The position numbers were made by a program, and so were the translations under genes. DNA of 59,248 nucleotides from Clostridia bacterium (GTDB taxonomy: Bacteria > Bacillota > Clostridia > Christensenellales > Aristaeellaceae). The stretch lies in contig JAFRLY010000028.1 in assembly GCA_017431005.1 (NCBI GenBank), positions 1 to 59,248 on the forward strand, in the 5' to 3' direction. A model generated the notes under the pieces. It made no database searches, was not told the origin of the DNA, and was given only the letters and a program-made list of their open reading frames with translations. Positions 1 to 59,248 of this stretch are shown piece after piece (the first letter of the stretch is position 1; each line of letters opens with the position of its first letter).

Positions 1-957
1 GTACACCTCGCTGTTGAAGTGCGTGTGCGGCTTGATCGAACCCGGCTTCGCAAGAACCTGGCCGCGCTCGATCTCGTTGCGCTGTACGCCGCGGAGCAGT
101 ACGCCGATGTTGTCGCCCGCGATCGCCTGATCCAGCAGCTTACGGAACATCTCGACGCCCGTTACGACGACCGTTCTGGTCTCGTCCTTCAGTCCGACGA
201 TCTCTACGCTGTCCTGTACCTTTACCGTTCCGCGCTCTACACGGCCTGTGGCTACCGTGCCGCGGCCCGTGATCGAGAAGACGTCTTCCACCGGCATCAG
301 GAACGGCAGGTCAGACGCACGTTCCGGTGTCGGAATGTAGCTGTCTACCGCGTCCATCAGCTCGAAAATGCACTGGCATTCCGGCGTCTCTTTCGCGATC
401 TTGCCCTCTGTCAGCGCGTTCAGCGCCAGCAGTGCCGAACCCTGTACGATCGGGATGTCGTCGCCCGGGAAATCGTAGCTGCTCAGCAGCTCGCGGATCT
501 CCATCTCAACAAGCTCCAGAAGCTCCGGATCGTCGACCTGGTCCGTCTTGTTCATGAATACGATGATGTACGGTACGCCGACCTGACGGGCAAGCAGAAT
601 GTGCTCGCGGGTCTGCGGCATCGGACCGTCCGCCGCCGATACGACCAGGATCGCACCGTCCATCTGTGCCGCACCGGTGATCATGTTCTTAACATAGTCA
701 GCGTGGCCGGGGCAGTCAACGTGCGCATAGTGACGCTTCGCGGTCTCATATTCCACGTGCGCGGTGTTGATCGTGATTCCGCGTGCTTTCTCTTCCGGAG
801 CCTTGTCGATTTCGTCGTACCGCATGGCCTGGGCTTCGCCCTTCAGAGCCAGCGTCATCGTGATCGCAGCCGTCAGCGTCGTCTTGCCGTGGTCTACGTG
901 TCCGATCGTTCCGATGTTAACGTGGGGCTTTTTCCGCTCATAACGTTCTTTTGCCAT
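1..957 (-). CDS. tuf: Elongation factor Tu (partial, C-terminus off the left edge)
   Basis: EF-Tu is the GTPase that delivers aminoacyl-tRNA to the ribosomal A site in the cytoplasm. The reverse strand reads [19 protein letters not shown] and continues with the P-loop GHVDHGKT at residues 19-26, which is diagnostic. The ATG is at 955-957, behind a good purine-rich site (AAGGAGGG at 965-972). About 319 of the roughly 400 residues are present; the window edge cuts the end of domain 2 and domain 3. It is the last gene of the L7Ae-rpsL-rpsG-fusA-tuf order and starts 45 bases after fusA. Nothing suggests it is broken other than the window boundary. Confidence 0.97.
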
Positions 958-1002
958 TGTAATTCCCTCCTTGTTATCCTCACAGGATATCAGTCATATG
1001 CG

Positions 1003-3111
1003 TTATACGCCTTTTTTCCCGATAATTTTTTCCGCTACGGACTTGGGAACTTCTTCATAGTGATCAAACTGCATGGTAAACATGCCTCTTCCCTGTGTCC
1101 GGGAGCGAAGGTCGGTGGTGTAGCCGAACATCTCGCTCAGCGGGACATATGCGTGGATGATCTGGTCCTGGCCCCGCATTTCGGTGCCGTCCACACGGCC
1201 GCGGCGGCTGGACACATTGCCCATCACATCGCCCAGGTACTGATCCGGCACGATGATCTCCACCTTCATCATGGGCTCCATCAGGCAGGGATCCGCTTTC
1301 CGTACAGCGTCCTTGAAAGCCATGCTCGCGGCAATCTTGTACGCCATTTCGGAGGAGTCCACCTCATGATAGGAGCCGTCTGTAACCGCTGCCTTGAAGT
1401 TCACCACTTCGTAGCCCGCGATGGCTCCGCTCTTGGCGGCTTCCTGAATACCCTGGTCGATGGGAGAAATGTATTCCTTCGGAATAACGCCGCCCACGAT
1501 CCGGCTTTCGAACTCGTATCCCTTCCCCGGTTCCTGCGGGGAGATCTCGATCCAGCAGTGGCCGTACTGGCCGTGGCCGCCTGTCTGCCGGACATAGCGT
1601 CCTTCGGCAATGGCGGTTTTCCGGATCGTTTCCTTGTAGGTGACCTGGGGCTTGCCGACAGTGGCTTCCACCTTGAATTCCCGCAGGAGACGGTCCACGA
1701 TGATTTCCAGATGGAGCTCGCCCATTCCGGCAATGATCGTCTGTCCTGTTTCCTGATTCGTATAGGTCTTGAAGGTCGGATCTTCCTCTGCCAGCCGAAG
1801 CAGCGCGTAGGTCATTTTTTCCTGACCGGCCTTTGTTTTAGGCTCAATGGCTACTTCGATCACAGGGTCCGGGAATACCATACTTTCCAGAATAATCTGA
1901 TGATTCTCATCACACAGCGTATCGCCTGTCGTCGTATCCTTCAGACCGACCGCGCCGGCGATTTCACCGGTATAAATGGTTTCCACTTCTTCCCGGTGAT
2001 TGGCGTGCATCAGCATGATGCGGCTCATGCGCTCCCGCTTCTGTTTGGTGGAGTTCATCACATAGTTGCCGGCTGCCAGCGTTCCGGAATATACCCGGAA
2101 GAATGCCAGCTTGCCCACGAAGGGGTCAACCATGATTTTGAACGCCAGGGCGGAGAAAGGTTCGTCATCGGAAGGATGCCGCTCCATCTTCTTCTCCGGA
2201 TCATCAGGATCCGTGCCCTCGATAGCGGGAATATCCAGCGGACTGGGCATGTAATCAATCACAGCGTCCAGAAGAGGCTGAACACCCTTATTCCGGTAGC
2301 TCGTCCCGCACAGAACAGGATTCATTGTGCAGGCAATCGTGCATTTCCGGATCGCTCCGCGGATTTCTTCCTCTGTCAGGTCTGCGCCTTCCAGATATTT
2401 CTCCATCAGAGCGTCGTCGGTTTCTGCTACCTTTTCGATCAGGTTGGCGCGGTATTCCTCAGCCATTTCCATCATGTCCTCAGGAATATCTTCATCCCGG
2501 ACATCCTGGCCGAGATCATCGTAATAGATCTCAGCGCGCATCCGGACCAGATCGATAATGCCGCGGAAAGAGTTTTCCTTTCCAATGGGCAGCTGAATCG
2601 GAACCGCATTGGCTCCCAGCCGTTCCTTCATCATTTCCACGACCCGGTAGAAGTCAGCGCCGGTGATATCCATCTTGTTCACATACGCCATGCGGGGAAC
2701 ATGATAGGTCTCAGCCTGCTTCCACACGGTTTCACTCTGAGGCTCCACGCCGCCTTTGGCACAGAAGACGCTGACAGCGCCGTCCAGTACCCGCAGGCTC
2801 CGCTCGACCTCCACCGTGAAATCCACGTGGCCGGGGGTGTCGATAATGTTGATACGGTATTGTTTTTTGTCATTGCCCGGGTCATGGGGATCATGCCAGA
2901 AACAGGTTGTCGCCGCGGAAGTGATCGTAATGCCGCGCTCCTGCTCCTGTGCCATCCAGTCCATGGTGGCCGTGCCTTCATGCGTTTCGCCGATACGGTG
3001 ATTCTTGCCTGTATAGAAAAGAATACGCTCGGTTGTCGTTGTCTTTCCGGCATCGATGTGCGCCATGATGCCAATATTCCTGACTCTTTCAAGCGGGTGG
3101 CTTCTTGCCAT
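1003..3111 (-). CDS. fusA: Elongation factor G
   Basis: EF-G is the translocation GTPase; it moves tRNA and mRNA after peptide-bond formation and helps split ribosomes with RRF. At 702 residues it has the normal length. The N-terminal G domain shows AHIDAGKT at 17-24, the switch region with [14 protein letters not shown], and NKMD. The C-terminal part has the [14 protein letters not shown] and RRGRVDG regions of domains IV and V. The start follows an AAAGGAGC site (reverse strand, near 3125). It sits between rpsG (51-base gap) and tuf in the str operon. Confidence 0.98.
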
Positions 3112-3162
3112 GTGGGATATTTGCTCCTTTCAGCTACTGCCTGGTTTCACAAGTGAAACGTC

Positions 3163-3633
3163 TCACCAGCGGTAGTGAGCGAATGCCTTGTTGGCCTCGG
3201 CCATCCGGTGCATTTCTTCTTTACGCTTTACAGCGGCACCGGTGTTGTTGGCTGCGTCCATCAGCTCAGCGGCAAGCCGTTCAGCCATGGTCTTCTCTCC
3301 GCGTTTCCGGGAGAAATCAACGATCCAGCGCAGGGCCAGGGTCTGGCGGCGCTCGGGACGGATTTCAATCGGGACCTGGTAGGTGGCACCGCCGACGCGG
3401 CGAGCCTTGACTTCCAGCTGGGGAGCGACGTTGTTCAGGGCAGCCTGGAAAACTTCTGTTGCTTCCTTGCCAGTCTTGTCAGCAACAGTCTTAAAAGCTT
3501 CATAGCAAACGTTCTGCGCGACACCGCGCTTTCCGTCCAGCATGATCTGATTGATCAGTTTGGTAACCACTGTCGTCCCGTAAACAGGATCCGGCAGTAC
3601 TTCACGCTTCGGTATAAAACCGCGACGGGGCAT
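3163..3633 (-). CDS. rpsG: 30S ribosomal protein S7
   Basis: S7 is a primary 16S rRNA binder that nucleates assembly of the 30S head. The protein is 156 residues, the family length, starts [19 protein letters not shown] and ends [11 protein letters not shown], both typical. An AGGAGGG site precedes the ATG. It is separated from rpsL by 206 bases, an unusually wide gap inside this operon. In Escherichia coli S7 represses translation by binding the rpsL-rpsG junction, so this spacer may be regulatory here as well (inference). Confidence 0.98.
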
Positions 3634-3839
3634 AGGTTTCCCTCCTCATTGTTTTTCCGTTGTAAGTCCTTTGCTCTCTCTTCCTCCGGCCATGTGTCAG
3701 CATCACACGGCCCCGGCCACGATCAGGCCGGCCGACCCTTTCGCCGGCTTCCTCCCAACCCCGTATTTCTGTTCCGAAAAACACGCTGGTCAGGCGGCGC
3801 GAAAATCAGTCGTTTCGGACTGCGGCGACAGCGGCAGTC
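3634..3839 (-). other. Wide rpsL-rpsG intercistronic region with inverted repeats
   Basis: This 206-base spacer has no convincing gene. Directly behind the rpsL stop the reverse strand can fold GACTGC (3834-3839) with GCAGTC (3818-3823). Further downstream there are GGCCGG-rich complementary segments around 3700-3745 and a GTGT/ACAC hairpin near 3694-3708. It could be an S7 autoregulatory site or a partial attenuator, but no U-tract terminator is seen. The assignment is inference. Confidence 0.4.
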
Positions 3840-4214
3840 TTACTTCTTCGGGCGCTTTGCGCCATACAGGGAACGCGCCTGCATCCGCTTGGCCACACCG
3901 GCGGTATCCAGAGCACCGCGGATGATGTGATAACGAACGCCGGGCAGATCCCGAACACGGCCGCCGCGGATCAGCACAACGCTGTGTTCCTGCAGGTTGT
4001 GGCCGATACCGGGGATGTAGCAGGTACCTTCGATGGAGTTCGTCAGGCGGATTCTCGCGATCTTCCGCAGAGCGGAATTGGGCTTCTTGGGCGTCTGTGT
4101 CTTGACGCTCAGGCACACACCGCGCTTCTGGGGGCAACCCTGCAGAATCGGAGCGGTGGGCTTTTTTACAGCCCGTTCACGGCCCTTACGGACAAGCTGA
4201 TTAATTGTGGGCAT
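3840..4214 (-). CDS. rpsL: 30S ribosomal protein S12 (with Arg88)
   Basis: S12 lies at the decoding centre and controls tRNA selection accuracy. It is 124 residues, starting [19 protein letters not shown] chose the ATG at 4212-4214, which follows AGGAGGTGCACTC; an in-frame upstream ATG would add 12 unrelated residues and lacks support. The streptomycin loop TPKKPNS keeps Lys43, but the second loop reads [12 protein letters not shown], so residue 88 is Arg (codon at 3951-3953) where Lys is the usual residue. Lys88Arg is a classic streptomycin-resistance change in mycobacteria, with the same site implicated in E. coli. Confidence 0.98.
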
Positions 4215-4276
4215 GAGTGCACCTCCTAATAATATCCGTAGACCCCGCAACCCTCAGGGTCGTACAGGCAAAAGGG

Positions 4277-4519
4277 TTACTTGAGCAGTCCGGCGGCGGC
4301 GGCAGGAACCTGCACCCCGCAGACCATCCCAAGCTCTTTCATGGACGGGACTCTGACGCAGGGAACCCCGGCAGCCTCCGCCGCCCGGACAACCTGCTGA
4401 TAAATGAACGTGTCCGCGTCCGTCGCCGCGTATACCTTGCTCAGCTCACCGGCCTTCAGGGCGCGGATAACCTGCTTGGTTCCGACTACGCAGCGGCCGC
4501 CGGTCTTAAGCGCTTCCAT
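4277..4519 (-). CDS. rplGB: L7Ae-family ribosomal / K-turn-binding protein
   Basis: This is the small L7Ae/L30e/S12e/Gadd45-family protein that precedes rpsL in many Bacillota (YbxF in Bacillus); family members bind kink-turn RNA and some associate with ribosomes. It is 80 residues from MEALKTGGRCVVGTKQVIRA, with the typical VYAATDAD and VPCVRVPSMKELG stretches. I prefer the ATG at 4517-4519 because AAAGGAGG lies 12-19 bases upstream; a start 13 codons earlier would place that site inside the gene. It opens the str transcription unit, 62 bases ahead of rpsL. Confidence 0.9.
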   Translation of the reverse strand: MEALKTGGRCVVGTKQVIRALKAGELSKVYAATDADTFIYQQVVRAAEAAGVPCVRVPSMKELGMVCGVQVPAAAAGLLK

Positions 4520-4569
4520 CGTCCGAAAAGCCTCCTTTCGCTGCCCGGAGAAGCGCACCGAAAAGGCAT
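4486..4569 (-). CDS. Possible 27-codon upstream frame overlapping the L7Ae-like gene
   Basis: An ATG at 4567-4569 with AAGGGAG four bases upstream opens a 27-codon frame. It covers the ribosome binding site and start of the L7Ae-like gene in a different frame and stops at TAG (4486-4488). It would lie about 25 bases into the str transcript. The peptide is Arg-rich and has no recognisable domain. The short spacing and lack of comparison make this only a candidate for a coupling or leader frame. Confidence 0.2.
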   Translation of the reverse strand: MPFRCASPGSERRLFGRWKRLRPAAAA

Positions 4570-4600
4570 ACTGCTCCCTTAGGCATACAGCAACTTGGTA

Positions 4601-4629
4601 ATCTTAACACCTGAGCCTTTGGTTGTCAA
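4601..4629 (-). promoter_or_regulatory. Promoter of the str operon
   Basis: On the reverse strand TTGACA (4624-4629) is followed after exactly 17 bases by TAAGAT (4601-4606). Transcription would start near 4594 and give a leader of about 75 bases before the L7Ae-like gene. No other good promoter is seen before rpsL, so it probably drives all five genes. Confidence 0.8.
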
Positions 4630-4685
4630 CGGTTTCTTATGATTTTTTCTTTCAGAAAGGAGATTCTGAACGGCAGGAATGCCTT

Positions 4686-5597
4686 TCACCGGACGGGAAC
4701 GTATTCACACAGCCAGCGGACGCCGTCCGTCTCCAGATGCAGAAACAGCCGGTCGCGGTTTGTATAAACCATTCCGACGCCTTTTGCTCTCAGATACCGC
4801 CAGGATTCTCCGAATCCGCGGTAGTTTGTGATCACGGCAATCTGCGGGCCGACCGCGTTCAGGAACGCGTCCTCCATCGGCAGTTTCCCGTGATGCGGAT
4901 ATTTCAGAATATCAGCCTTCAGTCTCTCGGCGCCGACCTCCGTCAGCAGAAGCCTCTGGCCGGGCTTTTCCATGTCCGCCATAAACAGCATGGTCCGTTC
5001 ACCGTATCTGAGCATAGTCTGCGCACTGAGGTCGTTCATCGTCAGCCCCTCCTGGCTCTTCTGCCAGATATGCAGCGTGACTGCGCCGTCGCCCATGGAG
5101 AACTGATCTTCATCGCCGTAATGGGTGACACGGATTCCTGCCTCGGCGGCAAAGGCCATCGCGTCCTGCATATGAACGGTTGAATCCTCCGGAAAGCAGA
5201 TCATCAGTTCTTCAATTTTCGCCGTCTCAGCGGTCAGGCGCAGGCCGCTCAGATGATCATGATGCGGATGGGAATTGAAGAGCCTGTCGATTTTTTGAAT
5301 GCCCAGCTGTTTCATCAGAAGAACAAGACGCTTCGCGGCCCTTTCGTCGCCGCAGTCAATCATCCACGTGTCTCCGCCGTACATCAGTATGGCCGCGTCC
5401 GCGTCCCGGATATCAGGCATCCAGATTTCCAGCAGCTGTGCGCCGGCATCAAAATGAAAATCAGCGCACGTGTCGGCTTTCACCGTGCGGTCAATCAGGT
5501 CAGGATACACCCTGGCGTTTTCCGCCGTGCAGGCACCCGTGCGCAGAATCAATGCAAGCGTACAGAATAAAAAGAAAAAAGAGACGTACCTTTTCAT
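4686..5597 (-). CDS. Exported metallo-beta-lactamase-fold hydrolase (ComEC C-domain-like)
   Basis: The protein is 303 residues from MKRYVSFFFLFCTLALILR, an N-terminal signal or anchor segment; a Cys at residue 23 makes a lipoprotein possible but the lipobox is poor. The metal-binding signature HPHHDH is at 110-115, with ILKYPHHGK later, the pattern of the ComEC/Rec2 C-terminal beta-lactamase domain and its free-standing secreted relatives. These are thought to hydrolyse phosphodiesters or nucleic acids outside the membrane. The substrate here is unknown. I chose the ATG at 5595-5597 because AGGAGG sits just ahead of it. It lies alone between the divergent str and rpoBC units. Confidence 0.8.
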   Translation of the reverse strand: MKRYVSFFFLFCTLALILRTGACTAENARVYPDLIDRTVKADTCADFHFDAGAQLLEIWMPDIRDADAAILMYGGDTWMIDCGDERAAKRLVLLMKQLGIQKIDRLFNSHPHHDHLSGLRLTAETAKIEELMICFPEDSTVHMQDAMAFAAEAGIRVTHYGDEDQFSMGDGAVTLHIWQKSQEGLTMNDLSAQTMLRYGERTMLFMADMEKPGQRLLLTEVGAERLKADILKYPHHGKLPMEDAFLNAVGPQIAVITNYRGFGESWRYLRAKGVGMVYTNRDRLFLHLETDGVRWLCEYVPVR

Positions 5598-5672
5598 CTT
5601 GCCTCCTGAAAGCAAAATTCAGTTATATATAATAGGTAGAAATTCTGTCATGCTCCGACGCGGCAATTTTCA

Positions 5673-5701
5673 TTGACAAGCGTGAAAAACTATGATAGAC
5701 T
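5673..5701 (+). promoter_or_regulatory. Promoter of rpoB-rpoC
   Basis: TTGACA (5673-5678), 17 bases, then TAGACT (5696-5701). The resulting leader of about 140 bases contains a small stem around the TGCAAGTGCTTTTTGCA segment near 5777-5795. The usual rplJ-rplL genes are not upstream, so rpoB has its own promoter. Confidence 0.75.
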
Positions 5702-5848
5702 TTATGATTGCATCAGTATCGACGTATGCTGTCTGCAGGATCTTCCGGTTCCTCATTTTACACATCCGGGCGGGGAATTGCAAGTGCTTTTTGCAGGGTG
5801 GCGCATACGGCGTTTCTGGTCGGACAAAATAAGGGGTGATTTCATAAA

Positions 5849-9745
<3,897 letters not shown>

Positions 9746-9763
9746 GAAGGGAGTGTGCCCCTT

Positions 9764-13333
<3,570 letters not shown>

Positions 13334-13368
13334 CGGCCAGGCGCCGGATAATCTTTAAAGCATTATGG

Positions 13369-13398
13369 ACCGCTGTCAGCGCAGCGGTTCTTTTTTTT
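13369..13398 (+). terminator. Rho-independent terminator of rpoBC
   Basis: ACCGCTG (13369-13375) pairs with CAGCGGT (13382-13388) around TCAGCG, followed by a run of eight T at 13391-13398. It lies 36 bases after the rpoC stop. Confidence 0.9.
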
Positions 13399-13409
13399 GT
13401 AATATTTTG

Positions 13410-13438
13410 TTGACTTTTGAAACATTTTATGTTAGTAT
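13410..13438 (+). promoter_or_regulatory. Promoter and putative operator of the S24 repressor gene
   Basis: TTGACT (13410-13415), 17 bases, TAGTAT (13433-13438). Between the two boxes lies the perfect inverted repeat AACAT-TTT-ATGTT (13421-13433), well placed for autorepression by the downstream HTH protein. GAAACA also occurs twice, at 13419 and at 13440. Operator function is inferred. Confidence 0.65.
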
Positions 13439-13460
13439 ATGAAACACAAGGAGGGATTGT

Positions 13461-14234
13461 ATGGCGAAACAGGATTATGCGCGGGTCATCCGCGAGGCGC
13501 GTAAAAATGCCGGCCTGAGCCAGGAAGGGCTTGCGGCACGTCTGGGCGTTTCGAGGAATGCGGTTGCCGGATGGGAAACCGGGCATTCCCGTCCCGACCT
13601 GGATCTCATTGCCGACCTTTGCCATGCCCTTCAGATCTCAACCGATCATTTTTTCGGCAGGCCTGCTTCTCCCGCCGCCCAGTCAAGGAAAGCGCTGAAT
13701 CTCTTCGCTTCGCTTAAGCCGGATGACCGGCAGGTCATTCTCTGGCAGATGCAGGCGCTTGCTGATCACCGACGTGAGCAGCTTCTCGAAGATGTACGGC
13801 ATCAGCTCATCCCTCTCTACAGGAACGATCTCGGTGCGGCTGCCGGTTTCGGAGCGCCTCTCGGAGATTCTTCCGGTGAGATGATTTACCTTCTCCGTGA
13901 TCCTCTGACAGAGCAGGCGGATGAGGTGATCACGGTGTCCGGCCGCAGCATGGAACCCACCTTCCATGACGGGGATCTGGTGCTGGTTCAGCATACCGGA
14001 GAGCTGCACCCGGGCGACCTTGGAATCTTCCTGGTGGATAATGAAGGATTTATCAAGGAGTACAGGAAAGACGGGCTGCATTCCCACAATCCGGCTTATC
14101 CCGTCATGACATTCAATGAAAACCAGAATGTCCGCTGCATCGGTAAGGTACTCGGGCAGGTCACCCCTGAACAGCTTCCCTCTTCCCGGCAGCTTCAGCT
14201 GATGGAGGAAGTATCGCGTACAAAACGCATTTAA
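13461..14234 (+). CDS. XRE-family repressor with LexA/S24 self-cleavage domain
   Basis: The 257-residue protein has an N-terminal helix-turn-helix (about 8-62, LSQEGLAARLGVSRNAVAGWE) and a C-terminal S24 peptidase domain with VSGRSMEPTFHDGD, where Ser163 is the nucleophile, and GFIKEYRK with Lys199 as general base; their spacing fits LexA and CI. Such proteins repress until RecA-stimulated or other cleavage. The preceding promoter holds a likely operator. It is followed 12 bases later by an unknown 82-residue gene and a terminator, and there is no phage gene nearby. A host stress regulator is more likely than a prophage remnant. Confidence 0.9.
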   Translation: MAKQDYARVIREARKNAGLSQEGLAARLGVSRNAVAGWETGHSRPDLDLIADLCHALQISTDHFFGRPASPAAQSRKALNLFASLKPDDRQVILWQMQALADHRREQLLEDVRHQLIPLYRNDLGAAAGFGAPLGDSSGEMIYLLRDPLTEQADEVITVSGRSMEPTFHDGDLVLVQHTGELHPGDLGIFLVDNEGFIKEYRKDGLHSHNPAYPVMTFNENQNVRCIGKVLGQVTPEQLPSSRQLQLMEEVSRTKRI

Positions 14235-14246
14235 GGAGGATATCAC

Positions 14247-14495
14247 ATGAACATGATGAAATATGATACCATTGCTTCCATCAATTCCTCTCTTCTGTTT
14301 TCGTCGCATGAGCCCTATCAGGCGCCTGCCCTTCATCCCTGGCAGTATGTGCAGATGGAGTATGAGCGCGTCGGCCTGACGCCTCCTGCTTACATCCCCG
14401 ATTTTGATACCATGGAGGACGCTGAAATCTGGATGTGTCTGGACAGGCAGTATAATCTCCGTCTCCGCGAGTACGCCTGGGCTCAGGCTGTCTGA
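14247..14495 (+). CDS. Unknown 82-residue protein, partner gene of the S24 repressor
   Basis: I do not recognise the family. It begins MNMMKYDTIASINSS and its C-terminal half is acidic and aromatic (TPPAYIPDFDTMEDAEIWM, then DRQYNLRLREYAW). No signal peptide, membrane segment or Cys cluster is seen. AAGGAGGATATCAC precedes the ATG and a terminator follows, so it is a real gene in a two-gene unit with the repressor. A role as co-factor or antagonist of the repressor is only a guess from context. Confidence 0.75.
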   Translation: MNMMKYDTIASINSSLLFSSHEPYQAPALHPWQYVQMEYERVGLTPPAYIPDFDTMEDAEIWMCLDRQYNLRLREYAWAQAV

Positions 14496-14504
14496 AAAAG
14501 CGCT

Positions 14505-14526
14505 GCCGGCTGTGCCGGCTTTTTTT
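14505..14526 (+). terminator. Terminator of the repressor operon
   Basis: GCCGGC (14505-14510), TGT, GCCGGC (14514-14519), then seven T. It lies immediately after the 82-residue gene. Confidence 0.85.
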
Positions 14527-14546
14527 GTTTTCTTCCTGTATTTTGC

Positions 14547-14618
14547 TTGCCTTTTCCTGAAATATAAGGCATACTACATATGCGGTTCGTTTTTAACCCG
14601 CCGGGACAGAGTTGTCCC
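14547..14618 (+). promoter_or_regulatory. Probable serC-serA promoter and leader stem
   Basis: TTGCCT (14547-14552), 17 bases, CATACT (14570-14575) is the best promoter match. The leader holds a stem GGGACA/TGTCCC (14603-14608 with 14613-14618) with a four-base loop, 20 bases ahead of the GGAGG site. No known riboswitch is recognised. Confidence 0.45.
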
Positions 14619-14649
14619 AATCACAATGACCAATGGAGGTATTTTTTTC

Positions 14650-15726
14650 ATGGAACGTGTTTACAACTTTTCTCCGGGACCTTCTCAGCTGGCCCTCCCT
14701 GTGCTTGAACAGGCTAAAAAAGATCTTCTCTGCTACGGGGAGACGGGTATGTCCGTCATGGAAATGAGCCACCGAAGCAAGATGTATACAGATATTTATG
14801 ATAAGGCTGTCGCTGACCTGCGCGACCTGATGAATATCCCGGATACCTATGATGTTCTGTTCCTGCAGGGCGGCGCTACCCAGCAGTTCTCCGCGGTTCC
14901 GCTCAATCTGATGGTGAACCGTAAAGCGGATTATCTGGACACGGGTAATTTCGCGCATCTGGCTGCTGAGGAAGCGAAACGGTACGGTGAAGTAAATGTC
15001 GTCGCCTCCAGCCGGGAGGATACCTACACCTATATCCCTGATTTCAGCAAAATCTCCTGGACTGAGGATGCCGATTATGTGCATATCACTCAGAACAATA
15101 CGATTTACGGAACCAGGTATACCAGCCTTCCTGAAACGAATGCTCCCCTTGTCTGCGATGCCAGCAGCATGATTCTTTCCGAAACCATGGATGTGACGCG
15201 CTACGGCGCGATTTATGCCGGTGCTCAGAAGAACATCGGACCCAGCGGATTATGCGTCCTGATCGTTCGCAAGGATCTTCTTGGGCATGCCATGGACGTC
15301 TGCCCGAAGCTCCTGAACTGGGAAGTTCAGGCCAAGGCCGGAAGCATGTACAACACGCCGAACACCTGGGGTATTTATATTGCCGGCCTGACCTTTGCCT
15401 GGCTGAAATCCATCGGCGGTGTGGAAGCCATTGAAAAGGTCAACATTGAAAAGGCTTCCCTTCTGTATGATTTCCTGGACGGCAGCAAGCTTTTCAAAGC
15501 GACCGCTCAGAAGGAATATCGCAGCCGTATGAACGTAACCTTCGTCACCGGCAATCCGGATTCCGATGCTGCTTTTGTCAAGGCAGCCGCGGCCGAAGGG
15601 CTCGTTAACCTGAAGGGTCACCGCAGCGTAGGCGGCATGCGCGCCAGTATCTATAACGCAATGCCTCTCGAAGGCGTACAGAAGCTGGTCGCCTTTATGA
15701 AGAAGTTTGAGGCGGCCCAGCTGTAA
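14650..15726 (+). CDS. serC: Phosphoserine aminotransferase
   Basis: SerC is a PLP enzyme that converts 3-phosphohydroxypyruvate and glutamate to phosphoserine and 2-oxoglutarate in serine biosynthesis. The 358-residue protein starts MERVYNFSPGPSQLALPVLE, has LQGGATQQFSAVPLNL, and the PLP lysine in YAGAQKNIGPSGL. The ATG at 14650 follows GGAGG; the frame stays open upstream but without a matching site. It lies 25 bases before serA; serB is not in the window. Confidence 0.96.
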   Translation: MERVYNFSPGPSQLALPVLEQAKKDLLCYGETGMSVMEMSHRSKMYTDIYDKAVADLRDLMNIPDTYDVLFLQGGATQQFSAVPLNLMVNRKADYLDTGNFAHLAAEEAKRYGEVNVVASSREDTYTYIPDFSKISWTEDADYVHITQNNTIYGTRYTSLPETNAPLVCDASSMILSETMDVTRYGAIYAGAQKNIGPSGLCVLIVRKDLLGHAMDVCPKLLNWEVQAKAGSMYNTPNTWGIYIAGLTFAWLKSIGGVEAIEKVNIEKASLLYDFLDGSKLFKATAQKEYRSRMNVTFVTGNPDSDAAFVKAAAAEGLVNLKGHRSVGGMRASIYNAMPLEGVQKLVAFMKKFEAAQL

Positions 15727-15751
15727 ATCAAAATATGTCAGGAGATGCACT

Positions 15752-16924
15752 ATGTATAAAATTCAGACGCTGAATGCTATTTCAGATATTATTCATACCC
15801 AGTTAAGCGCTGACCGGTACACGGTCAGCAAGGATGAGCCGGTACCGGACGCGATTCTTGTGCGTTCCGCCGCCATGCATGACATGACCTTCGACAGCAA
15901 TCTGCTCGCAATCGGCCGTGCCGGCGCCGGAGTCAACAATATCCCGATTGACCGCTGCTCAAAGGAAGGTATCGTCGTCTTCAACACGCCCGGTGCCAAC
16001 GCCAACGCGGTGGCGGAACTGGTTGTTGCCGGCCTTCTGATGAGCGGCCGCAACATCGCCGGCGGCATCGCCTGGGCCAAGGGACTGAAGGGCCAGGGTG
16101 CCGAGGTGGCAAAGCTTGTTGAAAAGGGCAAAAGTCAGTTTGTCGGTCCCGAAATGCGCGGAAAAACCCTCGGCGTTATCGGACTCGGTGCAATCGGCGC
16201 AATCGTTGCCAACGCGGCCAGCAGAGGCCTGGGAATGAATGTTGTCGGATACGATCCCTTCATCTCCGTTGAGAGCGCCTGGAGCCTCAGTACAAGCATT
16301 CATCGCGCCGCGTCGGCTGATGACGTGCTGGCACAGGCGGACTACATCACCTTCCACATTCCGCTGAATGACAAGACCCGCGGAACGATCAACGCGGAAA
16401 TGATCGGAAAGATGAAGGAAGGCGCCGGAATCCTGAATTTCAGCAGAGGCGAGCTGGCCGATATCCCGGCCGTGAAAGAAGCCCTGGCTTCCGGCAGACT
16501 CAGCTCCTATGTGACGGATTTCCCATCCGACGATCTGCTTGATACGGAGCATGTGGTCTGTATTCCCCATCTGGGAGCCAGTACGCCTGAGAGCGAAGAG
16601 AACTGTGCGCGCATGGCGGCCATGGAGATCCGGGATTATCTGGAAAAAGGCAGCATTCACAACAGCGTCAATTTCCCCGAAGTGCAGCTGGCCGAACCCG
16701 AAGCCGCGCGTGTGCTGGTTCTGCATGAAAACATTCCGAACATGGTTTCCACCATCACAGCTGCCGCTGCGAAGGAAGGCCTGAATATTGAAAACATGCT
16801 GAACAAATCAAAGAAGGACATGGCTGTCACAGTCATGGAAATGGCTGAGCTGCCCTCCCGGAATGCACTGGATGTGCTGGCGCAGGTGCCGGGCATCATC
16901 CGTGTCAGGGTTTTCTCGGCATAA
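15752..16924 (+). CDS. serA: D-3-phosphoglycerate dehydrogenase
   Basis: This NAD-dependent enzyme oxidises 3-phosphoglycerate, the first step to serine. The 390-residue protein has the 2-hydroxyacid dehydrogenase fold with the nucleotide loop GVIGLGAIGAIVA, the catalytic region IPHLGASTPESEENC, and a C-terminal ACT domain (about 320-390, starting RVLVLHENIPNMVSTI) that normally gives serine feedback. It lacks the long intervening domain of larger SerA forms. The start follows CAGGAGATG. It is cotranscribed with serC and ended by a strong terminator. Confidence 0.95.
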   Translation: MYKIQTLNAISDIIHTQLSADRYTVSKDEPVPDAILVRSAAMHDMTFDSNLLAIGRAGAGVNNIPIDRCSKEGIVVFNTPGANANAVAELVVAGLLMSGRNIAGGIAWAKGLKGQGAEVAKLVEKGKSQFVGPEMRGKTLGVIGLGAIGAIVANAASRGLGMNVVGYDPFISVESAWSLSTSIHRAASADDVLAQADYITFHIPLNDKTRGTINAEMIGKMKEGAGILNFSRGELADIPAVKEALASGRLSSYVTDFPSDDLLDTEHVVCIPHLGASTPESEENCARMAAMEIRDYLEKGSIHNSVNFPEVQLAEPEAARVLVLHENIPNMVSTITAAAAKEGLNIENMLNKSKKDMAVTVMEMAELPSRNALDVLAQVPGIIRVRVFSA

Positions 16925-16945
16925 TTACGTTTTCCAGCATCAGAA

Positions 16946-16975
16946 AGGAGCAGCCTGCAAAGGCTGCTCCTCTTT
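16946..16975. terminator. Bidirectional terminator between serA and the flippase gene
   Basis: AGGAGCAGCCT (16946-16956), GCAA, AGGCTGCTCCT (16961-16971), followed by CTTTTT on the plus strand; an A-rich stretch on the other side could serve the converging minus-strand gene. Confidence 0.85.
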
Positions 16976-16983
16976 TTATTCAT

Positions 16984-18423
16984 TTATGAATCCCGGCCGG
17001 CCGTATTCCTGAGCGGGATTCCCTGCCCGCTTTTTTTCCAGTACAGGAGGCAGAGAAGCATATAAATCACCATACCGGTAAACGTCTGCAGGGCAAGCCC
17101 CGGCCAGCCGGCAAGCGGCAGGATCAGCCGGACTCCCCTCACGCCCAGAAACATGGCCGCGCCGATCAGCGCGTAAATGCCGGCATAGCGGAGATATCTG
17201 CCGTAAGGCAGTTCTTTTCTGAGCAGCAGATACTGTACCACCGGAACCGTCATTTCCGCGCAGAGCGTCCCGACAACAGCCCCCATGCTCTTCATGGACG
17301 GAATCAGCAGAGCGTTGACAATCAGATTGATAACTGCGCCGGAGCAGACGCTCCTGACGAAAATATAATCCCGTTTCTGCGGAAGCACCACCTGTGTCCG
17401 GATGACATTGGCAAAGCCGATCATGATTAAGGTGAATGCGAGCGGTGCCATCAGCTTTCCGGAGTATGTGAATTCTGCGCCGTAAAACAGCGGTGCAAAA
17501 TCGTCCGCGACTGCCGCCACACCAAACGCCATCGCGGTGACCATGCAGAGAATCATGCTCATGCTCCGGTCAATATGCCTGCGGATTTCTTCCGTTCTCC
17601 CCTGCTGCTGCATATGCGCCACCTTTGGCATCATGACCGTTCCGATGGCGGAAATAAAACCGCTCAGGCAGTAGATAATCTTCTCCGCATTCTCATACAG
17701 GCCGTTTTCAGAGGTTCCGGCCAGCGCCGTCACCATAACCTTATCCATGGTCCTGTAAACATTTACCGCGAGAACGGAAATGAACAGCACAGCGCACGGG
17801 CGAATATGCTTCAGGCTTTCCCGGATCGGTACGGGATGGTAGCTGACCCGGCCCCGCAGGGAAAGCATGCAGCTCAGATTGCCCAGCATGGTTGCCATGC
17901 TCCAGACGAGCGCATAGATCCAGAGATCCTCCGGCTTTTTTACAAACAGGAATACGCATGCCGCCGCCGCGGATTTGACAAAGGTGTTTCTCAGGGCAAT
18001 CGGCTTGAACAGATCCAGCCCCATCAGACACCAGTCAAAGCTGCACAAACAGCTCACGCTCATCCAGGTCAGCTGCACTGCAATCGCCTTCTCAGCATCC
18101 GCCACCAGGCCAACATAGGCCAGCCATACCAGCAGTGTTGCGCCGGCAACCATCAGCTGCATCTGCCACAGGGCGGAGAAGGTTCTGTCAAGGCCTTCCC
18201 TGTCATCCCGGATCTGGGCAACGGCCCGGACCCCGTAATCGTTCAGGCCCAGCATGCCCACCAGGACAAATATATAGGAAATATTCCATGCATAGGAATA
18301 CAGGCCGACGCCGTCCGTACCGACCGTCCGCGACAAATATGGTGCTGTCACCAGAGGCAGCAGCACCGAGAAAAGCCTGTAAGCAACATTGTAGGCAGCG
18401 TTTTTTCTTGTATTGGTACTCAT
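16984..18423 (-). CDS. Polysaccharide flippase-like membrane protein (Wzx/MOP superfamily)
   Basis: The 479-residue protein has about 12-14 hydrophobic segments. The N-terminal sequence NVAYRLFSVLLPLVTAPYLSRTVGTDGVGLYSYAWN is typical of oligosaccharide flippases that move undecaprenyl-linked glycans across the membrane. No glycosyltransferases surround it, so the substrate cannot be inferred. It starts 7 bases after the mgtE stop, with no strong ribosome site of its own, and is probably coupled to mgtE. That pairing may be fortuitous. Confidence 0.85.
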   Translation of the reverse strand: MSTNTRKNAAYNVAYRLFSVLLPLVTAPYLSRTVGTDGVGLYSYAWNISYIFVLVGMLGLNDYGVRAVAQIRDDREGLDRTFSALWQMQLMVAGATLLVWLAYVGLVADAEKAIAVQLTWMSVSCLCSFDWCLMGLDLFKPIALRNTFVKSAAAACVFLFVKKPEDLWIYALVWSMATMLGNLSCMLSLRGRVSYHPVPIRESLKHIRPCAVLFISVLAVNVYRTMDKVMVTALAGTSENGLYENAEKIIYCLSGFISAIGTVMMPKVAHMQQQGRTEEIRRHIDRSMSMILCMVTAMAFGVAAVADDFAPLFYGAEFTYSGKLMAPLAFTLIMIGFANVIRTQVVLPQKRDYIFVRSVCSGAVINLIVNALLIPSMKSMGAVVGTLCAEMTVPVVQYLLLRKELPYGRYLRYAGIYALIGAAMFLGVRGVRLILPLAGWPGLALQTFTGMVIYMLLCLLYWKKSGQGIPLRNTAGRDS

Positions 18424-18430
18424 GGCAGTC

Positions 18431-19813
18431 TTATCTCAGCCCCGGCAGCAGCGCGCACGCGATCCCGAAGTATACCAACAGGGACAGTGCGTCAACGATT
18501 GTTGTGATAAAGGGACTGGCCATAACCGCCGGATCAAATCCGAGCTTTTTGGCCAGCATGGGCAGCGAGCAGCCGACGATTTTCGCGCAGATGATGGTAA
18601 TCGCCATTGTCAGGCAGACAACCGCCGCCACAAGCACTGTGATGTCCTCATTCTGCAGCAGAAGCCGGTCCACAAGCATAATCTTGCAGAAGCAGAGCAC
18701 AGCCAGGCAGATACCGCATAATGCCGCTGTCCTGATTTCCTTCCAGATCACCTTCGGCAGATCTGAAAAATCCAGTTCGTTCAGGGAGATGGCACGGATC
18801 ACCGTTACTGAGGACTGGGAGCCGGAGTTTCCGCCCGTATCCATCAGCATGGGGATAAAGGCTGTCAGGGCCACCTGCGCCGCAAGCGCTTCCTCGAAGC
18901 TGGTAATGATCAGGCCTGTAAAGGTGGCTGAAACCATCAGCAGCGCAAGCCAGGGAATCCGGTGCTTGAACAGATCGACCGGCGAGGATTTCAGGTAGGT
19001 CTTGTCAGACGGTGTCATACCGGCCATGATTTCCATGTCTTCCGTGACCTCGTCTTCCATGACGTCCATGGCGTCGTCGAAGGTTACGATACCTACCATC
19101 CGGTTATCGCCGTCAACCACAGGAATCGCCAGCAGGTTGTACTTGCTCATCATCTGGGCCACTTCTTCCTGGTCCGTATGGGTGGTTACGGTGATCAGGG
19201 AAGTGTCCATGATACTGTCTATGGTCTGCAGATCGTTCGGAGCCAGAAGCAGGCTCTTGACCGATACAGTTCCCACCAGAAGCCGGTTGTCCAGCACATA
19301 GCAGGTATATATCGTTTCCTTATCCACACCGGTTCTGCGGATCCGCAGAATCGCGTCTCCAACAGTCATGTTGGGCGACAGCTTCACATATTCGGTGGTC
19401 ATCACCGACCCGGCGGAATTCTCCGGATACTGCAGGATTTCATTGATTTCCTTCCGCATTTCCGGATCCGACTGCGCCAGGATGCGCTGCACGACGTTGG
19501 CCGGCATTTCCTCCACGATATCCACCGCGTCGTCGACATACAGCTCATCCATGACCTGCCGGAGCTCGCTGTCGCTGATTCCGCGGATCAGCGCTTCCTG
19601 CTGGTCGCTTTCCATCTCAACAAAGCTTTCAGCGGCAAGCTCTTTTGGCAGCAGACGGAACAGCAGCGGAAGTTTTTCCGTTTCCACGCCGGAAAAAACC
19701 GCTGCAATATCTGCGGGATTCATCGTGACCATGATGTCACGAATCGTTGTGTACTTTTTTTCAGACAGCAGAACCTGTAATGTATTCTCTACAGTGACAG
19801 AATGATCCGCCAT
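18431..19813 (-). CDS. mgtE: Magnesium transporter MgtE
   Basis: MgtE is a magnesium channel gated by its own cytoplasmic domains. The 460-residue protein has the N-terminal helical domain (about 1-130), paired CBS domains (about 135-255, SVMTTEYVKLSPNMTVGDAI and later), a plug helix and five C-terminal membrane segments including the conserved ion-path stretch MLMDTGGNSGSQSSVTVIRA. GGGAGGG lies 7 bases before the ATG. A strong promoter 220 bases upstream and a structured leader with its own small reading frame suggest magnesium- or translation-dependent control. Confidence 0.95.
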   Translation of the reverse strand: MADHSVTVENTLQVLLSEKKYTTIRDIMVTMNPADIAAVFSGVETEKLPLLFRLLPKELAAESFVEMESDQQEALIRGISDSELRQVMDELYVDDAVDIVEEMPANVVQRILAQSDPEMRKEINEILQYPENSAGSVMTTEYVKLSPNMTVGDAILRIRRTGVDKETIYTCYVLDNRLLVGTVSVKSLLLAPNDLQTIDSIMDTSLITVTTHTDQEEVAQMMSKYNLLAIPVVDGDNRMVGIVTFDDAMDVMEDEVTEDMEIMAGMTPSDKTYLKSSPVDLFKHRIPWLALLMVSATFTGLIITSFEEALAAQVALTAFIPMLMDTGGNSGSQSSVTVIRAISLNELDFSDLPKVIWKEIRTAALCGICLAVLCFCKIMLVDRLLLQNEDITVLVAAVVCLTMAITIICAKIVGCSLPMLAKKLGFDPAVMASPFITTIVDALSLLVYFGIACALLPGLR

Positions 19814-19891
19814 GCTCGCTCCCTCCCATTTCCAAGAATGGTCAAAAGCCGAGAGCTTTCAGGCATGTCAGCGGACGATACCCCAGATAAC

Positions 19892-19981
19892 TCAGATCTG
19901 CGGACGGAACAGAATGTCATGGGTCATTCTGCTCCGCGGACTTCGTCCAACCGGTATGCCGCTGCTACTCCCAGCGTCCAT
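19892..19981 (-). CDS. 29-codon leader peptide upstream of mgtE
   Basis: An ATG at 19979-19981 is preceded by AAGGAGG (19989-19995) with an optimal 7-base spacer. The frame runs 29 codons, begins MDAGSSSGIPVGRSPRSR, and stops at TGA (19892-19894), 78 bases before mgtE. It lies inside the mgtE leader. Salmonella mgtA has an unrelated Pro-rich leader peptide, MgtL, whose translation senses magnesium, so a comparable role is reasonable; homology is not claimed. The good ribosome site is direct evidence, translation is inferred. Confidence 0.5.
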   Translation of the reverse strand: MDAGSSSGIPVGRSPRSRMTHDILFRPQI

Positions 19982-19988
19982 GACATTC
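19910..19988 (-). promoter_or_regulatory. Competing stems in the mgtE leader
   Basis: A perfect 11-base inverted repeat joins 19978-19988 with 19912-19922 (CCATGACATTC and GAATGTCATGG on the plus strand). The first arm contains the leader-peptide ATG and its spacer, the second its 3' end. The second arm can instead form a local hairpin CAGAATG/CATTCTG (19910-19916 with 19925-19931). The two structures exclude each other, as expected of a translation-responsive switch. It does not match the M-box consensus that I know. Confidence 0.5.
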
Positions 19989-20042
19989 CCTCCTTATGAA
20001 ATCTGTTTGTTTTATGAATAACTGAGATCCAAAACCTTATCT

Positions 20043-20071
20043 ATTATATCCTTTTTAGGCTTCCCCGTCAA
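20043..20071 (-). promoter_or_regulatory. Promoter of mgtE
   Basis: Reverse strand TTGACG (20066-20071), 17 bases, TATAAT (20043-20048). The -35 box overlaps the stop codon of the upstream LysR gene; transcription should start near 20036. Confidence 0.85.
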
Positions 20072-21018
20072 TCAGAACTCTCCGGCATTTTTTCCGCGGC
20101 GTGCTCCTCCAGATACCTGCGCAGCTCCCGGATATACATTTCCGCCATCTTGCTGAGAATCATGTTTTTCCTGACAATATAACCGATTTCCATCCGGCTC
20201 CCGGCTGTCTGATCATCCGTTCTGAAAGGAACGGCCACATAGTCTGAACCGTTCAGTTCCTCGCAGATAATGCCGGAGCAGAGCGTATATCCGTTCAGTC
20301 CGACCATCAGATTCAGCATGGTCGCCCGGTCTGTCGTTTTGATCGTACGGATATATTCATAGGTGCTCAGAATTTCCTCAGCAAAATAAAAGCTCCCCTG
20401 CGGTCCCTGTTCAAAGGAGAGGCAGGGATAATCCGCCAGGTCCGGAAACGTGATAAAGGGCTTCCCGGCCAGCGGATGTCCCTTCCAGAGATAAACATAG
20501 GTATCGCATGCAATCAGCGGATAAAATTCCAGCTGATTTGCCCGCAGAAACTTTTCCAGCGGCTTACGGTTAAAATCGCTGAGATACAGGATGCCGACCT
20601 CGCTCTTGGAAGAACTGACATCCTCAATGACCTCCCGTGTTTTGGTCTCCCGGATGGCAAATTCATATTCTTCCGTATCGAACTGCTTTACCATTTCCAC
20701 AAAGCTTTTAACGGCAAACGAATAATGCTGGGTGGAAATGCCGAATTTCTTCTTGAGTTTTCCGTTCGGACTGTATTTTTCCAGCAGGCGGTCATATTGT
20801 GCAACGACATGGCGGGCATGCTGAATGAACTCAGCACCGTCGTTTGTCAGGGACATGCCCTTTCCGCCCCGGTTAAAGATCGTTATGCCAAGTTCCTTCT
20901 CCAGTTCCTGTACGGCGCTCGTCAGCGACGGCTGGGTCATAAAAAGCACTTCCGCCGCCTTGTTTAGCGACCCTTCTTCAGAGATTACAATCGCGTAATG
21001 CAGCTGCTGTATGGTCAT
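20068..21018 (-). CDS. LysR-family transcriptional regulator
   Basis: The 316-residue protein has the N-terminal winged helix (MTIQQLHYAIVISEEGSLNKAAEVLFMTQPSLTSAVQELEKELG, broken here only by reading through the family signature) and a C-terminal periplasmic-binding-like effector domain. GGGGAGG precedes the ATG at 21016-21018. The effector is unknown. It faces away from cca and its end contains the -35 box of mgtE, so mgtE is probably partly cotranscribed with it, but regulation of mgtE by it is not shown. Confidence 0.92.
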   Translation of the reverse strand: MTIQQLHYAIVISEEGSLNKAAEVLFMTQPSLTSAVQELEKELGITIFNRGGKGMSLTNDGAEFIQHARHVVAQYDRLLEKYSPNGKLKKKFGISTQHYSFAVKSFVEMVKQFDTEEYEFAIRETKTREVIEDVSSSKSEVGILYLSDFNRKPLEKFLRANQLEFYPLIACDTYVYLWKGHPLAGKPFITFPDLADYPCLSFEQGPQGSFYFAEEILSTYEYIRTIKTTDRATMLNLMVGLNGYTLCSGIICEELNGSDYVAVPFRTDDQTAGSRMEIGYIVRKNMILSKMAEMYIRELRRYLEEHAAEKMPESSD

Positions 21019-21078
21019 GGCCTATCCTCCCCGCCCGATCCGCCGGAGCCGAGGCGTTCCGTTTTGTCAGGCTTTTTC

Positions 21079-21107
21079 ATCATAAGCGAAAAGGCAGATC
21101 AAATCAA
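21079..21107 (-). promoter_or_regulatory. Promoter of the LysR gene
   Basis: Reverse strand TTGATT (21102-21107), 17 bases, TATGAT (21079-21084). Confidence 0.6.
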
Positions 21108-21144
21108 TCATCTTTTTCATTTCTCCCCCGCCGTTGGTTCCGCA

Positions 21145-21173
21145 TTGAAGATTCCTCTGAAAAGCATTATAAT
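21145..21173 (+). promoter_or_regulatory. Promoter of cca
   Basis: TTGAAG (21145-21150), 17 bases, TATAAT (21168-21173). The leader starts with a small hairpin ACGCC-GCA-GGCGT (21181-21193). Confidence 0.75.
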
Positions 21174-21221
21174 GAAGCAAACGCCGCAGGCGTGTAATAA
21201 TTTTGAAATGGAAAAACATGC

Positions 21222-22589
21222 ATGCAGGATCAGAGAATCATTCTTCCTTCCGCGGTCGCCGAACTGCTTTTACGGCTGAATCAGTCCGGATACTCTGCCT
21301 TTGTGGTCGGCGGCTGTGTCCGGGACTCTTCTCTGGGGCTGAGTCCCCATGACTGGGACATCTGCACCTCCGCCCTTCCTGACGAGATTCGCGGTGTTTT
21401 CAGGAATGAGCGTCTGATTGAAACCGGTATCCGCCACGGAACGCTGACCGTCGTTCTGGATCATACGCCCTATGAGATCACAACCTACCGTGTTGACGGG
21501 TCCTATTCTGACCACCGTCATCCGGATGAGGTTGTGTTTGTCGGGGATGTATGTGAAGATCTGTCCCGAAGGGATTTCACAATCAATGCGATGGCCTATT
21601 CTGACGAAGACGGCCTGGTGGATCCCTTCGGCGGTCAGGAGGATCTAAGAAGCCGGCTGATCCGCTGTGTGGGCGACCCGGAAAAGCGTTTTGAGGAGGA
21701 TGCCCTGCGTATACTCAGGGCCTTGCGGTTTGCCTCTGTTTTTGATTTTCAGATTGATCCTGCCACGGATGCCGCCCTGCGGAAACTGGCTCCGACGCTG
21801 AACCGGGTTGCTGCGGAAAGGATCCGGGAGGAGCTTGTCAAGCTGCTTTGCGGAGCCGGGGTCGGGCGGATACTGCGTGCCTATCCGGAAGTTCTGGCGG
21901 AATTTCTGCCTGAGATCCGTCCGATGATCGGTTACCAGCAGCAAAATCATCATCATCTGTATGATCTCTGGGAGCATACCGTCAGAGCGGTGGAGGGTGT
22001 TCCCGCCGATCCGGTTCTGAGAGTCACCATGCTGCTGCATGATACCGGCAAGCCTGCGGTCCGGACGACGGATGACATGGGCGAAGGCCATTACCGCGGT
22101 CATCAGCTCGCTTCCGCTCAGATTGCGGAAAAGGCTTTGACCAGGCTTCGGTTCGACAACCAGTCCAGGGACCGGATTATTCTGCTGGTCAGATATCATG
22201 ATATACCCCTGCGGAACGAAAACGGGAGCGTCAATACCGATCAGGCGTTTCTGCTGCGAAGGCTGAATCAGTTCGGTGAGGAAAATGTCCGCGCGCTTTT
22301 CCGGATTCATCGTGCGGACCGGATGGCCACAGGCTACAGTACCCCTGAAAAGGAAGAACTCCGGTACCGTACCCGGGTGGCTGCTCTGAATCAACTGCTT
22401 TCCGGGAATCCCTGCTATTCGCTCCGGACGCTGGCCGTTGACGGCAACGATCTGAAGCGTGCAGGTTATCGTGGAAAGGAAATCGGGGAAAAGCTGCAAT
22501 GCCTTCTGGAGGCTGTCATGGACGGGCTTGTTGACAATCAGCGGGAAGCCCTCCTTCAGTATCTTTCCTCCCCGCGTGCTGCAACCTGA
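21222..22589 (+). CDS. cca: CCA tRNA nucleotidyltransferase with HD domain
   Basis: The enzyme adds or repairs the 3' CCA end of tRNAs. The 455-residue protein shows the class II nucleotidyltransferase motifs FVVGGCVRD and PHDWDICT, the RRDFTINAMAYS motif, and the amino-acid nucleotide selector region EEDALRILRALRF. An HD-type domain follows (MLLHDTGKP, about 270). The ribosome site is weak (ATGGAAAAAC). It matters here because the tRNA-Ser gene in this window does not encode CCA. Confidence 0.94.
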   Translation: MQDQRIILPSAVAELLLRLNQSGYSAFVVGGCVRDSSLGLSPHDWDICTSALPDEIRGVFRNERLIETGIRHGTLTVVLDHTPYEITTYRVDGSYSDHRHPDEVVFVGDVCEDLSRRDFTINAMAYSDEDGLVDPFGGQEDLRSRLIRCVGDPEKRFEEDALRILRALRFASVFDFQIDPATDAALRKLAPTLNRVAAERIREELVKLLCGAGVGRILRAYPEVLAEFLPEIRPMIGYQQQNHHHLYDLWEHTVRAVEGVPADPVLRVTMLLHDTGKPAVRTTDDMGEGHYRGHQLASAQIAEKALTRLRFDNQSRDRIILLVRYHDIPLRNENGSVNTDQAFLLRRLNQFGEENVRALFRIHRADRMATGYSTPEKEELRYRTRVAALNQLLSGNPCYSLRTLAVDGNDLKRAGYRGKEIGEKLQCLLEAVMDGLVDNQREALLQYLSSPRAAT

Positions 22590-22641
22590 AATCCCCGGTG
22601 ATCCGGTTCCGGTCCGGATCCCGCCTGCTGTGCCGGTCAAA

Positions 22642-22675
22642 AAAAGCGCTCACCTGTGCGGGGTGAGCGCTTTTC
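22642..22675. terminator. Bidirectional terminator between cca and rplQ
   Basis: A 13-base perfect stem AAAAGCGCTCACC / GGTGAGCGCTTTT (22642-22654 with 22662-22674) with a 7-base loop. It carries T on both exits and serves cca and the converging alpha operon. Confidence 0.9.
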
Positions 22676-22698
22676 GCTTGCTTGATGTGTTTTCAGTG

Positions 22699-23211
22699 TC
22701 AGACCAGTTCGATAATGACCTTCTCGGCAGCGTCGCCGCGGCGGGGTCCCAGCTTGTAAATGCGGGTATATCCGCCGGAGCACTTCTTTTCCGCGTTGCG
22801 GGCCTTATACTTCGGTCCCAGCTCACGGAAGAGCTTTTCCACCACGGGATGCTTGTTGTCCTTGGTGCGCTCCTTGTACTCTGCCTTGTTTTCATCTGCC
22901 TTCTTCGGCTCTTTGATATCATAAAGATAAGCCATCATCAGGCGGCGGGCATGCAGCTTGGAAGGCGCGTCGTTCACTACTTCCAGCGTCACCAGCTGAC
23001 CCTTGTCATTATGGGTTTCCTTGGTGGCGGAAACCGTATTGTCGCATTCGCGCACAGCCAACGTGATCATCTTATCGGCCATCCGGCGAACTTCCTTAGC
23101 CTTGGCTTCGGTTGTTTCAATCCGGCCGTACCAGATCAGATTGGTCACCTGGTTGCGGAGCAGCGCTTTGCGCTGATCAGCCGTGCGACCCAGCTTGCGT
23201 TGGTTAGCCAT
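22699..23211 (-). CDS. rplQ: 50S ribosomal protein L17
   Basis: L17 lines the outside of the polypeptide exit tunnel. The 170-residue protein has the conserved start [20 protein letters not shown] and the end [12 protein letters not shown]. It is longer than the E. coli form because of a charged insert around 90-125 ([20 protein letters not shown]), a pattern found in some Clostridia. It lies 15 bases after rpoA and is the last gene of the alpha operon. Confidence 0.96.
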
Positions 23212-23226
23212 AGGATTTTCCTCCTC

Positions 23227-24174
23227 TTAGTCTTCATTGGGTCGCAGGCCCAGTCCCAGAGCGCTGAGCTTCTGCTCAACTTCTTCGAGACTCTTGCGGC
23301 CGAGGTTGCGAACCTTCATCATATCTTCCTGATTCTTTGTGACCAGTTCGGACACGTTGTTGATACCCGCACGCTTCAGGCAGTTGTAGGCGCGTACAGA
23401 AAGATCCAGCTCTTCAATCGTCATTTCAAGAATCTTGTCCTTCTTGTCCTCTTCCGGCTGAACCATGCTTACCGGCATCACCTGATCTGTCAGTGACTGG
23501 AACAGGCTCAGATGCTCTGTCAGGATCTGCGCCGCACTGGAAATGGCCTCTTCCGGCTTCAGGGTGCCGTTCGTCCAGATTTCCAGAGTCAGACGATCAT
23601 AGTCCGTAATCTGACCGACACGCGTGTCTTCTACCGTGTAGTTGACCTTCTTTACCGGAGTAAAGATGGAGTCGATGGGAATCACGCCGATCGGCATGCT
23701 GGGTGTTTTGTTCTTATCTGCGCTGACATAGCCGCGCCCGCGTTCCAGCGTCATCTGCATCTGCAGGTGCGCGTCCTCATTCAGGGTGGCGATATGCAGC
23801 TCGGGGTTGACGATTTCGACTTCATCATCCGTTTTGATGTCGCCGGCCGTCAGTTCGCAGGGGCCCTGAACATCAATGTTCAGCTGTTTCGGTCCGTCCG
23901 CAAACATCACGCAGGCCATGGATTTCAGGTTCAGGATGATCTCCGTCACATCTTCCTTCACTCCCGGAATCGTGGAGAACTCATGCTGTACACCTTCAAT
24001 GTGTACTGAAGAGACCGCCACACCGGGGAGGGAGGAAAGAAGCACGCGGCGCATGGAATTTCCCAGGGTGTGTCCGAAGCCACGCTCCAGAGGCTCGACA
24101 ACGAATCTGCCGTAGCAGCCGTTCTGCCCAACTTCCACGCATTCGATGCGGGCTTTTTCGATTTCGACGATCAT
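23227..24174 (-). CDS. rpoA: DNA-directed RNA polymerase subunit alpha
   Basis: RpoA dimerises to scaffold RNA polymerase and its C-terminal domain binds UP elements and activators. The 315-residue protein has the N-terminal assembly domain ([23 protein letters not shown] region) and the C-terminal helix-hairpin-helix domain ([27 protein letters not shown]). Length and order are standard. It is between rpsD and rplQ. Confidence 0.98.
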
Positions 24175-24215
24175 TTCGTGGTACCCTCCTCTGTCGTTGG
24201 GTCGTGGACGTATCC

Positions 24216-24812
24216 TTAACGGGAGTAATACTCGACGATCATGTTCTCCTGCACCTGCAGGTCAATGTCCTCACGCGTGGGAAGCGCTACAACGCTGCCC
24301 GCCAGGTTGGGAGCGTCAAAGCTCAGCCACTTGGGCGTCAGAGCGGTAGTGCCTTCGCGCAGGCTCTTGAACATATCCATTTCCTCAGAGCGCTTCCGCA
24401 AAGTGATCTTATCGCCGACCTTCACCTGATAGGACGGGATATCAACCTTCTGATCGTTTACACGGATATGGCCGTGCACGACGATCTGACGGGCCTGACG
24501 GCGGGTCTTGGCCAGTCCGAGGCGGAACACCACGTTGTCCAGTCTCAGCTCCAGCAGCTGGAGCAGGTTGTCACCGGTGATGCCCTTCATGTTGGCGGCC
24601 TTCAGATAATACTTATGGAACTGCTTCTCCAGCACGCCGTAAACAAACTTTACCTTCTGTTTTTCCTGCAGCTGGGCGCCGTACTCGGAAACCTTGCGGC
24701 GGCGGTTACCGCCGGGATTGCGGGTAGACTTCTTATTGCCATAGCCCATGACGGCCGGGGAAATATCGAAGCTCCGGCACTTCTTGGCGATCGGCTGTTT
24801 ATTCACTGCCAT
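24216..24812 (-). CDS. rpsD: 30S ribosomal protein S4
   Basis: S4 nucleates 30S assembly and in several bacteria represses its own operon. The 198-residue protein has the N-terminal part with [17 protein letters not shown] and the S4 RNA-binding domain [26 protein letters not shown]. It lies 18 bases after rpsK. Unlike B. subtilis, where rpsD is separate, it is inside the alpha operon. No zinc-binding Cys cluster is present; only single Cys residues are seen. Confidence 0.97.
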
Positions 24813-24830
24813 TTTTGTCTGTCCTCCTTC

Positions 24831-25232
24831 TTACACGCGACGGCGCTTGGGCGGACGGCAACCATTGTGAGGAATCGGCGTCACGTCCTTGATCATGTTC
24901 ACATCCAGACCGGCGGCCTGCAGGGAACGGATGGCAGCTTCACGGCCGGATCCGGGTCCCTTGACATACACTTCCACCGTCTTCAGTCCATACTCCATAG
25001 CGGCTTTGGCAGCGGTTTCCGCAGCCATCTGAGCGGCAAAGGGCGTGGATTTCTTGCTGCCGCGGAATCCAAGGCCGCCAGCGCTGGCCCAGGAAAGCGC
25101 GTTCCCCTGAATGTCAGTGATCGTCACAATCGTATTATTGAAAGAAGAGCGAATATGGGCGGCGCCCCGTTCAACGAGCTTCCGCTCACGGCGTTTACGC
25201 GTAGCCTTCTTCAGCTTTTGCTTAGGTGCCAT
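24831..25232 (-). CDS. rpsK: 30S ribosomal protein S11
   Basis: S11 forms the platform of the 30S subunit near the E site. The 133-residue protein has [18 protein letters not shown] and ends with the conserved basic [14 protein letters not shown]. An extended Lys/Arg-rich start ([18 protein letters not shown]) is normal. A hairpin lies in the gap to rpsM. Confidence 0.98.
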
Positions 25233-25251
25233 TGATTTTCATCCCTCCGTA

Positions 25252-25268
25252 ACCCGCAGCATGCGGGT
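25252..25268 (-). other. Hairpin in the rpsM-rpsK spacer
   Basis: ACCCGC (25252-25257) pairs with GCGGGT (25263-25268) around AGCAT, just ahead of the rpsK ribosome site. It has no T-run, so it is not a terminator; it may affect processing or rpsK initiation. Confidence 0.4.
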
Positions 25269-25294
25269 ATCATTGTAGGTTTTGCCACACTGAA

Positions 25295-25672
25295 TTACTT
25301 GGTGGCCTTCTTCTTGCCGGCAATGGTCTTCTTGGGACCCTTACGCGTACGGGCATTCTGCTTGGTGTTCTGCCCGCGCACAGGCAGGCCGCGACGGTGA
25401 CGGACACCGCGATAGCAGCCAATTTCAACCAAACGCTTGATATTGAGAGAAACCTCACGGCGAAGATCACCTTCGACCTTCAGGTGATGCTCAATATAAT
25501 CACGCAGCTTGCTGATTTCGGTCTCGGAGAGATCCTTCACGCGGGTGTCGGGATTGACGCCGACCTCCGCCAGCATCTTCTGCGAAGTAGTCAGGCCGAT
25601 ACCGTAAATATAGGTCAGGCCGATCTCAACGCGCTTTTCTCTGGGCAGGTCTACGCCTGCAATGCGTGCCAT
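25295..25672 (-). CDS. rpsM: 30S ribosomal protein S13
   Basis: S13 contacts the 50S subunit and P-site tRNA. The 125-residue protein starts [19 protein letters not shown] and includes [24 protein letters not shown] in its tail. The start at 25670-25672 follows GGAGGTG by 10 bases. The frame stays open 71 codons further upstream, but that stretch has no S13 similarity and no ribosome site. It heads the alpha operon; rpmJ, infA and secY, which often precede it, are absent. Confidence 0.98.
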
Positions 25673-25932
25673 GTGTGTGTTACACCTCCGTATGTTCTTT
25701 GGTAAAAAATACCAAACTGGAAAAAGTGTGTCCTTCCCGCTGCGGCAACCCAACCGCATCGGAACGGAACGCGACTCCATGCCGGCTCCTGGTGAATGCA
25801 GGCGCACAGCAACACTGACCAGCCGTATTTCGGAAGGACGGCAGGACAGTGCCTTCAAGAGACGGGTGGTCTGCTCCCGGAACATGCGTTCTCTGAACGC
25901 ATGCAGCCGCCCGATAGCAAACCAGGGCTAAC
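25673..25932 (-). promoter_or_regulatory. Structured leader of the alpha operon
   Basis: About 260 bases separate the predicted start site from rpsM, with no supported gene. The RNA can form a 9-base perfect stem CATGCGTTC/GAACGCATG (25883-25891 with 25895-25903, loop TCT), a TGCGG/CCGCA stem (25741-25745 with 25754-25758), and TTTGGTA/TACCAAA (25698-25704 with 25710-25716) just upstream of the rpsM ribosome site. A ribosomal-protein autoregulatory leader is the likeliest role; no known Rfam class is recognised. Confidence 0.5.
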
Positions 25933-25938
25933 TGCTGT

Positions 25939-25967
25939 AGTGTATCACAATCAAAATAAAAAAACAA
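25939..25967 (-). promoter_or_regulatory. Promoter of the alpha operon
   Basis: Reverse strand TTGTTT (25962-25967), 17 bases, TACACT (25939-25944), in an A+T-rich patch (25945-25995). The rest of the gap up to 26089 has only the leader of the divergent small membrane-protein gene. Confidence 0.55.
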
Positions 25968-26089
25968 TCTGTTTTATAAAAAAAATATTGCTTTATGGTG
26001 CGGCAACCGGATATTTTTCTGACAGATGGACTTTTGGCGTATTTCCGTTTAAAATATCCACGAATCTGATAAATCCGGAGGTTGACCCT

Positions 26090-26563
26090 ATGGTATCGCT
26101 GTATACTGATCAGCATCGGCAGGCCGTCCGCACCCAGCTGTCCCGGAGGGCTGTTCCCCTGGGCATATTCTCTGCCGTTCTGCTGGGCGTCGTTGTCTGG
26201 TCTCTTATTGAGCGGCAGCAGGCTGTAACCATCGCCGCTGTCATTCTGCTCGGCGCCGGTCTGATCTTTGCCTGTGATGTTTTCCTGAAGCCGCTGTGGC
26301 AGTACAGCCGGTTCCTTTCCTCCGCGCTGACAGGCCGCAGCCACACGGATTCCCTGGTTTTTGACCATCCGGAGCCTGATATTTCCCTGGTGGACGGTGT
26401 GTCCTGCCGCAGCCTGGTCTTTCTCGGCACTCCGGATAAGCACGGTGTCCGGGAACAGATGCTCTACTGGGACAGCCAGATTCCGCTTCCGGATTTCAGG
26501 GCCGGTGAGGATCTGCTGATCCAATATACCGGAAAAATGATCATCGGGTATGAAAGCCTGTAA
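26090..26563 (+). CDS. Unknown small membrane protein, two predicted membrane segments
   Basis: The 157-residue protein has two hydrophobic segments (about 23-40 and 46-64) followed by a soluble domain of about 90 residues. I do not recognise the family. The ATG at 26090 is preceded by GGAGG nine bases upstream. It ends at 26563, directly against the stop of the converging DUF4340 gene at 26564, with no visible terminator between them. Confidence 0.75.
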   Translation: MVSLYTDQHRQAVRTQLSRRAVPLGIFSAVLLGVVVWSLIERQQAVTIAAVILLGAGLIFACDVFLKPLWQYSRFLSSALTGRSHTDSLVFDHPEPDISLVDGVSCRSLVFLGTPDKHGVREQMLYWDSQIPLPDFRAGEDLLIQYTGKMIIGYESL

Positions 26564-28030
26564 TCACGGCAGGGCTGTCATGCCGTTCCGGATCAGATAA
26601 AAGATCGTTTGTCCGTCCAGCGTTACCGCGTCATGCATCTCATCATAACCTGAAAGCCATAATGTATGCGTTCCGCCGCTTACCGTGCGGAACGTATATT
26701 TTGTATGCGTCCCGCCCCATTCCGCATTCTCAGGCAGCACACCGCTGACGGTAACGACAAGCAGCCGCTGGTATGCGGCCTCAAAGCTTTCATAGGATAT
26801 GGGTTCCCCGTTTTTCAGGCATTCCGGAGCAGTCTCCCCGTCCTCCATGCGGGAGATTTCATAGTGCGTGTCCTTCTGTCCCTCTTCCTCCACAGTCAGG
26901 GAGACAAGCGAATCCAGAGGTGTCAGAACCGGATACCTCGCGGCCATGGCCATGGGATCCGCTTCCGTGAAAGGCGCCAGGGAGAAATGCGTCATGGTAT
27001 AGACTGCTCCGTCGTACAGGACATAATCCGTCATTTCATCCTGTCTCCGGGCGATCATGAGCGTCACCGTCTCCTCTTGCCAGTCTGTCACGTCATAAAC
27101 GCCCGTATCCGTAACCATGCCGGTTGATCCCGCTGCCATATGAATTTCCAGTTCAGCGTCGGGGCGGGACAGTCCGCTCGACGCCAGTCTCTCCTCCGTG
27201 GCTTCCCCCACATAGGTTCCAAGCTTCAGGTTGCCAGCATTGTCCAGCAGCTTCCGCATCATTTCCTCATCCGCGGCATAAACAAACGGAACGGTGATCT
27301 TCCAGCTGTCAGCCGCGTCCCGGTCCGTCACCCTGCCTGTCAGCTCCCAGGCGGCAACGAGTTCCCCGGCGCTGTTCCGCACCGTGATTCTGTCTGTCAG
27401 CGCTTTCCGGACGGGCAGTGCCGGCACCATATGCAGTGCGGACCTGTCCACACGGAGATCCTGCAGCGTTCCGTTGTCCGCGCCGTACAGACGTCCGTCT
27501 CCGTCCACCACCATAAAGCAGCAGTCCGCTTCACCGGGCTCCACCTCGTCTCCGATATGCAGGATATGCTCCTGTCCGTTCTCAAGAACCCAGGAAACGG
27601 AAACCTGCGGCTCTGCAAGGCCGAACTCCTGCAGCCGGTTCCCGTATTCCGAATCATTTCCGGAAAAGATATCCGTGTATTCAAGATGGGCAAGGGCGTC
27701 CGTAATGCGGTCTGAAATCAGCGGGTCCACCGGCCAGTCCCGTTCCCCCGCCAGCTGAAACAGGCCGTCTTCACCCCGCACCATGGTCCACGGCTCCTGC
27801 CGGCCCGGCCGGACGGTCACGCACGTGATCTCTCCCGGATCCGCCTGAAACAGGTATCCGCCTCTTTCCTGCTGCCCGGTTTGCTCCTTCTCCGGAGGTT
27901 TGCGTGTCAGCACAGCAGCGCTGACTGCGACCGCGGCCAGGCAGATCAGCGCTGCCGCCGTGATCTGCCGGATACGGGTTCCCCGCCCGCGTCCGTCCCG
28001 CGCCCGGTGTTTTCGTTCAGCTTTCAGCAT
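26564..28030 (-). CDS. DUF4340-domain envelope protein of a Gld-type ABC operon
   Basis: The 488-residue protein has a basic N-terminus, one membrane segment (ITAAALICLAAVAVSAAVL, about 23-41) and a large outer region with repeats of the DUF4340 type (GYLFQADPGEITCVTVRPG; LISDRITDALAHLEYTDIF; YGLA-like FGLAEPQVSVSW). DUF4340 proteins almost always follow GldA/F/G-like ABC genes, as here; their biochemical role is unknown. It is the last gene of the operon, 27 bases after the GldG-like gene. Confidence 0.85.
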   Translation of the reverse strand: MLKAERKHRARDGRGRGTRIRQITAAALICLAAVAVSAAVLTRKPPEKEQTGQQERGGYLFQADPGEITCVTVRPGRQEPWTMVRGEDGLFQLAGERDWPVDPLISDRITDALAHLEYTDIFSGNDSEYGNRLQEFGLAEPQVSVSWVLENGQEHILHIGDEVEPGEADCCFMVVDGDGRLYGADNGTLQDLRVDRSALHMVPALPVRKALTDRITVRNSAGELVAAWELTGRVTDRDAADSWKITVPFVYAADEEMMRKLLDNAGNLKLGTYVGEATEERLASSGLSRPDAELEIHMAAGSTGMVTDTGVYDVTDWQEETVTLMIARRQDEMTDYVLYDGAVYTMTHFSLAPFTEADPMAMAARYPVLTPLDSLVSLTVEEEGQKDTHYEISRMEDGETAPECLKNGEPISYESFEAAYQRLLVVTVSGVLPENAEWGGTHTKYTFRTVSGGTHTLWLSGYDEMHDAVTLDGQTIFYLIRNGMTALP

Positions 28031-28057
28031 GTTCTGTCTCCTCCGGGATCTGCACGT

Positions 28058-29518
28058 TCACCGGTTTCTTCTGGGCAGCAGGACCGCCAGCGCGACGCAC
28101 AGCACCAGCGTCGGCAGCGCCACAAGCAGTACCGACCCCGCGCCTGTGCTTCCCACACTCAGCGCCGGCCGCAGCGCGTCCTTCTCGATAATCTGCGTGC
28201 CGGAGCCGTTCAGGTCCACCAGGAATTCCATAATCCGGATAATCAGCTGCTGGCTGTCAGTCATGGCCCAGATCTGATCAGCGGTCATCAGGGACGAACA
28301 GCCGACGGCAAAAGCTCTGGAAACAGCGCCTCCCTCAGTGATCCGCCGTGCCTGCAGCGCCAGGGTAAACGGTCCCGACGGATCATCTTCCGTCCGCTCC
28401 ACATTGGTCGTGCCGGCGTCAATCCGCTTCAGATAAGCGGAATCGGCGCTTCGAAGCACCTCCGCGCTCAGCAGGCTCCGGTCGCTCTCCGCGGGCGTTT
28501 CAAAAGCCCTGCATCCGGGCAGCAGCACGGTGCTCATGCCGGCGGACAGAAGCTCCAGCGTGATATCCGTGGAGCACATTTCGGGAATCAGCTGAATCCG
28601 GGAATTCTGATAATAGGTCTGCTGATCTTCCGGATCCGCGCAGACAATTCCGTCCAGGGGGATAATGCCGTAGCTTCTCAGCAGGGAGCTGTATCGCTCC
28701 ATCCGGCTGACGGGATCGGTATAATCGCAGGTGAAAAGGAAGCTGCCTCCCTGTCCGGCAAAGGCCTTCAGCGCTTCCAGCTCCGTTTCGGTCAGATCCC
28801 GGAGCGGGCTGAAAAAGACCAGCAGATCACCCGCCTCCGGCATGTCCGTCCCGGTCAGATCTGACCAGGCGACCTCATACTGGTTGGACTGCAGCAGCTC
28901 CGTAAAGGATTGCAGCACATCCTCACCCAGTTCCCCGTGTCCCCGTGCGATCACAACCCTCGGTATCCTGTCCCGGGTCGTGTACAGGATCGCTTCGGTG
29001 ATACTGCGCTCGTACGTCCATCCGGCGGAAGCATAGCTTCCTGTTTCCGTATCCAGCCCGAGGCTGACAAAGCTCTCCGCCGTCAGCACGCGCCACCGTC
29101 CCGTTTCCCCGCAGGTTACAATCAGGCTGTCTTCCGTCACAGGCTGCGTTTCTGTGGAATACCGGCTCAGCAGCGCGGGGTTCAGCCGGGGATCCGCCTG
29201 TTCCCATGTTACAAGGGAGGAAGCCGCCGCGTAACGGTTGAGCAGCTCCATCAGAGGCGCGTCCTCCTCTCCCCTCCGGTACAGCGCGTAGATATGCACC
29301 GGTTTATCCAGCTTTTCCAGGATTTCCCTGGTTTGGTCGCTGTGCGTGGTCAGGCTGTTGAAGGACCAGTCCGTGCGCCATCCGTTCCGTGTCTCCAGAA
29401 CGGAAAAAGCTGCGTTCAGGGCAATCAGGGAAACCAGCAGCAGGATCACTATCAGCAGAGACTGTCTTCTGTACCTTCGTTTTCCGGCGGCAAACGCGTT
29501 CCCGTTCCGTTTTTTCAC
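28058..29518 (-). CDS. GldG-like ABC accessory protein
   Basis: The 486-residue protein has an N-terminal membrane segment (about 20-42), a long outer domain of the GldG / ABC-type unknown transport family (VHIYALYRRGEEDAP; VVIARGHGELGEDVL; LLVFFSPLRDLTETELEALKA) and a C-terminal membrane anchor (SVLLVALPTLVLCVALAVL) with basic end. Its ATG overlaps the stop of the permease gene by four bases (ATGA), so it is translationally coupled. The family is best known from gliding Bacteroidota but is widespread. Confidence 0.85.
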   Translation of the reverse strand: MKKRNGNAFAAGKRRYRRQSLLIVILLLVSLIALNAAFSVLETRNGWRTDWSFNSLTTHSDQTREILEKLDKPVHIYALYRRGEEDAPLMELLNRYAAASSLVTWEQADPRLNPALLSRYSTETQPVTEDSLIVTCGETGRWRVLTAESFVSLGLDTETGSYASAGWTYERSITEAILYTTRDRIPRVVIARGHGELGEDVLQSFTELLQSNQYEVAWSDLTGTDMPEAGDLLVFFSPLRDLTETELEALKAFAGQGGSFLFTCDYTDPVSRMERYSSLLRSYGIIPLDGIVCADPEDQQTYYQNSRIQLIPEMCSTDITLELLSAGMSTVLLPGCRAFETPAESDRSLLSAEVLRSADSAYLKRIDAGTTNVERTEDDPSGPFTLALQARRITEGGAVSRAFAVGCSSLMTADQIWAMTDSQQLIIRIMEFLVDLNGSGTQIIEKDALRPALSVGSTGAGSVLLVALPTLVLCVALAVLLPRRNR

Positions 29519-30231
29519 TGATACCGCCTCCTGTCCAGCCTGTAAACCGTCAGAATCAGGCAGCCGGCGGCAAAGGACAGGTCAAACAGAATGCCGGCAT
29601 AGGAAATCTGCCCCATCAGGAACGGCTCGTTTCTTCTGTAAAGCGAAAAGAACTGAAACGCCTCCGCCAGCCAGTCTGCCTGAACGGCGTCGGATGCGAG
29701 ATCGAGTATCCACAGCAGGAAATTGGCTCCCAGCGCCATGGCGGCGGCGGACGCCGGCGTTTCCGCGCGGCTGCTGCAGTACAGATCCAGGGCGGCAAAG
29801 CAGCAGCCCTGGAGGATAAAACCGGTCATGTTGGCCGCCAGCTCCAGCGGGTAAACCCGTCCGTATGCGGCGACAATCCCCGCGTACAGCAGGGACAGAA
29901 CGGCCGCTGTCAGCAGCACGCTGACAGCCGCCAGATATTTGCCGATTACAATCCCGGGCAGGGAAACAGGGCTGGTCAGAAGCAGCTGATCCGTTTTTTT
30001 CTGCTTTTCCTCCGCCAGAAGGCGCATGGTCAGCACCGGGCTCAGCAGCATCCAGAGATAGCCGATGGAGGCGATAAACGACGGCAGGTCTCCGCTTCGT
30101 CTGGAAAGGATTTCCAGATAGAACAGGACAGAGGAAACCAGCAGGAAAACACCGATAAACACATAGCCTGTCGGTGTCAGGAAATATCCCTTCATTTCCC
30201 GCTTCCAGATCGTCCTCAACGTTACCCGCAC
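29515..30231 (-). CDS. ABC transporter permease (ABC-2 / GldF type)
   Basis: The 238-residue protein has about six membrane segments and the GldF-type start IWKREMKGYFLTPTGYVFIGVFL and RLLAEEKQKKTDQLLLTSP, which is conserved in this permease family. It pairs with the ATPase 22 bases upstream and the GldG-like protein downstream. The substrate is unknown. Confidence 0.9.
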   Translation of the reverse strand: MRVTLRTIWKREMKGYFLTPTGYVFIGVFLLVSSVLFYLEILSRRSGDLPSFIASIGYLWMLLSPVLTMRLLAEEKQKKTDQLLLTSPVSLPGIVIGKYLAAVSVLLTAAVLSLLYAGIVAAYGRVYPLELAANMTGFILQGCCFAALDLYCSSRAETPASAAAMALGANFLLWILDLASDAVQADWLAEAFQFFSLYRRNEPFLMGQISYAGILFDLSFAAGCLILTVYRLDRRRYQ

Positions 30232-30253
30232 CCTTTCTGCCCAATACCGCCTG

Positions 30254-31207
30254 TTATTCTGTCAGCCTCAGGAAAAGCTCTTCCAGAGGCTCCCGTTCCT
30301 CCCGCATTTCCCGGATCGGCAGGTCCGCCGCGGCCAGCTTCCGGAAGATCGCGTCCCGGACGGCGGCGTTGTCCGCGTCCTTTGCCAGCCTGATTCTCAG
30401 TCCGTTCTCCTGCCGCTTCTCTCCCGAGGCGCATCCCGCCTCCAGGATGCCGGGAATAGTCCGGATCATTTCAGCGGCCTTCGTCCCGCCCCCTGCGGTT
30501 TTCACCAGCAGAAAGCTGCCTGCCGCGCCCGGTGCGTTCAGCATGAAATCGCCGGCCACTTCCCCCTCATGCAGAATGACCACCCGCTCGCAGAGCTGCT
30601 GCGCTTCCTGCAGCATATGGCTCGAAAAGATGATTGTATGATCTTCCCCGAGCTCCCTGATCAGCGCGCGCATATCGGCTGTCTGCCGGGGATCCAGTCC
30701 TGCCGTCGGCTCGTCCAGAATCAGAATTTCAGGGTTGCCGCACAGCGCCTGCGCAATACCGGCCCGCTGCCGGTATCCTTTGCTCAGGTGGCCGAGAATT
30801 CTGTCACGGACCTCCGCCAGGCCGCACCGTTCCGTAATTTCCGCTGCGTGTCTCTTTCTGTCCCGGCGCACAACCTCCCTGAGCTCGCAGACAAACATCA
30901 GATATTCCGTCACGGTCATCTCGTCGTACAGCGGCGGCTGCTCCGGCAGATAACCGATCTGCCTTTTACAGGCCCGGGGCATTTCAAGCATGTCCATGCC
31001 GTTGACCGTAATGCTTCCCGAAGTGGGAGGCAGGTATCCGGTCATCAGATTCAGAGCCGTGGTTTTTCCGGCGCCGTTTCTGCCCAGCAGGCCAAGCATC
31101 TGCCCTTTCGGTACGGTAACGGAGAGATCCTTCAGCGCTGTGATCGCCCCGTATTTCCGCGTAACATGTTCCATCCGGATCGCGGCGTTGCCGTCTGTCG
31201 CTGTCAT
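30254..31207 (-). CDS. ABC transporter ATP-binding protein (GldA type)
   Basis: The 317-residue ATPase has Walker A GRNGAGKTT, the signature LSKGYRQRAGIAQAL, Walker B EILILDEPTAGLDP, and a C-terminal extension of about 85 residues typical of multidrug/gliding-type ATPases. The start at 31205-31207 overlaps the dnaE stop as ATGA, which argues for coupling to dnaE; a longer frame upstream would lie entirely in dnaE. It energises the permease and accessory proteins that follow. Confidence 0.92.
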   Translation of the reverse strand: MTATDGNAAIRMEHVTRKYGAITALKDLSVTVPKGQMLGLLGRNGAGKTTALNLMTGYLPPTSGSITVNGMDMLEMPRACKRQIGYLPEQPPLYDEMTVTEYLMFVCELREVVRRDRKRHAAEITERCGLAEVRDRILGHLSKGYRQRAGIAQALCGNPEILILDEPTAGLDPRQTADMRALIRELGEDHTIIFSSHMLQEAQQLCERVVILHEGEVAGDFMLNAPGAAGSFLLVKTAGGGTKAAEMIRTIPGILEAGCASGEKRQENGLRIRLAKDADNAAVRDAIFRKLAAADLPIREMREEREPLEELFLRLTE

Positions 31208-34200
31208 CCCTTCATCACCACGTTTTCTCCGTTCAGCATTTCCCTCAGTCTGCCGAGGCATGCTTCACTCCCGTCGCACCAGGCGCCGCGCGGAGCCAGG
31301 AGCGTCATTTTTTCATCCGGCAGATGCATATAGACCGGAATGTCCCCCGGGAACAGATTCATCACCGCGGTCACATGATCCATCTGCTCCCTCTTCATCC
31401 GCAGGAAAAGTTTTTTCGGTGCGGCGGACGCCGCCTGGGCATCCGTCTGCTTCTGCGCCGGAGCTCCCGGCCTGCCGGGCCGGCTGTCCTCCGGGTGCTG
31501 CTGTTTTGACCATTCATCCATCAGTGTGATCTGTTCTGCCAGCAGCTTGGGAGCCTCATCCTCCCGGATGCTGATCCGCCCTCTGATCACTACCGGCGTG
31601 TCCTCTCTCAGCACGCTCTGATACCGCTCATAAACCTTGGGGAAAACCAGGCATTCCATCTGGCCCGTCATATCCTCCAGGGTGATGAAAGCCATGTAGT
31701 CGCCTTTTTTGGTCGCTTTCCCTTTTACCTCTGTCAGCATGCCGCCCATCAGAACCTCCCGGCCGTCCAGCTGACGGTCGGTTTCCGCCGGCATGTCCCC
31801 GGCGCTTTCCAGCTCCGCGGTCGTGAAGGTCATCTGCTGCATCGTCTCCAGGTAGTCGTCCAGCGGATGGCCCGTCATATAGACTCCCGCCGCTTCCTTC
31901 TCCATCATCAGCTTGACTCGGCCCGGACAGTCCGGCAGATCCGGCAGCTGCTGCCTGAAGCCAAGCGCCGGCGCTCCGTCCTCCGCGCCGAGCATATCGA
32001 ACAGGCTGACCTGGCCCGCAACGTTCTTTCTGCGGGAGCTCTGATTGGCGTCCATTGCGGATTCATAAACCGACAGCATCTGCGGTCTGTTGGCTCCCAG
32101 TGTGTCGAACGCGCCGGCTTTGATCAGGCTTTCCGTCACACGCTTCCCGCATTCGGACGGATCAATCCGCCGGCAGAAGTCAAAGATATCACGGTATGCC
32201 CCGCCTTCTTCCCGTTCATGCTGCACCGCAAGCGCCGCGCCTTCGCCGACGCTTTTCACGGCGCCAAGTCCGAACAGGATGGCCGCCTTTCCCTCCGCGT
32301 CCCTGTCCACCGTAAATTTCCACCGGCTGCGGTTGATGTTCGGCGGCAGAACCTGAATGCCCCGTCCCCGGCAGTACTGGATATATCCGGCGATCTTTCC
32401 GGTATTTCCGTATACGCTGTTCAGCATGGCGGCCATGAACTGGACGGGATAATACCGTTTCAGCCAGGCCGTCTGCATGGCAACCACGCCGTAAGCCGCC
32501 GCGTGGGATTTATTGAACGCATAGCTGGCGAAGGAAATCATTTTGTCGTAGATCATGTTGGCGACGCTCTCCGGCACGCCGTTCCGGACGCAGCCGGGAA
32601 CGGTGACGCTGCCGTCCTTGTCCGTCAGCCCGTGAACGAAGATCTCCCGCTCCTCGTCCATCACCTTTTTCTTTTTCTTGGCCATCGCGCGTCGGACCAG
32701 GTCACTCCGTCCGTAGCTGTATCCTGCCAGATCGCGCACAATCTGCATGACCTGTTCCTGGTAAACCATGCATCCGTACGTAACCTCAAGAATCGGCCGC
32801 AGCTTCTCCGTGTCATAATGCACGCTTGCCGGATTGACCTTGCCGGCTATGTACTGGGGAATGGAGTCCATGGGGCCCGGCCGGTACAGGGAGATCGCGG
32901 CGATAATATCCTCAAAGCAGGTGGGCTTCATGTTGGTCAGGAATCCTGTCATGCCGGCGCCTTCCATCTGAAAAACGCCGTCCGTGTCTCCGTCGCAGAT
33001 CATCTGATAAACCGCGGGATCATCCAGGGGGATTTCCTCCGGTTTCATGGTTACGCCGATTTCCCGCATCATATCCAGTGTATCCCGGATAACCGTCAGG
33101 GTTCTCAGCCCCAGAAAATCCATTTTCAGCAGGCCGAGCCGCTCAATGGTACCCATGGGGTATTGGGTGGTGATGACCTCATCGTTCCGCTGCAGCGGGA
33201 CATATTCCACCACAGGCTTTCCGGTGATCAGCACACCGGCCGCGTGGGTCGAGGCATGGCGGGGCATTCCCTCCAGCGTCATGGCGGTGTCAATCAGTTC
33301 CTTCACTCTGGGCTGCTCGTCCACCATCTGGCGCAGCATGGGAGAAACCTCCAGCGCATGTGTCAGGGTCATTCCCAGGTCAAAGGGAATGGCCTTGGCC
33401 ACCGCGTCTGTTTCCTGATAGCTCATTCCCAGCACGCGGCCTACATCCCGGACCACACCCTTGGCTGCCATGGTGCCGAAGGTGATTATCTGGCTGACAT
33501 GATCTGCGCCGTATTTTCTGGCAACGTAATCAATCACTTCCTGCCGCCGCTCATAGCAGAAGTCGACGTCAATATCCGGCATGGTCACCCGTTCCGGATT
33601 CAGAAAGCGCTCAAACAGCAGCTGGTATTTCAGGGGATCCAGCATCGTGATGCCGAGGGAATAGGCCACAATGGATCCGGCGCCGCTTCCGCGTCCCGGC
33701 CCCACCATGATGCCCTGGGATTTGGCATAGTGAATGAAATCCCACACGATCAGGAAATAGTCGACGTACCCCATGTTTTCAATGACGCTGAGCTCATAGT
33801 GCAGTCGCTGCCAGGGCTCGTCCTCCGGCTTTGCCTCCGGATAAAGCCGCTGCATTCCCTCCGCACACAGCCGGCGCAGCATACCGTCCGCCGTCTCTCC
33901 TTCCGGAACGGGATACTGCGGCAGGCGGGTCACGCCGAATTCAAAGGTGACGTTGCAGCGGTCCGTAATCTCCCGGGTGCGGTCAACGGCATCCGGAACA
34001 TTTTTGAACAGCTCCCGCATCTCCGCCTCGCTCTTGACGTAGAGCTCGCTGGTTTCCATCCGCATCCGCTGGTCGTCCTCCAGGGTTTTGCCTGTCTGTA
34101 TGCACATCAGGACTTCCTGCGCCGGCGCGTCTTTCTTTTCCAGATAATGGCAGTCGTTTGTTGCCACCAGCGGGACATTCATCTCCCGCGCCAGGGCAAT

Positions 34201-34761
34201 CAGCCGGGGCAGCACCGTTTTCTCATCCGGCAGGCGGTGATCCATGATCTCTATATAAAAATTTTTTTCCCCGAACAGCGCCTGCATCTCTCTTACATAG
34301 CGCCTGGCGCTTTCGTCCTGGCCGTTCAGCAGCATTTTGGGCAGGTCTCCGCTGAGGCATGCGCTCAGGCAGATCAGGCCCTCATGGTGCTGCCGGATCA
34401 GCTCGTAATCCATTCTGGGCTTATAGTAATATCCGTTGATAAACGCTTCACTGGACAGGAGCATCAGGTTCTGATACCCGGTATTGTTCTCGCACAGCAG
34501 AATCAGGTGGCTGGTTTCCTTGCCGGAAACGGATTTGTCAAAGCGGTTTTTGCAGACATAGGCTTCGCATCCGATAATCGGCTTGATTCCGGCGGCTGTC
34601 ATCGCGGAATAAAAATCCACGGCGCCGTAAAGCACCCCGTGGTCCGTAATGGCGCAGGCGTCCATCTGCAGCTCCTTCAGCCGTTCCACCAGCTTCGGGA
34701 TCCTGCATGCGCCGTCCAGCAGGCTGTATTCAGTATGTAAATGCAGATGCGTAAAGCTCAT
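31204..34761 (-). CDS. dnaE: DNA polymerase III subunit alpha, DnaE type
   Basis: The catalytic replicative or lagging-strand polymerase. The 1185-residue protein begins with a PHP domain (LHLHTEYSLLDGACR), has the polymerase core with VGPGRGSGAGSIVAYSLGI and the catalytic MPDIDVDF, a helix-hairpin-helix region, and a C-terminal OB domain (VLMGGMLTEVKGKATKKGDYMAF). It is the DnaE type, not PolC; PolC is expected elsewhere in a Bacillota genome. The ribosome site (GAAAGGCGG) is moderate. It drives into an ABC operon with a four-base overlap. Confidence 0.97.
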   Translation of the reverse strand: MSFTHLHLHTEYSLLDGACRIPKLVERLKELQMDACAITDHGVLYGAVDFYSAMTAAGIKPIIGCEAYVCKNRFDKSVSGKETSHLILLCENNTGYQNLMLLSSEAFINGYYYKPRMDYELIRQHHEGLICLSACLSGDLPKMLLNGQDESARRYVREMQALFGEKNFYIEIMDHRLPDEKTVLPRLIALAREMNVPLVATNDCHYLEKKDAPAQEVLMCIQTGKTLEDDQRMRMETSELYVKSEAEMRELFKNVPDAVDRTREITDRCNVTFEFGVTRLPQYPVPEGETADGMLRRLCAEGMQRLYPEAKPEDEPWQRLHYELSVIENMGYVDYFLIVWDFIHYAKSQGIMVGPGRGSGAGSIVAYSLGITMLDPLKYQLLFERFLNPERVTMPDIDVDFCYERRQEVIDYVARKYGADHVSQIITFGTMAAKGVVRDVGRVLGMSYQETDAVAKAIPFDLGMTLTHALEVSPMLRQMVDEQPRVKELIDTAMTLEGMPRHASTHAAGVLITGKPVVEYVPLQRNDEVITTQYPMGTIERLGLLKMDFLGLRTLTVIRDTLDMMREIGVTMKPEEIPLDDPAVYQMICDGDTDGVFQMEGAGMTGFLTNMKPTCFEDIIAAISLYRPGPMDSIPQYIAGKVNPASVHYDTEKLRPILEVTYGCMVYQEQVMQIVRDLAGYSYGRSDLVRRAMAKKKKKVMDEEREIFVHGLTDKDGSVTVPGCVRNGVPESVANMIYDKMISFASYAFNKSHAAAYGVVAMQTAWLKRYYPVQFMAAMLNSVYGNTGKIAGYIQYCRGRGIQVLPPNINRSRWKFTVDRDAEGKAAILFGLGAVKSVGEGAALAVQHEREEGGAYRDIFDFCRRIDPSECGKRVTESLIKAGAFDTLGANRPQMLSVYESAMDANQSSRRKNVAGQVSLFDMLGAEDGAPALGFRQQLPDLPDCPGRVKLMMEKEAAGVYMTGHPLDDYLETMQQMTFTTAELESAGDMPAETDRQLDGREVLMGGMLTEVKGKATKKGDYMAFITLEDMTGQMECLVFPKVYERYQSVLREDTPVVIRGRISIREDEAPKLLAEQITLMDEWSKQQHPEDSRPGRPGAPAQKQTDAQAASAAPKKLFLRMKREQMDHVTAVMNLFPGDIPVYMHLPDEKMTLLAPRGAWCDGSEACLGRLREMLNGENVVMKG

Positions 34762-34819
34762 AAACGCTCAGCCGCCTTTCTGTCCTTCCGCTGCCGGCCG
34801 TCTGCCTGCCGGCCGGATT

Positions 34820-34848
34820 ATTGTACCATAATCCGGAAATAAAACAAA
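34820..34848 (-). promoter_or_regulatory. Promoter of dnaE
   Basis: Reverse strand TTTGTT (34843-34848), 17 bases, TACAAT (34820-34825) with an extended TGG before it. The -10 lies in a perfect inverted repeat CCGGATTAT/ATAATCCGG (34813-34821 with 34828-34836). The -35 is in the T-rich tail of the terminator of the upstream gene. Confidence 0.6.
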
Positions 34849-34869
34849 CCGCCTCCCGGTGAAGGCGGT
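34842..34869 (-). terminator. Terminator of the exported 152-residue protein gene
   Basis: Reverse strand ACCGCCT (34863-34869) pairs with AGGCGGT (34848-34854), followed by TTGTTTTATTT. Confidence 0.75.
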
Positions 34870-34905
34870 GTGTATGTTTTCTGAACAAAGTATACGGCCG
34901 GCGCG

Positions 34906-35364
34906 TCAGCGGATGCTGCTGATGATCGTCTCCGTCTGCTTCATGGCATCCTGCGTCGCGTACCAGAACGCCAGCTCAACAACCTGATCCCCGTCCATCA
35001 GCACGTATCCGATGCAGGAAGCCCCGTCCGCGTCGTCGACCACGTCCGTATAGCAGAGCAGCTCCAGTCCGTTCACGGACTGAATGCTGACGGAATGTCC
35101 CTTTTCCTGCATGCTCTCGGCAACCTTCTTCAGCGTCACGCCGCCGCTGGCATACTGGAAAACATCCATCTCCAGCGTGCCGGAAAAATAGGCATACTGG
35201 AAATTGGGCGACTGCTTCTGATCTTTATTGTTTTTCGGGCTGTACTGCATCCCGTCCGGCAGGGTCAGGCTGTAATGCTCACCCGGCAGCTGTATCTGCT
35301 GGTCTGCCAGAGCCCCGCACACCGGAATAAGCAGGCAAAGGATCAGCGCGATCCATTTTTTCAT
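34906..35364 (-). CDS. Unknown exported protein
   Basis: The 152-residue protein has a clear signal peptide (MKKWIALILCLLIPVCGALA, cleavage probably after ALA at about 20). The mature part is mixed alpha/beta with LPGEHYSLTLPDGMQYSP and ends DAMKQTETIISSIR, resembling small lipid- or stress-related secreted proteins such as PsbP/MOG1-like folds, but I cannot name the family. Start chosen at 35362-35364 after GAGAGGGACAGATCAG. It stands alone with a terminator. Confidence 0.75.
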   Translation of the reverse strand: MKKWIALILCLLIPVCGALADQQIQLPGEHYSLTLPDGMQYSPKNNKDQKQSPNFQYAYFSGTLEMDVFQYASGGVTLKKVAESMQEKGHSVSIQSVNGLELLCYTDVVDDADGASCIGYVLMDGDQVVELAFWYATQDAMKQTETIISSIR

Positions 35365-35476
35365 CTGATCTGTCCCTCTCTCTGATAAGCTTCTCACGGC
35401 ATTTCTTTCCGCCGTGACCCCTGTAAATATATTATAAGGAAGCAGAAAAAACTGTCAATCGGAAAGTAACAAAAAA

Positions 35477-35498
35477 CAGACGTCCGGAGGGACGCCTG
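35477..35498 (-). terminator. Terminator of the DUF1858 gene
   Basis: Reverse strand CAGGCGTCC / GGACGTCTG (35490-35498 with 35477-35485, one mismatch), then six T (35471-35476). Confidence 0.85.
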
Positions 35499-35510
35499 CT
35501 GACGGTTGAA

Positions 35511-35720
35511 TTACTGGGCGGCGGCGATCCTGCTGTTGATCGCTTCCACTACCTGATCCACCGGAATGCCGTGCACCGCGCAGGCGTCCTCCAGGGATTC
35601 CGCCTGGGAAGCGGGACAGCCAAGGCAATGCATGCCAATGGACATCAGCACTTCAATCGCTTCGGGATGATTCATCACAATTTCGCCCACCAGTGTCTGA
35701 GCGTTAACGGACTCTGCCAT
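35511..35720 (-). CDS. DUF1858-domain small redox-like protein
   Basis: The 69-residue protein matches the DUF1858 pattern: V-NH-PEAIEVLMSIGMHCLGCPAS, with a CLGC pair at residues 33-36. Such proteins are linked to hybrid-cluster and disulfide chemistry in anaerobes but the function is not established. AGGAGGAG precedes the ATG. It is a single-gene unit with its own terminator. Confidence 0.88.
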   Translation of the reverse strand: MAESVNAQTLVGEIVMNHPEAIEVLMSIGMHCLGCPASQAESLEDACAVHGIPVDQVVEAINSRIAAAQ

Positions 35721-35811
35721 CGTTCATACTCCTCCTTCTTTGGGATGCCGGGATATCATACCACGCTTTTGTCCGTTCGTCCATGTTCTTTTTTCTTTTT
35801 TGGCGCTTCTC

Positions 35812-35841
35812 TTGCCTCCGCCGGCTTTCCTCGGTTATAAT
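35812..35841 (+). promoter_or_regulatory. Promoter of the GH13 gene
   Basis: TTGCCT (35812-35817), 18 bases, TATAAT (35836-35841); AGGAGG follows at 35860. Confidence 0.65.
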
Positions 35842-35871
35842 GGCCGGAGACAATGAGCAGGAGGTTAACCC

Positions 35872-37977
35872 ATGTCCGTCAGTCATACGGCTATTTCGGC
35901 CGTTTTCAGTGATGAAACCCCTACCTACCGTTTCCCCTCCGAGCCCGATCCGAACGATTCCGTGACGATCCGCCTACGTGTGGCGAAAGGCAGCGCCCGC
36001 CGGGTTGTTCTGGTGTTTGAGCCGCTGACCGCCGGCACGCTGATGTTCCTGGCGGACAGTGACGATTTCTTTGATTATTATGAAGCAGGCGTTGTCTGCA
36101 ACGACGAGGAAGTGATCTACCGCTTCCTGATTGAGTGTGCGGACGGCACGCGGATCGCCTATGACAAAAGCGGCGCCAGGGTTGAGGAGCTCCACGCCCC
36201 GGATTTCAACCCCGCCTATGCCTTCCGCTTCATGCCCGGCTTCCACGTACCCGCCTGGGCCAAAGGGGCGGTTCAGTATCAGATCTTTACGGACCGGTTC
36301 TGCAACGGAGATCCGACCAACGACGTTACGGATAACGAGTACTATTATACGATCGGCCATGCCAAGCATGCCGAGCACTGGGATGACCTGCCGACGGACA
36401 CGGACATCCGCTCCTTCTACGGAGGCGATCTGCAGGGGATTCTGGACAAGCTGGACTATCTGCAGGATCTCGGCATCGAGGTGCTTTATCTGAATCCCAT
36501 TTTTGTTTCCCCGTCCAGCCATAAATACGACACCCAGGATTACGAGCACATTGATCCTCATTTCGGAGTCATCACGGATGACGTGGATCACGCCATGCAG
36601 CTCTGGGAAAAGCACAACGGATATGCCCCGCGGTATATCCGCCGGGTTACATCCATGGAGAACCTGGAAAAAAGCGATGATCTTTTCGCTTCACTTTGCG
36701 ATGAGCTTCACCGCCGGGGGATGCGGATCATTCTGGACGGCGTCTTCAATCACTGCGGTTCCTTCAACAAATGGATGGATCACGAGGGGATTTATCTGGG
36801 CAAGGCCGGCTTCCAGCCCGGAGCCTTTCAGAGCATGCACAGCCCCTACCGTTCCTATTTCAAGTTCAACGATTCCAACAGTGGCCGAAGCCCGGCCTAC
36901 GAAGGCTGGTGGGGCTATACCACACTGCCCAAGCTGAATTATGAGGAATCGCCCGAGCTCTGTGAGGAAGTCTACCGCATTGCTGAAAAGTGGGTTTCTC
37001 CCCCCTACAGCATCGACGGATGGCGTCTGGACGTTGCGGCCGATCTGGGTCACAGCCTGGAATTCAACCATCGGTTCTGGCGTGAATTCCGGCGCAGGGT
37101 CAAAGCGATCAATCCGGATGTGCTGATTATCGCCGAGCATTACGGGGACGCTTCTCCCTGGCTCAAGGGGGATCAGTGGGACACGGTCATGAACTATGAC
37201 GCCTTCATGGAACCTGTCACCTGGTTCCTGACAGGTATGGAAAAGCATTCCGATTCCTATCGCGATGACCTGTATCAGAACGGTTCCGCCTTCTTTGACA
37301 TCATGCGGGACAAGATGGCAAGGCTTGAGTATCCGTCCCTGATGACGGCCATGAACGAGCTGAGCAATCATGACCATTCCCGTTTTCTGACCCGCACCAA
37401 CCGGGTGATCGGCAGAATGACCACCATGGGATCCGCTGCCGCCGGCCACGGGATCAATAAGGGAGTTTTCCGCGAGGCGGTTACCATTCAGATGTCCTGG
37501 CCCGGCGCTCCCACTGTTTATTACGCGGATGAAGCCGGTCAGGTCGGGTGGACGGATCCGGATAACCGGCGCACCTATCCCTGGGGCAAGGAGGATCAGA
37601 CGCTGATTGACCTGCACCGGGATCTGATTCATCTGCGCGGAGAGCTGAACGTTCTGAAGGAAGGCTGCCTGAAGCGCCTCCATGCCGATTACGGCCGCAT
37701 CGCCTACGCGAGATTTGATTCTGCTGCCAGGGCGATTGTGGCAGTGAACAACACCGGTGGCTGGACGGATTTCCGGCTCTTTGTCCGGGATGCCGGCGCT
37801 CCGGAAGGCGAGGTATTCTGGCGCCGTATCCAGACCACCGCGGACGGGCATGTCACCGAGCCGGAAAAATTCGGAACGGTTTCCGACGGCTATATCACCT
37901 TTGACCTGCCGCCCTACTCCTCCGTCATTCTGTACAACCATCCCGGAGAGGATCCTGAGGAGCTGTACAGCCATTAA
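35872..37977 (+). CDS. GH13 alpha-glycosidase (neopullulanase / cyclomaltodextrinase-like)
   Basis: The 701-residue enzyme hydrolyses alpha-glucans or malto-oligosaccharides. It has an N-terminal beta domain (about 1-120, CBM34-like), the (beta/alpha)8 core from VQYQIFTDRFCNGDP, and a C-terminal beta domain. The catalytic residues are visible: Asp387 in DGWRLDVAAD, Glu422 in IIAEHYGD and Asp501 in LSNHDHSR. There is no signal peptide, so it acts in the cytoplasm on imported oligosaccharides. AGGAGG precedes the ATG. No transporter is next to it. Confidence 0.93.
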   Translation: MSVSHTAISAVFSDETPTYRFPSEPDPNDSVTIRLRVAKGSARRVVLVFEPLTAGTLMFLADSDDFFDYYEAGVVCNDEEVIYRFLIECADGTRIAYDKSGARVEELHAPDFNPAYAFRFMPGFHVPAWAKGAVQYQIFTDRFCNGDPTNDVTDNEYYYTIGHAKHAEHWDDLPTDTDIRSFYGGDLQGILDKLDYLQDLGIEVLYLNPIFVSPSSHKYDTQDYEHIDPHFGVITDDVDHAMQLWEKHNGYAPRYIRRVTSMENLEKSDDLFASLCDELHRRGMRIILDGVFNHCGSFNKWMDHEGIYLGKAGFQPGAFQSMHSPYRSYFKFNDSNSGRSPAYEGWWGYTTLPKLNYEESPELCEEVYRIAEKWVSPPYSIDGWRLDVAADLGHSLEFNHRFWREFRRRVKAINPDVLIIAEHYGDASPWLKGDQWDTVMNYDAFMEPVTWFLTGMEKHSDSYRDDLYQNGSAFFDIMRDKMARLEYPSLMTAMNELSNHDHSRFLTRTNRVIGRMTTMGSAAAGHGINKGVFREAVTIQMSWPGAPTVYYADEAGQVGWTDPDNRRTYPWGKEDQTLIDLHRDLIHLRGELNVLKEGCLKRLHADYGRIAYARFDSAARAIVAVNNTGGWTDFRLFVRDAGAPEGEVFWRRIQTTADGHVTEPEKFGTVSDGYITFDLPPYSSVILYNHPGEDPEELYSH

Positions 37978-37999
37978 CCACAACTTTTTGTAGGGTATC

Positions 38000-38039
38000 T
38001 TCACATTAACCACACTTTATGGTATTATAGAGTGTGGTT
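38000..38039 (+). promoter_or_regulatory. Promoter nested in a terminator stem-loop before the topoisomerase genes
   Basis: TTCACA (38000-38005), 17 bases, TATTAT (38023-38028). The -10 lies in the loop of AACCACACT (38008-38016) / AGTGTGGTT (38031-38039), followed by a T-run, the form of a terminator for the glycosidase transcript. The same bases appear to stop one unit and start the next. Confidence 0.65.
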
Positions 38040-38067
38040 TTTTATGTTTCAGTCAAGGAGTGAACAC

Positions 38068-40053
<1,986 letters not shown>

Positions 40054-40056
40054 TCC

Positions 40057-42552
40057 ATGCCCAAGCGCAAAGCGCCTGAAAAGCCGATTCCGCAGGAGGA
40101 TCCGTCCCGGATTCTGGATATCAATATGGAGGACGTCATGCATGCCTCCATGATGCCTTACGCGGAACACGTTATTCTGGAGCGGGCTCTCCCCCGGGTG
40201 GAGGACGGGCTGAAGCCGGTGCAGCGCCGCATCCTTTACACCATGATGGAGCTCGGCACGACGCCTGACAAGCCGCACCGCAAATGCGCACGTATTGTCG
40301 GCGACTGCCTTGGTAAGTATCATCCCCACGGGGATTCTTCCGTCTACGGCGCCCTCGTGCATATGGCCCAGGATTTTTCCCTTCGCTGTCCCCTGGTGGA
40401 CGGACACGGCAACTTCGGCTCCATTGACGGTGACAGCGCCGCCGCCATGCGGTACACGGAAGCCCGGATGACGCCGCTGGCCCTGGAGATGCTCCGGGAT
40501 CTGGACAAGGATACCGTCCCCTTCCGCCTGAATTTTGACGATACGCTGAAGGAGCCTGACATGCTCCCCTCGCGTTTTCCCAATCTGCTGGTCAACGGAG
40601 CGAACGGCATCGCCGTCGGGCTGGCTACAAACATCCCGACCCATAATCTTTCGGAAGCCATCCGCGCGGTCATCGCGCAGATGGAAAATCCTGATATCTC
40701 CCTGGACGAGCTTCTGAAGATTCTTCCCGGTCCGGACTTCCCCACCGGCGGCGTGCTGCTGGAGAACGAGGAAATCCGCCGGGCTTATGAAACCGGCCGG
40801 GGAAAGCTGACGCTCAGGGCCCGGGTTCATGTGGAGGACGCTCCGGCCGGCCGTCATCTGCTGGTCATCACGGAGGTTCCCTATCAGGTCAACAAATCCG
40901 CCCTGCTTGAGAAGATTCTGAAGCTTTCTGAAGAAAAGAAAACCGCCTTCTCCGGAATTTATGACATCCGGGATGAGTCCGACAGGGACGGCATGCGCGC
41001 TGTCATTGAGCTTAAGCGGGATACGGATCCGGAGCGAATTCTTTCTTATCTTTACAAGTACTCGGATCTTCAGATCACCTTCGGTGTCAATATGGTTGCC
41101 ATTGCCGGAGGCAAGCCTGTGCAGCTCTCCCTGAAGGAGATCATACGGCATTACATCAATTATCAGAAGCAGGTCGTCACCCGGCGCACCCGCTACGACC
41201 TGAATCAGGCGCAGGCCAGGGCCCATATTCTGGAGGGCCTGATGATCGCGCTGGACAATCTGGATGAGGTCATCGCGCTGATCCGGGCCTCCCGTTCTCC
41301 GAAGGAGGCGAAGGCCGCCCTGGTCGAACGGTTTGCCCTTTCCGAAATTCAGGCGCAGGCCATTCTGGATATGCGGCTGCAGCGTCTGACAAACCTGGAG
41401 GTCGAGGCGCTTCGTAAGGAGTATGCCGACGTGCTGAAGCTGATCGCTCACCTGGAATCCATTCTGAAGAGCGAGAAGAAGCTTCTCGGCGTAATCCGGA
41501 AGGAAATGGAAGCTATCTCCGCGGCTTACGGGGAGGATCCCCGCCGGACAACCCTGGAGGCGCCCTCCGGCGAGCCGGAAGTGTCCGTTCAGGAAGAAAC
41601 CGTCGTGGAGGATACCGTCCTGGTCTATACCCGTTCCAGCTATCTGAAGCGTATCTCTCCCGCGCTCCTGCGGCGCCAGCCGCTTTCCTCCCCGGAGGAA
41701 AATCTGGCGGACAGTCCCCGGTTTTTCCTGGAAACCAACACCGGGGAAACCCTGTATGTTTTCTCCGATCAGGCTGTCTGTTATTCTCTGCCTGTATCAA
41801 AGATTGCCGAATCAAAGCCCAGGGACCGGGGGCAGCTGCTGACCGGCGTTCTGCCCGGCTTCTCGGATCAGGAGCAGGCGCTTTTCCTGCTGACCGCCGG
41901 TCCCGGGGCGATGGCGGGGCTGCCTGATCTGCTTTTCTTCACCCGTCGGGGGCTGATCAAACGTACGCCCGCGGCGGAGTATGATGTGCGGTCCAGGCGT
42001 TATCCGGCTGTCACTCTGAAGAAGGGCGACTCCCTCCTTTCGGTTTCCCTGGCCGCTCAGCAGGCTGACAAACCCGGCGATCTCCTGCTGCTGACCCGTC
42101 AGGGTATGTCCATCCGTTTCTCCCTGGATGAGGTTCCTGTTCAGGGGCGCACGGCGTCCGGCGTAAAAGCCGTTTCCCCGGATGCGGATGATGAGGTTGT
42201 TTTCGCCTCCTTCCTGTCTCCCGACGACGAGCTTGTGCTCTTCTCGGAGCGCGGCTGGGCCAAGCGGCTGCCGGCTCTTTCCTTTGATGTGCAGGCCCGC
42301 GGCGGCAAGGGAGCACGGTGCTTTGCCTTCCAGCGGAACGGCTCCAACGGTTCCCGGCTGTCCGGCATTTCCCTTTCCCCGGCTTCACAGCCCAGGCTTC
42401 TGCTGGTTACCCAGTCCCGGTCTCCCTCCGTCACGCTGCGCAAGGAGGAAATTGTTCTCCAGCCGCGCACCGGAAAGGGCATGCCCTATGTCATGGCCAT
42501 TCTGGACGACGTCGTGACGGATCTGATTACGATTCCCGTGAATAATGAATAA
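40057..42552 (+). CDS. parC: Type IIA DNA topoisomerase subunit A (ParC / GyrA family)
   Basis: The DNA-cleaving partner of the preceding gene, 831 residues. The breakage-reunion domain has [32 protein letters not shown] and the catalytic Tyr133 in AMRYTEARM. Ser94 is the quinolone Ser; residue 98, the usual Asp or Glu, is Gly. The C-terminal beta-propeller lacks the QRRGGKG gyrase box in its first blade; a related QARGGKG occurs late, near residue 750. This fits a topoisomerase IV-like or divergent gyrase. GGAGGTG precedes the ATG, three bases after the B subunit stop. Confidence 0.9.
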
Positions 42553-42571
42553 ATAAAAGGAGAAATGATTT

Positions 42572-42919
42572 ATGGCAAGACAGAATTTCGGCGGATTCGG
42601 CGGCGGCGCCAATATGCAGCAGCTCATGCGCCAGGCGCAGAAAATGCAGCAGCAGATGCAGGAAGCCCAGCAGAAGCTGGATGAGGCTTCCTATGAAGCG
42701 ACTTCCGGCGGCGGAATGGTATCCGTCACGCTTTCCGGCCAGCGGGAGCTGACAGCCGTCACAATCGATCCGCAGGTTGTGGATCCGGATGATATTGAAA
42801 TGCTGCAGGATCTGATTATGGCCGCTGTGAATGAAGCGCTCCGCAAGGAAGCCGAGGCCCGGGAATCCTCCATGTCCCGCATTGCGCCCGGTATGGGCGG
42901 TATGGGAGGGCTTTTCTGA
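42572..42919 (+). CDS. YbaB/EbfC-family nucleoid-associated protein
   Basis: The 115-residue protein has the YbaB coiled DNA-binding core (QQLMRQAQKMQQQMQEAQQKL; VSVTLSGQRELTAVTIDPQVVD) and a Gly/Met-rich tail GMGGMGGLF. Family members bind DNA as dimers. It sits directly before recR, the usual order, although dnaX, usual upstream neighbour, is replaced here by the topoisomerase pair. AAAGGAG precedes the ATG. Confidence 0.95.
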   Translation: MARQNFGGFGGGANMQQLMRQAQKMQQQMQEAQQKLDEASYEATSGGGMVSVTLSGQRELTAVTIDPQVVDPDDIEMLQDLIMAAVNEALRKEAEARESSMSRIAPGMGGMGGLF

Positions 42920-42922
42920 TCC

Positions 42923-43522
42923 ATGTCTGAATCCTTTGAGCCCATTTCCAGAATGACGCAGGAGCTCTCGCGCCTGCCGGGGATCGGTCAGAAAACCGCT
43001 CAGCGGCTGGCCTATTTCGTGGCCTCCATGCCCCTGGAGGATGTGCGCGCCCTGGCCGTTGCCCTCTGGGAAGGCCGGAAAGCCATCCGGTTCTGCAGCC
43101 GGTGCGGCAATTATGCCTCCGGAGAGCTGTGCCCTGTCTGTGCCGATCCCCGTCGGCAGAACGGCCAGATCTGCGTTGTCCGTGATCCGAGGGATGTAGC
43201 CGCCCTGGAGCGGATGCACGATTATACCGGTACCTATCACGTCCTCCACGGCACGCTCTCGCCGATGGACGGCGTCGGGCCGGACGATCTGAATGTCTCG
43301 TCCCTGCTGACAAGGATCCAGTCTGAGCCCGTTTCGGAAGTCATTCTGGCCACCAATCCCGATGTGGAGGGCGAGGCAACCGCTTCCTATCTTTCCAGGC
43401 TCCTGAAGCCGCTGGGTGTGCGGTGTACCCGGATCGCCCACGGCGTTCCTGTCGGCGGCGACCTGGAGTATACCGATGAGGTCACCCTGCTGAAAGCGCT
43501 GGAAGGCCGCCGGGAGGTGTAA
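42923..43522 (+). CDS. recR: Recombination protein RecR
   Basis: RecR works with RecO in RecF-type gap repair. The 199-residue protein has the N-terminal helix-hairpin-helix (LSRLPGIGQKTAQRLA), a zinc finger with Cys58, Cys61, Cys70 and Cys73, and a Toprim domain (QICVVRDPRDVAALERM; VILATNPDVEGEATA). It starts three bases after ybaB. Confidence 0.97.
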   Translation: MSESFEPISRMTQELSRLPGIGQKTAQRLAYFVASMPLEDVRALAVALWEGRKAIRFCSRCGNYASGELCPVCADPRRQNGQICVVRDPRDVAALERMHDYTGTYHVLHGTLSPMDGVGPDDLNVSSLLTRIQSEPVSEVILATNPDVEGEATASYLSRLLKPLGVRCTRIAHGVPVGGDLEYTDEVTLLKALEGRREV

Positions 43523-43525
43523 GCC

Positions 43526-44791
43526 ATGCCGGATCTGTCATTTTCCTCATTGCTGCCGGGCTTTATTGTGGCCCTGCTGGCTGCCTGTCTGGTCCTGCTG
43601 GTTGTCCTGCTTATCAGGCAGCGCCGGGCGCTGGAAGCCCAGCGGGAATCCGGTCTGTCCCAGCAGGACGCGCTGGAGGCTCTGTCCGGGGCCCTGCTGG
43701 ATGATCTTTCAGCGCAGAAGGAGGAAAACCAGTCCGCGCTGCTGCAGGCCAACCAGTCGCTGCTGACGACACTCTCCTCCATATCCCAGTCCCAGACGAC
43801 GCTCCTGGAATCCGTTCAGCGCCAGCTCCTGCTTTCCTCCCGGAATCAGGAGGAGGCCATGTCCGCCCTCCGGCAGGAGAATGACCGGCAGCTTGCGGAT
43901 ATGCGTCATCTGGTGGACCAGCGGCTTTCCACCACCCTGGAGCAGCGGCTGGACACTTCCTTCTCGCAGGTTTCCACCCGGCTGGAGTCGGTTTATGAAG
44001 GGATCGGAGAGGTCCGTTCCCTGGCCGCGGGTGTCGGGGATCTGAAGAAGGTTCTCACCAATGTAAAAACCCGGGGCATCTGGGGGGAGATGCAGCTTGC
44101 GCAGCTGCTGCGTCAGACGCTGGCGCCCTCCCAGTATGAAAGCAATGTGGCCGTCGTTCCCGGGAGTGCCGAACGTGTGGAGTTTGCGATTCTGCTTCCG
44201 GTCAGATCGGAGCGTCCCGTTTATCTGCCCGTGGACAGCAAGTTTCCCCAGGAGGATTATCTGCGGCTTGTGGAAGCGTCCCAGGCCGGTGATGCCGCTG
44301 CCGCTGAAGCATCCAGAAAGGCCCTGATCCGCAGGCTCCAGGCGGAAGCGAGAAAGATCTCCGAAAAGTATATCGCGCCTCCTCATACCACCGATTTCGC
44401 CATTCTGTTCCTGCCTGTGGAAGGGCTGTACGCCGAAGCGCTGCAGGCTCCGGACCTTATGGCGTCCCTCCAGCGGGATCTGCATGTCGTGCTCTCCGGG
44501 CCCGGCACCTTTTCCGCTCTGCTCACCTCCCTGCAGATGGGCTTCCGGTCCATGGCGCTCGAGCAGCGTTCCACGGAGGTCTGGCAGCTGCTGGGCGAAA
44601 TGCGGACAGACTTCAACCGCTTCGCGGAAGTTCTTGAATCCACGCGTCTCAGACTTTCCCAGGCGGGGGAATCCATTGATTCCGCCGTCTCCAGAACCCG
44701 CGTTCTCCAGCGGCGCCTTTCCTCGCTCGAAACGCCGGTACAGAATCCGCTTTCCGTTGAATCTGAACATACAGACGAACTGAATCACTGA
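43526..44791 (+). CDS. rmuC: RmuC-family DNA recombination protein
   Basis: The 421-residue protein has an N-terminal membrane segment (PGFIVALLAACLVLLVVLL), a long coiled coil (about 30-150), and the RmuC nuclease-like domain (TRGIWGEMQLAQLL; PVDSKFPQEDYLRL; DFAILFLPVEGLYAEAL). RmuC limits DNA inversion in E. coli. It follows recR by three bases, so the block is topoisomerase, YbaB, RecR, RmuC. The start context is GGAGGTG. Confidence 0.93.
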   Translation: MPDLSFSSLLPGFIVALLAACLVLLVVLLIRQRRALEAQRESGLSQQDALEALSGALLDDLSAQKEENQSALLQANQSLLTTLSSISQSQTTLLESVQRQLLLSSRNQEEAMSALRQENDRQLADMRHLVDQRLSTTLEQRLDTSFSQVSTRLESVYEGIGEVRSLAAGVGDLKKVLTNVKTRGIWGEMQLAQLLRQTLAPSQYESNVAVVPGSAERVEFAILLPVRSERPVYLPVDSKFPQEDYLRLVEASQAGDAAAAEASRKALIRRLQAEARKISEKYIAPPHTTDFAILFLPVEGLYAEALQAPDLMASLQRDLHVVLSGPGTFSALLTSLQMGFRSMALEQRSTEVWQLLGEMRTDFNRFAEVLESTRLRLSQAGESIDSAVSRTRVLQRRLSSLETPVQNPLSVESEHTDELNH

Positions 44792-44805
44792 AAGGAGCGA
44801 ATCAC

Positions 44806-45873
44806 ATGTCCATCAAAACCGAAATCTGGGGCCACACTCCCGCGGGCGAGCCTGTCCGCCGCTTCACGATGACCAACGCCATGGGTGCCTCCGTGTCCGT
44901 CATTGAATGGGGCGCAATCCTGACATCCATTATCGTTCCCGACGCGGGCGGCAACATGGCCGATGTTGCGCTGGGATTTGATACGCTGGATGCCTATCTG
45001 AAACCCCACGGATCCATGGGTGATACCGTCGGCCGCTACGGCAACCGCATTGCCGCCGGACACTTTGTGCTGGACGGAAAGGAATACCAGCTGGCCCTCA
45101 ATGATCACGGCATCAATCACCTTCACGGCGGAAAGGCCGGCTTTGCCGCCCATCTCTGGGAAGGAACGCCTGCTGAAGGCGAAGGGGAAGACAAGGTGGC
45201 CTTCCACCGGATCTCTCCGGACGGTGAGGAGAATTACCCCGGAAACCTGGATGTCACGGTCACCTATACCTGGAATGATACCTGCGACCTGATCATCCGG
45301 TACCAGGCCTGCACGGACAAGCCCACGCTCTGCAATCTGACCAATCACACCTATTTCAATCTTGCCGGCCATGACCACGGCACCGTCAGGGACCATGTTG
45401 TTTCCATCGACGCGGATGTCGTCACCAGGGTGGATTCCGGACTCATTCCGACCGGCGATTATCTCCCGGTTGTCGGTACGCCGCTGGATCTGCGGGAAGG
45501 ACTGCTGCTGGAGGAAGGCCTCGAGGTCATGGATACCTGTCCCCAGATGATCCCTGCCGGAGGCTACGATCACAACTTCGTCCTGCGGAAGGGCAGCGCG
45601 ATGGGTGCCTGCGCAAGCGTCTGGCATGAGGAATCCGGCCGCTATATGGAGGTTCTCACCGATCAGCCCGCCATTCAGCTTTATACCGCCTGCACCACCA
45701 GCATGACCGGAGCCAAAGGCGGTGCGTCCTACGGCAATTATTCCGGACTCTGTCTGGAAACCCAGCACTGCCCGGATTCCCCGAATCACCCCAATTTCCC
45801 GGGCACCACGGTTCTCCGGCCTGGAGAAATCTATGACACCACAACGATTTATGCTTTCCGCGCAGAAGACTGA
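44806..45873 (+). CDS. galM: Aldose 1-epimerase
   Basis: Mutarotase interconverts alpha and beta aldoses such as galactose and glucose. The 355-residue protein has GRYGNRIAAGHFVLDG, the catalytic His region NDHGINHLHGGKAGF, LTNHTYFNLAGHDHGT, and the acid Glu in LCLETQHCPDSPN. AAAGGAG precedes the ATG. It ends the DNA-repair block and may be cotranscribed, with a terminator following. Confidence 0.94.
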   Translation: MSIKTEIWGHTPAGEPVRRFTMTNAMGASVSVIEWGAILTSIIVPDAGGNMADVALGFDTLDAYLKPHGSMGDTVGRYGNRIAAGHFVLDGKEYQLALNDHGINHLHGGKAGFAAHLWEGTPAEGEGEDKVAFHRISPDGEENYPGNLDVTVTYTWNDTCDLIIRYQACTDKPTLCNLTNHTYFNLAGHDHGTVRDHVVSIDADVVTRVDSGLIPTGDYLPVVGTPLDLREGLLLEEGLEVMDTCPQMIPAGGYDHNFVLRKGSAMGACASVWHEESGRYMEVLTDQPAIQLYTACTTSMTGAKGGASYGNYSGLCLETQHCPDSPNHPNFPGTTVLRPGEIYDTTTIYAFRAED

Positions 45874-45890
45874 TCATCTGTCTGCTTCTG

Positions 45891-45924
45891 AGGCTTCAGA
45901 CGCATACGCGTCCGGAGCCTTTTT
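45891..45924 (+). terminator. Terminator after galM
   Basis: AGGCTTCAGACGC (45891-45903) pairs with GCGTCCGGAGCCT (45908-45920) with one mismatch and one wobble, loop ATAC, then a T-run. Confidence 0.85.
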
Positions 45925-46046
45925 CATTCTTGCGCCTTCCGTGGATTCGTGATATGATGCCGGAAAGGAAACATATCGGCATCCGGCGGCTCAGGGTCTT
46001 TTCGCCCGTCCGATGCTTCAACGAATCAATCGGGAGAAAACAGATC

Positions 46047-47051
46047 ATGAAAAGAAAGTTTTGGTTTACCGTAACGGCACTGATTCTGGCACTGTGCGTC
46101 TTTTCATGCGGCTGGTCAGAAGAGGCCGGGTCTGCGGCATCCTCTTCCTCTGCTGAAAGCTCCTCCTCCGGGCACAGTGAAACCTCTGTCTCCCTGGAAG
46201 TCACCACCTCCACGGATCAGTCGTCCTCCTCGTCCTCGGACAGCTCAGCCTCAGCCGCTTCTGCGGGCAGCGGGTCCGGAGGCAGCGGAGCCGGCGCAGC
46301 CGCTGCCGGTGCATCTGCCGGCGCCCAGAGCGGCGGCAGTTCCAGCACCAGCACCTCTGTTACCGTAACGACAACCACCGTTACCTCAGGCGGCAGCTCC
46401 TCCGGAGCTTCAGCCGGTGCATCTTCCGCTGCCGCGGGCGCGGGCGGTTCAGGTGCATCCTCCTCCGCCTCCTCATCCGCTGCCGCTGCGTCGTCTTCCT
46501 CCTCGGGTGAAGCTGTTCCGCCAATTCCGCCCCTGCCGCCCTTCCCCGTGCCGACACCCCGTCCGCGGGTTTCCCGGAGTGCGGAAGCCATCATTCGTTC
46601 CACACCGGTGGAGGGCGAAGGCTGGACCGCGATAGGGCGTGTAAACGTCCGGGTGCTGGCGAGCATTCACAGCTCCTGTGTCGCGACAATCCGCTACTCC
46701 GGCACCGTCGTAACGGTTATGGAGGAAGTGGTGAACAGTTCCGGTCAGACCTGGTATGCCGTCAAGCTTGCGAACGGAATTATGGGATATATCCGCAGCG
46801 ACCTCCTGCGGGTGGATATCCGGCCTGTTGAGGCAAAGGTTGAAGTGGTTTATCTCACACCGGAGCCCACACCTGCCCCCGCCGTGACGCCGGAAGTCAT
46901 CTATGTGCTTGCGGATCCTGATCCGACGCCGACCCCGATCGTCATTTATGTCCAGCGGGAGCAGCTGGCGGAAGTCACGCCTGAGGTTGTCTATGTCAAC
47001 CCCGAACCTGCTTCCACCCCGATCCCCGCAGACGCGTATCATCATCAGTAA
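46047..47051 (+). CDS. Exported low-complexity SH3 protein with C-terminal repeats
   Basis: The 334-residue protein has a signal segment (MKRKFWFTVTALILALCVFS) with Cys21 as a possible lipidation site, a Ser/Ala/Gly-rich stretch from about 25 to 160, a Pro linker (PPIPPLPPFPVPTPRPR), a bacterial SH3 domain (about 183-255, GRVNVRVLASIHSSCVATI), and a repetitive Thr/Pro/Val-Tyr end (VVYLTPEPTP, VIYVLADPDPTPTP, VVYVNPEPASTP). SH3 domains usually bind peptidoglycan. The start at 46047 follows CGGGAGAAAAC. A strong terminator follows. Confidence 0.82.
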   Translation: MKRKFWFTVTALILALCVFSCGWSEEAGSAASSSSAESSSSGHSETSVSLEVTTSTDQSSSSSSDSSASAASAGSGSGGSGAGAAAAGASAGAQSGGSSSTSTSVTVTTTTVTSGGSSSGASAGASSAAAGAGGSGASSSASSSAAAASSSSSGEAVPPIPPLPPFPVPTPRPRVSRSAEAIIRSTPVEGEGWTAIGRVNVRVLASIHSSCVATIRYSGTVVTVMEEVVNSSGQTWYAVKLANGIMGYIRSDLLRVDIRPVEAKVEVVYLTPEPTPAPAVTPEVIYVLADPDPTPTPIVIYVQREQLAEVTPEVVYVNPEPASTPIPADAYHHQ

Positions 47052-47062
47052 TCAGCAGTTCT

Positions 47063-47104
47063 CAGCGGCGGGCGCCGGTTCATCCGGTGCCCGCCGCTGT
47101 TTTT
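47063..47104 (+). terminator. Strong terminator after the SH3 protein gene
   Basis: CAGCGGCGGGC(G)CCGG (47063-47078) pairs with CCGG(T)GCCCGCCGCTG (47084-47099) around TTCAT, followed by TTTTT. Confidence 0.92.
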
Positions 47105-47154
47105 CTTTGCCGGAAAGAGGTACGGACTTTCTCTGTTTTTTTGCGGGCCTGAAC

Positions 47155-47183
47155 TTGTTCTTCCTCCTGTCAAGTGATAAGAT
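47155..47183 (+). promoter_or_regulatory. Promoter of iorAB-paaK
   Basis: TTGTTC (47155-47160), 17 bases, TAAGAT (47178-47183) with an extended TGA before the -10. Confidence 0.55.
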
Positions 47184-47248
47184 AGCATCCGATAAGCACA
47201 AATCACAGGTACAGGTTTTTCTGTATTTTCAGGATGAGGTGTAACAGA

Positions 47249-49048
47249 ATGAAGCAATATGTGATGGGCAACGGCGCCATCGCGCTCGGAGCGCTTGCAG
47301 CCGGAGTCGGTCTGGTGGCCGGCTATCCGGGAACGCCTTCCTCTGAAATCATTGAGACCGTTTCCAGAGCGCCCCACGAGGGCGTACACCTGGAGTGGTC
47401 CGTCAATGAGAAGGCGGCCCTGGAGGTGGCGGCTGCCGCGGCCTACAGCGGTGCCAGGGCGCTTGTTACCATGAAGCAGATGGGGCTGAATGTGGCTTCC
47501 GATCCGCTGATGTCCGTTTCCTATATCGGTGTTAAAGGCGGCCTGGTCATCGTCAGCGCTGACGATCCCGGCCCCATTTCCTCCCAGACAGAACAGGATA
47601 CCCGGCGCTTCGCGGACTTCTGCAGGATTCCTGTTTTTGATCCTTCCTCTCCGGAGGAAGCCTTCGAAATGATTCAGGATGCCTTTGAGCTCTCTGAAAA
47701 ATACGGTACGCCGGTTCTTTTCCGTCCGACGACCCGTGTCTGTCACGCCTATGCCGCCGTTGATGCGCCGGAGCAGTTTTCTCCGAAGCCCTTTGAAGGC
47801 TTCGTGAAGGATTCCGGAAAATGGGTGATTTTCCCCCGTCTGTCCTATATCAATCATGGCAGGCTGGAGCAGCGGAACGCTGAGATCGCCGGGCATCTGT
47901 CCTCCTACCGGTTCAACACGTCCGAAGGAGCGCCGTCCCGGAAGGCTGTAATCGCTTCCGGCGTCAGCTATGCTTATGTGAAGGAATGTCTGCAGGGCCG
48001 CAATGATATCCGGCTGATCAGAATCGCGACAGCCTTCCCCTTCCCGGAGGATTTCCTGCTTTCTGCTCTGGAAGGCGTGCAGGAGGTTCTCTGCGTCGAG
48101 GAACTGAGCCCCTATATTGAAGAGCAAGTGCTTAAAACTGCCGGACGGCATCATCTGCCCCTGCGCGTTTCCGGCAAGCTGGACGGCAGTGTCCCCCATA
48201 ACGGTGAAATCAGCGTGGAGCTGGCTTCCCGGATTCTGAAGGATTTCCTGGGTCTGGATACCGCCTGCGAGCCGCTGAATGATGCGGATGCCCCGGCGCT
48301 TCCCGTGCGGCCGCCCGTGCTTTGTGCCGGCTGCCCGCACCGCGCCTCCTTCTATGCGGTCAAGCAGGCCATGAAGGGAAAGAAAGCCTTCTTCTGCGGC
48401 GATATCGGCTGTTATACGCTCGGGAATGCCATGCCGCTGGATATGGTGGATACCTGTCTGTGCATGGGCGCAGGCATCACGATTGCCCAGGGTCTGAACC
48501 ACACGAACCCGGACGCCGTCTGCTTCGCGTTTGTCGGTGATTCCACCTTCTTCGCCTCCGGAATGACCGGTGTTGTCAACGCGGTTTACAACGAGGCGGA
48601 CATCGTGCTCTGCGTTCTGGATAACTCCACCACCGCCATGACAGGCCATCAGCCGCATCCCGGAACCGGCCGCAATATGATGGGAAACATCGTGGACAAG
48701 GTGGATATCGCAAAGGTGCTGGAAGGTATCGGGGTCAGGACAGTCATGACGGTCAACCCGCTGGACCTCAGAAGCAGTGTGGAGGCTGTCAGCACCTGCG
48801 CCGCCCTTCCCGGTGTAAAGGCGATCATCTTCAAATCCCCCTGTATCGCGTTAAGCAGGCCGTCAGCCCGGTGCGCCGTCGATCCGGCGAAGTGCACAGG
48901 CTGTAAAAAGTGCATCCGGGAAATCGGCTGCCCTGCCCTGGTCGCATCCGGCGGAAAGGTCACGATCGATCCCAATCTCTGCACCGGCTGCAGACTCTGC
49001 GCTCAGGTTTGCCCCTTCAGCGCTGTGGGAGGTGCCTGCCATGAATAA
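47249..49048 (+). CDS. iorA: Indolepyruvate ferredoxin oxidoreductase alpha subunit
   Basis: IorA with IorB converts arylpyruvates plus CoA to arylacetyl-CoA and CO2, reducing ferredoxin. The 599-residue protein has the N-terminal pyrimidine domain (GYPGTPSSEIIE; LEWSVNEKAALEVA), the TPP-binding domain (GDIGCYTLG; FVGDSTFFASG; LDNSTTAMTGHQPHPG) and two C-terminal [4Fe-4S] sites CTGCKKCIREIGC and CTGCRLCAQVC. Start 47249 follows GAGGTG by 7 bases. It overlaps iorB by 8 bases. Confidence 0.95.
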   Translation: MKQYVMGNGAIALGALAAGVGLVAGYPGTPSSEIIETVSRAPHEGVHLEWSVNEKAALEVAAAAAYSGARALVTMKQMGLNVASDPLMSVSYIGVKGGLVIVSADDPGPISSQTEQDTRRFADFCRIPVFDPSSPEEAFEMIQDAFELSEKYGTPVLFRPTTRVCHAYAAVDAPEQFSPKPFEGFVKDSGKWVIFPRLSYINHGRLEQRNAEIAGHLSSYRFNTSEGAPSRKAVIASGVSYAYVKECLQGRNDIRLIRIATAFPFPEDFLLSALEGVQEVLCVEELSPYIEEQVLKTAGRHHLPLRVSGKLDGSVPHNGEISVELASRILKDFLGLDTACEPLNDADAPALPVRPPVLCAGCPHRASFYAVKQAMKGKKAFFCGDIGCYTLGNAMPLDMVDTCLCMGAGITIAQGLNHTNPDAVCFAFVGDSTFFASGMTGVVNAVYNEADIVLCVLDNSTTAMTGHQPHPGTGRNMMGNIVDKVDIAKVLEGIGVRTVMTVNPLDLRSSVEAVSTCAALPGVKAIIFKSPCIALSRPSARCAVDPAKCTGCKKCIREIGCPALVASGGKVTIDPNLCTGCRLCAQVCPFSAVGGACHE

Positions 49049-49634
49049 AAATATTCTGATCTGCGGTGTGGGCGGTCAGGGCACCGTCCTGGCTTCCCGC
49101 ATCATCGCCGCCGCCGCAATGGAGGAAGGACATCCGGTTCATTCCGCTGAAACGATCGGCATGGCGCAGCGGGGCGGCTCCGTCACCAGCCATATACGTA
49201 TCGGTGAATCCGCGTACTCCCCGCTTCTTCCCTGGGGCAGCGCCGATATACTCATGGCCTTTGAGCCTGCCGAAGCAGTCCGCAACCTGAAATATCTGAA
49301 GAAGGGCGGTGTCGCAGTCGTCAACACGGCTGCAACAAGGCCCGTTACGGAGGCCTTCCGGCCCACGGGCTACGACGGCAGTGAGATGACAGCCTGGCTG
49401 CGGGATAAATGTGCCTGCATCTTCGTCGACGCGCATGAGGTTTGCCGGCCTTTCGGGTCCGAGAAGTTCTTTAATGTTATCATGCTGGGCATCGCCGCCG
49501 GTTCCGGCCAGCTTTTCCTGTCGAAGGATACGCTCCTCCGGCAGCTGAAAAAGCAGATTCCCCCCAGGTATCTGGATATCAATCTTCAGGCATTCCTGGC
49601 CGGTTATGAGATCGGCACACAGAAATCCAAATGA
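49041..49634 (+). CDS. iorB: Indolepyruvate ferredoxin oxidoreductase beta subunit
   Basis: The 197-residue gamma-type domain subunit has the Rossmann-like GVGGQGTVLASRIIAAAA, ETIGMAQRGGSVTSHIRIG and AFEPAEAVRNLKYL stretches typical of IorB. The start at 49041 has GGGAGGTG upstream and lies in the end of iorA, so translation is coupled. It completes the arylpyruvate oxidoreductase. Confidence 0.95.
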   Translation: MNKNILICGVGGQGTVLASRIIAAAAMEEGHPVHSAETIGMAQRGGSVTSHIRIGESAYSPLLPWGSADILMAFEPAEAVRNLKYLKKGGVAVVNTAATRPVTEAFRPTGYDGSEMTAWLRDKCACIFVDAHEVCRPFGSEKFFNVIMLGIAAGSGQLFLSKDTLLRQLKKQIPPRYLDINLQAFLAGYEIGTQKSK

Positions 49635-49652
49635 TTGCAGGAGGAGAACACT

Positions 49653-50894
49653 ATGAGAATCAATGACACACAGCTCGCTCTGGTGGACCGCCAGATCAAA
49701 CGTATCCTTGCCAGCGGAAATTATTACAGTAAGGTATATCAGGCCGCGGGTATCACCGGCGTGTCCTCACCGGAGGATTTTGAGAAAATCCCGTTTACGG
49801 ATAAAGCCGACCTTCGGAATGCCTATCCGCTCGGAATTCAGGCTGTTCCGGATGAGCAGATCGTTCGCATTCACTCATCCTCCGGCACCACCGGAAAACC
49901 GGTCATCATTCCCTATACCGCGAAAGACGTGGAAGACTGGGCCACGATGTTTGCCCGCTGCTATGAAATAGCCGGCATCACTGCGAAGGACCGCATTCAG
50001 ATCACCCCCGGCTACGGTCTGTGGACTGCCGGTATCGGCTTCCAGGCCGGATGTGAGAAGCTCGGCGCCATGGCAATTCCCATGGGACCCGGCAATACCG
50101 AAAAGCAGCTTCAGATGATGATCGATCTTCAGTCCACGGTCATCTGCGCGACCTCTTCCTACGCGCTGCTGCTGGCGGAGGAGATCAATAAGCGCGGTCT
50201 GCGGGATCAGATCAGGCTGAAGAAAGGCGTTATCGGGTCGGAACGCTGGAGCGACGCCAAGCGCAACTATATTGCCCGGGAGCTGGGAATCGAGCTCTAT
50301 GATATTTACGGACTCACTGAGATCTACGGACCCGGCATCGGTATCAACTGCCCGGATCAGACCGGTATGCATATCTTTGATGATTTCCTGTATACGGAGA
50401 TCATCGATCCGCAGACCGGAGAGGTTCTGCCGGACGGAGAAGAGGGCGAAATCGTCATTACAACGCTGGTCAAGGAAGGGGCTCCCCTGATCCGCTTCCG
50501 CACCCATGACCTCTCCCGGATCATCCCGGGTGAATGCCCCTGCGGCAGACACTTCCCGCGGCTGGATACCATCCGCGGCCGCAGCGATGACATGTTTAAG
50601 GTTCACGGCGTCAACATGTTCCCCAGCCAGGTGGAAGAGATTCTGGGCATGGTGGACGGTGTTTCCAGCGAGTACAAGATTGATATTGCCCACGATGAAA
50701 GCAACAACCGGGATATCATTATGGTAACCGCCGAAGCCGACGGCCGCGTGGATTTCAACGCCACCGGCGAAAAGATCCGTCAGCTGTTCAAGTCCAGGAT
50801 GAACGTCACGCCCAAGGTTGCCATCGTTTCCCTGAATACCCTGCCCCGTTCGGAAAAGAAAACGCAGCGCGTTTTCGATCACCGCGGAGACTGA
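49653..50894 (+). CDS. paaK: Phenylacetate--CoA ligase family enzyme
   Basis: An AMP-forming aryl-CoA ligase; it joins arylacetate, CoA and ATP. The 413-residue protein has the P-loop HSSSGTTGKPVIIPYT, the YDIYGLTEIYGPG motif and the C-terminal RSDDMFKVHGVNMFPSQVE. AGGAGGAG precedes the ATG. Together with iorAB it forms the arylacetate-arylpyruvate pathway found in anaerobes, which can run towards aromatic amino acids by reductive carboxylation or towards arylacetate; direction is not shown by the sequence. Confidence 0.93.
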   Translation: MRINDTQLALVDRQIKRILASGNYYSKVYQAAGITGVSSPEDFEKIPFTDKADLRNAYPLGIQAVPDEQIVRIHSSSGTTGKPVIIPYTAKDVEDWATMFARCYEIAGITAKDRIQITPGYGLWTAGIGFQAGCEKLGAMAIPMGPGNTEKQLQMMIDLQSTVICATSSYALLLAEEINKRGLRDQIRLKKGVIGSERWSDAKRNYIARELGIELYDIYGLTEIYGPGIGINCPDQTGMHIFDDFLYTEIIDPQTGEVLPDGEEGEIVITTLVKEGAPLIRFRTHDLSRIIPGECPCGRHFPRLDTIRGRSDDMFKVHGVNMFPSQVEEILGMVDGVSSEYKIDIAHDESNNRDIIMVTAEADGRVDFNATGEKIRQLFKSRMNVTPKVAIVSLNTLPRSEKKTQRVFDHRGD

Positions 50895-50909
50895 TGATCT
50901 GTCTGCCTG

Positions 50910-50953
50910 CAAATCAAAAGCCCATGGCCGGCCGGCCATGGGCTTTTGATTTG
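50910..50953. terminator. 44-base perfect palindrome, bidirectional terminator
   Basis: From 50910 to 50953 both 22-base halves are exact reverse complements, with AAAAGCCCATGGCC on the left and GGCCATGGGCTTTT on the right and no central spacer. In RNA the middle would open as a short loop. It lies between the converging paaK and cystatin-like genes. Confidence 0.85.
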
Positions 50954-50963
50954 TTCTTCCGTG

Positions 50964-51362
50964 TTACTCCTCCGCGCCGTAGGTGCAGAGAGCGCCGATA
51001 TCAAAATCGGAAATGTTCAGCAGCCGGACGTTGCCTTCAGGATCTTCGTACAGATACAGGATAACAAGCGTCGGCTTGGCGTCAGGGTAAACGACGGTCG
51101 CCTGGCAGAGAACTGCGTGGTTCCTTCCGGCCACCATCTGGGACCCCAGGTATGCCACGGGAACGTAATGAACACCCAGCAGGCCTTCCACTCCCTTGTC
51201 AGTCAGCGCCTGAATCTCCTCCGTAATCGTCGGATCCTCAGCCACTTCCCATCCGCCGACCACTCCCAGACCGGCCTTTGTCTGCTCCTCCGCCAGTGCG
51301 GCTCCGCAGATCATCATCAGAACCATCATGATTGCCATGGCAATGGCTGTCAGCTTCTTCAT
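50964..51362 (-). CDS. Exported cystatin-like protein
   Basis: The 132-residue protein has a signal peptide (cleavage after ALA at 24) and a mature part with the order expected of cystatins: a Gly pair at 36-37 (VVGGWEVAEDP), a helix (ITEEIQALTDKGVEGL), then QMVAG at 75-79 followed by a strand (NHAVLCQATVVYP) and a second strand pair. Cystatins bind papain-like cysteine proteases through these Gly and QxVxG sites. Activity is inference; related cystatin-fold proteins may do other jobs. Start at 51362 follows GGGGGAGAGAAAG. Confidence 0.72.
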   Translation of the reverse strand: MKKLTAIAMAIMMVLMMICGAALAEEQTKAGLGVVGGWEVAEDPTITEEIQALTDKGVEGLLGVHYVPVAYLGSQMVAGRNHAVLCQATVVYPDAKPTLVILYLYEDPEGNVRLLNISDFDIGALCTYGAEE

Positions 51363-51481
51363 CTTTCTCTCCCCCTTATTTGTTACTGTCGTACCGTTTT
51401 TCATTTTCCGCAGGATTTTTTTACCTCCTGCACCTTTTGATACGCAGCAGATCGGCCGATGGCAGTTGCCTTCTTCGTTTC

Positions 51482-52540
51482 TCAGGGGTGCCAGATCATC
51501 CGCCCGGACCGGATTTCCTCCCAGGGATGCTGCACTGCCTGCTCCATCTGCAGCCAGAACATGGCATCCTCCAGCGCTTCCTTCAGCGGATAGGGAGACG
51601 GACCGCCCTTGCAGAAGGCTCCCATATCCAGCAGCATGGAGGCAATCGCGAACTCATCCTGCACCGTATCCGGTGCCAGATCCGGCTGCCAGCTCCTGCG
51701 CAGATCCCGCAGCGCCTGCGTATCCAAACAGCGGTACTCCTTGCTGATTTCCGGCAGCAGGAAAAGCTGCCGGGGAGTGCCGTCCGGATCCAGCGTCCGG
51801 ACCGTCGTGTCGCTCCATTCGCCCCTGGTTCCCCGGACGGTCAGGTGTCTGGACCGCAGATAGGTCCGGTACTGAACGGAGCTGAAGTCATAATCTGCCT
51901 CTTTTCCGCTCTCAAAGTCGATATGAATCCGGTCCCGCTCCTCATTCTGGCAGCTGCCGTCCAGGACAGCGCCTTCCCGGGAATCCGTCGCCGTCACCTG
52001 TGTTACGGTCCGGGAGCCACGCATGATGAATTTTTCTCCCGCCGGCACCTGCAGTGCTCTGCGGATCAGGCTCGCTCCGTGATAATGATGCAGCAGCGAA
52101 ATATACAGGCTCACCGGCGTTCCGATCAGCCCGTCCTCCACTGCCTTCAGACCGGCCGCCAGCAGCGGCTGCCTGAAGTACTGCTCACAGCAGGAAATCC
52201 GGGCGCCTTTCTGCTCCTGCGCTTCCCACAGGCGGTTCAGCTCCCCGGCAGAGGCCCCGCTGGGCGTCTCCGTAATCACGGGTATGCCGGTTTCCGCCCA
52301 TCTCAGCGTTTCCTCCGCCATATGTCCCCGGTCCACGGCAATAACCAGAAAATCGGGTCCGAAAGCCAGAAAGCGGTCCCTGCTCTGTGTGGCTTCCATG
52401 CCTGTATGTGCGGTCATCCGTTCTGTTTTCTCCGCGCTGCGGCACAGATAGATCGCCCGGAAAAGGTCCGGATAGGTCCTTGCAATTCTGCCGAAATATT
52501 CTGCGCGGTAGCCGGATCCGACGATGCCGAATGAAATCAT
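51482..52540 (-). CDS. Gfo/Idh/MocA-family oxidoreductase lacking the EKP lysine
   Basis: The 352-residue protein has an N-terminal NAD-binding fold (ISFGIVGSGYRAEYFGRIA, motif at 5-10) and the C-terminal alpha/beta domain of the family. The usual EKP motif, whose Lys binds cofactor and substrate in many members, reads ETP at 91-93. The substrate is unknown. The gene starts 15 bases after the flavin reductase gene and the two are probably coexpressed. AGGAGGGAC precedes the ATG. Confidence 0.88.
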   Translation of the reverse strand: MISFGIVGSGYRAEYFGRIARTYPDLFRAIYLCRSAEKTERMTAHTGMEATQSRDRFLAFGPDFLVIAVDRGHMAEETLRWAETGIPVITETPSGASAGELNRLWEAQEQKGARISCCEQYFRQPLLAAGLKAVEDGLIGTPVSLYISLLHHYHGASLIRRALQVPAGEKFIMRGSRTVTQVTATDSREGAVLDGSCQNEERDRIHIDFESGKEADYDFSSVQYRTYLRSRHLTVRGTRGEWSDTTVRTLDPDGTPRQLFLLPEISKEYRCLDTQALRDLRRSWQPDLAPDTVQDEFAIASMLLDMGAFCKGGPSPYPLKEALEDAMFWLQMEQAVQHPWEEIRSGRMIWHP

Positions 52541-52555
52541 AGCGGTCCCTCCTGC

Positions 52556-53182
52556 TTATTTGCCGTCAGGGAAGCTGGTAAAACTCCCGCGTTCCGTTTC
52601 CGGGAGGCCGTATTTCTCCCTGGCGTCCGCGATGGCCCGGATCAGGAATGTCATGTTCCTTGCCAGGTTCCGCATGGTCTGCAGTCCCTCCAGGTCCTTT
52701 CTGACATCTTCTGCCGTAAAGCCGTGAACCTGATTCCAGTATGTGCTGGATGCCACAGGCATTCCGCTGATCGTAAAGTATTTGTTCAGGACATCAAAGG
52801 ATGCGGTATTTCCGCCTCTGCGGCAGCTGACCACTGCCGCCCCGATCTTCATATGCTTGGAGAAGGAAGTGCTGTAAAACAGCCTGTCCAGGAAGGACAG
52901 AAGCGTCCCGTTGGGGGATCCGTAGTACACCGGGGATCCGATTACCAGGCCGTCCGCCGCTTCCAGCTTCTGAGCGACTTCGTTGACCGGATCGTTGAAA
53001 ACGCAGCGTCCGTTCTTTCCGCAGAAGCCGCAGGACACGCATCCGCGGATGCTCTCCCTGCCCACCTGGATAAGCTCCGTCCCGATACCCTCCGCTTCAA
53101 ACACCGAGATCATCTCAGCCAGGGCTGCAGCCGTGCACCCGTTGGTCTTCGGACTGCCGTTCAGCAGAATAACCTTTGCCAT
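52556..53182 (-). CDS. NADPH-dependent FMN reductase / iron-sulfur flavoprotein-like
   Basis: The 208-residue protein has the flavodoxin-like phosphate loop LNGSPKTNGCTAAAL, a Cys cluster CVSCGFCGKNGRC near 48-60 as in iron-sulfur flavoproteins, and GSPVYYGSPNGTLLSFLDR. Such proteins pass electrons to flavins or quinones in anaerobes. AAGGAGG precedes the ATG. It heads the unit with the oxidoreductase gene. Confidence 0.9.
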   Translation of the reverse strand: MAKVILLNGSPKTNGCTAAALAEMISVFEAEGIGTELIQVGRESIRGCVSCGFCGKNGRCVFNDPVNEVAQKLEAADGLVIGSPVYYGSPNGTLLSFLDRLFYSTSFSKHMKIGAAVVSCRRGGNTASFDVLNKYFTISGMPVASSTYWNQVHGFTAEDVRKDLEGLQTMRNLARNMTFLIRAIADAREKYGLPETERGSFTSFPDGK

Positions 53183-53230
53183 ATAGCTGTCGCCTCCTTT
53201 ATTGAACTGAATGCATATTATTTCTCCGCC

Positions 53231-53264
53231 GCGGAAGCAATCCCCTTCCGGAATCTGCTTCCGC
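53231..53264. repeat. Nested inverted repeats between divergent genes
   Basis: GCGGAAGCA (53231-53239) and TGCTTCCGC (53256-53264) are perfect inverted repeats, enclosing a self-complementary TTCCGGAA (53246-53253). They lie between the divergent flavin reductase and mutT genes and could be an operator; no T-run is present. Confidence 0.45.
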
Positions 53265-53268
53265 TCCC

Positions 53269-53297
53269 TTGCGTTTATCGCTTCATTGTTGTATGAT
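53269..53297 (+). promoter_or_regulatory. Promoter of mutT-fumC
   Basis: TTGCGT (53269-53274), 17 bases, TATGAT (53292-53297). Confidence 0.6.
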
Positions 53298-53369
53298 CGC
53301 CGGTGACGGGGCTTTCCGCTTATCCTTCATCAGGTATCCGCGGATTCTGCGCCCTGTGAAAGGACTGCG

Positions 53370-53780
53370 ATGAAAACGATACAGGTGGTTGCCGCTGTGA
53401 TCCGGGACGGAAAGCGGTTCTGGGCCGCCCAGCGCGGTTACGGTCCCTGGAAGGACAGCTGGGAGTTCCCCGGCGGGAAGATCGAGCCCGGTGAAACGCC
53501 TGAGCAGGCGCTTGCCCGGGAAATCCGTGAAGAGCTGGATACAGAAATCGACATCCGGGAAAAGATCGCGCAGGTGGAATATGATTATCCTGATTTTCAC
53601 CTGTCCATGGGCTGCTATCTCTGCTCCGTCCGTTCAGGGCATCTGGTCCTGAAGGAGCATGAGTCAGCCAGATGGCTGGCCCGGGAAGAGCTGAACGCGG
53701 TTCCGTGGCTCCCGGCAGACCGGATTGTTGTGAACCGGCTGCTCCAGGCAGAGGAGGATGCGTATGAAGGTACGGACTGA
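53370..53780 (+). CDS. MutT-type Nudix hydrolase
   Basis: The 136-residue protein has the full Nudix box GKIEPGE (36-42) then REIREELD (50-57), and the MutT start IQVVAAVIRDGKRFWAAQR. It probably removes oxidised nucleotides or other nucleoside polyphosphates. The start has no strong ribosome site (GAAAGGACTGCG). Its last 17 bases overlap the start of fumC, in another frame. Confidence 0.92.
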   Translation: MKTIQVVAAVIRDGKRFWAAQRGYGPWKDSWEFPGGKIEPGETPEQALAREIREELDTEIDIREKIAQVEYDYPDFHLSMGCYLCSVRSGHLVLKEHESARWLAREELNAVPWLPADRIVVNRLLQAEEDAYEGTD

Positions 53781-55140
53781 ACATGATTCCATGGGCGAGG
53801 TGCTTGTCCCCGCGGATAAATACTGGGGTGCCCAGACACAGCGCAGCTGTGAGAACTTTCCCATCGGGGTCGGCAGGGAAACCATGCCGGAGGAAATCAT
53901 TCACGCCTTCGGCATTCTGAAAAAGGCCGCGGCCCGGGCCAATGCGGCCCTGCAGCCCGGACGCATGACAGAGGAAAAGTGCGCCGCCATCTCTGCCGCG
54001 GCGGATGAGGTCATCTCCGGTGCGCTCTCCGCGCACTTCCCCCTTGTTGTCTGGCAGACCGGCAGCGGCACCCAGAGCAACATGAACGCCAATGAGGTCA
54101 TTGCCAACCGGGCGAATGAGATTGCCGGCCGTGTTCTGTGTCATCCCAACGATGACGTGAATATGTCCCAGTCCAGCAACGATACCTTCCCCACCGCGCT
54201 TCATATCGCCGCTGTCCTTTCCCTGGAGGACAGACTGATTCCGGCCGTGCAGCACCTGATCGAAGTTCTCAGCACCCTCGAGGAGCAGAACCGGGATGTG
54301 GTGAAAAGCGGCCGGACGCATCTGCAGGATGCGGTTCCGATATCCTTTTCCCAGGAAATCAGCGGATGGCGTTCCTCTCTGGACAGGGATCTGGAACTGA
54401 TTCATCTGGCAATCGCGCCTTTGTCCGAGCTGGCGCTCGGGGGCACCGCGGTAGGCACCGGGCTGAACGCGCCGGCGGGCTTCGCGGAAAAAGCAGCACA
54501 GGAAATCACGCTGCTGACCGGCCGTTCCTTTGTGACAGCCGGAAACAAGTTCCACGCCCTGACCTCCAAGGATGAAATCACCTTTGCCCACGGTGCGGTC
54601 AGAGCGCTGGCCTGCGATATGATGAAAATCGCAAACGATATCCGCTGGCTCGCTTCCGGCCCCCGGTGCGGTCTGGGCGAAATCAGCATCCCCGAAAACG
54701 AACCGGGCAGCTCCATTATGCCGGGTAAAGTCAACCCCACTCAGTGTGAGCAGGTGACCATGGTCGCTGTCCAGGTAATGGGCAATGATACGGCCGTCGG
54801 TCTGGCCTCTTCCCAGGGAAATTTTGAGCTGAACGTTTTCATGCCGGTGCTGGCCTATAACTTCCTGCAGTCTGTGCGGCTGCTGTCGGAATCTGTTCAG
54901 TCCTTCACGGACCGCTGCGTATCGGGAATCCGCGCCAACCGGGATAAAATGCGGGACAATCTGCACCGCTCCCTGATGCTGGTAACCGCGCTGAATCCCG
55001 TCATCGGGTATGAAAAAGCGGCTAAAACCGCCAAACTGGCCTATTCGGAAAATATTTCGCTGAAGGAAGCCTGCGTCCGGCTGGGTTTCCTGACTCCGGA
55101 GCAGTTTGATGAAGTTTTTCACCCGGAAAGGATGATATAA
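53764..55140 (+). CDS. fumC: Fumarate hydratase class II
   Basis: Interconverts fumarate and malate. The 458-residue protein has the family signature GSSIMPGKVNPTQCEQ with the catalytic Ser loop, TGSGTQSNMNANEVIANR, and SSNDTFPTALH. Class II fumarase has no iron-sulfur cluster and is oxygen-stable. Start at 53764 is preceded by AGAGGAGG six bases upstream, inside mutT; an ATG two codons earlier lies on that site. The stop lies against a terminator serving the opposite gene. Confidence 0.96.
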   Translation: MKVRTEHDSMGEVLVPADKYWGAQTQRSCENFPIGVGRETMPEEIIHAFGILKKAAARANAALQPGRMTEEKCAAISAAADEVISGALSAHFPLVVWQTGSGTQSNMNANEVIANRANEIAGRVLCHPNDDVNMSQSSNDTFPTALHIAAVLSLEDRLIPAVQHLIEVLSTLEEQNRDVVKSGRTHLQDAVPISFSQEISGWRSSLDRDLELIHLAIAPLSELALGGTAVGTGLNAPAGFAEKAAQEITLLTGRSFVTAGNKFHALTSKDEITFAHGAVRALACDMMKIANDIRWLASGPRCGLGEISIPENEPGSSIMPGKVNPTQCEQVTMVAVQVMGNDTAVGLASSQGNFELNVFMPVLAYNFLQSVRLLSESVQSFTDRCVSGIRANRDKMRDNLHRSLMLVTALNPVIGYEKAAKTAKLAYSENISLKEACVRLGFLTPEQFDEVFHPERMI

Positions 55141-55188
55141 AAAGACGTTCCTGTCCCTCATTCCCTTGCCCGCCGGACAGAAACGTCT
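55139..55188 (-). terminator. Terminator of the GNAT gene, at the fumC stop
   Basis: Reverse strand AGACGTTTCTGTCC (55175-55188) pairs with GGACAGGAACGTCT (55143-55156) with one mismatch, loop of 18 bases, followed by TTTTT that overlaps the fumC stop region. Confidence 0.7.
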
Positions 55189-55217
55189 CCCGTTGTTTCA
55201 CGATCGGAGAAGAAGCC

Positions 55218-55733
55218 TCACGGTTTCCTCTCCGTTTTTTCGTAAGCCAGTCTCGGATCATGATCCTCCCGCACATAGATTGTGCCGCAGTGAACAAATC
55301 CGAGCTTCTTCAGCAGCCCCTGCATCACCCGGTTATCCCCGTGTGTGTCGATCCGCAGATGGCCGCACTGTCTGTAAGCCCATTCCAGGCAGAAGGTTCC
55401 TGTTCCAGGAACGGATCCGTCCGCGGCGATCCGGTGCACAACGCCGTAATCGCTGTTATCCAGCCAGGCTCCGTCCGTGATTTCCAGGTATGTCGGCTCG
55501 ATGTCCCTGCCCTGTGTAAAGAAAAAGGTGCCGGCGATTCTCCCTGTATCGTCTGTGCAGACATAGCTGTGTCCCCCGCGGATATCCTCCCGGATCAGCG
55601 TCTCCGGCGGCCAGTTCGTCGGCCCCCATTGATTCGGATTCCCGTGCTGCGCCATAAAATTTCGGGCGATGGCATAGATCTCCATCATCCGTGCGATGTC
55701 CTTTTCTTCCGCCTTTCTGATTTCCAGCTTCAT
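55218..55733 (-). CDS. GNAT-family N-acetyltransferase
   Basis: The 171-residue protein has the GNAT fold: LEIRKAEEKDIARMMEIYAIARNFM, a central strand YLEITDGAWL, the acetyl-CoA region VHRIAADGSVPGTGTFCLEW, and C-terminal HGDNRVMQGLLKKLGFVHCG. The acceptor substrate is unknown. It is a single gene on the minus strand between fumC and the GntR operon. Confidence 0.9.
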   Translation of the reverse strand: MKLEIRKAEEKDIARMMEIYAIARNFMAQHGNPNQWGPTNWPPETLIREDIRGGHSYVCTDDTGRIAGTFFFTQGRDIEPTYLEITDGAWLDNSDYGVVHRIAADGSVPGTGTFCLEWAYRQCGHLRIDTHGDNRVMQGLLKKLGFVHCGTIYVREDHDPRLAYEKTERKP

Positions 55734-55860
55734 TCCGCCGCTCTCCCCGACCCGGAACCGTTTTTCCTTGAACGGCTTCGGATTTTTTCAGGTTCAACTG
55801 TATCACATCCGGAAGAAAACAGCCATCCGGAAAGCATCAAAAAAACTTTTGGAAAAAGGG

Positions 55861-55902
55861 TTGACAGTTCTGCTGTATTGGTGTACTATTCTTCTAGTGC
55901 AC
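55861..55902 (+). promoter_or_regulatory. Promoter and operator of the GntR-ABC operon
   Basis: TTGACA (55861-55866), 17 bases, TACTAT (55884-55889). GTGTACTA (55881-55888), six bases, TAGTGCAC (55895-55902) form an inverted repeat over the -10 and start region, as expected of an autorepressing YtrA-type GntR protein. Confidence 0.75.
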
Positions 55903-55930
55903 TAATTCAGTGATGAAAGGAGCCTGATTC

Positions 55931-56281
55931 ATGCAGTTTGATTCCACCCGTCCCATATGGCTCCAGGTCATGCGCGAGCTTGAGATTTCCATCGTAACCG
56001 GGGAACGCGGACCTGGTGAAAAGCTCCCCGGCGGCCGGGACCTGGCCCTCGCCTACAGCATCAACCCGAACACTGCCGTCCGGGTTTATCAGGAGCTGGA
56101 GCGGGCCGGCCTCTGTGAAACACGCCGCGGGCTTGGAACCTTCGTTACCTCGGATACACAGCGGATTACCGCTCTGCGGTCGGAGTTTGCGCATCAGACC
56201 GTCCATGATTTTCTGCAGCAGCTGCAAAGGCTCGGGGTCACCCGTGAGCAGGCTGCGCAAATGATTCTGAAGGAGGAATAA
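55931..56281 (+). CDS. GntR-family repressor, YtrA type
   Basis: The 116-residue protein has only a GntR winged helix and a short helical tail, the YtrA subfamily pattern: DSTRPIWLQVMRELEISIVTG, GEKLPGGRDLALAYSINPNTAVRVYQELERAGLCETRRG. GAAAGGAG precedes the ATG. It is directly followed by the ABC genes it likely controls. The effector is often a cell-wall-active compound in relatives; unknown here. Confidence 0.92.
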   Translation: MQFDSTRPIWLQVMRELEISIVTGERGPGEKLPGGRDLALAYSINPNTAVRVYQELERAGLCETRRGLGTFVTSDTQRITALRSEFAHQTVHDFLQQLQRLGVTREQAAQMILKEE

Positions 56282-56285
56282 CCCT

Positions 56286-56984
56286 ATGTTGGAAAGCAGA
56301 GAAGTCACCAAAGTCTTCGGCGCCAAAACCGCCGTGGATCATGTCACCATGAAGCTGGAGAAAGGCCATGTCTACGCGATGCTCGGCCCGAACGGCAGCG
56401 GAAAAACCACCTGGATGAAGATGGCCGCCGGCCTGATCAAGCCGACCTCCGGCGAAGTCCTGTATCAGGGGCAGCCTGTCAGCATCGCCAGCCGGAACGA
56501 GGTGGCCTACATGTCCACGGAGCCGTATTTCTACACCTGGATGACCGTCAGGGATGTCGGTAAATATTATCAGGACTTTTTCGCGGATTTTTCCATGGAC
56601 CGCTATCAGGCGCTGCTTCGCCGGATGGATCTGACGGAGGAGCTGAAAACAAAGGCCCTGTCCTCCGGTATGATGGCCAAGCTGAAGATTGCCGTCACCA
56701 TGGCCCGGGACGCCCGGGTTTATATGCTGGACGAGCCCTTCAACGGTATCGACCTGCTGGCCCGGGACGAAATCCGCGCCGCCGTGCTGGAATATGCCAC
56801 TTCAGATAAGCTGCTTCTCCTTTCCAGCCATCTGGTGGAGGAGATGGAAGCGATTGCCGACCGGGCCGTCTTCCTTTTGGAAGGGCGTCTGGTGGAAAAT
56901 GTTGATCTGGAGACCATGCGCATGGAGCGCGGCATCTCCATGGCGGACCGTTACCGCCAGATTTACGGACATACGGAGGGATAA
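56286..56984 (+). CDS. ABC transporter ATP-binding protein
   Basis: The 232-residue ATPase has Walker A GPNGSGKT at 34-41, a signature LSSGMMAKLKIA (departing from LSGGQ), Walker B VYMLDEPFNGID and SSHLVEEME. It pairs with the next gene's membrane protein, and is under the GntR repressor. Four bases separate it from gntR. Confidence 0.92.
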   Translation: MLESREVTKVFGAKTAVDHVTMKLEKGHVYAMLGPNGSGKTTWMKMAAGLIKPTSGEVLYQGQPVSIASRNEVAYMSTEPYFYTWMTVRDVGKYYQDFFADFSMDRYQALLRRMDLTEELKTKALSSGMMAKLKIAVTMARDARVYMLDEPFNGIDLLARDEIRAAVLEYATSDKLLLLSSHLVEEMEAIADRAVFLLEGRLVENVDLETMRMERGISMADRYRQIYGHTEG

Positions 56985-56987
56985 ACC

Positions 56988-57743
56988 ATGCTGAAATTAA
57001 TGAAATACGAACTGCGCAAAACCTGGTCCACCAAGGCGATTCTTCTGGCTGTCACAGCTATTGTGGAGATTGCCTATCTGATCGGTCTTTATGCGGATAA
57101 GGAAGGAACCATGAGCGTCTCGGTTCTTCTGCTCATACTGCTCGCTTTCGGCGGCGTGATGGTCATCGGTCTGGAAAGCATCCTGACCCTGCACCGGGAT
57201 ATGAATACGCGCCAGAGCTATATGCTCTTTATGACGCCCAACAGCTGCTATAAGATTCTCGGCGCGAAAATTCTTGAATGCGGCGTATCCATCCTGCTGA
57301 CAGGCGCCTTCTTCTTCGCGCTGGGCGTGCTGGATATCACGCTGTTGTTTGCGAAGGAAGGGCAGCTCAGCCGGCTCTGGGAAACCGTTCAGCAGTTCCT
57401 GTCCCATTTCTCCGTGAACGGGCGCGCCCTGGATATCAGCGTCCGGACCATGTCCGCCGTTGCCTTTGTCCTGCTGACCGCCTGGATCTCCCTGATCTCC
57501 ACGGCCTACCTGGCCGACGTCATCAGCGCGGCGCTCCTGAACGGGAAAAAGCATAACGGTTTTGTCAGCTTCCTGCTGTTTATCCTGCTGTCCTATGTCA
57601 CGAACCGTGCTGCCGGCCTGATCACCGCATCAATCCATGACAGCTATACCCTGATGATGGTCTACGGACTGATCGACCTGGCCTTTGCCGCGGTTATGTA
57701 TGTGGTCACCGCCATGATCATGGAGCGGAAGCTGAGCGTGTAA
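56988..57743 (+). CDS. ABC transporter membrane subunit
   Basis: The 251-residue protein has about six membrane segments and no signal peptide; it begins MLKLMKYELRKTWSTKAILL, the typical cytoplasmic start of ABC-2-like permeases of YtrB-type systems. It starts three bases after the ATPase gene. The transported substrate, possibly an antimicrobial or envelope precursor, is not identifiable. Confidence 0.85.
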   Translation: MLKLMKYELRKTWSTKAILLAVTAIVEIAYLIGLYADKEGTMSVSVLLLILLAFGGVMVIGLESILTLHRDMNTRQSYMLFMTPNSCYKILGAKILECGVSILLTGAFFFALGVLDITLLFAKEGQLSRLWETVQQFLSHFSVNGRALDISVRTMSAVAFVLLTAWISLISTAYLADVISAALLNGKKHNGFVSFLLFILLSYVTNRAAGLITASIHDSYTLMMVYGLIDLAFAAVMYVVTAMIMERKLSV

Positions 57744-57750
57744 ACAGCTG

Positions 57751-57779
57751 TTGGTTTTTCCCCGGCCGCGTGTTATGAT
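57751..57779 (+). promoter_or_regulatory. Promoter of the Cas4-like nuclease gene
   Basis: TTGGTT (57751-57756), 17 bases, TATGAT (57774-57779). Confidence 0.6.
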
Positions 57780-57810
57780 AGTCCCGTAAACAAACCGTCC
57801 GGAGGACATC

Positions 57811-58521
57811 ATGGCAATTACCAAAACGGATTTTATGCGGGGCATGCAGTGTCCGAAAATGCTCTGGCTCGACAAGCACAGGCCGGGTCTGCGTATCATT
57901 CCCCCGGAGGTGCAGGCCCGGCTGGACGCCGGAAATGATTTCGGAGACCGGGCCATGGGCATGTTCGGTCCCTTTGAGGAAATGACTGTTTACCGTCCCG
58001 GTACCCGCATCCCGGACAAAAAGGCGATGCTGGCCCGTACCGCGGAGCATCTTGCCCTGGGCACGCCGGTCATATGCGAAGCAGCATTCAGCAGCTACAA
58101 CAACTACTGTGCGGTGGATATCCTGCGAAAAACGGAAACCGGACATGATTTCTATGAGGTCAAGAATGCTTCGCAGGTGCATGAGCAGTTCATCCGTGAC
58201 GCCGGCTTCCAGTATTACATCATTACCCGTTCGGGCCTGAAGATCAACCGTATCTTCATCGTGATCCACGGGCCTGATGAATCGGATCCTTTTCAGCCGG
58301 TGGATGTCACGGAGCAGGCGAAAAAATATTACACCTGGGTCAACGAGAACATCTGGAACCTCAACCGCATGCAGAAGCAGCGGGAGGAGGTGCCGGCGGA
58401 TCCCGGGCCCCAATGTGAGGAGCCTTATCCCTGCTGGTACTATGACTACTGTCACGGGAAGCTGAAGCCTGCCGGACAGATAGCCTTTGATTTCGATGAA
58501 AACGGAGGAGAGACCGAATGA
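57811..58521 (+). CDS. Stand-alone Cas4-like PD-(D/E)XK iron-sulfur nuclease (DUF2779-like)
   Basis: The 236-residue protein begins TKTDFMRGMQCPKMLWLDK, the start of Cas4/DUF2779-type nucleases, with Cys14, and has three C-terminal Cys at 202, 208 and 214 (QCEEPYPCWYYDYC), matching the one-plus-three iron-sulfur cysteines of Cas4 and AddB. A PD-(D/E)XK site is visible: Asp103 and Glu116-Val-Lys118 (DFYEVKNAS). Full DUF2779 proteins carry a second C-terminal domain that is absent here. No cas gene or repeat array is nearby. Its stop overlaps the next start by four bases. Confidence 0.8.
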   Translation: MAITKTDFMRGMQCPKMLWLDKHRPGLRIIPPEVQARLDAGNDFGDRAMGMFGPFEEMTVYRPGTRIPDKKAMLARTAEHLALGTPVICEAAFSSYNNYCAVDILRKTETGHDFYEVKNASQVHEQFIRDAGFQYYIITRSGLKINRIFIVIHGPDESDPFQPVDVTEQAKKYYTWVNENIWNLNRMQKQREEVPADPGPQCEEPYPCWYYDYCHGKLKPAGQIAFDFDENGGETE

Positions 58522-59096
58522 TCAGGGAGCTTGTACTGAAGAACAGAAGCTATCGCGGCTATGATCCGTCCCGGAGGATTACCCGGGAGGAGCTGGAAAC
58601 CCTCGTTGACTGTGCCCGTCTGACGCCCTCCGGCGGCAATCTGCAGCCGCTGCGCTATTACCTGGCCTGGGAGCAGCCGCAGCTGGACCTGATTCAGCCG
58701 CTGACCAGATGGGGAGCCGCCTTGCCCGAGCGTCATCTGCCCGACGCGGACAAGCTGCCCGCCGCCTTTATCGTCATCTGTCAGGAAACACGGTGGGTTC
58801 CGAATCCCGCGGCGTCTCAGCGGGAGGTCGGCATCGCCGCCCAGACGATCCTGCTGGCCGCGGCGGAGGCCGGTCTCGGCGGGCTGATGATCGGCAATTT
58901 CAATGCAGAAAAGCTGGCGGAAGCGCTTCAGCTTCCGGATCATCTGATTCCGCAGCTGGTCATTGCCCTGGGCAAGCCCGCGGAAACTGTTGTCCTGACC
59001 GATGTCGGGCCGGACGGTAGTCTGAAATACTACCGTGACGCGCAGGATGTCCATTATGTTCCCAAGCGCAGCCTGGATGACCTGCTGATTAACTGA
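58518..59096 (+). CDS. Nitroreductase-family flavoprotein
   Basis: The 192-residue protein has the FMN-binding Arg-Ser region LKNRSYRGYDPSRRI, CARLTPSGGNLQPLRYY and EAGLGGLMIGNFN of the family. It reduces nitro, quinone or other substrates with NAD(P)H; the native substrate is unknown. Its ATG overlaps the nuclease stop (ATGA), so it is translationally coupled to it, an odd pairing that may be historical. Confidence 0.92.
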   Translation: MIRELVLKNRSYRGYDPSRRITREELETLVDCARLTPSGGNLQPLRYYLAWEQPQLDLIQPLTRWGAALPERHLPDADKLPAAFIVICQETRWVPNPAASQREVGIAAQTILLAAAEAGLGGLMIGNFNAEKLAEALQLPDHLIPQLVIALGKPAETVVLTDVGPDGSLKYYRDAQDVHYVPKRSLDDLLIN

Positions 59097-59108
59097 TCCC
59101 TGTTCTCC

Positions 59109-59137
59109 TTGCAAAACAACGGCCGCTGTGCTATAAT
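59109..59137 (+). promoter_or_regulatory. Promoter of the tRNA-Ser gene
   Basis: TTGCAA (59109-59114), 17 bases, TATAAT (59132-59137), ending 14 bases before the tRNA. Confidence 0.8.
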
Positions 59138-59151
59138 GCGCCCGTTGTCCT

Positions 59152-59237
59152 GGAGCGGTATCGAAGTGGTCATAACGGCCCTGACTCGAAATCAGGTGTA
59201 CGGCAACGTACCGTGGGTTCGAATCCCACCCGCTCCG
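59152..59237 (+). tRNA. tRNA-Ser (anticodon CGA)
   Basis: The 7-base acceptor GGAGCGG pairs with CCGCTCC at the end. The anticodon arm is CCTGA-CTCGAAA-TCAGG with anticodon CGA, reading UCG. The long variable arm GTAC-GGCAAC-GTAC is class II, and the T arm is GTGGG-TTCGAAT-CCCAC. The discriminator is G and CCA is not encoded, so it needs the nucleotidyltransferase at 21222-22589. Confidence 0.97.
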
Positions 59238-59248
59238 CATAAAACAAA

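Follow-up and report, generated by a model that had tools for sequence, protein, structure and literature searches.

A conserved upstream reading frame and recurring RNA pairings before mgtE in Clostridia: a candidate leader-peptide attenuator

The window analysed here is a stretch of 59,248 nucleotides from a Clostridia bacterium of the family Aristaeellaceae (assembly GCA_017431005.1, contig JAFRLY010000028.1), the minus strand of which carries mgtE behind a strong promoter and a leader of approximately 220 nt up to the mgtE ATG. An earlier note on this DNA had proposed this arrangement, together with a 29-codon frame behind an AAGGAGG site, a perfect 11-base stem between the start of that frame and its 3' end, and the ability of one stem arm to join a local hairpin instead. 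All of these features were found at the positions given in Table 1: the two 11-nt arms, A and A', are 100% complementary in the window, A' also lies within the inverted repeat of the local hairpin, and this hairpin was present in both the free and the A-blocked folds of the window leader. The B' strand, GCTCTCGGC, is by eye also complementary to the region of the mgtE Shine-Dalgarno (SD) sequence. Of 200 dinucleotide shuffles, 199 folded less well than positions 20036-19780 (z -2.84), and no terminator-like site was found in the window leader.

Table 1 Features of the mgtE leader in the window.
Feature	Position	Strand	Basis
Promoter TTGACG-17 nt-TATAAT	20043..20071	-	11 of 12 consensus matches
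SD sequence AAGGAGG of the leader frame	19989..19995	-	GGAGG invariant in 31 aligned genus rows
Leader frame (uORF), 29 codons, MDAGSSSGIPVGRSPRSRMTHDILFRPQI	19892..19981 (ATG 19981, stop TGA)	-	Open reading frame
Arm A, over the uORF start codon	19978..19988	-	Inverted repeat; A x A' mean z -2.59 in 63 leaders
Arm A', close to the uORF 3' end; partner A or local hairpin arm	19912..19922	-	Inverted repeats, folds
Local hairpin competing for A'	19905..19936 (arms 19925-19936 and 19905-19916)	-	12-nt inverted repeat, 92%
CGA, uORF codon 13, conserved rare Arg codon	19943..19945	-	Codon comparison
C/D strand, uORF codons 8-14; predicted partner past the uORF stop	19940..19960	-	Duplex, folds
D'/C' strand (TCGTCC ... 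ATGCC); predicted partner uORF codons 8-14	19862..19878	-	Duplex, folds
B' strand, complementary to uORF codons 3-5	19848..19856	-	Duplex for L002
Anti-SD arm CCATT; partner AATGG (19830-19826) adjoining the mgtE SD	19837..19841	-	Folds
mgtE SD sequence	19822..19827	-	Sequence
mgtE, 460 aa, MgtE_N + CBS + MgtE domains	18431..19813 (ATG 19813)	-	ORF, domain scan

The -35 box of the promoter shares bases with the stop codon of a LysR-type regulator gene (20068-21018, minus strand) that ends within it, and read-through from this gene could give a second mgtE transcript. On the other side, a polysaccharide-flippase-like gene (Polysacc_synt, weak MurJ; 16984-18423, minus strand) begins 7 nt past the mgtE stop, so that the leader may govern this gene too.

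MgtE is a main Mg2+ channel in Bacillota, and the M-box is the known RNA control of mgtE in that phylum. The earlier note had recognised no M-box here, and a comparison of the window leader with Rfam bore this out: there was no match at gathering score, and a search at E values up to 10 yielded two weak matches, cow-rumen-4 and S10-Clostridia, with the M-box (RF00380) absent. Both matches fell below their gathering scores and were taken as chance. Identification of the leader as an M-box was rejected for want of a covariance match.

A DNA search with the window leader was performed over 61 genomes, comprising the window's own and 60 relatives. Of the 37 genus genomes, among them the window's own, 32 contained the leader at E <1e-17, and no match was obtained in the 24 genomes of other families; the five genus genomes with no match are 54-71% complete. 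All 32 leader cores sit upstream of mgtE, and a TTGA(C/T)...TATAAT pair was seen in 32 of 32 aligned rows. The frame was not lost in these close relatives, being open in every one of the 32 leaders with its stop at codons 25-29 (sd 1.05), and the stem was retained as well, with A:A' keeping 93.1% of pairs across 30 distinct rows. The +1 frame ends at codons 8-78 (sd 14.4), and the +2 frame always stops at codon 4, within an invariant block. The genus alignment (A1) contains 31 of the 32 leaders, L021 having been left out as near-identical to L022. Long inserts separate the C' and mgtE SD regions in L010, L017, L018, L019, and L021-L024, and some of these appear self-complementary by eye.

Codons 1-6 and 8 of the upstream ORF (uORF) are invariant in the genus, including their wobble positions, and codon 7 differs in one row, at its first position. 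The RNA itself is therefore under constraint, in addition to the peptide. Such fixation would also be expected of a metal-binding riboswitch, possibly a pseudoknot combining A:A' with a pairing of the C/D and C' strands, in which the RNA would bind Mg2+ and the frame would be secondary; the narrow range of stop codons in the genus argues against this reading, which we consider unlikely. The window leader and L013 carry a +1 shift ahead of A', and the COOH-terminal part of the peptide is thus not conserved.

In the genus, standard pairs make up 94.8% of the 629 cells of the A:A' helix and its inner short hairpin, compared with 38-57% in a slid control. A shuffle control revealed no covariation of A:A' within the genus (94.8% vs 94.7%), the changes being one-sided and the 5' arm nearly fixed. 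In 18 of the 32 genus leaders, codons 2-14 showed stronger downstream pairing than shuffled sequences did (p up to 0.05); the other 14, mostly those with long inserts, gave no better-than-shuffle pairing of these codons. With arm A blocked, 25 of the 26 genus leaders listed had at least 11 of the 40 nt of codons 2-14 paired past the uORF stop, the exception being L017, and in many of these folds the pairing encloses a local hairpin in which A' is bound. In the 32 genus leaders the mgtE SD was predicted to be poorly accessible (means of 0.23-0.28), and nearly equally so whether the ribosome was absent or was placed at the start, at C/D, or at the stop, so that the fold calculation itself shows no switch. 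The proposal of the earlier note that translation selects between mutually exclusive stems received support from the comparative pairing data described below, but the folding calculation did not separate the states.

We built a covariance model of the leader core for a search of the order, of the kind the earlier note had suggested for related Clostridia. Twelve of 396 genomes matched, eight of them in the genus. The four matches outside the genus are in other families and are weak (E of 0.003-0.01), which by E value would suggest chance, but each of the four is located directly upstream of mgtE. At these loci the A:A' stem is changed on both sides (GGACACCAUGG with CCAUGGUGUGCC, with one bulge, or UAAUAAAUGG with CCAUUUAUUA), and related frames at mgtE loci of the family include MDEGGRCLTTEGVPRSC and MDDGGRCMSADGVPRS. 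Since other families also possess both the frame and the A:A' pairing, in altered sequence, their presence in the window is not attributable to chance. The related frames are of the MDAGSSSGTxxGRS or the MDDGGRCxxxxGVPRS type.

For classification, an upstream ORF behind an SD counted as a leader if residue 2 or 3 was acidic and codons 9-18 included CGA in frame. Among 56 loci of the family, which include a few distant MgtE homologues, 28 had the leader, 12 had an acidic ORF without that CGA, and 16 had neither. We also scanned named genomes, taking the best 80 of 568 relatives, mostly metagenome-assembled genomes (MAGs) of rumen and gut Clostridia and including Ruminococcus bromii ATCC 27255 and Anaeromassilibacillus An172; because only the best 80 were taken, this set leans toward close MgtEs. 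The leader was present in 49 of 78 of these loci, compared with 0/75, 1/72, and 0/78 control windows, and an SD-preceded ORF acidic at residue 2 or 3, regardless of CGA, in 60 of 78 (controls, 5/75, 2/72, and 3/78); no acidic upstream ORF was found in 18 of 79. In the window peptide, Asp2 is the sole acidic residue among the first 20. The classifier also accepts the probable non-leaders L134, L096, and L097, and at L093 it picked another ORF over the leader present there. A variant, MDYRSS(N/T/S)TDA.., with an in-frame CGA precedes mgtE in Lachnospiraceae MAGs (L121, L124, L126, L129). At L165, L172, and L176, acidic upstream ORFs (MDGRSCGKDSEASCHK.., MEDRSCSRDAKDCCHK..) with no CGA in codons 9-18 precede mgtE, and these may represent another leader class.

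The association with mgtE was also apparent from the leader side. A search with the pattern ATGGAYGCNGGNAGYDSYRRYGGC, blind to mgtE, matched 6 of 391 genomes of the class, namely the window's own and five others, and in all five the match lies upstream of mgtE and has CGA at codon 13 or 14. SD-preceded ORFs starting with M[DE]x[GSAN] accounted for 69 of 132 upstream of mgtE (112 loci), compared with 0 of 25 on the opposite strand and 0 of 35 farther upstream. On an MgtE tree of 79 rows, the labels leader, leader-like, M-box, and bare require 17 changes, compared with a shuffled mean of 28.2. Three spirochaete MgtEs with leader-like ORFs (L138, L150, L160) were placed among those of Clostridia on this tree, which suggests that spirochaete mgtE may have been acquired by transfer together with the leader; misbinning is possible for all three, given that they come from MAGs, and one is also long-branched.

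To characterize the frame and its pairings, we used a wider set of 68 leaders, chosen for their ORF length and for matching a pattern at residues 2 and 4, features which therefore provide no evidence within this set. The first Arg codon and A:A' were outside the selection criteria. A few near-copies are included, and the numbers of distinct leaders used were 65 for B:B' and for A:A' per leader, 66 for codon positions, 63 or 58 for segments, and 52 or 47 for swaps. Loci L077-L105 (29 loci) were part of the ORF scan and lie outside the wider set. Over codons 2-8 of 66 leaders, entropy was 0.84, 0.89, and 1.45 bits at the first, second, and third codon positions, respectively, which supports the identity of the leader frame as a coding frame, as judged by comparison of sequences.

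The first Arg in codons 9-16 is encoded by CGA in 52 of 58 peptides, compared with 16 of 132 for the other Arg codons of the same peptides (Fisher's test, 1.6e-25, with related sequences treated as independent). In-frame CGA is present in codons 9-16 of 51 of 66 leaders, compared with 11 of 66 for the +1 frame and 10 of 66 for the +2 frame; the remaining 15 leaders have no in-frame CGA in this interval. The codon before CGA varies (GGN, CCN, an acidic codon, or others), and the codon after it is AGT in 31 of 51 leaders and otherwise TCN, CGA, AGA, or others. Given that the neighbouring codons vary, conservation seems to act on the codon more than on an RNA motif. These data also bear on the riboswitch reading: it is favoured by the codon usage at Ser5 (AGT for 35 of 39 Ser codons in the 68-leader set), and it is opposed by the greater variability of third codon positions in the wider set and by the retention of CGA in frame amid changing neighbours, even though AGT so often follows. 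An RNA-only interpretation is thus weakened by the codon-position entropies and the in-frame CGA.

Across nine genes of the window, CGA accounts for 10 of 217 Arg codons, fewer than any other. ARAGORN named the Arg anticodons ACG, CCG, and TCT in the window's genome, which is 85% complete, and found no TCG among 49 tRNA match sites, one of which is unassigned. The ACG anticodon of tRNA-Arg would be converted to ICG, which reads CGA through a weak inosine-adenine wobble. In a his-leader assay in Salmonella, decoding of CGA was slower than that of CGU or CGC (PMC4046918). We can therefore envisage, as a rather doubtful extension, that the ribosome itself serves as the Mg2+ sensor through decoding of the one conserved CGA: low Mg2+ would slow this codon still more, and the mgtE switch would be set by the ribosome halted there, with no aptamer involved. 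Were this so, the reading of CGA would amount to Mg2+ sensing through codon-anticodon stability.

Ten leader segments were compared by mean z in every pairwise combination (45 pairs), using 63 leaders or, for some pairs, 58. A x A' was the strongest pair, with 73% of leaders below -1.5 and none above 1.5. Next came C x post (-1.21, post being the region past the uORF stop) and mid x SD (-1.13, mid being the region ahead of the mgtE SD), then C x mid (-1.06), D x post (-0.94), and post x mgtE SD (-0.78), with the remaining pairs at -0.60 or weaker. A:A' was weak or absent in several leaders of the GVPR type (L064, L065, L067, L069, and L074; z of -0.8 to +1.0). The B:B' pairing occurs in duplexes of many genus leaders, yet its mean z over 65 wider leaders was -0.16, and it was rejected as a general switch. 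No general pairing of uORF codons 2-6 was detected in the wider set, and these codons could form the loop of a pseudoknot if the leader were a riboswitch.

In a swap test, partners were exchanged among 52 distinct leaders (47 where C' was involved). Own partners were better than swapped ones for A:A' (z -1.35), C/D:C' (-0.73), and SD:C' (-0.82), with four control pairings between -0.15 and +0.13. What shifted was the mean; the own partner was the single best in just 12 of 52, 3 of 47, and 5 of 47 leaders, respectively. Comparison of the leaders thus suggests that three predicted pairings recur while sequences change: A:A', uORF codons 7-17 with the stretch past the stop, and that stretch with the mgtE SD. 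Given that the region between the uORF and mgtE can be paired either with codons 7-17 or with the SD, the latter two would constitute the halves of a switch.

These pairings run through the frame and so bear on the possibility that it encodes a small peptide acting in trans, on MgtE or elsewhere. MgtR and MgtS are such peptides, and the conserved NH2-terminal residues would suit this role. We nevertheless hold it to be very improbable, given that approximately 15 conserved residues are followed by a divergent tail, that no hydrophobic stretch is evident by eye, and that two peptides scanned gave no Pfam match.

The M-box precedes mgtE in 6 of the 79 named loci scanned with Rfam, again from the best 80 of 568 (L141 begins inside mgtE and was not scanned). 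It was found at 1 of 61 loci with an acidic upstream ORF (L161) and at 5 of 18 without (Fisher's test, 0.002), or, with CGA also required, at 1 of 50 and 5 of 29 (0.02), values that serve only as a guide given that related species are not independent. No M-box was detected at leader-bearing or leader-like named loci in two batches (0/20 and 0/20), nor in 19 family loci chosen mostly for lack of a leader. L161, the one named locus with both elements, presents an M-box, then Clostridiales-1 RNA (RF01699), then a leader-like ORF (MDADSSGT...), and then mgtE (L161:1945-2299). The leader appears to occupy the place that the M-box holds in related bacteria and to form a translation-based switch of a kind not previously described.

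A similarly built attenuator might instead sense something other than Mg2+, such as Arg-tRNA charging, a ribosome-targeting drug, or the general translation rate. The position kept at the codon level is indeed an Arg codon, and one that was slow in the his-leader assay (PMC4046918). We judge this alternative improbable, however, in view of the presence of mgtE downstream in all five mgtE-blind matches and of the M-box, an Mg2+ riboswitch, ahead of mgtE at 5 of 18 leaderless named loci.

On balance, the leader is probably a cis-acting leader-peptide attenuator of mgtE that operates at the level of translation initiation, with low Mg2+ as the most likely signal. This reading is supported by the coding frame, the conserved start of the peptide, the CGA codon, the three pairings, the mgtE context, and the small overlap with the M-box. 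We infer Mg2+ sensing and ribosome stalling from gene context and leader anatomy, and we likewise infer translation of the frame in the cell as well as the signal, halt site, direction, and timing of the response. The uORF would be translated during mRNA synthesis, and A:A' would shut its start once the ribosome had finished and gone. Codons 7-17 (C/D) would be able to pair with C', the stretch past the uORF stop, and C' not claimed by C/D would pair with the mgtE SD. A ribosome that halted or dropped off in the first codons would keep A:A' open and leave C/D free to take C', and mgtE would be translated (ON). If the uORF were read through, a slow step at CGA would keep the ribosome on C/D, C' would seal the mgtE site, and A:A' would re-form after full reading (OFF). 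Low Mg2+ would act by weakening ribosomes on acidic or hard-to-decode early codons.

The closest parallel is mgtQ of Salmonella (mgtCBRU), likewise a short uORF with Asp2 (and Glu5) ahead of an Mg2+ transporter gene (PMC8092293). Exclusive stems control the mgtB ribosome site there, 1:2 and 3:4 being alternatives to 2:3, with 3:4 hiding the downstream site, and translation of the uORF and that of the transporter are inversely related. That uORF, however, comprises 8 codons positioned between mgtC and mgtB of a proteobacterium (PMC8092293), whereas the mgtE frame has 20-35 codons (52 in one instance), lies in a 5' leader of another gene, contains an in-frame CGA, and is accompanied by a stem that closes its own start. 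The mgtL leader peptide of mgtA in E. coli and Salmonella shares early acidic residues and control of an Mg2+ transporter (PMC11282234). It acts through Rho-dependent termination, and its EPDP motif is absent from the window peptide, just as a terminator-like site is from the window leader. As judged by eye, the peptides, phylum, and transporter gene of both systems differ from those of the window.

The M-box (ykoK leader) resembles the leader in preceding mgtE but has no match in the window and is nearly exclusive with the leader. In a Mycobacterium M-box with a translational platform, the uORF SD and the downstream SD compete for an anti-SD (PMC12810186); that system is driven by the M-box aptamer, which is absent in the window. 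The mgtE motif SRC-65-1 is also a structured element before mgtE, with SD and start codon in a stem, but was compared by description only and is reported from Thioalkalivibrio alone, with no uORF described in the available text (PMC11109978).

Among the matches listed for the mgtE-leader and CGA-stalling literature, as represented by titles and abstract openings and with subscription papers mostly outside, there was no published account of an mgtE uORF element. The only mgtE motif found there was the Thioalkalivibrio candidate (PMC11109978), and a term search of the main text of a paper on structured RNAs of the human microbiome returned no mention of mgt or Mg2+ (PMC8040213). If the proposed attenuator is real, mgtE would be subject to a second, translation-based control across gut and rumen Clostridia, perhaps carried with mgtE into spirochaetes, and Mg2+ control by leader peptides would have arisen outside enterobacteria as well. 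With a rare CGA kept at the level of the codon, Mg2+ sensing through the ribosome's own decoding would become testable.
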